From positions 1 through 33,696 of IMG/VR virus record IMGVR_UViG_3300028392_000190: a DNA stretch of 33,696 bases. One strand, written 5' to 3'. Within the stretch, counting starts at the first letter, position 1. Every line of letters begins with the position of its first letter. The DNA comes from a virus. Position numbers and translations under genes: made by a program. The notes below the pieces were generated by a model. That model worked only from the letters and a program-made list of their open reading frames with translations. It had not been told where the DNA came from and made no database searches. This document shows positions 1 to 33,696 of the stretch, piece by piece.

Positions 1-1
1 T

Positions 2-904
2 TACATTATCGGTAACGGTAGTCAATTAACTGGATTGCCAGCTAGCTACGCTAATAGTAATGTTGCTAGCTTCTTAGCTGCTTTTGGTTCAAACACGATC
101 TCTACAACAGGTACACTTACAGGTAGTAGTCACTTAGGCGCAGTAGTATCCGCAAGTGGCAATATCACTGGCGGTAATGTATTAACCGGTGGTTTAGTAA
201 GTGCCACAGGTACAATTACAGGTAGTAGTCACTTAGGCGCAGTAGTATCCGCAAGTGGCAATATCACTGGCGGTAATGTATTAACCGGTGGTTTAGTAAG
301 TGCCACAGGTACAATTACAGGCAGTAGTCACTTAGGCGCAGTAGTATCCGCAAGTGGTAACATAACTGGTGGTAACCTATTAACTAGTGGATCAATTAGC
401 GCAACTGGTAACATAACTGGTAACATTCTCACTAACAGTATCGTAAATAGTGGCACTAGCGCGACCGGTAATATTGGTTCTACAACAGTACCGTTTAACA
501 CAGTATTTGCCATAGCAACATCGGCACAGTACGCTGACTTAGCTGAGAATTACTTAGCTGATGCGGTATATACTCCGGGCACCGTTGTAAGTTTTGGCGG
601 TGATTATGAGGTTACCCAATGTGCTGTTGACGAAGATCCTACAGTAGCAGGTGTCGTTTCTACACAACCTGCTTATCAGATGAACGAAGGATTAAAAGGT
701 GATTTTGTGACTAGTGTTGCATTGATGGGTAGAGTGCCTTGTCGAGTAGTAGGTCCCGTCAAGAAAGGTGCGATGATGGTGTCTGCTGGCAATGGCATGG
801 CTAGAGCCGAAGCTAATCCTGCTATGGGATCAGTACTTGGAAAAGCCCTACAATCTTTTGATGGCAGCACAGGTGTTATTGAAATCGTGGTTGGAAGACT
901 GTAA
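2..904 (+). CDS. Tail fibre/adhesin-like repeat protein, 5' end missing
   Basis: The reading frame is open from base 2 and the start lies beyond the left edge; a TTG at 35 is inside the gene. The first visible residues include GNGSQLTGLP, the same repeat unit that fills the protein at 3843, so the two are paralogues. The middle consists of three 33-residue repeats (GSSHLGAVVSASGNIT...). The last ~125 residues are a different, non-repetitive domain starting near ADLAENY and containing an Asn-Glu-Gly-rich stretch and a GRVPCRVVG strand. This resembles the C-terminal domains that end many T4-like marine phage fibres and are sometimes annotated as peptidase_G2/IMC-like, intramolecular chaperone domains. 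I infer a trimeric fibre with host-surface contact. The function is not proven from sequence. Confidence 0.75.
   Translation, partial: YIIGNGSQLTGLPASYANSNVASFLAAFGSNTISTTGTLTGSSHLGAVVSASGNITGGNVLTGGLVSATGTITGSSHLGAVVSASGNITGGNVLTGGLVSATGTITGSSHLGAVVSASGNITGGNLLTSGSISATGNITGNILTNSIVNSGTSATGNIGSTTVPFNTVFAIATSAQYADLAENYLADAVYTPGTVVSFGGDYEVTQCAVDEDPTVAGVVSTQPAYQMNEGLKGDFVTSVALMGRVPCRVVGPVKKGAMMVSAGNGMARAEANPAMGSVLGKALQSFDGSTGVIEIVVGRL
107..403 (+). repeat. Three tandem 99-bp in-frame repeats inside the fibre gene
   Basis: Units begin at 107, 206 and 305 (each starts ACAGGTAC). Units 1 and 2 differ at a single base. Unit 3 is almost identical for its first ~50 bases and then diverges. The 99-bp period equals 33 codons, so gain or loss of a unit keeps the frame. 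Near-identity at the DNA level points to recent duplication or ongoing homogenisation. Confidence 0.95.
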
Positions 905-907
905 ATC

Positions 908-3811
908 ATGTCATCGCAACCTGTTTGGGTCACACCGGCTGGTAGCTTAGGAACTATAGCAGAGGGAGCCTTCTTTGAGTCAGTTCTCGACGCTACCACT
1001 GCTGATCTTAGTCCCATATTCTATACCGTCGTAGCAGGCGCATTGCCTTCGGGGATAGAATGTACAACAGGCGGCATCATACAAGGGGTACCAACTAATG
1101 TAGTTACGGTCGCTCAAGAAACGATAGCATCGGGTGCCGACATCACTAGCAAGTTTGCCATAAGAGCTTATACTGTCAGAGTCGTAAACGGTATAAGAGT
1201 AACTAATCGATTATCTGATAGAACTTTTACCATAACTGTAGCCGGGCAAAATGCTCCAGTATGGATCACACCCCCGGGATTGATAGAAGAATATTTTGAT
1301 GGGTCTTTGGTAGAACCTGGATACCAACTTCAATACACAAATGATAATCCAACTGGAATTCCTCCTGCGATCACATTAATTGCCGGAGCCTTGCCTCCGG
1401 GATTGACCGTAAGTAGTACAGGTTTGATTTCGGGCTATGTTGGGTTAAACCCGGTTATTACGACTCCCGCAGGGTTTAGCCGTAATGGACAGGGATTTAG
1501 CAGCTATCCGTTTGACTTTACATCGCAGACTCAGAATTACACTTATGAGTTTACATTGAGATTAACTGATGGCAGAACATCGACGATCCAGACTTTCAAT
1601 ATTTTGGTATGGACAACTGCTGCGTTTGACGCGTCGACCACACTGATAACTGCCGATAACACTTATCTCACAGCCAGTATAAGCAACGTCAACTATCCTG
1701 TACTGATCAATGCTGCGGGATCTATCGGAACTGTACCTAATAATACCTTCTTTGCTTATCAATTTATCGGCGAAGACATTGCCAGTGTCCAACTTGCTTA
1801 TCAAGGTATTAATCTACCACCGGGGTTAACACTTAATAGAGATACTGGTTGGTTATACGGATATATCCCTAACTTATATTTTACACAGATAACTTATGAC
1901 TTTAGTGTGTATGTTTATCAATATTCAAATCCATCGATATCAAGCCCTATATATGACTATAGTCTAACAGTGACAGGTCCGACATCAGCCGAAATCTATT
2001 GGAACTCCCCATCAAATCTAGGATCTATCTTTAATGGTGATACTAGTCTATTTTCCGTTGTGGCAACGTCAGCTAGTGGATTGCCACTACAATATTTTTT
2101 AGTCTCGGGCAGTAATAGTCGTTTACCTCAAGGATTGACTTTACATCCTACGGGGAATATAGTGGGTAGAGTGAGTTTTGATACTTTTAGTTTGGATAAC
2201 AATCTAACTACTTTTGATGTTAGTTCCGGTAACCCAACTACATTTGACCTAACTTATACATTTACTGTCAATGCTTCTAGTATTAATGGATATGCCAGTG
2301 TTAGTAAAACCTTTACTATTACAGTGGTAAGAAAATACGATTTACCTTACAACAATCTGTATATCACTTGCATGCCGCCCACAAACGATCGTCAGTTAAT
2401 AGCAAGTTTGCTACAAAACGCAACTATATTCCCGCCCTCATTATTATATAGACAAGATGATCCAAACTTTGGTTTGAGTAGAGAAGTCGTTTATTATCAT
2501 GCCTATGGTTTAACAGCCACTAGTCTAGAGGAGTACGTGCGAGCATTACAGCTCAATCACTACTGGAAAAATCTACAATTAGGCAGTATAGAAACGGCAC
2601 AGGCTCTAGATCCCGTCACTGGCGAAGTTATATACGAAGTAGTGTATAGTAAGATCATCGACACATTGGTCAACAATCAAGGCGTGAGTGTGGGCAAAGA
2701 GGTACAGGTTCCTTACCCGATCAATCCCAATACACAGTATCAGATCAATGAGGTGTATCCTAACTCCCTCGCCAATATGCGAGATCAAGTCATCGATGTA
2801 GTCGGGCAGGAAAGTAATATGCTACCGCTATGGATGTTGTCAAAACAAACGGATGGTAACGTATTAGGTTTCACCCCCGCCTGGGTCATAGCATATACAA
2901 AGCCAAATGCCAGCGGGCAGATAGCATATAATATCAGTACTCGATTTGGTGATCAGCTTAACCAGGTAGATTATACTGCCGATCGTTACGAATTAGACAA
3001 CTCATTAACTAATAATTGGAATACGACAGATATTACTACATTAAGTATAACTGATATTACGGTCAATGGGTATGAGGCTACGATCACTTACGGAGTACAG
3101 CCTACCCCGCCGTTTGTCATCGGAGAACAAGTTATTGTGGACAACGTCTACCCCAAGAGCTTCAATGGTAATTTTATCGTAGTAACGTGTTCTACTACAC
3201 AAGTGGTGGTCAATAGCATTAACATAGATACATGGATACGTGGCGGGATAGTATCTAGTACAGGCCATTGGTCGCCATCACCACCCCAGTCAACGACATT
3301 TGACATAAATTATCATTACATAGTAAGCGATGAGTATCCTTCATATGGCGGATCGGGATACACGGTGGGAACTATGCTCAAGATAGCAGGTACAGCGATA
3401 GGTGGAATCAGTCCCGACAATGATTGTTTAATTACTGTCAATACAGTTGATGATACTGGGGGAATCGTAAGCGCATTTTATTATGGTACTGCCAGTATAT
3501 TATCAGCAGGCAAAACATATAATAACGTCATCGCAACGGTGATTTCAGGAACTGGTTCCGGGGCATTGTGGAATATTACGATAATACCAGGTGTAGCGAC
3601 AGTATTTGATGGCGGCAGTGTAACCTTCAATGATCCCGCTAATATGGATACTAATACCAATGTATATGACAAATACTTGATGTTCCCAGATCGCAAAATT
3701 ATAGAATCACCACTACAGACCACCGCGACCTGGACTAACGAATATTCATCGACTGTAACTTGGGTCAATAATAGCGGACAACCTGTTAACTGGTTGAATA
3801 ACCTCGCATGA
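908..3811 (+). CDS. Large virion protein with Ig-like (He_PIG-type) modules
   Basis: A 967-residue protein starting 3 bases after the previous stop. The N-terminal half carries four copies of the putative-Ig signature LPxGL...G.I.G (GALPSGIECTTGGIIQG near residue 45, GALPPGLTVSSTGLISG near 158, NLPPGLTLNRDTGWLYG near 303, RLPQGLTLHPTGNIVG near 406). These are hallmarks of He_PIG/cadherin-like beta domains found in surface and phage adhesion proteins. From about residue 480 the sequence changes to a mixed, Tyr/Asn-rich region (FTPAWVIAYTKP near 655), then more beta-rich sequence. There is no signal peptide or membrane segment. Its place between two fibre genes suggests a long tail fibre, a baseplate-attached adhesin or a structural hub. 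The exact role is unknown. Confidence 0.7.
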   Translation: MSSQPVWVTPAGSLGTIAEGAFFESVLDATTADLSPIFYTVVAGALPSGIECTTGGIIQGVPTNVVTVAQETIASGADITSKFAIRAYTVRVVNGIRVTNRLSDRTFTITVAGQNAPVWITPPGLIEEYFDGSLVEPGYQLQYTNDNPTGIPPAITLIAGALPPGLTVSSTGLISGYVGLNPVITTPAGFSRNGQGFSSYPFDFTSQTQNYTYEFTLRLTDGRTSTIQTFNILVWTTAAFDASTTLITADNTYLTASISNVNYPVLINAAGSIGTVPNNTFFAYQFIGEDIASVQLAYQGINLPPGLTLNRDTGWLYGYIPNLYFTQITYDFSVYVYQYSNPSISSPIYDYSLTVTGPTSAEIYWNSPSNLGSIFNGDTSLFSVVATSASGLPLQYFLVSGSNSRLPQGLTLHPTGNIVGRVSFDTFSLDNNLTTFDVSSGNPTTFDLTYTFTVNASSINGYASVSKTFTITVVRKYDLPYNNLYITCMPPTNDRQLIASLLQNATIFPPSLLYRQDDPNFGLSREVVYYHAYGLTATSLEEYVRALQLNHYWKNLQLGSIETAQALDPVTGEVIYEVVYSKIIDTLVNNQGVSVGKEVQVPYPINPNTQYQINEVYPNSLANMRDQVIDVVGQESNMLPLWMLSKQTDGNVLGFTPAWVIAYTKPNASGQIAYNISTRFGDQLNQVDYTADRYELDNSLTNNWNTTDITTLSITDITVNGYEATITYGVQPTPPFVIGEQVIVDNVYPKSFNGNFIVVTCSTTQVVVNSINIDTWIRGGIVSSTGHWSPSPPQSTTFDINYHYIVSDEYPSYGGSGYTVGTMLKIAGTAIGGISPDNDCLITVNTVDDTGGIVSAFYYGTASILSAGKTYNNVIATVISGTGSGALWNITIIPGVATVFDGGSVTFNDPANMDTNTNVYDKYLMFPDRKIIESPLQTTATWTNEYSSTVTWVNNSGQPVNWLNNLA

Positions 3812-3829
3812 ATAGACTACTCAACTTCC

Positions 3830-3837
3830 TATAAATA
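3830..3837 (+). promoter_or_regulatory. T4-type late promoter box, perfect TATAAATA
   Basis: A perfect match to the T4 late consensus, ending 5 bases before the ATG at 3843. In T4 the transcript starts about 6 bases after the last A of the box, which would place +1 on the A of the ATG. Confidence 0.7.
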
Positions 3838-3842
3838 TCACT

Positions 3843-5627
3843 ATGACATCCCTATATATATTCGCAAATGATTCCGGAAGCATACCACTACAGGAATTAG
3901 ATTCTAATTTTGCTATTGTAAGCAGCTTATCCAATGTAGCAGTCACAGTTTCAGGAAATGCTCAGCCTAACATCACTAGCACAGGAACTCTCACTTCCCT
4001 AAGTGTGACTGGTAACATAAGTTCCATGGGTAACATCTCGGGCAATTACATAATCGGTAACGGTCACTTCTTAACCGGTATCTCCTCTGGTAACGGAAAT
4101 AGTAATTACAGTAACTCCAATGTAGCCAGTTATCTTACGGTACTGACGACTAATATCAATACCACAGCAGACATCACGGCAAGTTACTTTATAGGCAATG
4201 GCACTTTTTTAACAGGTTTATATAACAATTCTAATGTAGCTAATTACTTGCCGACTTTCTCGGGCAACTTGGCAGCAGGTAATATCAGTGTAAGTGGAAA
4301 TATTAAGGGAAATTATTTTATAGGCAATGGTAGACAGTTGACAGGCATCAGTGTTAATTCCTGGACTACCAAACCAAATTCTCCGCCGGCCAATGCTTCG
4401 GCGGGAGATTACTGGTTTAATTCTGTTACTGGCATCAAATATCAATACATTAATGACGGTCTGGGAAATAGTTGGGTCGATCAGAGTTTCCCAACATCAT
4501 TCCTCTCGATAACTACGGGAAGCATTTACAGCACTGGAGCGATCAGTTCAACTGGTAATATTGCTGGAAATTATTTTATAGGTAATGGTAGTCAATTGAC
4601 AGGGTTGCCGGCCACTTATGGAAATAGTAATGTAGCAGCCTTTCTTCCTACGTATAATGGAAATATCACTGCTAGTAACATAAGCACAACTGGCAATATC
4701 AAAGGCGCATACATCTTAGGTAATGGTAGTCAATTAACAGGATTACCGGCAGGCTATGCTAATAGTAATGCGGCTAGCTTTTTGGCTACGTTCGGATCTA
4801 ATGTAATCTCGACAACTGGTAATATAACTGCCAGCTATATTTTAGGAAATGGTAGTCAATTAACTGGCTTACCTGCCGGATATACTAATAGCAATGCTGC
4901 CAGTTTCCTAGCTGCTTTTGGTTCTAATACGATATCAACAACTGGTGCGATCACATCAGGTAACATAAACGGCGCAAATGTATTGACTGGCGGAGCGGTA
5001 AGTGCTGTTGGCAATATAAAAGGCAATTATATTTTAGGTAATGGTAGCCTATTGACTGGCTTAGCGGCAGGTTATTCTAATGCCAGCGCTGCCAGTTTCT
5101 TGGCTAGTTTTGGATCTAATTCTATTTCAACTAGTGGTAACATAACCAGCGGAAATATGTTGACCGGGGTTGTAAGCGCAAGTGGCAACATAAGTGGCAA
5201 TTACATCTTGGGTAATGGAAGTCAGTTAACCGGTATAAGCAGCGGTGGTACAAGTAGAACTACGGTCTCTACGACAACTGTTAGTCTAGGTAGTACCGCC
5301 TCGGCCACTGCTACTATCGCAATGGCCAAAGGATATTCCCTATACAGTATACAATCATCGGCCGGAGCATGGGTAACGGTTTATACAAGTGCCGCTGCAC
5401 AGAGTGCTGATGCTAGTAGAAGTATAACAACTGATCCAACTCCGGGCAGCGGAGTTATAGCAGAGTCTATAACGACTACCGCAACAACAACATATTTCAC
5501 CCCGGCGGTAATAGGGTTTAATAACGAAGTACCAGTGACTACTAACTCATATTTAAAAATCTATAATAATAGCGGATCAACACAAACAATTACAGTTACA
5601 TTGACCTATCTCAAGTTAGAGAGCTAA
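3843..5627 (+). CDS. Tail fibre-like protein with GNGSQLTGL repeats
   Basis: A 594-residue protein with at least seven copies of a unit built around N-Y/A-I/F-[IL]-GNG-x-x-LTG, each followed by a Ser/Asn-rich stretch such as SNVASFL and S.TGNI. Around residues 175-215 the repeats are interrupted by a WTTKPNSPP...GDYWFNS...YQYIND segment that resembles a small carbohydrate-binding or fibre-shaft insertion. The final ~130 residues are Thr/Ser-rich and non-repetitive and may form the tip. The repeat peptide is conserved while its codons differ from copy to copy, so these are older repeats than those in the left-edge gene. The start is the ATG directly after the TATAAATA box. There is no clear Shine-Dalgarno. 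A tail-fibre role is inferred from repeat type and neighbours. Confidence 0.75.
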   Translation: MTSLYIFANDSGSIPLQELDSNFAIVSSLSNVAVTVSGNAQPNITSTGTLTSLSVTGNISSMGNISGNYIIGNGHFLTGISSGNGNSNYSNSNVASYLTVLTTNINTTADITASYFIGNGTFLTGLYNNSNVANYLPTFSGNLAAGNISVSGNIKGNYFIGNGRQLTGISVNSWTTKPNSPPANASAGDYWFNSVTGIKYQYINDGLGNSWVDQSFPTSFLSITTGSIYSTGAISSTGNIAGNYFIGNGSQLTGLPATYGNSNVAAFLPTYNGNITASNISTTGNIKGAYILGNGSQLTGLPAGYANSNAASFLATFGSNVISTTGNITASYILGNGSQLTGLPAGYTNSNAASFLAAFGSNTISTTGAITSGNINGANVLTGGAVSAVGNIKGNYILGNGSLLTGLAAGYSNASAASFLASFGSNSISTSGNITSGNMLTGVVSASGNISGNYILGNGSQLTGISSGGTSRTTVSTTTVSLGSTASATATIAMAKGYSLYSIQSSAGAWVTVYTSAAAQSADASRSITTDPTPGSGVIAESITTTATTTYFTPAVIGFNNEVPVTTNSYLKIYNNSGSTQTITVTLTYLKLES

Positions 5628-5628
5628 T

Positions 5629-7281
5629 ATGGATCTACTGCCCAAAGTAATTTTAGCAAACAGCGAGATAACCACTCCCGTCGAGGCTACTGCCGCTACT
5701 TTAATCAACAGTGATTCGATTATAAGTTTCAATATAATAGTTTGCAGATCGGAATCAGTCACTGACTATGCCGCCAGTGTAATGGTCGGCGATAGCCCAG
5801 TATTGTCTTATACAGATTTTTGTGATAGATTTGGTTCATCTGATTCTGATATAGCTTTGGTCACTGACTTTGCTAATACCGCAGGGTTTATAATCGAAGA
5901 TACTCATTCTCCCAGTGCTACAGTGAAATTATCTGGAACAGTATCACAAATCAATGCGGCATTTGAAATTACACTACACACAGTTACTTTGCCCGACAGA
6001 TCATATATGAGTTATTCTGGGTCTATAAAAATACCTGCCTCATTAGTCGGCATCATCGAACATGTTTTGGGATTAGATACATCTGTAAAATTTGGCAGAA
6101 TCAAAAACTCTATATCACAAGCAACTGTGGGCCTAACCCCTCCACAAGTGGCTACCGCTTATAATTTTCCTAATAATAATGGATATGGGCAATGTATAGG
6201 TATATTAGAATGGGGTGGCGGTTACACCACTCAGAATCTTACATCTAGTTTTACTCCATTAGGATTAGCTAACCCAACTACAGTTGATATATTGACCGAC
6301 GGTGCCACCAATAATCCTTCAGATGTTGGCGATTCAGGTGAAGTTATGTTAGATATATTTGTAGCCGGAGCTGTATGCCCAAATTCTCTGTTTGCAATGT
6401 ACTTCGGTGGTGGCAACGGATCACCGTCGGGTCTAAACTGGTATAATAATTTCAATGCTGCTATACACGATACTGTCAATAACCCGTGTGTGCTTAGTAT
6501 TAGTTGGGGAGCAGGCGAAGTGTCGTATTGGCCATCTAATTACCCTCCGATATTTGATAGTTTATTCTCGCAGTCGGTAGCACTGGGAATAACGATGTTA
6601 GCCTCTTCGGGCGATTATGGGTCTACTTGGTCTAGTAGCTCACCCGAAGTATTATACCCGGCATCGAGTGTATATATTACAGCTTGCGGGGGAACCACTC
6701 TTCAATTAAGTGGGTCATCTAGATCGAGTGAGACAGGGTGGACTGGTAGTGGCGGAGGATTAAGTGTTCGAGAATCGCTACAATCTTGGCAAAGTGGATT
6801 ATCTTACACCACATATGGATATCCTAGCGGCCCGACGGGATCACCTGCCTCGCTAACTGTTCGAGGTGTTCCGGACATCGCCGGCAATGCTGATCCTGCG
6901 TCTGGATACAGTTTTTATTATAGTGCTAGTAATACATTTATTTCAGGGGTCGGTGGTACCAGCGCGGTATGCCCACTTATGGCAGGATTAATCGCGAGAC
7001 TAGTTCAACTTAGTGGTACTAGAATCGGATATGCCAATCCATTTTTCTATGCCAATCCCGGCGCATTTTATGATGTAACTTCGGGAGAAAATGCGGCTTA
7101 TGTTAACGGCTACACTTGTACCACAGGCTGGGACGCGGTTACCGGGCTAGGGGTGCCTATAGGTACTAGTCTTTATAAGATATTAAATACCGGAGCCGCG
7201 TTCCCTAAAAAGAATTTTGGGTTTAGACCCACCACCGGACCGACATATCCACGTATATCAACTGGAGCCAGAGTAAACTAG
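5629..7281 (+). CDS. Sedolisin-family (S53, kumamolisin-like) serine peptidase
   Basis: A complete 550-residue S53 peptidase. Residues ~1-165 look like the pro-kumamolisin activation domain. The catalytic set is all visible: Glu238 and Asp242 in GEVMLD, the oxyanion Asp329 in ASSGDYGS, and the nucleophile Ser445 in GGTSAVCP. The family's C-terminal calcium site is also present (Asp482 in YDVTSG and Asp502 in GWDAVTGLG). S53 enzymes cleave proteins, usually outside cells and often at low pH, after removing their own propeptide. There is no signal peptide, so it probably leaves the cell as part of the virion. It starts 1 base after the fibre gene and is probably translationally coupled. A virion-borne protease that cuts host surface proteins or processes the neighbouring fibres is the likeliest role. 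The family call is firm; the role is inferred. Confidence 0.93.
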   Translation: MDLLPKVILANSEITTPVEATAATLINSDSIISFNIIVCRSESVTDYAASVMVGDSPVLSYTDFCDRFGSSDSDIALVTDFANTAGFIIEDTHSPSATVKLSGTVSQINAAFEITLHTVTLPDRSYMSYSGSIKIPASLVGIIEHVLGLDTSVKFGRIKNSISQATVGLTPPQVATAYNFPNNNGYGQCIGILEWGGGYTTQNLTSSFTPLGLANPTTVDILTDGATNNPSDVGDSGEVMLDIFVAGAVCPNSLFAMYFGGGNGSPSGLNWYNNFNAAIHDTVNNPCVLSISWGAGEVSYWPSNYPPIFDSLFSQSVALGITMLASSGDYGSTWSSSSPEVLYPASSVYITACGGTTLQLSGSSRSSETGWTGSGGGLSVRESLQSWQSGLSYTTYGYPSGPTGSPASLTVRGVPDIAGNADPASGYSFYYSASNTFISGVGGTSAVCPLMAGLIARLVQLSGTRIGYANPFFYANPGAFYDVTSGENAAYVNGYTCTTGWDAVTGLGVPIGTSLYKILNTGAAFPKKNFGFRPTTGPTYPRISTGARVN

Positions 7282-8117
7282 CCCTTTCGCTTTAGACCAC
7301 CTAAGACAAAATCATCACCGGGTTGTTCTTTGGCAAACTTTGTTATAACACCGTTGTTACAGGCTTTGGTTCCGGTGGTACTTCCAGCACGTTTCCCCCT
7401 GTTCATTGAACCAAGAGTAAAATCGTCTCCGGGACAATTCACGGACATACGATCTATAACTCCATTTGTCCATTTTCGCATACCTTTAGTGGTAGCTAGT
7501 TGTTCGTATGTTTTCAAGCTGCCTAGAACCCATTCAGGGCCAGGACATTCTTTTGACATCTTCGTTTCTATACCGTTATTCCACCATTTTGTTCCTTTAT
7601 TATGTGCTTTTTGTTCGCCAGTTTGGATAGCTCCTTTCTTATATTCGGGACCAGGACACTCAAACGCCATCTTAGTATGAACACCGTCATTCCAAGCTGT
7701 CATGCCTTTTATAGGCGCGACATGTCCTAACTTACGTGCCGCTTGGGCGTGAGCTGCTGCTGCCCTAAGTTTGGCATATACTCTGCCAGTAATTCGTACA
7801 TTTTTATTTTTACTAAGGTAAGTGTCCATTAACCAAGCGGCGGCACTATCGACTTTATATTGGGCTTCTTTAGTATCTACCATCTTAGTCAAAAGTAAGT
7901 GGCATACGAAATGTTCGTGTTGGGTTAGCCACACCAGATTCTCAGCTACATCTGGATCGCCTGGTAGCCATCCTTTCCGTCCTTTGCGTTTTCTTTCTAT
8001 GTAAAATGATTCTGGTATGATGTGATGCTTGTCGTGATGTTTACGTATGCCACGAGCTTTTGCGTTATTGACGATGTTATAATACCACTGGGTATATTTG
8101 TTGTTTATAAATATCAT
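7278..8117 (-). CDS. HNH homing-type endonuclease with four C-terminal repeats
   Basis: 279 residues on the strand opposite to its neighbours. The N-terminus carries an HNH-type core: HHIIPES (His31-His32), NLVWLT (60-65) and HEHF (His67, His69). It is homologous in this part to the endonuclease at 24386 (HHIIPKS, NLVWLT, AEHLKAHLLL.KMVD). After a helical linker come four repeats spaced exactly 37 residues (starting at Gly138, 175, 212 and 249), each with the pattern G-x-x-x-W/C-x-[ND]-G ... PG-x-[ED]-[YWF]-x-x-G, probably DNA-recognition modules. It shares a palindromic CTAG with the sedolisin gene as stop codon on both strands. A GGGAG stretch lies ~9 bases upstream of its ATG. Likely a free-standing mobile endonuclease inserted in the tail region. 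Confidence 0.88.
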   Translation of the reverse strand: MIFINNKYTQWYYNIVNNAKARGIRKHHDKHHIIPESFYIERKRKGRKGWLPGDPDVAENLVWLTQHEHFVCHLLLTKMVDTKEAQYKVDSAAAWLMDTYLSKNKNVRITGRVYAKLRAAAAHAQAARKLGHVAPIKGMTAWNDGVHTKMAFECPGPEYKKGAIQTGEQKAHNKGTKWWNNGIETKMSKECPGPEWVLGSLKTYEQLATTKGMRKWTNGVIDRMSVNCPGDDFTLGSMNRGKRAGSTTGTKACNNGVITKFAKEQPGDDFVLGGLKRKG

Positions 8118-8200
8118 TGCTGGCGCTCCCTTTAGCGTTAGAGTAGTTGGATATCCCCATATCGCGAACTACACCTTTATTTATTTCGTTTGGTAAAAAT

Positions 8201-8208
8201 ACTAAATA
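8201..8208 (+). promoter_or_regulatory. Late-promoter-like box ACTAAATA
   Basis: A TAAATA core in the divergent gap between the HNH gene and the gene at 8231. The predicted +1 near 8214 would leave a ~17-base leader containing AAGGA, so this late gene would have a normal ribosome site, unlike several others in the window. Confidence 0.5.
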
Positions 8209-8230
8209 CGAGTACAGATAAGGACATAAA

Positions 8231-9109
8231 ATGACTAGTAACATCAATCCAAATAATATTAATGGGGCATTTCCTGTTGCCGGTGCAGATAATAACTCGC
8301 AAGGTTTCCGTGATAATTTTACTAACACTTCGACGAATTTTCAATTTGCCGCAAATGAGATAACTGACTTACAGAATAAAGCGATAGTATCAGCACAGTT
8401 AACCGGTGGCAATGTATTGACCACACAGAATAACATGTTGAATTCTCCTTTGATCAATGCTTTGATCAGTGATTTCGCTGCTAATGCCGTGTCATTAGGG
8501 GTCTTATCCGGAGCAGTTACTATAAACTACGTTGCTGGTCATTATCAGACAGTAACAACTGGCGCGCCGATATCATTATTCTTCACTAATTTTCCTATAG
8601 CTGGTCAATTGGGTTTTGTATCTGTACAGATCACAGTGGCTAGTATAGCACACACCGTTACCTTTCCTACCTCTGTAAGTATAAACTCAAAAGGAATACA
8701 GGGTTTAGATACCAGCACCAATGTTATGGAATTTGCCACAACAGGAGTTTATACCTTTACATTTACCACATCTAACGGCGGCACAACCGTTACTGTCAAT
8801 GAAACTAATAAAGCATTGCAGCCATTCAACGCAAGTTCGGAAAGTTTAGCCAGTGGCGGGGCAGCTAATCTATCTTTAACTACTTCTTATTTTAGTTCTG
8901 GCGGTGTCACTACATTAGGCGATGGTGTAGAAGGACAAATCAAAGTGTTAACTCAAACGGCATCGGGATCGATGATAGTAAATGTCAATAGTTACGGATG
9001 GACTGGGTCTGGGCAGGTGTCATTAACTAGTCAGGGTTCTGGATGTACTCTACAATATACTAATTCGAAATGGTATTGTATAGGTAACAATGGATGTGTG
9101 TTTGCCTAA
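8231..9109 (+). CDS. Fibre-like virion protein with NGAFPVAGxDNxSQGFRDNF head
   Basis: 292 residues. The first ~50 residues (INPNNINGAFPVAG, then DNNSQGFRDNF and a helical EITDLQNKA) match a head domain often seen at the N-terminus of fibre proteins in marine T4-like phages, where it probably anchors the protein to the virion. The rest is Ser/Thr/Gly-rich beta sequence, including a repeated TVTFPTSV / FTFTTSNGG pattern. The C-terminus, CTLQYTNSKWYCIGNNGCVF, holds three of the Cys residues and could be disulphide-linked or bind metal. It starts from an ATG with AAGGA ~8 bases upstream. Role inferred: fibre, tail spike or capsid fibre. Confidence 0.65.
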   Translation: MTSNINPNNINGAFPVAGADNNSQGFRDNFTNTSTNFQFAANEITDLQNKAIVSAQLTGGNVLTTQNNMLNSPLINALISDFAANAVSLGVLSGAVTINYVAGHYQTVTTGAPISLFFTNFPIAGQLGFVSVQITVASIAHTVTFPTSVSINSKGIQGLDTSTNVMEFATTGVYTFTFTTSNGGTTVTVNETNKALQPFNASSESLASGGAANLSLTTSYFSSGGVTTLGDGVEGQIKVLTQTASGSMIVNVNSYGWTGSGQVSLTSQGSGCTLQYTNSKWYCIGNNGCVFA

Positions 9110-9117
9110 GATAATTC

Positions 9118-9146
9118 TTGACTTTCATACACAATTAAGTTATAAT
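9118..9146 (+). promoter_or_regulatory. Strong sigma-70-type promoter, TTGACT-N17-TATAAT
   Basis: -35 TTGACT at 9118-9123, a 17-base spacer, and a perfect -10 TATAAT at 9141-9146. The ATG of the next gene begins 6 bases after the -10, so +1 falls on or next to the start codon. There is no Shine-Dalgarno. Confidence 0.85.
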
Positions 9147-9151
9147 ACTGT

Positions 9152-9385
9152 ATGAACTATCCAGAACATCCTTTTATTAGCAGCCTAGATGAGCTAGATG
9201 AAGAAGCTCTGCGAACAAAAATCGCAGAATTGAACAAGAAACTCGGTATCGCTTATCGCATGGGCAATCATGATCTATGTAATCAGTTAAGAATGGCCAT
9301 AGGCAGTTATACTACCAAATATCAAGAAAAACTCCGTAAAAATCAAGACGGTACAAACTTTGATGACATTATCGATATATCTTAA
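9152..9385 (+). CDS. Small helical conserved phage protein
   Basis: 77 residues, mostly charged helix (LDELDEEALRTKIAELNKK, then RMGNHDLCNQLRMAIGSY), likely a two-helix coiled coil. It has no catalytic motif. I recognise the general type as a recurrent hypothetical protein of T4-like aquatic phages but know no function. The position right behind a near-consensus host-type promoter suggests immediate-early expression, fitting a small host-takeover factor or a replication accessory. The predicted mRNA would be leaderless. The start is fixed by the promoter spacing, and the stop is 3 bases before the next ATG. Confidence 0.75.
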   Translation: MNYPEHPFISSLDELDEEALRTKIAELNKKLGIAYRMGNHDLCNQLRMAIGSYTTKYQEKLRKNQDGTNFDDIIDIS

Positions 9386-9388
9386 ACT

Positions 9389-9991
9389 ATGAACGTTAGA
9401 CTACAATACCCCGTATCATTTACAGCCGGCATCTATTATAATGGCCGGATGCAGATGAATAATTATTCGCTGAAACTTTTTTTGATAACCAACACCGAAG
9501 ATGGTGTTTCCAGCAACATAGCGTTTGATCGCATTAAGCATTTTATCTTTAATGAGATCGATTCATCGATTATAATCAATAGCTCGGAAGTGAAACAGTG
9601 CCAATTATATCATGCTGCTGGATTAAATATAGTAACATTGCCCGATGATCCCGTAGATCAACTAGTGGGCATTATGTTACAACATAAACTCAATGCCATA
9701 GCCGAAGACAGATTACTGGTAGTTGAGATTGAAATTAGTAGCACTATCGGCGATGGTTTGGTTTATTCTCATGGTGAAGGCGAAGATGTATCGGATCTTG
9801 ATGTGCCAGCTTGGTGGAAAAGCTCGGGTCTCATTCATCATGATGCTGAATTAATTGATACAGATAATGTATTGTCTATACATCAAAACAATGTATGGCA
9901 TGAACTAGATCTAGCCTGGCCAAATGGCGCCGAAGATAGCGCAGGCAACGTGGTATTTGCCGATTTCAAAAAACTAGATGAAACAAAATAA
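9389..9991 (+). CDS. Unknown protein, weakly T-fold (QueD/PTPS)-like
   Basis: 200 residues, acidic, with no signal peptide or membrane segment. The order of elements (N-terminal strand YPVSFTAGIYYNG, central helix IAFDRIKHFIFNEI, then DPVDQLVGIMLQHKLN and strand LLVVEIEISS) vaguely recalls 6-carboxytetrahydropterin synthase-type T-folds, but I do not see the zinc His triad or catalytic Cys. If related, it would be a non-catalytic relative. It overlaps the DnaE-like fragment by 14 bases, so the two are probably co-translated. It lies in the early/replication block. I do not assign a function. Confidence 0.6.
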   Translation: MNVRLQYPVSFTAGIYYNGRMQMNNYSLKLFLITNTEDGVSSNIAFDRIKHFIFNEIDSSIIINSSEVKQCQLYHAAGLNIVTLPDDPVDQLVGIMLQHKLNAIAEDRLLVVEIEISSTIGDGLVYSHGEGEDVSDLDVPAWWKSSGLIHHDAELIDTDNVLSIHQNNVWHELDLAWPNGAEDSAGNVVFADFKKLDETK

Positions 9992-10493
9992 TTTCGGCGA
10001 GATGATTTTCAGTGAAGCAGACGTAATTGATCTGTTGATGCAAGATCGCGAGTTGTCGTCACTTCAACATATGTTAATTGACAACACTATCGATCTAGAA
10101 ACTGTATCTAAATTTGTTGAAGATTTACCCGAAGTTTTGGTAAAATATACTAGCACAGATTTCCCATTACAAGAATGGGATAGAAATAATCAAAATAATT
10201 GGCACATGCCAAAAGAATACAAAGAATTAGACATCGCTCAATATATTTTAGACTTGTGTGATGATGCTGCTGAACTTCAGCGATGCGGGGAAGAATTATT
10301 ACTGTATCAAGAGAGAAACTTATTTGATTTATTGAGATATTTAAAATATTTGGTAGATGTGATGACTGAGAATAATATAATCTGGGGAGTAGGACGAGGT
10401 TCAAGTGTTGCCAGTTTTATATTATACAAACTCAAATTACATCGAATAAACTCGATATATTATAAATTAAACATTAACGAGTTTTTACGTTAA
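9978..10493 (+). CDS. Stand-alone fragment of a DnaE/PolC-type DNA polymerase palm
   Basis: 171 residues. The C-terminal ~60 residues (LKYLVDVMTENNIIWGVGRGSSVASFI, split here as LKYLVDVM and WGVGRGSSVASF) match the palm entry of bacterial polymerase III alpha subunits, where the GRGS Ser contacts the incoming nucleotide's phosphates. The segment ends at NINEFLR, the point where full DnaE proteins continue to FLNPER and then to the catalytic PDFDxDF aspartates. Those aspartates are absent here, so it cannot polymerise on its own. The N-terminal part is helical and unrelated to a PHP domain. It could be a relic, a nucleotide sensor or a decoy that binds host replisome partners. The similarity is clear in the motif region; the role is unknown. 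Confidence 0.7.
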   Translation: MKQNNFGEMIFSEADVIDLLMQDRELSSLQHMLIDNTIDLETVSKFVEDLPEVLVKYTSTDFPLQEWDRNNQNNWHMPKEYKELDIAQYILDLCDDAAELQRCGEELLLYQERNLFDLLRYLKYLVDVMTENNIIWGVGRGSSVASFILYKLKLHRINSIYYKLNINEFLR

Positions 10494-10496
10494 ATA
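10489..10496 (+). promoter_or_regulatory. Late-promoter-like box GTTAAATA
   Basis: It overlaps the end of the DnaE-like gene. The predicted +1 near 10502 gives an ~18-base leader carrying GGGAGAAG before the ATG at 10520. Confidence 0.45.
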
Positions 10497-10519
10497 GACT
10501 ATTATGTCGGGAGAAGAAT

Positions 10520-11038
10520 ATGACACAGAAAATTTATAAAACTGCCAGGGGAAAAACCGTTGACATTGGCTCGCTACGATTACAAAATGAACATGTGCGA
10601 GCAGTGGGCAACATGGGCGTGAATGCTCGTGGAGATCGTATCGACAGCAAAGGCACAGTAATTGACTCTAGAAATAACCAATTACAGAGACAGATACAGA
10701 GACAGACCACTAATGTCTCAGATGGTGTCGTACATACTAATATGCATGAGGCAAAAGCTCCGATTACCGTGAATCGTCTCAATCCTGATCCGATGGATTT
10801 CGCAGATGAAGATGATCTTGTCAACCCCACTGCAGTTAATAATACGATGGCCACTCCCGTCGTCGATACTGTAGCTGATATGATTGTAAACACAGTACCG
10901 GTCGCTCCGGAAGTAAATCTAGATGAAACTTCGGCTGGTGGATTAGCTGCCGCTATCGCACGGGCCAAGAATGTAAAACAGGAACTGGATAAAACTCCAT
11001 TACAACAAATACGATCTCAAGGTGTGAGGAAAATTTAA
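10520..11038 (+). CDS. Conserved T4-like phage protein of unknown function
   Basis: 172 residues. The N-terminal KIYKTARGKTVDIGSL ... QNE.VRAVGNMGVNARGD motif is a strongly patterned segment I associate with a recurrent protein of marine T4-like phages, without a known role. The middle is Gln/Thr-rich, then low-complexity Asp/Val/Thr. The C-terminus is helical (GGLAAAIARAKNVKQEL). It has no membrane segment and no enzyme motif. The start was chosen at 10520 because GGGAGAAG sits 5-6 bases upstream; an ATG at 10504 opens only a 12-codon frame. A late box lies directly ahead, so a virion or assembly role is possible. Confidence 0.7.
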   Translation: MTQKIYKTARGKTVDIGSLRLQNEHVRAVGNMGVNARGDRIDSKGTVIDSRNNQLQRQIQRQTTNVSDGVVHTNMHEAKAPITVNRLNPDPMDFADEDDLVNPTAVNNTMATPVVDTVADMIVNTVPVAPEVNLDETSAGGLAAAIARAKNVKQELDKTPLQQIRSQGVRKI

Positions 11039-11041
11039 TAT

Positions 11042-11440
11042 ATGAATATCAAACATAAACTAGCATTTGACCCCCATAGAATACACAAGAAAAAATTCAA
11101 AGCTCTAAATAATGATGTCATTGTATCTGATATGGCATTTGAAGAACGAACTACTAGTACTGGCATCATTTTGTTGAATGATAATGGCAAAGGTTATGGT
11201 ATCAGACCGCGCTGGGGTCAGGTGTATGCTGTGGGGTCAGATCAGCAGGATGTTAAAGTCGGGCAGTGGATCATGGTAGAACATGGGCGTTGGACCCGAG
11301 GTATTGACATCGAAGACGAACATGGTGCGCATACCATCAGAAAAATCGATCCCAAGGACATTTTATTGATCTCGGATGAGAAAGAATGTCCTACTGACGA
11401 TACGCAAAGTGCGGCGGTTCATGTGGATAAGAAAGTATAG
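11042..11440 (+). CDS. GroES-like co-chaperonin (gp31-type)
   Basis: 132 residues, close to the length of T4 gp31. The core (NNDVIVSDM.FEERTTSTGIIL near residues 24-45, then IRPRWGQVYAVG and VKVGQWIMVEHGRWTRGI) follows the GroES/Cpn10 beta-barrel, with the GIIL segment at the start of the mobile loop region that docks on GroEL. T4 gp31 replaces host GroES to fold the large capsid protein, and a matching role is expected here. The acidic tail (residues ~115-132) is extra. It starts 3 bases after the preceding stop. Relative to bacterial GroES the loop region is longer, as in phage versions. Confidence 0.78.
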   Translation: MNIKHKLAFDPHRIHKKKFKALNNDVIVSDMAFEERTTSTGIILLNDNGKGYGIRPRWGQVYAVGSDQQDVKVGQWIMVEHGRWTRGIDIEDEHGAHTIRKIDPKDILLISDEKECPTDDTQSAAVHVDKKV

Positions 11441-11471
11441 CCATCAATTTTACCAGTTGCTATTGTAAAAA

Positions 11472-11525
11472 ACTGCCGCTTGTGTTAAACTTTGAAATAC
11501 TAATTAAAGTTTACGGAGCGGCAGT
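11472..11525. promoter_or_regulatory. Long-range 9-bp inverted repeat ending at a start codon
   Basis: ACTGCCGCT at 11472-11480 and its exact complement AGCGGCAGT at 11517-11525 are separated by 36 bases. The right arm touches the ATG at 11526 and overlaps the CGGAG ribosome site (11514-11518). A weak sigma-70-like pair (TTGTAA 11463-11468, TAAACT 11486-11491, 17-base spacer) overlaps the left arm. It could be an operator pair or an mRNA hairpin that hides the start. Confidence 0.5.
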
Positions 11526-11735
11526 ATGCTATCAGAATCCTGCGATTCTACTATTGAAAAATTAAATTGTACATTTTGTACAACTTGTAATAAGATTTAT
11601 TCAACACGTTGCGCCTATCGGCAAGGACGTTGTCCGCACCACCCCACTGAATTAAGTAGATTATTAACCTGGATTAAGCAGGAAATTAATAATATTGCCA
11701 AATTTAAACGTTCACTAAACTGGAGAGACAAATAA
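11526..11735 (+). CDS. Small Cys-rich, probably zinc-binding protein
   Basis: 69 residues. Cys residues appear as CTFCTTC (15-21), then C at ~29 and C-P-H-H near 36-39, a spacing that suggests a zinc ribbon or treble-clef finger. The C-terminal half is a basic helix (LTWIKQEINNIAKFKR). It shares one base with the next gene and heads the set leading to the clamp loader. The start has CGGAG upstream inside an unusual inverted repeat. No function can be assigned. A small DNA- or RNA-polymerase-binding regulator would be typical at such a site. Confidence 0.65.
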   Translation: MLSESCDSTIEKLNCTFCTTCNKIYSTRCAYRQGRCPHHPTELSRLLTWIKQEINNIAKFKRSLNWRDK

Positions 11736-11959
11736 TGACAGACAAAGATTTAGAACGTATGTATCAAGAATATTTAGATTTTAATACCAAACAAATTGAA
11801 CAATACGATACGCTATCAGTAGCAGCGGTTATGATGGCACAGGCTTTAAGTATCTATAAGACAGTTTTATCAGAAGAAGATTTCGATGACATAGTAGATA
11901 CTATGTCAGATAGTAGAGACAATGTTAAAAAATTTACAAATAAAGAGGTGCTGCAGTGA
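11735..11959 (+). CDS. Small acidic helical protein
   Basis: 74 residues, predicted all-helical and acidic (YQEYLDFNTKQIEQYD; then ALSIYKTVLSEEDFDDIVD). It has no Cys, signal peptide or catalytic motif. It is translationally linked to both neighbours: it shares one base with the Cys-rich gene before it and overlaps the clamp loader by 4 bases. I recognise only a recurrent phage hypothetical family. The gene order suggests a replication- or transcription-related accessory. Confidence 0.7.
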   Translation: MTDKDLERMYQEYLDFNTKQIEQYDTLSVAAVMMAQALSIYKTVLSEEDFDDIVDTMSDSRDNVKKFTNKEVLQ

Positions 11960-12873
11960 AGACGCTTTGGACTGAGCACTACAGGCCTTCTACACTAGAT
12001 GGATATGTTTTTAAAGATCAAGCACAGCAAGAACAGATTGAATCCTGGATAAAAGAAAAATCTATCCCACACCTACTACTATCTGGCGCTCCGGGTGTAG
12101 GTAAAACAACATTGGCAAAGATTCTTATTAATACGTTGGGTATAGATGAATATGATGTGCTAGAAATCAATGCTAGTCGAGAAAATAGTGTAGACACTAT
12201 CCGTGATAAGATCACAAACTTCGTACAGACTATGCCATTTGGCGAATTTAAAATTGTATTGCTGGATGAAGCAGACTATATTACGCCCAATGGCCAAGCA
12301 GCATTGCGTGGGGTGATGGAGATGTATCATGCCAGTGCCAGATTTATTCTAACTTGTAACTATCCCAATCGCATCATCCCGGCATTACATAGTCGTTGTC
12401 AAGGATTCCATATCGATAAAATTGACATGACAGAATTTACTGCTCGTATCGCGACTGTGCTAGTGACCGAAGGCATCGATTTTGATCTAGATACACTAGA
12501 CACATACGTAAAAGGTACATATCCCGATTTACGTAAATGTCTAAATACCTGTCAAATGAATTCAACTACCGGTAAACTCATCGAACCCAGTAGCAACGAC
12601 ACTGGCACACAAGATTGGAGATTATCTGCTGTTGAATTATTCAAAGCGGGCAAGTTAAATGAGGCTCGTAAACTTATGTGTGCCTCTATCAGACCTGAAG
12701 AGATGGAGGAAGTGTTTCGCTGGTGTTATGACAATTTAGAATTGTGGAGTAAAGATGTACACAAGCAAGATCAGGCGATTATTATTATCCGCGATGGTAT
12801 GTTAAATATACCCCTAGTAGCTGATCAAGAAATTAACCTTAGCGCAACACTCACTGAACTTGGAAGACTATGA
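11956..12873 (+). CDS. 44: Sliding-clamp loader ATPase, gp44/RFC-small type
   Basis: 305 residues, close to T4 gp44 (319). It is an AAA+ clamp-loader subunit with Walker A GAPGVGKT (44-51), Walker B VLLDEAD (Asp104, Glu105), sensor-1 LTCNYPNRI (~132-140) and the clamp-loader SRC motif with arginine finger Arg147. The C-terminal ~110 residues form the helical collar. In T4, four gp44 subunits and one gp62 load the gp45 clamp for gp43 polymerase and late transcription. The gp45 clamp also couples replication to late promoters, which fits the TATAAATA boxes in this window. No recognisable gp62 follows; the next gene sits in that slot but is different. Confidence 0.94.
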   Translation: MKTLWTEHYRPSTLDGYVFKDQAQQEQIESWIKEKSIPHLLLSGAPGVGKTTLAKILINTLGIDEYDVLEINASRENSVDTIRDKITNFVQTMPFGEFKIVLLDEADYITPNGQAALRGVMEMYHASARFILTCNYPNRIIPALHSRCQGFHIDKIDMTEFTARIATVLVTEGIDFDLDTLDTYVKGTYPDLRKCLNTCQMNSTTGKLIEPSSNDTGTQDWRLSAVELFKAGKLNEARKLMCASIRPEEMEEVFRWCYDNLELWSKDVHKQDQAIIIIRDGMLNIPLVADQEINLSATLTELGRL

Positions 12874-13211
12874 GATATTTGTTTATACAATACTACAAAA
12901 AACCAGATGGCAAAATTGACGAGGCTATGACCGTTGCTAAACGTCTGCGCGATCGCGATCTACAGATGACCAGTATTATTTTGGATTTTAAAGATTTAAA
13001 GGTAGTAAAGGCAGTCATCGACTCTAAAGCCCTGCCAAGAGATTGGGATCATATAGTCAGCTACTACTACGAATTTTATGCTAAAACTATAGAACAATTA
13101 TTTGAAATAAATGGTCATCCCATCTCTATCAAAAATGAGATGACCACCGATATCGAAACTACTGAAGATCAATCACTATACAGTTCTAACACTGATCCAA
13201 TTATTGGATGA
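12870..13211 (+). CDS. Conserved small protein in the gp62 position
   Basis: 113 residues, overlapping the clamp loader by ATGA, so its translation is coupled as gp62 is to gp44 in T4. The sequence (MRYLFIQYYKKPDGKIDE, then LQMTSIILDFKDLKVVKAVID and LPRDWDHIVSYYYEFY) is patterned and probably alpha/beta, but I cannot see the gp62 features and it is much shorter than T4 gp62 (187). I treat it as a conserved phage protein of unknown function. Its last 43 bases overlap the end of phoH on the other strand. A structure comparison with gp62 would settle whether it is a cut-down clamp-loader partner. Confidence 0.75.
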   Translation: MRYLFIQYYKKPDGKIDEAMTVAKRLRDRDLQMTSIILDFKDLKVVKAVIDSKALPRDWDHIVSYYYEFYAKTIEQLFEINGHPISIKNEMTTDIETTEDQSLYSSNTDPIIG

Positions 13212-13921
13212 CGCTGTATATCTCGATGATCAAATTCGCATAGAGCTATTCCTTTAACACCTCCTTGTTGCTGTAAGCGATTAACTAGATCACCGAGACC
13301 GTTATCACCACGGGTTCTGTCGGCTTGTTCAATATCGCCGGTGATGGCGATTTTACTATTTTTGCCAATACGTGTCATGAGCATTTTACATTGGCTTGGT
13401 GTTCCATTTTGCATTTCATCAGCTATGATCCAAGCATCTTTGAAAGTGCGTCCCCGCATATACGCGAGTGGGGCGATTTCGATTATGCCGTCTTCTATCA
13501 TAGATAAAATATCTTGTGGTCTATAATATTCGCGCAACACATCGAGTAGAGGACGAGTCCATGGTTCCATTTTGGCTACTAAATTTCCAGGCAAAAACCC
13601 ATGTTTTTCTTCTGCTACTTCAACCGCTGGTCTGGTCATTATTATACGTTCGCATGCTCCTTCTTTAAGTGCTTTAACTGCGGCTAACATACAGATATAT
13701 GTTTTTCCTGTTCCTGCTGGACCTGTAGTTATGACAATATGTTCGGAATCATTTTGTAAAGCCAGGACGAGACGCTCTTGATTCCTAGTTCTAGGAACAA
13801 GATTAACTGGTCTTGATTTTACTGGTTTTGCTTGATTAAAACTTATTGTATTTTCTTGTTGCGCCATGTTGTGGCGTTGTTGTGATTTAGCTGCTCTTTG
13901 TCTACTCAAGTTACTCTCCAT
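13169..13921 (-). CDS. phoH: PhoH-family ATPase
   Basis: 250 residues. It has Walker A GPAGTGKT (67-74), the family's MTRPAVE block, the GFLPG...K box (~107-116), Walker B IIADEMQN (Asp168, Glu169) and the TGDIEQ.D sensor motif. PhoH is a cytosolic P-loop ATPase/putative RNA helicase, very common in marine phages. In bacteria some versions respond to phosphate starvation. The first ~45 residues are an extra basic Gln-rich tail. It is the only early gene on the reverse strand. It has its own promoter divergent from the gene at 14085 and converges with the gene at 12870, overlapping it by 43 bases. No ribosome site precedes the ATG. Confidence 0.96.
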   Translation of the reverse strand: MESNLSRQRAAKSQQRHNMAQQENTISFNQAKPVKSRPVNLVPRTRNQERLVLALQNDSEHIVITTGPAGTGKTYICMLAAVKALKEGACERIIMTRPAVEVAEEKHGFLPGNLVAKMEPWTRPLLDVLREYYRPQDILSMIEDGIIEIAPLAYMRGRTFKDAWIIADEMQNGTPSQCKMLMTRIGKNSKIAITGDIEQADRTRGDNGLGDLVNRLQQQGGVKGIALCEFDHRDIQRHPIIGSVLELYSD

Positions 13922-13927
13922 TGTAGT

Positions 13928-13956
13928 TAAGTATTGCCGACAGCTGATACTGTCAA
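13928..13956 (-). promoter_or_regulatory. phoH promoter, TTGACA-N17-TACTTA
   Basis: Read on the reverse strand: a perfect -35 TTGACA (13956-13951), a 17-base spacer and -10 TACTTA (13933-13928). Six bases separate the -10 from the ATG at 13921, so the transcript should begin at the start codon. Confidence 0.75.
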
Positions 13957-14069
13957 GAGTATTTACATCCTGGTGGTTTTATATAGTATGGACGCTGATA
14001 GTCGAAATATCGAGCATAAATATTTGGCTATACTGTTAAAAACCAAAGTTTGAGCATAATTGTCATTTA

Positions 14070-14077
14070 ACTAAATA
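14070..14077 (+). promoter_or_regulatory. Late-promoter-like box ACTAAATA
   Basis: It ends 7 bases before the ATG at 14085; the predicted leader is about 2 bases. A second, more distant box, CATAAATA, lies at 14015-14022 in the same 163-base divergent gap. Confidence 0.55.
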
Positions 14078-14084
14078 CTAGACT

Positions 14085-14654
14085 ATGGCAAACAAAGAAT
14101 TTGATTCTGAAATTTTCAAAGACCATCAAGACTATTGGCAGGTGGCTAAGAATACCAAAGACATCTATCTCAGTGATGGTACTCTGCTTACTCTGCTTGA
14201 TTTTGAACGGGTATTAGACGAATTAGACATCTACGCTTTCAAAAATTGGAGTATGGGCGAATTGGTACAGGGCCCTACTGTATCAAAATATAAAGTATCA
14301 TGTATTTTTTTATGGCCCGAGAGATTGATGCCAGACCCCCGGGGCGGTCGCAGATTATTACCATTTGATTGTACTGTAAAATATAAAAAAACCAATATGA
14401 AGATTCCGATTAAAATCGAGGATCCATCTGATTACAGACCAGGCACTAAGATTGCTAGAATCATCGAAAAGAAGATATGGCTAGTTGAAATCAGTATACC
14501 TAAGAGCTTGATGAGTGATATACGTACCGGTTCAATAGATATAGAAAATCAGATCGTTGAATTAGATGATCTAGATGATGCTTATACTGCTGATCTACAG
14601 CAGTCAGCAGCTACTGAACAAGACATGGCGATGGATCAAAATGCCACGGTATAA
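14085..14654 (+). CDS. Conserved phage protein, probably structural
   Basis: 189 residues with a basic core, including LMPDPRGGRRLLPFDCTVKY near 86-105 and PIKIEDPSDYRPGTKIARI, ending in an acidic, Asp/Gln-rich tail. I recognise the MPDPRGGxRLLPF block as recurrent in aquatic T4-like phages, always without a firm function. It has no membrane segment or enzyme motif. It lies directly behind a late-type box and overlaps the next gene by 14 bases, so the two probably act together. A virion or assembly role is inferred. Confidence 0.7.
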   Translation: MANKEFDSEIFKDHQDYWQVAKNTKDIYLSDGTLLTLLDFERVLDELDIYAFKNWSMGELVQGPTVSKYKVSCIFLWPERLMPDPRGGRRLLPFDCTVKYKKTNMKIPIKIEDPSDYRPGTKIARIIEKKIWLVEISIPKSLMSDIRTGSIDIENQIVELDDLDDAYTADLQQSAATEQDMAMDQNATV

Positions 14655-15192
14655 TTTAATGGAAGGTATGGGTTATAAAGACATGGAAGGTCTTGTAAAG
14701 CCTGAGATTCATATTGATGAATTTGAAAGCAAGATGGGATCCGACGAAGATATCATAGTGGTTTCATTTTTCATCACTGACGAACAAGCCAGCAAAGACC
14801 TAGTAAAGTGGTTTGAAACTGGATATGATTTTATTTTAGATGCGGATCGTAGCCCCGGGGAGATTAAACCCAATCGTTATCTAGTTTACATAGAGATACG
14901 ACGTCGTATCGCTGCCGGAGAGCATGTACAGCAACTATTAGATGATTTATCAACTCTTACTGAATTTGATCCTGAAGATTGGACTATGGTTTATGAAGAC
15001 GATAAGATTCCCTATAGTCAAGACGCATTTGAACGTATAGTTCCTTTATCGCCTAAGGAATACAGAGATAGTCACGATAAGGATCTAAACGAGATGCGGG
15101 TAGCAGCAGGATTGCCCACTAAAACATTTTACGAGCAAGATGAAGAATTACGTGCTCTACAATCAGCAGCCGGAATCTATCGTTCTATCTAA
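14641..15192 (+). CDS. Conserved phage protein paired with the previous gene
   Basis: 183 residues from the ATG at 14641, which gives a sensible start (MPRYNLMEGMGYKDMEGLVKP); the frame stays open further upstream, but that stretch lies inside the previous gene. The core reads VKPEIHIDEFESKMGSDEDI..VSFFI, then KDLVKWFETGYDFILDADRSPGE and a compact strand YLVYIEIRRR, suggesting a small alpha/beta domain with an Asp-rich rim. No catalytic motif is evident. The pairing and overlap with the gene at 14085 suggest a complex. It is followed 8 bases later by the lysis genes. Function unknown. Confidence 0.7.
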   Translation: MPRYNLMEGMGYKDMEGLVKPEIHIDEFESKMGSDEDIIVVSFFITDEQASKDLVKWFETGYDFILDADRSPGEIKPNRYLVYIEIRRRIAAGEHVQQLLDDLSTLTEFDPEDWTMVYEDDKIPYSQDAFERIVPLSPKEYRDSHDKDLNEMRVAAGLPTKTFYEQDEELRALQSAAGIYRSI

Positions 15193-15199
15193 GTGAGCC

Positions 15200-15814
15200 A
15201 TGCTTATTACTCAGAATCAATTAACGCGAATCCTTCCCGGAAATCCTTATTTAAAAAATTGGTTTGACGCGCTTAATAAAATTCTGCCCGATTACGACAT
15301 TACTACAAATCAAAGATGTGCTGCTTTTCTTGGTCAGACTTATGTTGAATCAGCAGGGTACACTGCGTTACACGAAAATTTAAATTATCGCGCCGAATCA
15401 TTAATGCGAGTATGGCCCAGATATTTCCCCGACATAGATACGGCGAGGCAATATGCTAACAAACCAGAAGAGATAGCTAATCGAGCCTATGCCAATCGCA
15501 TGGGCAATGGTGACGAAGCTAGCGGAGATGGCTGGAGATATTGTGGCAAGGGATTGATTCAACTAACAGGCAAAGATAATTATCAATCATTCGCAGATAG
15601 TTTACAGATGTCCATCGATGACGTTCCTGCTTATCTTCAGACATTTGAAGGAGCTGTACAAAGCGCAGCTTGGTTTTGGGAGAGCAACAATTTAAATCAA
15701 TATTCTGACGCATGGGATATAGAAACACTAAGTAAGAAAATAAACGGTGGCGACTTGGGACATGACCAACGCATCAATTATTGTAATTTAGCACGGCAAA
15801 TTTTGGAGTCTTAA
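15200..15814 (+). CDS. Endolysin, glycoside hydrolase family 19
   Basis: 204 residues, a single GH19 chitinase-like domain of the type used by phages as a muramidase. It has the GH19 active-site region FLGQTYVESAGYTALHENLNY (in two parts: catalytic Glu50 in YVES, second Glu59 in HENLNY), followed by RVWPRYFP, ANRAYANRMGNGDEASGDGW and the CGKGLIQLTGKDNY substrate-cleft motif. There is no signal peptide, so release depends on a holin. It cleaves peptidoglycan at the end of infection. The two spanin genes follow directly, forming a lysis cassette, while the holin candidate lies 1.8 kb downstream. The ribosome site is weak (GTGAG). Confidence 0.94.
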   Translation: MLITQNQLTRILPGNPYLKNWFDALNKILPDYDITTNQRCAAFLGQTYVESAGYTALHENLNYRAESLMRVWPRYFPDIDTARQYANKPEEIANRAYANRMGNGDEASGDGWRYCGKGLIQLTGKDNYQSFADSLQMSIDDVPAYLQTFEGAVQSAAWFWESNNLNQYSDAWDIETLSKKINGGDLGHDQRINYCNLARQILES

Positions 15815-16276
15815 ATGCTTTTTAATTTTTTAGTGATATATATTATAGGTTCAATGCCTGGATGGATTTGGCCCGCATTAGCCGGTGCCGGCGTGGCTAT
15901 TTGGTTTATAAGCGACGTCATAGCTAAATTCCCCGCTGTTCAGCCCTATTCCGCTGCCATCAAACCTGCTAGTATTTTAATAACTGCTTTGGGAATCTTT
16001 ATGTATGGCGGGGAGGGAGTAGCTGAAATATATCAAACACAGATTCAAGATCTAGAAAAACGCATAGCAGTAGCTGATCAAAAAAGTATAGACGTTACCG
16101 CTGCCGTAGAAGAGAAAACAGAAGAGAAGATCAAAGTCATAAACCATGATAGGATAGTCTATCGAGATCGTATCAAAGAAGTAGAAAAACTTATAGATAC
16201 CGAATGTAAGATAGATAAATCCGCATTAGATATATTAAACGACGCTGCGGCAAATCCGCTGAAGGGAATAAAATGA
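15815..16276 (+). CDS. Inner-membrane spanin (Rz-like), with extra membrane segment
   Basis: 153 residues. Two hydrophobic stretches (about residues 4-34 and 49-66) are followed by a long charged coiled coil (EIYQTQIQDLEKRIAVADQ to ~135). The end, TECKIDKSALDILNDAA, matches the Cys/LNDA tail typical of Rz proteins. Inner spanins span the periplasm as coiled coils and pair with an outer-membrane lipoprotein to fuse the membranes after peptidoglycan loss. Classic Rz has one membrane segment, so the extra one is unusual and may combine anchor and holin-like features. It starts right after the endolysin stop and overlaps the outer spanin by ATGA. Confidence 0.8.
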   Translation: MLFNFLVIYIIGSMPGWIWPALAGAGVAIWFISDVIAKFPAVQPYSAAIKPASILITALGIFMYGGEGVAEIYQTQIQDLEKRIAVADQKSIDVTAAVEEKTEEKIKVINHDRIVYRDRIKEVEKLIDTECKIDKSALDILNDAAANPLKGIK

Positions 16277-16539
16277 AAAATCTACTGATTCCTCTATTAT
16301 TAGTGCTATCCGGCTGCTCTACTATGCCGGAACCAATCACAGTAAAATGGCCTCAAGTCTCTGATAAATTTTTAGCATCATGCCCTAATCTTAAACAAAC
16401 ACCGTCTACAACAAAACTCAGTGACGTTTTGCCCGTTGTGGTTGATAACTACGGGACATATTATGATTGTCAAGCAAGAGTAGATGGATGGATCGAATGG
16501 TATAAAGCCCAGAAAAAAATCAGCGATAGTCTAGAATAG
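16273..16539 (+). CDS. Outer-membrane spanin lipoprotein (Rz1-like)
   Basis: 88 residues. The signal peptide MKNLLIPLLLVLSGC ends in a clear lipobox (LSGC, lipidated Cys15), followed by Ser at +2, which favours the outer membrane. The mature part is short, with Pro residues near the start (MPEPITVKWP), a CPNL motif, and the Rz1-like ending NYGTYYDCQARVDGWIEWY. It should sit in the inner leaflet of the outer membrane and bind the inner spanin's C-terminus. The start codon overlaps the inner-spanin stop, as usual for this pair. Unlike lambda rz1 it is not embedded in the rz frame. Confidence 0.88.
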   Translation: MKNLLIPLLLVLSGCSTMPEPITVKWPQVSDKFLASCPNLKQTPSTTKLSDVLPVVVDNYGTYYDCQARVDGWIEWYKAQKKISDSLE

Positions 16540-16561
16540 TATAAATGATTTAGTCTAATAC

Positions 16562-16590
16562 TTGAAACTTTATGACACATATGCTATAGT
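16562..16590 (+). promoter_or_regulatory. Extended -10 sigma-70-type promoter, TTGAAA-N17-TATAGT
   Basis: -35 TTGAAA at 16562-16567, a 17-base spacer, and -10 TATAGT at 16585-16590 preceded by TGC, forming an extended -10. The predicted +1 near 16597 leaves an 18-base leader with AGGA at 16604-16607 before the ATG. Confidence 0.75.
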
Positions 16591-16614
16591 AGTTTATATT
16601 CTCAGGAAAAACAA

Positions 16615-17340
16615 ATGACAGCCCCTACCAATAACGATATATCAGCCTCGACTGAAGTTGCTAATTCCCCTAAAGAAAATGAGTTAGCTACATATAATCA
16701 TTTCTGTACGCCTATCTATTCACTTAACAATAAATCATATCTTAAACTAGTGTCAGAGATTAGCAAAGAATACCTCAAAAAAGCCAAAAAAGATACACCT
16801 TACTTAGATCCAATATATCCAGTCTATCAGACTGAATCATTTCTAAATGATGCTAGACTATCAGAATTTATACAATATGTCAGTCAAGTGGGCTGGGACA
16901 TACTGAATAGTCAAGGATATGATATGATGAAGTACAACACTTATGTTGTAGAGATGTGGTGTCAAGAACATTACAAACATTCGGCTATGGAACAGCACGT
17001 ACATGGCTATGGGGAACATCTAGTAGGATTTTATTTTTTAGATTGCCCTGAGGGCAGTACAAAAGTAATATTTCACGATCCCAGGCCAGGGAAGGTACAG
17101 CTTAGTTTGCCCGAGGTTGACATGGCTCAAGCCACCTATGCCAGTAACATGATTAACTTTGTGCCTGAACCCGGGATGCTAATGATCACAAATTCGTCAG
17201 TGGCTCACTCATTTACTAGAAATGCGGTAAATGCTGCTGTGAGGTTCGTACATTTTAATATTTCAGCGGTACGTGCTCCTGCTAGTACCAGCGATACTTG
17301 CCCCACAGCATCGACAAATGATGTTGCGGAGATAATATGA
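16615..17340 (+). CDS. Putative 2OG-Fe(II) oxygenase
   Basis: 241 residues. The C-terminal domain has the jelly-roll pattern of the phage 2OG-FeII_Oxy family: QHVHGYGEH (metal-site region His128-His135), FYFLDCPEGSTKVIFHDPR, FVPEPGMLMITNSS and VAHSFTRN (distal His198), followed by RFVHFNI (Arg210 as likely 2-oxoglutarate ligand). Such enzymes hydroxylate proteins or nucleic acids using iron, oxygen and 2-oxoglutarate. They are very common in cyanophages and relatives, where the substrate is unknown. Residues 1-25 are a Ser/Asn-rich, probably disordered tail. It is driven by its own strong host-type promoter and overlaps the next gene by 4 bases. The family call is fairly sure; the substrate is not. 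Confidence 0.83.
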   Translation: MTAPTNNDISASTEVANSPKENELATYNHFCTPIYSLNNKSYLKLVSEISKEYLKKAKKDTPYLDPIYPVYQTESFLNDARLSEFIQYVSQVGWDILNSQGYDMMKYNTYVVEMWCQEHYKHSAMEQHVHGYGEHLVGFYFLDCPEGSTKVIFHDPRPGKVQLSLPEVDMAQATYASNMINFVPEPGMLMITNSSVAHSFTRNAVNAAVRFVHFNISAVRAPASTSDTCPTASTNDVAEII

Positions 17341-17573
17341 ACAAGTACTTAATTAGATTTAATAAATCTAGGGGCCAGCCGGGCAGAGGCACTAAGGATC
17401 ACGCTTGGCGTGTTTTTGAAAACGGCAAAGAGTATATTTTTAAGCATGTTAAAATAAATGTGCCTTGCGAAGATGAAATCTCATTAGATGCCATGGGCAA
17501 TGACGATTGGAACATCAGTTGTATAGGAGTCATGACCATAGACCGGGAAACTTCTACCGGAATAATCAATTAA
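17337..17573 (+). CDS. Small conserved phage protein
   Basis: 78 residues with the well-patterned block LIRFNKSRGQPGRGTKDHAWRVFE, then KEYIFKHVKINVP and DDWNISCIG, ending TSTGII. It is probably a compact beta-rich fold, and the family recurs in aquatic phages. It has no membrane segment and no metal site. It is coupled to the 2OG oxygenase by an ATGA overlap, so it may be a partner or substrate-handling protein. That link is only by position. Confidence 0.72.
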   Translation: MNKYLIRFNKSRGQPGRGTKDHAWRVFENGKEYIFKHVKINVPCEDEISLDAMGNDDWNISCIGVMTIDRETSTGIIN

Positions 17574-17580
17574 CTGATAT

Positions 17581-18009
17581 ATGACAGCCCATCATCGTTC
17601 GCGTAGTCGACGCCGAGAACATTGGGTACAGAGTAAATGGCGTCCTATGATGGCTTGGCTCTATTTGGCAGTATGCGCAATGGATTTCATAGGATTTCCT
17701 CTATTATGGAGTATACTACAGGCATATGCTCATGGGCAGGTTACGAGTCAATGGCAGCCATTAACATTACAAGGGGCTGGCTTATTTCATTTAGCCATGG
17801 GAGCGATTATAGGGGTAAGCGCATATGGTCGCACTCGCGAAAAAATAGCCGGGGTTTTTGATGATAGAACAGGTCCATTAAATGGAAATCCCGGAACAAT
17901 GTATCAACCATACAATCAAAATTTTACCCCTTACGCGGGCGCAACTATGCCAGCCAATAACACAGTTGATCCAGTAGGACCACCTACCCCGTACTTTCCA
18001 CCACGATAG
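17581..18009 (+). CDS. Holin, three-transmembrane (Holin_3TM) type
   Basis: 142 residues. A basic N-terminus (HHRSRSRRREHW) precedes KWRPMMAWLYLAVCAMDFIGFPLLW (hydrophobic segments about 20-46) and a second hydrophobic stretch GAGLFHLAMGAIIGVSAYG (about 66-84). This is the arrangement of the Holin-of-3TMs family in T4-like marine phages. The C-terminus is Pro/Asn-rich and soluble. Holins open the inner membrane and let the endolysin out, so this is likely the partner of the GH19 enzyme at 15200, from which it is separated by the spanin and oxygenase genes. Only two hydrophobic stretches are obvious, with the first long enough to hold two turns. Confidence 0.72.
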   Translation: MTAHHRSRSRRREHWVQSKWRPMMAWLYLAVCAMDFIGFPLLWSILQAYAHGQVTSQWQPLTLQGAGLFHLAMGAIIGVSAYGRTREKIAGVFDDRTGPLNGNPGTMYQPYNQNFTPYAGATMPANNTVDPVGPPTPYFPPR

Positions 18010-18018
18010 GAGATAATT

Positions 18019-18192
18019 ATGAAAAAACTATTAGTAGTTATATTGACATTTGGCTTGGCATCGGCATATGCCAATACAGATGTTAAAAAAGTTTGTCACG
18101 ATGTAAAATATCGCGGTAAACTAGTTCATCAGTGTAAAAATATTAAGATACATAAGAAATTTGAAGGTACGCCGATTCCGGAAAAAAAATAA
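18019..18192 (+). CDS. Tiny exported protein
   Basis: 57 residues encoded right after a strong AGGAGA ribosome site at 18009-18014. MKKLLVVILTFGLASAYA is a textbook signal peptide with an AYA cleavage site. The 39-residue mature part is Lys-rich with two Cys (KKVCHDVKYRGK and HQCKNIKIHKK), which could form one disulphide in the periplasm, and ends PIPEKK. I recognise similar tiny secreted proteins from other uncultured phages but know no role. Superinfection exclusion, periplasmic modulation or lysis aid are possible. It follows the holin gene by 9 bases. Confidence 0.8.
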   Translation: MKKLLVVILTFGLASAYANTDVKKVCHDVKYRGKLVHQCKNIKIHKKFEGTPIPEKK

Positions 18193-18221
18193 TTGTATAT
18201 CATGAAATAAAGTAGTATAAT
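18193..18221 (+). promoter_or_regulatory. Sigma-70-like promoter, TTGTAT-N17-TATAAT
   Basis: A perfect -10 TATAAT at 18216-18221 and a weak -35 TTGTAT at 18193-18198 with a 17-base spacer, directly after the exported-protein stop. The predicted +1 near 18228 gives a ~25-base leader for dnaJ, containing ACGGGAA. Confidence 0.65.
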
Positions 18222-18252
18222 AACTTTTATTACGGGAAATTTTTATTAACCT

Positions 18253-19044
18253 ATGAGCGATCATTATCAAACATTAGGCGTCCCTCGCGGCGCATCACAG
18301 GAAGAAATTAAACGAGCATATCGTAAATTAGCAGCACAGCATCATCCTGATCGCGGCGGAGACACTGCCAAATTCCAGGACATTCAAACTGCTTATTCAG
18401 TTCTCAGCGACGATCAAAAACGTGGGCAATACGATAATCCAGGACCAGCTAATTTCCAATTTGAGTTTAATGGTCCCAATGGATTTGATTTTAATTCGAT
18501 ATTTAATATGTTCGGCGCGCAGTTCCAACATCCGCATCATCAGGGCCATCAGAGACAACACACCCGTATGAGTTTATGGGTCACCCTAGCAGATGTTGCC
18601 CAAGGCGGGCGCAGACCGGTCACTATCGGATCTCAGCATGGAAATATGACTATAGAAATAGAAATTCCGTTGGGCATAAATGATGGTGATAATGTACAAT
18701 ATTCTGGCATAGGACCAAATAATTCGGATCTAGTAGTTAACTTTAGAATACATCCTAATCCCAAATGGGAGAGGAATGGTTTGAATCTAACTACCGAGCA
18801 TGCCATCAGTGTATGGATATGTATAGTAGGGGGTGAACTAGAGATTCAAGATGTTTTGGGAAATCAGTTAACTCTCACAGTACCTCCATCAACCCAGCCG
18901 GGTAGTTTACTACGGGTCAAAGGCAGGGGATTGACTACTAAGAATAAGATGTCTGGCGACATGTTCGTAAGAATACAGGCCAAAATTCCAAATAATATTG
19001 ACACAGCATTGATTGAAAAGATTAAACAAGAAGTAAACAAATAA
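18253..19044 (+). CDS. dnaJ: DnaJ/CbpA-type Hsp40 co-chaperone
   Basis: 263 residues. The J domain (1-62) has the essential HPD at 31-33 and the YDNPG end. A short Gly/Phe-rich stretch (GPNGFDFNSIFNMFG) follows, then a client-binding beta region (LWVTLADVAQGGRRPVTIG; GRGLTTKNKMSGDMFVRI). There is no CxxCxGxG zinc finger, so it is a class B/CbpA-like protein and shorter than cellular DnaJ (~376) or CbpA (~306). It should stimulate host DnaK. It lies directly ahead of the ClpA-like gene, suggesting a shared protein-remodelling task such as disassembling host or replication complexes. It has its own sigma-70-type promoter, so early expression is likely. Confidence 0.94.
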   Translation: MSDHYQTLGVPRGASQEEIKRAYRKLAAQHHPDRGGDTAKFQDIQTAYSVLSDDQKRGQYDNPGPANFQFEFNGPNGFDFNSIFNMFGAQFQHPHHQGHQRQHTRMSLWVTLADVAQGGRRPVTIGSQHGNMTIEIEIPLGINDGDNVQYSGIGPNNSDLVVNFRIHPNPKWERNGLNLTTEHAISVWICIVGGELEIQDVLGNQLTLTVPPSTQPGSLLRVKGRGLTTKNKMSGDMFVRIQAKIPNNIDTALIEKIKQEVNK

Positions 19045-19053
19045 TAGAGATAG

Positions 19054-19082
19054 TTGTACTTTATTGTAACCCGATACATACT
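19054..19082 (+). promoter_or_regulatory. Possible sigma-70 promoter, TTGTAC-N17-CATACT
   Basis: -35 TTGTAC at 19054-19059 and -10 CATACT at 19077-19082 with a 17-base spacer. The next gene has AAGGA at 19096-19100 and its ATG at 19105. Moderate match only. Confidence 0.45.
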
Positions 19083-19104
19083 ACATTAGGCCTATAAGGA
19101 AAAA

Positions 19105-21381
19105 ATGCAAAACAATAATATTGAAATCGAACAGATAGTTGCTCAAGCAATCAAACTGGCAGTAAGTCGCAGACATTCTTATGTCTTGACCGAGCATGTA
19201 GTATTAGCATTGATAGAACATTTGCCCTTTCGTAAGACGCTAGTAGGATTTGGGACTAATGTAGATATGCTAGAACTGGAGTTGTCGGCATACTTAGATA
19301 GTTTGGCTAGCTTAGTTATGCCAGAAGGAACCAATCAGCAACCTAAAAAAACCAACGCTCTGGAAAGATGTTTTAATCGTGCGATGACACAAGTATTATT
19401 TACTGGACGCAGGAGTATGAATACTGGCGATTTATATCTTGCTATAATGGCGGAAAATAATAGTCATGCGCAATACTTCTTATTAAAGTACGGGGTCAAA
19501 AAAGTAGAATTCTATGAGTTCTGGCAGCAGAATTATAAGCATGGAGATGTTACATTGACAAACACCCAGGCAGATGAGATCTTAACAGAGTTTTGTACCA
19601 ATCTCACTAAAATGGCAGTCGAAGATAGGCTAGAGCCTATGATAGGCCGTAGCAAAGAATTGGATGAGATGATCACTATCTTAGCAAGAAAATTTAAGGC
19701 TAACGTACTAATGGTAGGAGACCCCGGTGTGGGAAAAACGGCCATCATCGAAGGACTCGCTCAGGAAGTTGCTGCTAACCGTGTGCCTAAATTTTTACAT
19801 GACTACGAAGTTTGGGGGTTGGAGATCAGTTCATTGTTGGCAGGTAGTAAATATCGCGGTGAATTTGAAGAGAAATTTAAGCAGGTGATCGGTGCGTTAG
19901 AAGCAAAGAAGAACTGTATATTGTTTATTGACGAAGCACATACTATGAAGGGGGCAGGTGCTTCTACACAAAGCACACTTGACTTTGCTAACATGCTTAA
20001 ACCAGCCATCACTAAAGGCAATTTAAAAGTGGTAGCTTCTACGACTTGGGAAGAATATTACGAGTCGTTTGAAAAAGATCGTGCTTTGATGCGCAGATTC
20101 CACAGAGTGTCAATTGACGAGCCCACACCAGATGTTACAGAACAGATCTTGATAGGGTTAAGTCCGAGGTTAGAGGCTTTCCATAACGTATTAATCGATA
20201 CTGATGCCATTACGTCCGCTGTAGAGTTAAGCGGTAGATATATTCATGATAGAAAAAATCCCGATAAGAGTATCGATTTATTAGATGGCGCCTGTGCCAA
20301 AGAACGTGTCAAAGATATTGGTTTAGTGACAGTTACTAAAGACATGATTATGGCACAGTTAAGCCGTGTGGCCAATGTCCCAGTCGATAAATTACAAAAT
20401 GAACGTAGTGCCAATATCGTTAACTTAGAAAGTAATATCAAAGAAAAGTTATATGGTCAAGACGATGCGGTAGATGCAGTGTTAGAAAGAATCTATATTA
20501 ACTTTTCCGGTATCGGCAACGACAATAAACCCATTGCTAGCTTCTTATTCTTGGGCCCAACTGGTACTGGTAAAACTGAACTCGCAAAACTATTGTCCTC
20601 AAATTTAGAAATGAATTTGCTAAAGTATGACATGAGTGAATATCAAGAGAAGCACACTGTCAGTAGTTTAATCGGGGCTCCTCCGGGATATGTAGGCTTT
20701 GAAGATGGTAACATCGGTGGCGGTAAATTGATTAGCGATCTTTCAAAAAATCCCTACAGCATTATATTGTTTGATGAAGTCGAAAAGGCACACCCCGATG
20801 TCATCAACATTATGTTGCAGATGTTGGATGAGGCACGTATCACCAGCGCGAACGGCAAGACTGTTAATCTAAAGAACTGCGTTATCATCATGACCAGTAA
20901 CTTGGGCGCCAGGGATAACGAAAACAATAATATAGGTTTTGGTAAGCCCCTAGAAAGAGTAGGGTCCGAAGACAAAGCTATGAAGGATTTCTTCAAACCC
21001 GAACTACGTAATCGTATCGATCAAATTTGTAAATTCAAAAAATTAGATATATTGGCTGTCAAAAAAATTGTATTAAAGTTTGTGGAACAATTACAAACTA
21101 GTCTTAATAGTAAAAATATCCGACTTAATCTAACCGAACCGGTTATAGATATGTTGGCTAACAAAGGTTACGACAGCAAAATGGGTGCTCGTCCCTTAAA
21201 TCGCAAAATTGATGAGATGATACGTATTCCCTTGAGTAAGAAGATTTTATTTGAAGGATTGTGCGATTGCGCTATTACAGCGGTAATGGCAGGGGATGAG
21301 ATTGAATTTGCTATCATGCCCAGTAATTTATTACCCGCAGTCAATAACAATGGGATCATCGTGATAGATGCCCCAAATTAA
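19105..21381 (+). CDS. clpA: ClpA-like double AAA+ unfoldase
   Basis: 758 residues. A Clp N-domain (1-140, RRHSYVLTEHVVLALIEH) is followed by two AAA+ modules: Walker A GDPGVGKT (205-212) with Walker B ILFIDEAH (Asp276, Glu277), and Walker A GPTGTGKT (484-491) with Walker B ILFDEVEKAH (near 554-563). The long middle coiled coil of ClpB is missing, which points to ClpA. An IGF tripeptide (610-612) lies where ClpA carries its ClpP-docking IGL loop. The sensor-2 GARPLNR box is present. So it could thread proteins into host ClpP or act as an unfoldase alone. It overlaps the next gene by 14 bases. Confidence 0.92.
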   Translation: MQNNNIEIEQIVAQAIKLAVSRRHSYVLTEHVVLALIEHLPFRKTLVGFGTNVDMLELELSAYLDSLASLVMPEGTNQQPKKTNALERCFNRAMTQVLFTGRRSMNTGDLYLAIMAENNSHAQYFLLKYGVKKVEFYEFWQQNYKHGDVTLTNTQADEILTEFCTNLTKMAVEDRLEPMIGRSKELDEMITILARKFKANVLMVGDPGVGKTAIIEGLAQEVAANRVPKFLHDYEVWGLEISSLLAGSKYRGEFEEKFKQVIGALEAKKNCILFIDEAHTMKGAGASTQSTLDFANMLKPAITKGNLKVVASTTWEEYYESFEKDRALMRRFHRVSIDEPTPDVTEQILIGLSPRLEAFHNVLIDTDAITSAVELSGRYIHDRKNPDKSIDLLDGACAKERVKDIGLVTVTKDMIMAQLSRVANVPVDKLQNERSANIVNLESNIKEKLYGQDDAVDAVLERIYINFSGIGNDNKPIASFLFLGPTGTGKTELAKLLSSNLEMNLLKYDMSEYQEKHTVSSLIGAPPGYVGFEDGNIGGGKLISDLSKNPYSIILFDEVEKAHPDVINIMLQMLDEARITSANGKTVNLKNCVIIMTSNLGARDNENNNIGFGKPLERVGSEDKAMKDFFKPELRNRIDQICKFKKLDILAVKKIVLKFVEQLQTSLNSKNIRLNLTEPVIDMLANKGYDSKMGARPLNRKIDEMIRIPLSKKILFEGLCDCAITAVMAGDEIEFAIMPSNLLPAVNNNGIIVIDAPN

Positions 21382-22078
21382 TTTTGCCCCGGTATATAAA
21401 GATCGATGGTTTTATGACCGGTGGCAATATTGTGTGTCATTTAATCTCAGAGAAGCCGGCGCATTAAAAGTATTGGATCATGCTGCCATCGACGTGGCTA
21501 TAACACATCGACGTAAGTGGTATCAAGATGTTTCGTCACGTTGGACGATGACTATGACTAGTGTCGCAGCGACAAGCATGTACAAGCCATTTAAAGCAGT
21601 AAAAATAACAAAAAATACCATCTCGAAATTACACGATTTCGCCGGTACGTTGATAGATACCACTGATGAATTTAAGTTAGTGACCGGCAGACATCAGGTT
21701 TGGGTTTATACTAATAGTGTCAACTTGATAGAAACTATCCAGAGTCAGCATCAATTAGTCAATATGAAATTTACCCAGTCTATAATAAATCGACCAAAAG
21801 ATACTGTACGGCTTAAACAGTCTCGGCATTCGCATCGTAGTTATTTGAACTCTGTCAAACTAACCGATACTGAAAAGGAAAATCTAATAAGATTTTTATT
21901 AGCTCAACAGGATGATGTAAGGCTCAGTCCTGGGTTATTAGACTGGATATACAGGCTTTTTAACTCATACACTTATGACAATTTTTTTATAGATCACACT
22001 GGCGAACACCATCTATTAATGATGTCGTTAATACGCCCTGGTATAATCAGAAAAACATTACCGATCGTTACAGCATAA
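21368..22078 (+). CDS. Conserved phage protein of unknown function
   Basis: 236 residues, basic and aromatic-rich. It opens with PVYKDRWFYDRWQYCVSFNLREA. The C-terminus, NFFIDHTGEHHLLMMSLIRPG and IRKTLPIV, is the best patterned part and is familiar from other T4-like phages without a known role. It has no membrane segment, signal peptide or nucleotide-binding motif. The start overlaps the ClpA gene by 14 bases, so it is probably co-translated with it. A late box for the next gene lies inside its last codons. It could be a ClpA adaptor by position, but nothing in the sequence shows this. Confidence 0.7.
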   Translation: MPQINFAPVYKDRWFYDRWQYCVSFNLREAGALKVLDHAAIDVAITHRRKWYQDVSSRWTMTMTSVAATSMYKPFKAVKITKNTISKLHDFAGTLIDTTDEFKLVTGRHQVWVYTNSVNLIETIQSQHQLVNMKFTQSIINRPKDTVRLKQSRHSHRSYLNSVKLTDTEKENLIRFLLAQQDDVRLSPGLLDWIYRLFNSYTYDNFFIDHTGEHHLLMMSLIRPGIIRKTLPIVTA

Positions 22079-22081
22079 ATA
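22074..22081 (+). promoter_or_regulatory. Late-promoter box CATAAATA
   Basis: One mismatch from TATAAATA. It overlaps the previous stop codon and ends 7 bases before the ATG at 22089; the predicted leader is about 2 bases. Confidence 0.6.
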
Positions 22082-22088
22082 CTGGACA

Positions 22089-22454
22089 ATGACTTTTAGC
22101 ACTCAGACTCTTTTATCACAAACTACATATGGTGTACCTTCGGGTAATTACGATGGGTCTAGTGCCAGTTTCGTCGGCAATAATGTGCCAGCTGCTAATT
22201 TCTACGGTGGCCAAGGCAGTGTACAAACTGCCACCATACAAGTTACTGGGTTTGTTGGGGTTATTACATTACAAGCCTCATTAAACGATTGGGTGGAGCA
22301 AGCAGCGTGGTTTGATGTGGATACGTACGGTGATGGGGTATCTCCTTTAAGTGACACTGCGGCCATCACCATGACCGGTAATTTTGTATGGGTGCGTATC
22401 TTGGTCACTGAATTTACTGCCGGCTCCATCAATTCTGCGAATCTTTTGTACTAG
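22089..22454 (+). CDS. Small beta-rich virion-like protein
   Basis: 121 residues, Ser/Thr/Val/Gly-rich, with alternating hydrophobic strands (TATIQVTGFVGVITLQASL; NFVWVRILVTEFTAGSI), consistent with a beta-sandwich. The NFYGGQGSVQT and FVWVRI..TEFTAG motifs recur in small proteins of marine T4-like phages. A capsid decoration or tail-surface role is plausible given the late box immediately upstream. It has no enzymatic motif. Confidence 0.68.
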   Translation: MTFSTQTLLSQTTYGVPSGNYDGSSASFVGNNVPAANFYGGQGSVQTATIQVTGFVGVITLQASLNDWVEQAAWFDVDTYGDGVSPLSDTAAITMTGNFVWVRILVTEFTAGSINSANLLY

Positions 22455-22459
22455 AAAAC

Positions 22460-22467
22460 AATAAATA
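22460..22467 (+). promoter_or_regulatory. Late-promoter box AATAAATA
   Basis: One mismatch from TATAAATA, ending 4 bases before the ATG at 22472. The intervening CTAG resembles that at 14078-14081, hinting at an extended consensus TAAATACTAGA. Confidence 0.6.
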
Positions 22468-22471
22468 CTAG

Positions 22472-23290
22472 ATGCGCACAATAGCTATATACGGTGGAAG
22501 ATTTCAGCCAGGCCATCTAGGCCATATGTCCAGTTACGATTATTTGGTAGACAAATTCGGGGCTGATAATGTCTTTGTGGCCACCGCAGATTCTGCTTCG
22601 TCGGAAGATGATCCTTTTAACTTTGGTGAGAAAGTAGCTATGCTCACTAAACTGGGCATACCTTCTAGTCATATAGTTAAAGTTCGCAGTCCTTATAGAC
22701 CAGTTGAAATAACTAAAGATATTGGCGATCCTGAGGACACAGCATTAGTGTTTGCTCTTAGTGAAAAGGATATGAGTGGGGCCGAAGGCGAGAAGCCTCG
22801 CTTCGATTTCAAACCAAAAAAGAACGGCGAGCCTAGTTACATGCAACCTTACCCCGGGGACGATGAAGAATTAGAACCCATGACCAAACACGGGTATGTA
22901 CTAATTACTCCGACTACACCATTTAATGTTATGGGTAAACCTGCTAAAGGTGCTACTAAGATAAGAGAGTTATACCGAAAAGGCAATGAAGCTGATCGTA
23001 AGAAAATCATACATGATTTATACGGAGAATTTGATCCCCATATCAAAGCAATATTCGATAAAAAGTTAGGCAGTGTTGAAGAACCGCGTACAGCCGTAAT
23101 CCAAGAACCTCCGTTTGATGCTAATGTATTAGATACTCCGGCGCCGCTACAGCGCGAATCTCGTGAACTACGTCTAGCTAGATTAGCCGAAGACATCAAG
23201 CGATTAAAGCGACAGATATCGGAAATACGACGTAGCAATGATAAGCCTAACTATATAGACGAACGTGATAAGCGTAAGGTTTATTGGTAG
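22472..23290 (+). CDS. HxGH-superfamily nucleotidyltransferase with C-terminal extension
   Basis: 272 residues. The N-terminus IYGGRFQPGHLGHMSSYDYL carries the nucleotidyltransferase signature GRFQPxHxGH (His15, His18). The second signature appears as GATKIREL (160-167), equivalent to the (I)SSTKIR nucleotide-binding motif. Such enzymes move AMP or CMP onto small phosphates, for example NMN in NAD synthesis or phosphocholine-type substrates. The middle segment (90-150) is a charged insertion, and the last ~70 residues are a helical Arg/Glu-rich tail (RLARLAEDIKRLKRQISEI) absent from normal NMN adenylyltransferases. The tail could mediate oligomerisation or packaging. A late box directly upstream suggests late expression, odd for a metabolic enzyme. 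The substrate cannot be told from sequence. Confidence 0.82.
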   Translation: MRTIAIYGGRFQPGHLGHMSSYDYLVDKFGADNVFVATADSASSEDDPFNFGEKVAMLTKLGIPSSHIVKVRSPYRPVEITKDIGDPEDTALVFALSEKDMSGAEGEKPRFDFKPKKNGEPSYMQPYPGDDEELEPMTKHGYVLITPTTPFNVMGKPAKGATKIRELYRKGNEADRKKIIHDLYGEFDPHIKAIFDKKLGSVEEPRTAVIQEPPFDANVLDTPAPLQRESRELRLARLAEDIKRLKRQISEIRRSNDKPNYIDERDKRKVYW

Positions 23291-23320
23291 ACAGAAAATT
23301 TTACGGGGTGAATAGTTCTT

Positions 23321-23328
23321 GTTAAATA
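23321..23328 (+). promoter_or_regulatory. Late-promoter-like box GTTAAATA
   Basis: The predicted +1 near 23334 gives a ~20-base leader with AAAGGA at 23343-23348 ahead of the ATG at 23354. Confidence 0.5.
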
Positions 23329-23353
23329 TTAGCACATTTAACAAAGGATTATT

Positions 23354-24280
23354 ATGTCAACTAAACAAGAAGCCAATTTAGCAGCTCAAGTAGCTGAATT
23401 AAATCAAGAAGTAAAAACAGCTGAAGCAGCAGCCGCACCACAACCCGGCCAAGTTCAGGTCAATGTTGATTATTTGAAAACGACACGAGTTCATATCTCA
23501 ATGCCTTGCTATGGTGGCATGTTGACTGAATCAACTTTTATGAGTTTCATCAAGTGGTCTAATACCGCCCGTCAATTGGGCATCGATTGGACCATGGAGA
23601 CCATGACTAACGAGTCATTGATTAGTCGCGCCCGTAACACTTTAACTGCTAAATTCCTCAGTAATCCAGATTCGACACATCTAATGTTTATCGATGCTGA
23701 TATCGGCTGGGAGCCATGGCATCTATTAGTAATGCTAAACCGTGATGTGGATGTGATCGGCGGATTATATCCTATGAAATCCTTGCCAGTTAAATGGTGT
23801 GTAAATGGGTTTGAAGGTGCCGAAGAGGGTCCGGATGGTTTACAAGAAGTCACTAAGACCGGCACTGGATTCTTATTGATTAAACGTCATGTATTTGAAA
23901 AACTTAATGCACATCCTGCGGTCAAACCTTTCAACAGTGATATTGGCTTGCCTCCTGAGTTAAATGTGTATATGAAAACATACTTTGACACCGCAGTGCG
24001 TGAGAACCGTTATTATTCCGAGGACTGGACTTTTTGCGAAAACCATAGAGATTTGGGAGGCAAAATTTGGATTGACAAGCGTGTATTACTTAAGCACACC
24101 GGTACATATGTGTTCGACTATCAAAATCAGGACCAGTTGTATAAAGAATTGCACGCAATGGCGATGTCAAATCAACGTCCAGCTGACCCAGTAATTACTG
24201 ATACTAGCGGAACAATCCCAGCACCAGCAGAGGTAAAGCCAGCTGTGGTTGCCACAAGTAAGGGTAAGAAAAAGAAATAA
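23354..24280 (+). CDS. Glycosyltransferase-like protein, GT-A type
   Basis: 308 residues. After an Ala/Glu-rich N-terminal tail (1-40), the domain opens with VHISMPCYGGM and continues to SLISRARN and the metal/sugar-nucleotide site MFIDADIGW (Asp114, Asp116). GLYPMKSLP and TGTGFLLIKR follow, then SEDWTFC, a typical C-terminal acidic motif of GT-A enzymes. The C-terminus is a Pro/Ala/Lys-rich tail. It probably transfers a sugar from a nucleotide donor, either to virion proteins or to modified DNA bases; the sequence does not decide between these. A good AAAGGA site and a late-like box lie upstream, and a strong terminator lies 22 bases downstream, so it may be a single-gene unit. Confidence 0.78.
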   Translation: MSTKQEANLAAQVAELNQEVKTAEAAAAPQPGQVQVNVDYLKTTRVHISMPCYGGMLTESTFMSFIKWSNTARQLGIDWTMETMTNESLISRARNTLTAKFLSNPDSTHLMFIDADIGWEPWHLLVMLNRDVDVIGGLYPMKSLPVKWCVNGFEGAEEGPDGLQEVTKTGTGFLLIKRHVFEKLNAHPAVKPFNSDIGLPPELNVYMKTYFDTAVRENRYYSEDWTFCENHRDLGGKIWIDKRVLLKHTGTYVFDYQNQDQLYKELHAMAMSNQRPADPVITDTSGTIPAPAEVKPAVVATSKGKKKK

Positions 24281-24302
24281 CAGTTTGTCGTAATAAAAAA
24301 AT

Positions 24303-24328
24303 AAAAGGTCACAAATTGTGACCTTTTT
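24303..24328 (+). terminator. Strong rho-independent terminator
   Basis: Perfect 12-base complementary arms AAAAGGTCACAA (24303-24314) and TTGTGACCTTTT (24316-24327), followed by T and C. The core stem GGTCAC/GTGACC with flanking A and T runs makes it bidirectional in form. It follows the glycosyltransferase gene and is the only convincing terminator in the window. Confidence 0.93.
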
Positions 24329-24360
24329 CTATATCTGAATATAGTTTTCACACAATGTTC

Positions 24361-24368
24361 TATAAATA
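24361..24368 (+). promoter_or_regulatory. T4-type late promoter box, perfect TATAAATA
   Basis: A perfect late box 17 bases upstream of the ATG at 24386. The leader contains a strong AGGAG (24376-24380) at 5-base spacing. Confidence 0.65.
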
Positions 24369-24385
24369 AAAATATAGGAGATACT

Positions 24386-25177
24386 ATGTTTTTGTTTAAT
24401 GAATACACAAGTGAGTATTATAAGATAATAAAACAAGCCTTAGATAGATTAAGTCATACCGCATCTAGAAAAGAAGCCAGAGAGTTACTAGGGTATGTTG
24501 AAAAACATCATATAATACCCAAATCATTAGGCGGAACAAATGATGATTCTAATTTAGTGTGGTTGACTGCCGCAGAACATTTGAAGGCGCATTTGTTATT
24601 AGTTAAAATGGTAGATAAAATCGAACATAAAAGGAAGATGAGTTCCGCTGCTGTGCGAATGGCAAATCCGCAAAGTAGGACTCATCATCGTATATTAGCT
24701 GACAATGAAATAGAAGATATAGCTATCATACGTGCTGAAGCTGCGAGACTACATTCTGAATATATGAAAGAACGACACAAAGGAGAAAATAATCCATTTT
24801 ATGGTCGTCATCATACTGAAGAATCAAAATTAGCAAAAAGCATAGCTAATAAAGGGTTGCCAAGAACCCAACAAACCAGAGAAAACATTCGCGCTTCAAA
24901 ACTAGGAGACAAAAATCCTAGCAAAAAAATAGTTACTTGTCCGCACTGCGGTGTTACAGGAAAGGCAGGGGGAGTACGTAAGCATCATTTTGATAATTGT
25001 AATGCCCATTTAGTTTATACTTTTAAAAAATTGGCAACGGGCGAATTATTCACAGGGACACGTAGTCAGTTGCTAAATTTACATTTGTCGCCGAAGGATA
25101 AAGCTCCGCTGGGCAATATGATTCACAGGAGACAAATGTCAGTTAAAGGTTGGGCGTTGGTTAACAATGACTGTTAA
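24386..25177 (+). CDS. HNH homing-type endonuclease with NUMOD3 and zinc motif
   Basis: 263 residues. The HNH core is HHIIPKSLGG (His41-His42), NLVWLTAAEH and KAHLLLVKM, clearly related to the endonuclease at 7278-8117. It then carries a NUMOD3 DNA-binding motif, GENNPFYGRHHTEESK (~133-148), with a second half SKLGDKNPSKK. A zinc-finger-like VTCPHCG...RKHHFDNC (Cys185, Cys188, and His/Cys near 200-205) follows, and finally a NUMOD1-like segment (TFKKLATGELFTGTRSQLL). Such genes spread by cutting unoccupied sites in related phages. It sits behind a terminator and has its own late box and AGGAG, so it is a self-contained unit inserted before the cargo cluster. Confidence 0.9.
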   Translation: MFLFNEYTSEYYKIIKQALDRLSHTASRKEARELLGYVEKHHIIPKSLGGTNDDSNLVWLTAAEHLKAHLLLVKMVDKIEHKRKMSSAAVRMANPQSRTHHRILADNEIEDIAIIRAEAARLHSEYMKERHKGENNPFYGRHHTEESKLAKSIANKGLPRTQQTRENIRASKLGDKNPSKKIVTCPHCGVTGKAGGVRKHHFDNCNAHLVYTFKKLATGELFTGTRSQLLNLHLSPKDKAPLGNMIHRRQMSVKGWALVNNDC

Positions 25178-25197
25178 TATCCTCTATTATAAGTTTG

Positions 25198-25205
25198 GAT
25201 AAATA
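25198..25205 (+). promoter_or_regulatory. Late-promoter box GATAAATA
   Basis: One mismatch from TATAAATA; it ends 7 bases before the ATG at 25213. It heads the long, tightly packed gene block to the right edge. Confidence 0.6.
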
Positions 25206-25212
25206 ATAAGAT

Positions 25213-27036
25213 ATGGATATTAAACAACTAGAATCTTATAACCTCGCAGATGCCGTTAAGTTTCACCGACAACTTAATCCAAAACTGTGGACTCGCAGGG
25301 AAGAATTACATCCTGATGTGCGAAAGCGGTTGTTACTGATAGCCGAAGACTTCCAAAGTTTCCTCGGCGTTTCTAATGTAGACTTACGTGATGTAACAAT
25401 AAGCGGCAGTAATGCTTCTTACACTTATACCCGACATTCAGATATTGATTTACATCTCATCATTGATATTCCCGAAGCTTCTGACACGGAAGTTTATCGT
25501 GAATTGTTTAACGCTAAAAAGACCATATACAATAATGAACATGATATAACAGTTAAGGGGATTCCTGTAGAGTTATATGTACAGATAGCAGATGAACCTG
25601 TTGTCAGTAATGGAATTTATAGTGTGTTAGTTGATAAATGGTTACGTATATCCAGACGTCAGCGTGTTGATATCGATGATCTTAGCGTAAGAAGCAAGTA
25701 TGAAGATCTCTCACAACGAATCCAACATGCCATAGACACAGACAGTTATAGTACTATGGACAAACTCAGCAACAAGATACGTAAAATGCGCCAAACAGGT
25801 TTAGCGCAACACGGAGAGTTTGGTCCAGAAAATTTGGCTTTTAAGATATTACGTAGTCAGGGTGATATAGAAAAATTATATGATGCGAAGATTCGCGCAC
25901 GTAGCCAAGAACTTAGTTTGAAAGAATTAAAGAAACAGCCAATATCCTATGGATATGGCCGTGATCACTTAGAAGAAGTGGGTCTTACACCTGACGGCAC
26001 AAATCCCAGTACATGTGAATTCGCAAATGAGGATCAAACATCTAAAAAAACTGACAGAGAGATTATAGAAGACTTTGTAGAGTTTTGTATCAAAGAACTT
26101 GACCTCTCACGTAAAGTTAAATTAAGATTGCGCCGTGATCCCGAATGGAGTCGTCGTAACAAGACTTTTGGCAGATATAATGAAGCTACACAGGAATTAG
26201 AAGTAGCCGTAGGTCAGCGTCATATTATGGATGTATTACGTACTCTCGGTCACGAGTTAGTACATCAAAAACAAAATGAAATAGGCGTAGTCCCGCCTGA
26301 TGCTGGTAGCGATGGCAGCGCATGGGAAAATGAAGCTAATGCTGAAGCTGGGGTGTTGATGAGAAGATATGGCAAACAACATCCTGAATTATTTTCGGAT
26401 ATACAAATGCAAGATGTGGAAGAAGGCTGGGCAGATAATATCAAAAAAGGAATTGCCGGTGCTGCCTTGGCTGGTGGATTGGCATTTGGAGGTCATGCCG
26501 CGGCAGCAGATTTAGGGCATGGACACCAGCCTGCCCCGCAAGCTGTACAGGCTTTTCAGCAACTTCCGCAGAATATCCAGCAGTATCTAAAAACAAATGG
26601 CCAATATCCTAAGGATATACAGCAATACTTGTTGTCAAAAGGTCAACTTGACGCACAGATGAGCTTAGAGCAGCCCAGAGGAAAAACTACATATGTCAAT
26701 ACCGATCCTCAAGCTCAAGTAGAGCGTGATCGTGCGATAAAAAGTCTAACAGCTGATCGCCAAGCATTGGCTGCCAAATACAAAATTGATCCAAATCTCA
26801 TAGATAAAATGCCAGAATATAATTTGAATGAAGCTTCAGGGTATATTCCAACCGCTGCCGAGGCTAATGATCCAAGATATAAAATGGCATTAACAGTAGA
26901 TATAAGACCAGGGGCCATAGGTCGTGCTGCGAATGCGTTAATGCTGGATACTGATGCGCAAGGACATCCTCAAATGTTAAGACCAGACGGTATAGTAAAA
27001 AGACTTTCTGAAGAATTTAAAAGATTTCGGGGATAA
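25213..27036 (+). CDS. Nucleotidyltransferase-metallopeptidase multidomain protein
   Basis: 607 residues. Residues ~50-150 show a minimal nucleotidyltransferase fold: ISGSNASYT (Gly65-Ser66), HSDIDLHLI (Asp77, Asp79) and the third acidic residue Glu120 in PVELYVQI. A helical linker follows. Residues ~285-400 carry a zincin motif GHELVHQ (His347, Glu348, His351) with Glu374 or Glu378 in WENEANAEAG as likely third zinc ligand. After DVEE-G (404/405) comes a Gly/Ala-rich hydrophobic segment (KKGIAGAALAGGLAFG), then a Gln-rich region. After LNE-A (540/541) comes a small module, ASGYIPTAAEANDPRYKMAL. Both junctions look like prohead-protease sites. No capsid tag is present at its own N-terminus. 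I infer an injected or virion-internal multi-effector; the enzyme motifs are visible, the role is inferred. Confidence 0.78.
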   Translation: MDIKQLESYNLADAVKFHRQLNPKLWTRREELHPDVRKRLLLIAEDFQSFLGVSNVDLRDVTISGSNASYTYTRHSDIDLHLIIDIPEASDTEVYRELFNAKKTIYNNEHDITVKGIPVELYVQIADEPVVSNGIYSVLVDKWLRISRRQRVDIDDLSVRSKYEDLSQRIQHAIDTDSYSTMDKLSNKIRKMRQTGLAQHGEFGPENLAFKILRSQGDIEKLYDAKIRARSQELSLKELKKQPISYGYGRDHLEEVGLTPDGTNPSTCEFANEDQTSKKTDREIIEDFVEFCIKELDLSRKVKLRLRRDPEWSRRNKTFGRYNEATQELEVAVGQRHIMDVLRTLGHELVHQKQNEIGVVPPDAGSDGSAWENEANAEAGVLMRRYGKQHPELFSDIQMQDVEEGWADNIKKGIAGAALAGGLAFGGHAAAADLGHGHQPAPQAVQAFQQLPQNIQQYLKTNGQYPKDIQQYLLSKGQLDAQMSLEQPRGKTTYVNTDPQAQVERDRAIKSLTADRQALAAKYKIDPNLIDKMPEYNLNEASGYIPTAAEANDPRYKMALTVDIRPGAIGRAANALMLDTDAQGHPQMLRPDGIVKRLSEEFKRFRG

Positions 27037-27038
27037 TC

Positions 27039-27833
27039 ATGAAAGCAGATGAATTCATCACAGAACATATCGTTAAAGTCAAAGGTGGATATAGATTAGT
27101 GTCTAAGAAGTCAGGACGAAATCTCGGAACTTATCCCACACGTGCCGGTGCGGAGAATCGAGAGCGCCAAGTACAATATTTTAAGCATGCCACAAAGGAA
27201 TCTATCGGCGCAGAAGAGTTTGCGAATCTCGATGAATATCTTGTGAAGTTATGTGATCTAATAATCCAAGGGCAACATAAAGATCCCGACTATTATGGCT
27301 ATGTGGCTGCTGCTATATTAGATCCGGATGGCAATTATGTACAAAGCATCAATATCCCACGACAAGGTAAAAGAGTACATGCCGAAAGAGCAGCCATAGA
27401 AAAATATCAAAAACAGTATGGTGAGATACCTAACGATAGTATAATCATCACTACACTTAGCCCTTGTGATGAGAAAAACGATGAGACCGCCGATGAGCGT
27501 TGGGGAGAAAGTTGTAGCGATCTTATCAATCATCTGGGCATACGGGAAGTATATTGCGGATATCGTGATCCGAGTCAGGTAGTACGACATAATCATTATC
27601 GAGAAACAGTAACCGACAATGCCAAAATACGAAAACTGTGTAAGCAATTCGCCAGTACATTTTTAGATACAGAACAATTGGACGAGCTGGCATTTATGGG
27701 ATCACAGTGTACCAAGGACTGTTCAGGACATCAAGCTGGATATGCTTGGGCTAAACGTAATGGCGCAAGACCGGCCAATACTGCCAGTCCTAGTTTTAAT
27801 AACGGGGTGGCGATAGCCCAGTCTGGACGATGA
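27039..27833 (+). CDS. Tagged cytidine-deaminase-like protein
   Basis: 264 residues. The N-terminus MKADEFITE matches the T4 internal-protein capsid tag, with predicted cleavage after Glu9. Next comes a small basic module (KGGYRLVSKKSGRNLGTYPT). Residues ~60-205 hold a deaminase-like zinc site: VHAERAAI (His114, Glu116) and SPC (Cys143) paired with GESCSDLI (Cys159). The Cys pair is 16 residues apart, as in RibD-type or toxin-type deaminases and unlike the PCxxC of T4 dCMP deaminase. After LDE-L (216/217) a third module (GSQCTKDCSGHQAGYAWAKR) appears, which has its own Cys/His set. It probably acts on nucleotides, DNA or RNA; the substrate is unknown. It follows the 25213 gene by 2 bases. Confidence 0.78.
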   Translation: MKADEFITEHIVKVKGGYRLVSKKSGRNLGTYPTRAGAENRERQVQYFKHATKESIGAEEFANLDEYLVKLCDLIIQGQHKDPDYYGYVAAAILDPDGNYVQSINIPRQGKRVHAERAAIEKYQKQYGEIPNDSIIITTLSPCDEKNDETADERWGESCSDLINHLGIREVYCGYRDPSQVVRHNHYRETVTDNAKIRKLCKQFASTFLDTEQLDELAFMGSQCTKDCSGHQAGYAWAKRNGARPANTASPSFNNGVAIAQSGR

Positions 27834-27934
27834 AACATACTGATAAACCGCCATTTCCTTATCCTGTATATCCTGAAGATGATGGATATGATAGACATCG
27901 CCTACCCTACGGTCCTGCTTGCCATAAATATTAG
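27830..27934 (+). CDS. Very small ORF filling the gap between two cargo genes
   Basis: 34 residues: MKHTDKPPFPYPVYPEDD, then GYDRHRLPYGPACHKY. The ATG overlaps the previous stop as ATGA and the TAG directly abuts the next ATG, an arrangement usual for real coupled genes. It is rich in Pro, Tyr and Asp, so probably unstructured. The late box of the next gene lies in its last codons. It could also be a non-coding spacer that happens to be open. Confidence 0.45.
   Translation: MKHTDKPPFPYPVYPEDDGYDRHRLPYGPACHKY
27923..27930 (+). promoter_or_regulatory. Late-promoter box CATAAATA
   Basis: It ends 4 bases before the ATG at 27935. TTAG separates box and start, like the CTAG at 22468-22471. Confidence 0.55.
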
Positions 27935-28291
27935 ATGAGAGCTCGAGAGTTTATCACTGAATCTGATGAAAATCTGCCAGCAGACTATCACTTCAAAGTC
28001 TGGGACAGTTTAAAATGGCATGCTGACCGCGCTAGCCTGGGCAACAACATTGGCGCTGAAATCATGTGCTGGTTACTGAAGCACAAGAAACTTGATGACT
28101 GTGTACCCTTTTATGAAGCCACCATATTTCCATTTGTAGAAAAATATAATTACCCCAGACCACCTGATGGACCTGGTGATGATGCTGGCAAGGTATATGC
28201 TGACATGGTCAGAGAAATTGTTGTTAACTGGAGTAAAATGACCCGAGCTGACATTGATAAGTGGGTGCCGCCAGAGGATCGTACTAAATGA
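27935..28291 (+). CDS. Small protein with capsid-targeting-like tag
   Basis: 118 residues. It begins MRAREFITE-S, the same tag as the two tagged genes downstream, with predicted cleavage after Glu9. The rest is helical with aromatic residues (YHFKVWDSLKWHADRASLG; CVPFYEATIFPFVEKY; EIVVNWSKMTRADIDKWVP). I recognise no family. The tag, late box and gene order suggest it is packaged in the capsid. It overlaps the next gene by ATGA. Confidence 0.68.
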   Translation: MRAREFITESDENLPADYHFKVWDSLKWHADRASLGNNIGAEIMCWLLKHKKLDDCVPFYEATIFPFVEKYNYPRPPDGPGDDAGKVYADMVREIVVNWSKMTRADIDKWVPPEDRTK

Positions 28292-28686
28292 GAGCCAGAG
28301 AATTCATTACCGAAGCTGAATTACACGGCGACCGGGCCCCGCTCGATCCCGACATGGCTAAGCCCATGCGTGATACTTTTATGTTACCGGGTATTAGAAA
28401 TAATGACTTTTATAGAAGTTATAGGTTAGCACTGGCATTTGCTCGTGCCCGCGCAATAAACGGCGATCAAGATAATGGCCCCGAATGGACTGCGTTAGAT
28501 GCCATGGGTCCATATGCTGTTGTATCTGTTGATGGCGATGATGACGAGGCATTTATAGATCAAGCATTGAAGATGACTGATACTCCCGGCGGTAAAGTAA
28601 GACTTACAACTAAACGTAGCGAAGAACCTGATGAAGTCAACACTACTAGCCCAGTAACTGGATTTGTGGGATATAAAAGACGATGA
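28288..28686 (+). CDS. Small tagged protein of a recurrent phage family
   Basis: 132 residues. MRAREFITE-A forms the tag, followed by an Asp/Pro-rich stretch and a helical core (NDFYRSYRLALAFARARA). DDDEAFIDQALKMTD and the ending RSEEPDEVNTTSPVTGF follow. The FYRxYRLxxAxA ... EPxxxNTxSPV pattern recurs in small proteins of other uncultured T4-like phages, again without a known role. It is ATGA-coupled on both sides. Likely a capsid-internal, DNA-associated or injected protein by tag and context. Confidence 0.7.
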   Translation: MRAREFITEAELHGDRAPLDPDMAKPMRDTFMLPGIRNNDFYRSYRLALAFARARAINGDQDNGPEWTALDAMGPYAVVSVDGDDDEAFIDQALKMTDTPGGKVRLTTKRSEEPDEVNTTSPVTGFVGYKRR

Positions 28687-28874
28687 GAGCCGATGAATTT
28701 ATATCAGAAAATTTTTCTGATGGCAAAGGTCCCGGTAGACCCGGGGATAGCGCAAGACACGGTATTCCAAAACATGCTTCTTTGGCACAGCTAGATAAAA
28801 TAGGAAAAGGTAAAGGTCGTAAGGCACAGTTAGCTCGTTGGCAAGCTAACATGCGGAGAGGACGTAAAAAATGA
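28683..28874 (+). CDS. Small basic tagged protein
   Basis: 63 residues. MRADEFISE-N is followed by a strongly basic Gly/Arg/Lys/Ala body (GPGRPGDSARHGIPKHASLA; LDKIGKGKGRKAQLARWQ; MRRGRKK). After tag removal it would be a ~54-residue, highly positive peptide, well suited to condensing DNA inside the head. The tag's Glu precedes the basic part exactly. It overlaps both neighbours by ATGA. Confidence 0.75.
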   Translation: MRADEFISENFSDGKGPGRPGDSARHGIPKHASLAQLDKIGKGKGRKAQLARWQANMRRGRKK

Positions 28875-29449
28875 TGCTAGTATACATACATGGTGCGGGG
28901 TCTACTAGTGACAGTTTTAACTACATCAGAGAGCGTATAGGCGGAGATGATATCGCATTAAACTACAGTAGTGCCGATGGGTTTGAGAACAATCTTAATG
29001 TGATGAAGTCGCAACTAACTGATGTCGAAGATATATTCTTTATAGCCCACAGTCTGGGTGGCATCTATGCTTTACATCTATCTAATTTAATGCCTGACTG
29101 CGTAGTCGGAGCGATCACTTTAAGCACGCCATATGGCGGTGCTGAATCGGCAGATTTTGCCAAATACTTTTTGCCCTTTAGTAAACTATTGAGAGACATC
29201 GGACCAGCTAGTTGGCCTATGCGTCAAGCTGCTAAAATAGAGATACGTCATCCTTGGTGTAACGTAGTTACTATTCGCGGCGATGTCCCCTGGATTGTAG
29301 GTCACAACGACGGTGTGGTCACTGTAGCCAGTCAAAAACATCATGCCGCGGGCATGGAATTAATAGAAGTTGACTATAATCATTATGAAGTAGTGTTAAA
29401 TGATCAAGTAGTTGACCTTATCAGACAAAAAATACAGCAGATAAATTAA
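28871..29449 (+). CDS. Alpha/beta hydrolase (lipase/esterase-like)
   Basis: 192 residues, a compact alpha/beta hydrolase. The oxyanion-loop start is VYIHGAGSTSDSF. The nucleophile elbow AHSLGG has Ser61. The acid is probably Asp147 in VGHNDGVV and the base His171 in DYNHYEVV. TLSTPYGG is typical of lipases and PGAP1-like acyl hydrolases. There is no signal peptide and no tag. It could act on host lipids, thioesters or acyl-proteins. It is coupled to the basic tagged gene by overlap, so it belongs to the cargo block by position only. Two adjacent ATGs (28871 and 28874) are possible starts. Confidence 0.85.
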   Translation: MMLVYIHGAGSTSDSFNYIRERIGGDDIALNYSSADGFENNLNVMKSQLTDVEDIFFIAHSLGGIYALHLSNLMPDCVVGAITLSTPYGGAESADFAKYFLPFSKLLRDIGPASWPMRQAAKIEIRHPWCNVVTIRGDVPWIVGHNDGVVTVASQKHHAAGMELIEVDYNHYEVVLNDQVVDLIRQKIQQIN

Positions 29450-29469
29450 ACCGCTCAAATTACAATCGG

Positions 29470-29477
29470 GCTAAATA
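29470..29477 (+). promoter_or_regulatory. Late-promoter-like box GCTAAATA
   Basis: It ends 4 bases before the ATG at 29482, in a 32-base gap after the hydrolase gene. Confidence 0.5.
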
Positions 29478-29481
29478 CAAT

Positions 29482-29784
29482 ATGACTACACGTTTTGTAC
29501 ACCTCGAGAGCTTGATTGATTGTGAATGGCAAGAAACCCCACCTGTTTATCGTCTCTATGTAAACGATGAACTCTTTTCCGAACGTACCTGGATCTGGCA
29601 AGATTCTATATTAGAAGAAAATATTATAGTATCTGCTATGCCAGGTGATTTTGAACTGCGTTATGAACTCGTAGAACCCTCTGATGCTAAACTAACAGTA
29701 GGTAAATTAAGAGTAAATGACGGCCCTGCTGAGATCGTTGACGATACACATTTTAGGATATTAGGCCATCATGAGACTGTATGA
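29482..29784 (+). CDS. Small beta-rich phage protein
   Basis: 100 residues with regular strands (FVHLESLIDCEW; VYRLYVNDELFSERTWIW; FELRYELVE; KLRVNDGPAEIV). The NDELFSERTWIW block is familiar from small conserved proteins of T4-like aquatic phages. It has no catalytic motif. A late box directly upstream suggests a structural or assembly role. It overlaps the next gene by 14 bases. Confidence 0.7.
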   Translation: MTTRFVHLESLIDCEWQETPPVYRLYVNDELFSERTWIWQDSILEENIIVSAMPGDFELRYELVEPSDAKLTVGKLRVNDGPAEIVDDTHFRILGHHETV

Positions 29785-29977
29785 GATAACAAACTTACGC
29801 GAAGATGCCAGTGTTGGATCCACGGCTAGTGGTAGTGTTGCTACAGTAGCGATGCCATTGGGCACGGTTCAGCGCAGAATCCCCGATTCAATGTTTACGG
29901 CTAAATATACTAATGACGCTACGCCTAATACGCCAGCAGAATACAAACAATACAAACGGAAAAATAATGCTAACTGA
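29771..29977 (+). CDS. Small protein with possible propeptide
   Basis: 68 residues. It starts MRLYEITNLRE-D, which loosely resembles the tags upstream (Met-basic, then a Glu after Leu-x), followed by GSTASGSVATVAMPLG and a basic tail (YKQYKRKNNAN). The GSVATVAMP segment recurs in small phage proteins I know only as hypotheticals. It is likely a precursor cut after LRE. It overlaps the Dps-like gene by 11 bases. Confidence 0.55.
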   Translation: MRLYEITNLREDASVGSTASGSVATVAMPLGTVQRRIPDSMFTAKYTNDATPNTPAEYKQYKRKNNAN

Positions 29978-30407
29978 TCTACTCAAAGTATTACTAGCCA
30001 GTGATTTTGCCTACTATTTAAAGGCTCATGGATTTCACTGGAATATAGAAGGGCGTGATTTTTATCAGTATCATAAGTTTCTACAAAAAGTATATGAAGA
30101 CGCTTACGAAGCCGTGGATACTATAGCAGAATTTATCCGTACATTAGATGAATATGCTCCTGCTAGCTTGTCTCGCTATCAAGAATTAACTAGAATACAA
30201 GATCAAACAAAGATTCCCCGAGCAAAGCTGATGATAGAAGAATTGTTAGCAGATAGTGACATAATGGTAAACTTATTGAATGAATGTTTCGCAGCAGCCA
30301 CCAAAGAGAATAAGCAAGACATCGCTAATTTTATCGCAGAAAGATTGACAGCAACAAATAAATTCGCATGGATGATGGCAAGTTTTCTAAAGGAAAATAG
30401 AGAATAA
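29967..30407 (+). CDS. dps: Dps-like mini-ferritin
   Basis: 146 residues from the ATG at 29967; the frame extends upstream to 29913 but that part lies inside the previous gene. The Dps signature is clear: HGFHWNIEG near 21-29, then YHKFLQKVYEDAYEAVDTIAEF. The four ferroxidase ligands keep exactly the E. coli Dps spacing: His24, His36 (+12), Asp51 (+15), Glu55 (+4). So the catalytic centre, shared between two subunits, should be active. Dps forms 12-mers that bind DNA, store iron and detoxify peroxide. It is slightly shorter than E. coli Dps (167) and lacks the Lys-rich DNA-binding tail. It could protect phage DNA or shelter iron. It overlaps both neighbours. Confidence 0.9.
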   Translation: MLTDLLKVLLASDFAYYLKAHGFHWNIEGRDFYQYHKFLQKVYEDAYEAVDTIAEFIRTLDEYAPASLSRYQELTRIQDQTKIPRAKLMIEELLADSDIMVNLLNECFAAATKENKQDIANFIAERLTATNKFAWMMASFLKENRE

Positions 30408-31054
30408 TGTTTAACGACATGTATACTATCGTAGAAAGACTGGCGATCTTAGAAGGTCGCATCGCTACGAAAGAAAGTAAGCCTTCAGATAAAAAGCCTG
30501 TACCTGCGTTATTTAAAAATCTCCAACAAGAATCTCCTATACCTATGGTACATGGTATGGGGCTAGGCGAAGAGCAAGTCGAAGAAGATGTACTGTCTAA
30601 AGTTAAAGACTCATTTACTGATTATCTAAAAAGTTTAGAAGATGAAATAAAACAAGATCGCGAGCTTTTGGCAAAAAAGAAACAAGATCTTGATATTAAG
30701 AAAAAAGAATTAAAAGACTTAGATCTGCATAGTTTGGAAGAAGATCCAAATCAAACTCCTGCTACAGGTGAAGCGCCAGCTAGCCTTACAGATCCAACAT
30801 ATGCAGAATCTGCCCCTGTTAAAACATTTGATATAGATGAGTCAGGCGATCCTGCTTTGGGCAGCGGCGGTGGCGGATATCCTTTAGTCGAGATACATGG
30901 CGATGAAAAGCAGGGATTTAAAATACGTCGCGGCGACAGAGAATTGCCCACAAGATTTAAATCATTAGCAGACGCCGAAATGGCATTAGAAATGTTTCTA
31001 GCACGCCGTAAAGCTCAGCAAAATAGCAATGCTGACTACTTGGAAGAAAGATGA
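30407..31054 (+). CDS. Coiled-coil protein, possible head-core component
   Basis: 215 residues. After a helical start (YTIVERLAILEG) and a Lys/Pro linker, a long charged coiled coil spans about residues 65-110 (YLKSLEDEIKQDRELLAKKK, then LDIKKKELKDLDLHSLEED). A low-complexity Pro/Ala/Thr region and a compact C-terminal part (EIHGDEKQGFKIRRGDREL) follow. LILE-G, VEE-D and LEE-D type sites are present (actual: AILE-G, QVEE-D, SLEE-D), similar to prohead-protease targets. Scaffolding or inner-core proteins of T4-like heads are coiled coils with such sites, but I cannot identify it. It shares ATGA with the giant ORF that follows. Confidence 0.65.
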   Translation: MFNDMYTIVERLAILEGRIATKESKPSDKKPVPALFKNLQQESPIPMVHGMGLGEEQVEEDVLSKVKDSFTDYLKSLEDEIKQDRELLAKKKQDLDIKKKELKDLDLHSLEEDPNQTPATGEAPASLTDPTYAESAPVKTFDIDESGDPALGSGGGGYPLVEIHGDEKQGFKIRRGDRELPTRFKSLADAEMALEMFLARRKAQQNSNADYLEER

Positions 31055-33696
31055 AATTATTTGATCTTTTTGAAAATAAAGTCCCCCAATCTACAGAGAT
31101 CGATGAGTTTGATAGTCATGCTATTCGACGCAAGGCTAGAACTCAAATCGTGCGTTTAGCCAAACATTTAGATCGCTGGGGCAATGCGACAGTATACGAA
31201 GATGATGTTGAAGAAAACGCTGGCAAAAATCTTTCAGTAGATCAGTTGGCTGCAATTAGCGATGCCGCACTAGATGCTGCTTACCATTATGGGCGTAGCC
31301 AACCAAGTAATACATTTGGATGGCAGGCTAACTTAAAATCTGCTGCCTTCGCTAAACAAATAATCGATCAAGGTATTACTGACATAGAAAAAATAAGCGA
31401 TGCCATACACAAAGGTTGGAACGTAACGGCACAAGCATTTGTCAAAGATCCCATGATGTTTGATGATTCTCACACTATGGCGCCGGAAAAACTACAGGCT
31501 AAAGTTGCTCAACGTCAGAAATTAATGACACAAAACTATAGTCAACTGCCAGAAGATGAAAAAGAAAAAGATCGCGTAGTGGCTCGTGCTATGTTAGATG
31601 CTATACTAGGTAAGCAAGGCATGGCGGAAGGCTCGGAAAACAATAATACAATAGCACAAAAAATATTCTTCGCTCGTAGTGATAAAGCACCCAAAGGCTG
31701 GAGTTATGACCATGTAGGCTTTATAACTCAAGATGGACGACAAATTCAAATGAGTGGGCATAAAGGCAATGATGTATATGTCACTAACGATGTGACTGAT
31801 GATCCAGAGTTTCCTAAACAAAATATCAAAATTGTGTCATTATCAAAACCAGTGTCAGTCCCCGCAACCAACTCAGTGGGAGCAGAAAATTGTGGAACAT
31901 TTGTGGCAAATGTATTACAAGACAATGGTATAAAAGGTATTAATACAGAGAAAATATATAGTGTGTTCAAACAACCACAGAAGCAAGGTGTGGCGGAAGG
32001 CTCTGAGAACTTCAATGGCATAGACATTGACATGGACATAGAAGGTGACGAAATCATGGTACGAGCAATGGCCAATGGTCGTGAACTGGGACATGTGTTG
32101 TTTGTGGACGCTGGCGAATACCTAATGCCACAGGACCTAGAAGTAGAAGAACGCTATCATGGTCAAGGCATAGCTCAAACAATGTATGATTATGTAAAGA
32201 GTAAAGGATATAAAATTCGCCGTAGTGGTCAGCAAACTGATGCCGGTGCTGGATTTTGGCAAAAACATAGACCTGAACAAAATGTCTGGGAGCAAGGTGT
32301 GGCGGAAGGCGAATTAGATGAAAAGTGGAGTGCTAAGTATAAGCGTAGCATTGACTGTAGTCATCCCAAAGGATTTAGCCAGAAGGCCCATTGTGCTGGA
32401 AGAAAAAAACATAATGAAAGTCAAGAGCAGCACAAATGTCCACACTGCGGCGGACCAATGGTCAGTGAAGAAATGATCAACGAAAAAAAAGACGCCTGCT
32501 ACTACAAAGTAAAAAGTCGTTATAAAGTATGGCCCAGCGCTTATGCTAGCGGGGCCCTGGTAAAATGCCGCAAGAAAGGGGCAAAAAACTGGGGAAAGAA
32601 AAACGAAAGCGTCACTGAAGAAACTTTAGAAGAAAATCTACGCGACTGGTTTAAGACCGAAAAGTGGGTGCGATTTAATCCGCAAGGAAAGATATTAGGA
32701 CCATGCGCCAGGGGCAGTGACAAAGAAGGTAAGCCAAAATGTCTACCTAAAGCAAAAGCACAAGCTCTTGGAAAGAAAGGCCGTGCCAGCGCAGCAGCTA
32801 AAAAACGCAGAGAAGATCCTAATCCAGAACGCACGGGTAAAGCGATCAATGTTAAAACAAAGAAGTCTAACGAAAGTTTAGAGCAGCAACATTCTCGCGC
32901 CAGAGAGCAAAACATACAAGCGGGAGTTACTCCAAGAGATCCTGCTTACTACCAAGAAAAAATAGCACTACGTAACCGTATGGCAGATCGCCCTGCCGCT
33001 GAGATAGCGGCAGCATTACAAGCTCTAAATGTTAAGTATGGCATCAAAGAAGATTCAAAGGGCAGTATGGCAAGAGCTGCTCACAATCCTGAAGGAGCTA
33101 TATTCAAAGGCTATTGGAAGGGTACAGATCCTAACCCTCCTAAACCGGGAATGGGTGTGGGAGGAATGGAAGAAAGTATAAATGAAGCCGGTATGACTGT
33201 AACTAGCCCAGCATTGAAGCCACGTAATTTAGTGGCTAAAAACGCCAACAAAGCTATAGGCGGTGGAGCAGCCGGAGCTCATAAAGACCAAAAGAAGGCA
33301 GCTAAACATGGCGATGTCAAACATAAAAAAGATATCATTCCAGTTACTGAGAATTTTTTAACGTGGGCCATGAATCAAGGTGATCAATATAAAGATTTTA
33401 TGACTAACCCCGCGATTTATGAGAGTGCTCGCGCAGAATATAAAAAAAAAGTTTTAGAAGCCAGTAGTCCAGCTCAACAAGCTGCCATCGCCATCAATAT
33501 GAAAAAGCATGGCCAAAAACCAAAAAACGTCAAAGAATTTAGAAACGATCATAGCCCAGTAGCATGGCATGAAACTTATTACGGCGGTTTAGATGAAGAT
33601 GATGCCGGCGATGAATTACAGCCCGGAGAATACTATATATGGACTATATACTTTGACGACGGCACCAGCAAGAAGATAAAAGTTACAACTGATGAA
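31051..33696 (+). CDS. Giant modular polyprotein, 3' end beyond the window
   Basis: 882 codons without a stop; the end is outside the window. It starts MKLFDLFE-N, directly coupled to the previous gene by ATGA. Modules are separated by Gln-Gly-[Val/Met]-Ala-Glu-Gly linkers (Glu193, Glu316, Glu419). They are: an unknown helical domain (1-193); a permuted papain-like domain (194-316) with His221 in YDHVGFI and Cys281 in AENCGTFV; a GNAT acetyltransferase (317-419) with motif A RYHGQGIA at 368-375; a Cys/His-rich SIDCSHPKGFSQKAHC segment plus CPHCGG (420-478); a DUF5872-like ACYYKVKSRYKVWPSAYASG module (~482-501); a DUF6321-like DWFKTEKWVRFN...CLPKAKAQ module (532-~610); then Lys-rich modules split near INE-A (712) and VTE-N (767). 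I infer a capsid cargo precursor cut by the prohead protease. Confidence 0.8.
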   Translation, partial: MKLFDLFENKVPQSTEIDEFDSHAIRRKARTQIVRLAKHLDRWGNATVYEDDVEENAGKNLSVDQLAAISDAALDAAYHYGRSQPSNTFGWQANLKSAAFAKQIIDQGITDIEKISDAIHKGWNVTAQAFVKDPMMFDDSHTMAPEKLQAKVAQRQKLMTQNYSQLPEDEKEKDRVVARAMLDAILGKQGMAEGSENNNTIAQKIFFARSDKAPKGWSYDHVGFITQDGRQIQMSGHKGNDVYVTNDVTDDPEFPKQNIKIVSLSKPVSVPATNSVGAENCGTFVANVLQDNGIKGINTEKIYSVFKQPQKQGVAEGSENFNGIDIDMDIEGDEIMVRAMANGRELGHVLFVDAGEYLMPQDLEVEERYHGQGIAQTMYDYVKSKGYKIRRSGQQTDAGAGFWQKHRPEQNVWEQGVAEGELDEKWSAKYKRSIDCSHPKGFSQKAHCAGRKKHNESQEQHKCPHCGGPMVSEEMINEKKDACYYKVKSRYKVWPSAYASGALVKCRKKGAKNWGKKNESVTEETLEENLRDWFKTEKWVRFNPQGKILGPCARGSDKEGKPKCLPKAKAQALGKKGRASAAAKKRREDPNPERTGKAINVKTKKSNESLEQQHSRAREQNIQAGVTPRDPAYYQEKIALRNRMADRPAAEIAAALQALNVKYGIKEDSKGSMARAAHNPEGAIFKGYWKGTDPNPPKPGMGVGGMEESINEAGMTVTSPALKPRNLVAKNANKAIGGGAAGAHKDQKKAAKHGDVKHKKDIIPVTENFLTWAMNQGDQYKDFMTNPAIYESARAEYKKKVLEASSPAQQAAIAINMKKHGQKPKNVKEFRNDHSPVAWHETYYGGLDEDDAGDELQPGEYYIWTIYFDDGTSKKIKVTTDE
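31613..32310 (+). repeat. Three dispersed 20-bp linker repeats
   Basis: Copies at 31613-31632, 31982-32001 and 32291-32310. Copies 2 and 3 are identical over all 20 bases (AGCAAGGTGTGGCGGAAGGC). Copy 1 differs at two positions. They encode the QG[VM]AEG linkers between unrelated domains. The flanking domain sequences share no similarity, so the repeats could serve as recombination sites for swapping modules. Confidence 0.9.

Follow-up and report, generated by a model that had tools for sequence, protein, structure and literature searches.

The last gene of the sequence studied here joins a series of small modules in one reading frame through nearly identical linkers, and the question is what these linkers are for. 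The window, as we call the whole 33,696-nt stretch analysed, is one piece of the genome of a T4-type phage and encodes a clamp loader, PhoH and head structural proteins. The open frame at 31051..33696 (+), read from the sequence, spans 882 codons, runs past the contig end and shares 4 nt at its ATG start with the gene upstream. A preliminary description had taken this frame for a packaged precursor with linkers of prohead-protease form; on re-reading the sequence, its frame of at least 882 codons, its linkers and its Glu193, Glu316 and Glu419 coordinates were right, and the further sites that it gave (INE478-K, VTE523-E, INE712-A and VTE767-N) are present in the chain. We favor, with a probability of about 0.6, the reading that this protein is a head-packaged precursor that would be cut by an S77 prohead protease, its linkers doubling as in-frame exchange points.

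The polyprotein gene and its surroundings

The 882-codon chain contains 23 [LIVM]xE patterns compared to 11 expected (positions of the main sites in Table 1). The view that its parts are unrelated small domains holds where it is testable, on matches that are weak: GNAT for residues 319-418 (E = 6e-4), RyR-like for module 1 (E = 0.05), CHAP-like for module 2 (E = 0.08), and DUF5872. Module 1 yields a confident helical model and module 2 a low-confidence model (pLDDT 59), neither of which has a match in the PDB; module 2 may have a papain-like fold. Modules 1 to 3 have no match in cultured phages, and no PADLOC defence family was matched. With the predicted cuts, residues 425-767 resolve into small basic pieces (computed pI 9 to 10), which may be effectors or, just as well, head proteins that bind DNA in the manner of T4 IPI-III. 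Enzyme-like modules in the relatives include ParB_N, nucleotidyltransferase, deaminase, GH19 and amidoligase; the window has GNAT.

As the preliminary description had noted, tagged genes lie nearby. Tags of the capsid-targeting, MRAxEFIxE-like type are clear on four neighbors in the window and in many relatives, where the same modules stand alone behind tags. The polyprotein's own N terminus, MKLFDLFE, diverges from MRAxEF[ILV]xE and is only tag-like. A Ferritin/Dps-like gene just upstream (Pfam Ferritin, E = 2e-19; 29913-30407, +) has no capsid tag. A second multi-module protein (25213-27036, +) carries a nucleotidyltransferase-like N terminus and a metallopeptidase-like motif, GHELVHQKQ, followed by a DVEE-GWADNIKKGIAG boundary of the [LIVM]xE type. 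No terminase gene was seen in the window, whose contig ends inside the polyprotein gene.

Table 1. Polyprotein gene, its parts and the tagged neighbors, in window coordinates; hyphens mark boundaries
Feature	Coordinates	Strand	Basis or remark
Tagged neighbor MKADEFITE-, cytidine-deaminase domain	27039..27833	+	tag and profile
Tagged neighbor MRAREFITE-, no known family	27935..28291	+	tag and profile search
Tagged neighbor MRAREFITE-, no known family	28288..28686	+	tag and profile search
Tagged neighbor MRADEFISE-NFSDGKGPGRPGD	28683..28874	+	same module behind SVAE- or DVAE- in relatives
Polyprotein gene	31051..33696	+	at least 882 codons, open at contig end
N terminus MKLFDLFE, tag-like, ends L-F-E	31051..31074	+	sequence
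Module 1, residues 50-188, helical domain	31198..31614	+	stand-alone gene in eight relatives
Linker 1, CAAGGCATGGCGGAAGGC = QGMAEG (KQGMAE-G), Glu193	31615..31632	+	sequence
Module 2, residues 195-311, His/Cys-bearing, weakly CHAP-like	31633..31983	+	profile, context comparison
Linker 2, CAAGGTGTGGCGGAAGGC = QGVAEG (KQGVAE-G), Glu316	31984..32001	+	sequence
Module 3, residues 318-414, GNAT-like	32002..32292	+	profile match
Linker 3, CAAGGTGTGGCGGAAGGC = QGVAEG (EQGVAE-G), Glu419	32293..32310	+	sequence
Site LDE424 (LDE424-K), preceding module 4	32314..32322	+	sequence
Module 4 (KWSAKYKRSIDC...)	32323..32475	+	solo behind tag in relatives and cyanophage Bellamy
Site INE478 (INE478-K)	32476..32484	+	sequence
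Module 5 (KKDACYYKVKSRYKVWPSAYASG...), basic	32485..32610	+	comparison with relatives
Site VTE523 (VTE523-E)	32611..32619	+	sequence
Modules 6 and 7 (LRDWF...; GYWKGTDPNPPKPG...)	32620..33177	+	comparison with relatives
Site INE712 (INE712-A)	33178..33186	+	sequence
Module 8, small, Lys-rich	33187..33342	+	comparison with relatives
Site VTE767 (VTE767-N)	33343..33351	+	sequence
Modules 9 and 10, truncated by the contig end	33352..33696	+	comparison with relatives

Protein-level constraint on linkers and module boundaries

A protein search of IMG/VR revealed 52 relatives, and a DNA scan for GGTGTGGCGGAAGG revealed at least 120 stretches, 80 of which were examined; in these, 89 of 103 matches are in frame 0 of the longest open frame, reading GVAEG. 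The loci found by protein homology hold 62 linkers. De-duplication of the IMG/VR contigs left 142 linker-bearing polyproteins (84,276 residues, up to seven linkers apiece), and 346 distinct in-frame linker contexts were found when up to 3 nt mismatches were allowed. Of the 161 copies with no more than one mismatch, 159 are in frame, in sense and within long frames, and none falls in another long frame. Across 21 large contigs, picked for carrying the linker or a relative, allowing one mismatch gives 81 matches (about 0.2 expected, 1 in the reversed control). The closest cultured relatives by gp23 (~66% identity) are PA5oct and Vibrio 2.275.O, in which the linker was not found; tags among the MS-detected proteins of PA5oct, such as MKINDIITE on EST35_0150, are only suggestive. 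A bacterial origin of the linker was considered and rejected: 26 exact 18-mer matches in genome contigs have unrelated contexts, mostly in GC-rich genomes, and are taken as chance.

T4 gp21 cleaves after L/I-x-E (PMC9026906). In the 346 linkers, changes in the Glu codon are synonymous in 24 cases and non-synonymous in 2, compared to 27 and 48 for the Gly and Ala codons together (Fisher p = 5e-7, a test that assumes independent linker contexts, an assumption that related phages do not wholly satisfy), and Glu is the residue under the strongest constraint. Val changes to L, M or I in 21 of 23 cases, whereas variation is free at Gln and at the final Gly. By these counts [LIVM]-x-E is the part retained as linker DNA drifts, and with it the P1 Glu characteristic of T4-type prohead protease substrates. 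Boundaries without frozen DNA obey the same rule. Glu is positioned at −1 in all 24 contexts of module 4, the cleanest case, in 12 of 15 contexts of module 5, for which the upstream sequence is partly related, and in 9/9 contexts of the IKKG module, for which the upstream sequence is itself related. Tags and linkers also interchange with Glu in register, as in MKANEFITE-KWSQKYK and MRAKEFISE-KWSKKYK compared to EQGVAE-EWSKKYK, and in MRADEFISE-NFSDGKGPGRPGD (NFSDGKG) of the window compared to SVAE-NFADGKGPGRPGD (NFADGKG) and DVAE-NFADGKGPGRPGD of relatives.

The Glu constraint, the location at module starts and the tag register all argue for prohead-protease-type sites, as the preliminary description had proposed, but the residue at P3 fits less well, being mostly Val in the linkers (some M, L or I) rather than L/I. 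At P3 the other boundaries have L, I, M or V, gp23 has L, and I predominates among the 89 capsid tags found at these loci (I, 53; V, 17; L, 17). Val at this position is the weak point in taking the linkers as candidate cut sites.

As neither a prohead protease nor gp23 was recognized in the 34-kb window, both were sought in relatives, and it is there that the cognate S77 protease is found. Peptidase_S77 and gp23 occur in the same record in 5/17 contigs of the homology set and in 9/14 contigs of the mostly DNA-pattern set; contigs without the pair may be fragments. The gp23 propeptides of linker-bearing genomes contain LLE and LxE sites. Weighing against the cut-precursor reading, along with the merely tag-like N terminus and a window in which no protease was recognized, is one of the 21 large contigs (G015), where the protease is present and the linker was not found at one mismatch. 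Taken together, these comparisons partly support the precursor model of the preliminary description, which missed the conservation at the DNA level and the exchange of modules.

Frozen linker DNA and module exchange

The linker codons are frozen (AAGGTGTGGCGGAAG), unlike those of the capsid tags on neighboring genes, an internal control in which the protein is conserved and the codons vary freely. In 36 G[VMIL]AEG sites, a set found by protein homology and not by DNA, Ala is encoded by GCG in 31, compared to 66/1156 (6%) for the Ala of other AE pairs; the GCG share of Ala codons in linker-bearing genomes is 6 to 11%. The conserved stretch, approximately (G/A)A(G/A)CAAGGTGTGGCGGAAGG(C/T), drops to background on either side. 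Between flanking modules that retain 30-85% identity, codon agreement at conserved residues is ~0.5, compared to 0.75 to 0.89 in the linkers (pre-filtered by weak identity), whatever the flank divergence. In the 142 polyproteins, the only 13-mers recurring in at least 6 contexts are the linker and its close variants, with no frozen linker other than the QGVAE type among them. Linker variants are star-like around one consensus and are not grouped by contig. Concerted evolution within a genome was rejected, as identical variants do not cluster by contig (p = 0.98). The codon freezing is compatible with recombination or with selection on the DNA itself.

Behind module 1, the linker or a linker-like site leads into some ten different right-hand partners; at eight loci module 1 is a stand-alone gene. 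Copies of module 2 are ~90% identical, have 19 left and 14 right contexts, and are almost always linker-bounded. As these contexts show, module exchange takes place at the linker. Identical linkers mark the exchange points and probably promote in-frame exchange, and we infer that homology at the linker is its cause. In one locus (L257, around 2934-3100), MRANEFL is joined directly to KRGVAEGSENN, with module 2 behind it, which looks like the insertion of a linker cassette at the cut site of a capsid tag.

Such exchange could be all that the linker serves, which would make it a recombination joint within an uncut multi-domain single chain, inside or outside the virion. We regard this as unlikely: codon freezing, shuffling and a P3 Val in place of Leu/Ile are consistent with a joint, but a near-absolute Glu constraint with an aliphatic P3 is not predicted by it, and neither is the in-register swap of tag and linker. 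Less likely still, the frozen nucleotides may be under selection at the DNA or RNA level, for instance because they pause translation, direct RNA processing or are the target of a nuclease, with exchange as a side effect. Fixed synonymous positions, the rare codon GCG included, and star-like variants without contig clustering suit this explanation; the near-exclusive location of the copies in frame, in sense and inside long frames (159/161 at up to one mismatch) argues against it, as do the boundaries that follow [LIVM]xE without frozen DNA.

Known systems and a proposed route through the phage head

The statement in the preliminary description that nothing like this protein had been described proved too strong, as T4 internal proteins, polyvalent proteins and cyanophage T4-GC119 come close. 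T4 IPI-III and Alt, which are cut by gp21 (PMC9026906), have a short N-terminal [LI]xE tag, as do the tagged neighbors and many relatives (the polyprotein itself being only tag-like), and an S77 protease, found here in relatives; small basic products and late head genes, both predicted here, are further likenesses to the T4 internal proteins. The latter are encoded one per gene, whereas each chain described here combines many modules and has sites within it and a linker with frozen codons.

Polyvalent proteins of phages and conjugative elements likewise carry 2 to 15 disparate domains per chain, with overlapping domain types, and in the sections of PMC5512222 consulted they are thought to be packaged and injected, with the polyprotein analogy drawn by the authors themselves. 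Those sections propose release via embedded peptidases, which are frequent but not universal, and do not describe a repeated frozen linker or prohead-protease sites between modules. In the window polyprotein, no peptidase family was found above the cut-off (module 2 is only weakly CHAP-like). Delivery of a whole polyvalent-type protein, with cleavage inside the host or by its own peptidase, would agree with the several disparate domains in one chain and with common domain types (GNAT, ParB_N, nucleotidyltransferase and a weak Kinase-PolyVal; PMC5512222). Against it stand the missing peptidase family and the fit of the sites to the prohead-protease type, and we give it only a slight chance.

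Cultured cyanomyoviruses encode a related multi-module protein, T4-GC119, at the gp16-gp17 locus. In S-E7, Bellamy, S-CAM9 and S-SM2 it has modules 4, 5 and 6 and a DUF6321-type module in common with the proteins studied here, and it is also a multi-module chain with LDE/IDE/ISE-type boundaries, but it lacks the QGVAE linker and the linker DNA. It is labeled hypothetical in Sullivan 2010 (PMC3037559) and structural in the S-E7 record; the parts of these sources consulted do not describe it as a cut precursor. S-CREM2 ORF137, at the same locus, has a C-terminal module in common with the multi-module proteins and was seen in virions with 4 unique peptides (PMC10665884); this virion evidence is indirect, and the study itself cautions that proteins present in abundance can co-purify. 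Cytidylyltransferases, a class with a look-alike gene at 22472-23290 (+) of the window, are found in cyanophage virions according to the literature.

In T4-type phages, the mobile regulatory cassettes known as PeSLs (Arbiol 2010 and Comeau 2014, as cited in PMC4503421) resemble the linker in being short conserved DNA that mediates modular shuffling. As outlined in that source, PeSLs are non-coding promoter-terminator motifs between genes, whereas the linker is coding, intragenic, in frame and presumably a cut site too. The packaging and cutting logic would parallel T4 internal proteins, the multi-domain logic polyvalent proteins and the DNA-shuffling idea PeSL cassettes. We found no description in the open-access literature of a coding linker that combines the three, although one may exist elsewhere, and a search of full-text open-access literature for the linker motif returned nothing relevant.

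Joining of unrelated genes at a short repeat during assembly has a negligible probability: all linker-bearing sequences are metagenomic, but usual assembly k-mers exceed the length of the linker repeat, ten junctions recur in at least two loci, several across different metagenomes, which speaks against an artefact, selection is visible in the drifting linkers, and related multi-module chains occur in cultured cyanophages.

For the cut-precursor reading, we infer packaging, cleavage and delivery along the following lines. The polyprotein would be expressed late and brought into the prohead core by its N-terminal tag. During head maturation a gp21-like (S77) prohead protease would cut after [LIVM]xE and free small internal-head or host-directed proteins (main products ~5 to 21 kDa), which would stay with the DNA and be injected. 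Because the QGVAE linker is nearly the same 15 to 21 nt everywhere, it would also be an in-frame exchange point: phage DNAs could recombine in frame where their linkers are identical, most likely via short homology, and modules would be traded without loss of frame or cut site. We give even odds to the fuller proposal that these 15 to 21 nt are a dual code, the protein being a head-protease cut site and the DNA a homology handle across T4-type phages for trading effector modules; the gene would then amount to an array of cassettes, with products released inside the capsid and injected as a set. If so, T4-type phages can assemble and trade their sets of injected proteins in a plug-in fashion, in which any module between two linkers would be packaged by one tag, freed by the head protease and delivered. 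This would explain the fast diversification of small phage proteins, provide in AAGGTGTGGCGGAAG a sequence handle for mining host-takeover and anti-defence proteins in metagenomes, and point to a way of arranging multi-protein cargo in T4-type capsids.

Several other genes are of note. Sedolisin-like (S53) motifs (SWGAGE, SSGDYGS and GGTSAVCPLMAG), recognized by eye, are located at 5629-7281 (+) of the window among tail-fibre-like genes. HNH-type homing endonuclease look-alikes, also judged by eye, lie at 7278-8117 (−) and 24386-25177 (+), one opposite in strand to its neighbors, and GIY-YIG-like genes come after gp23 in two relatives (L059 and L060). A tail-fibre-like fragment at 2-904 (+) of the window contains nearly identical tandem repeats (VVSASGNITGGNVLTGGLVSATGTITGSSHLGA).
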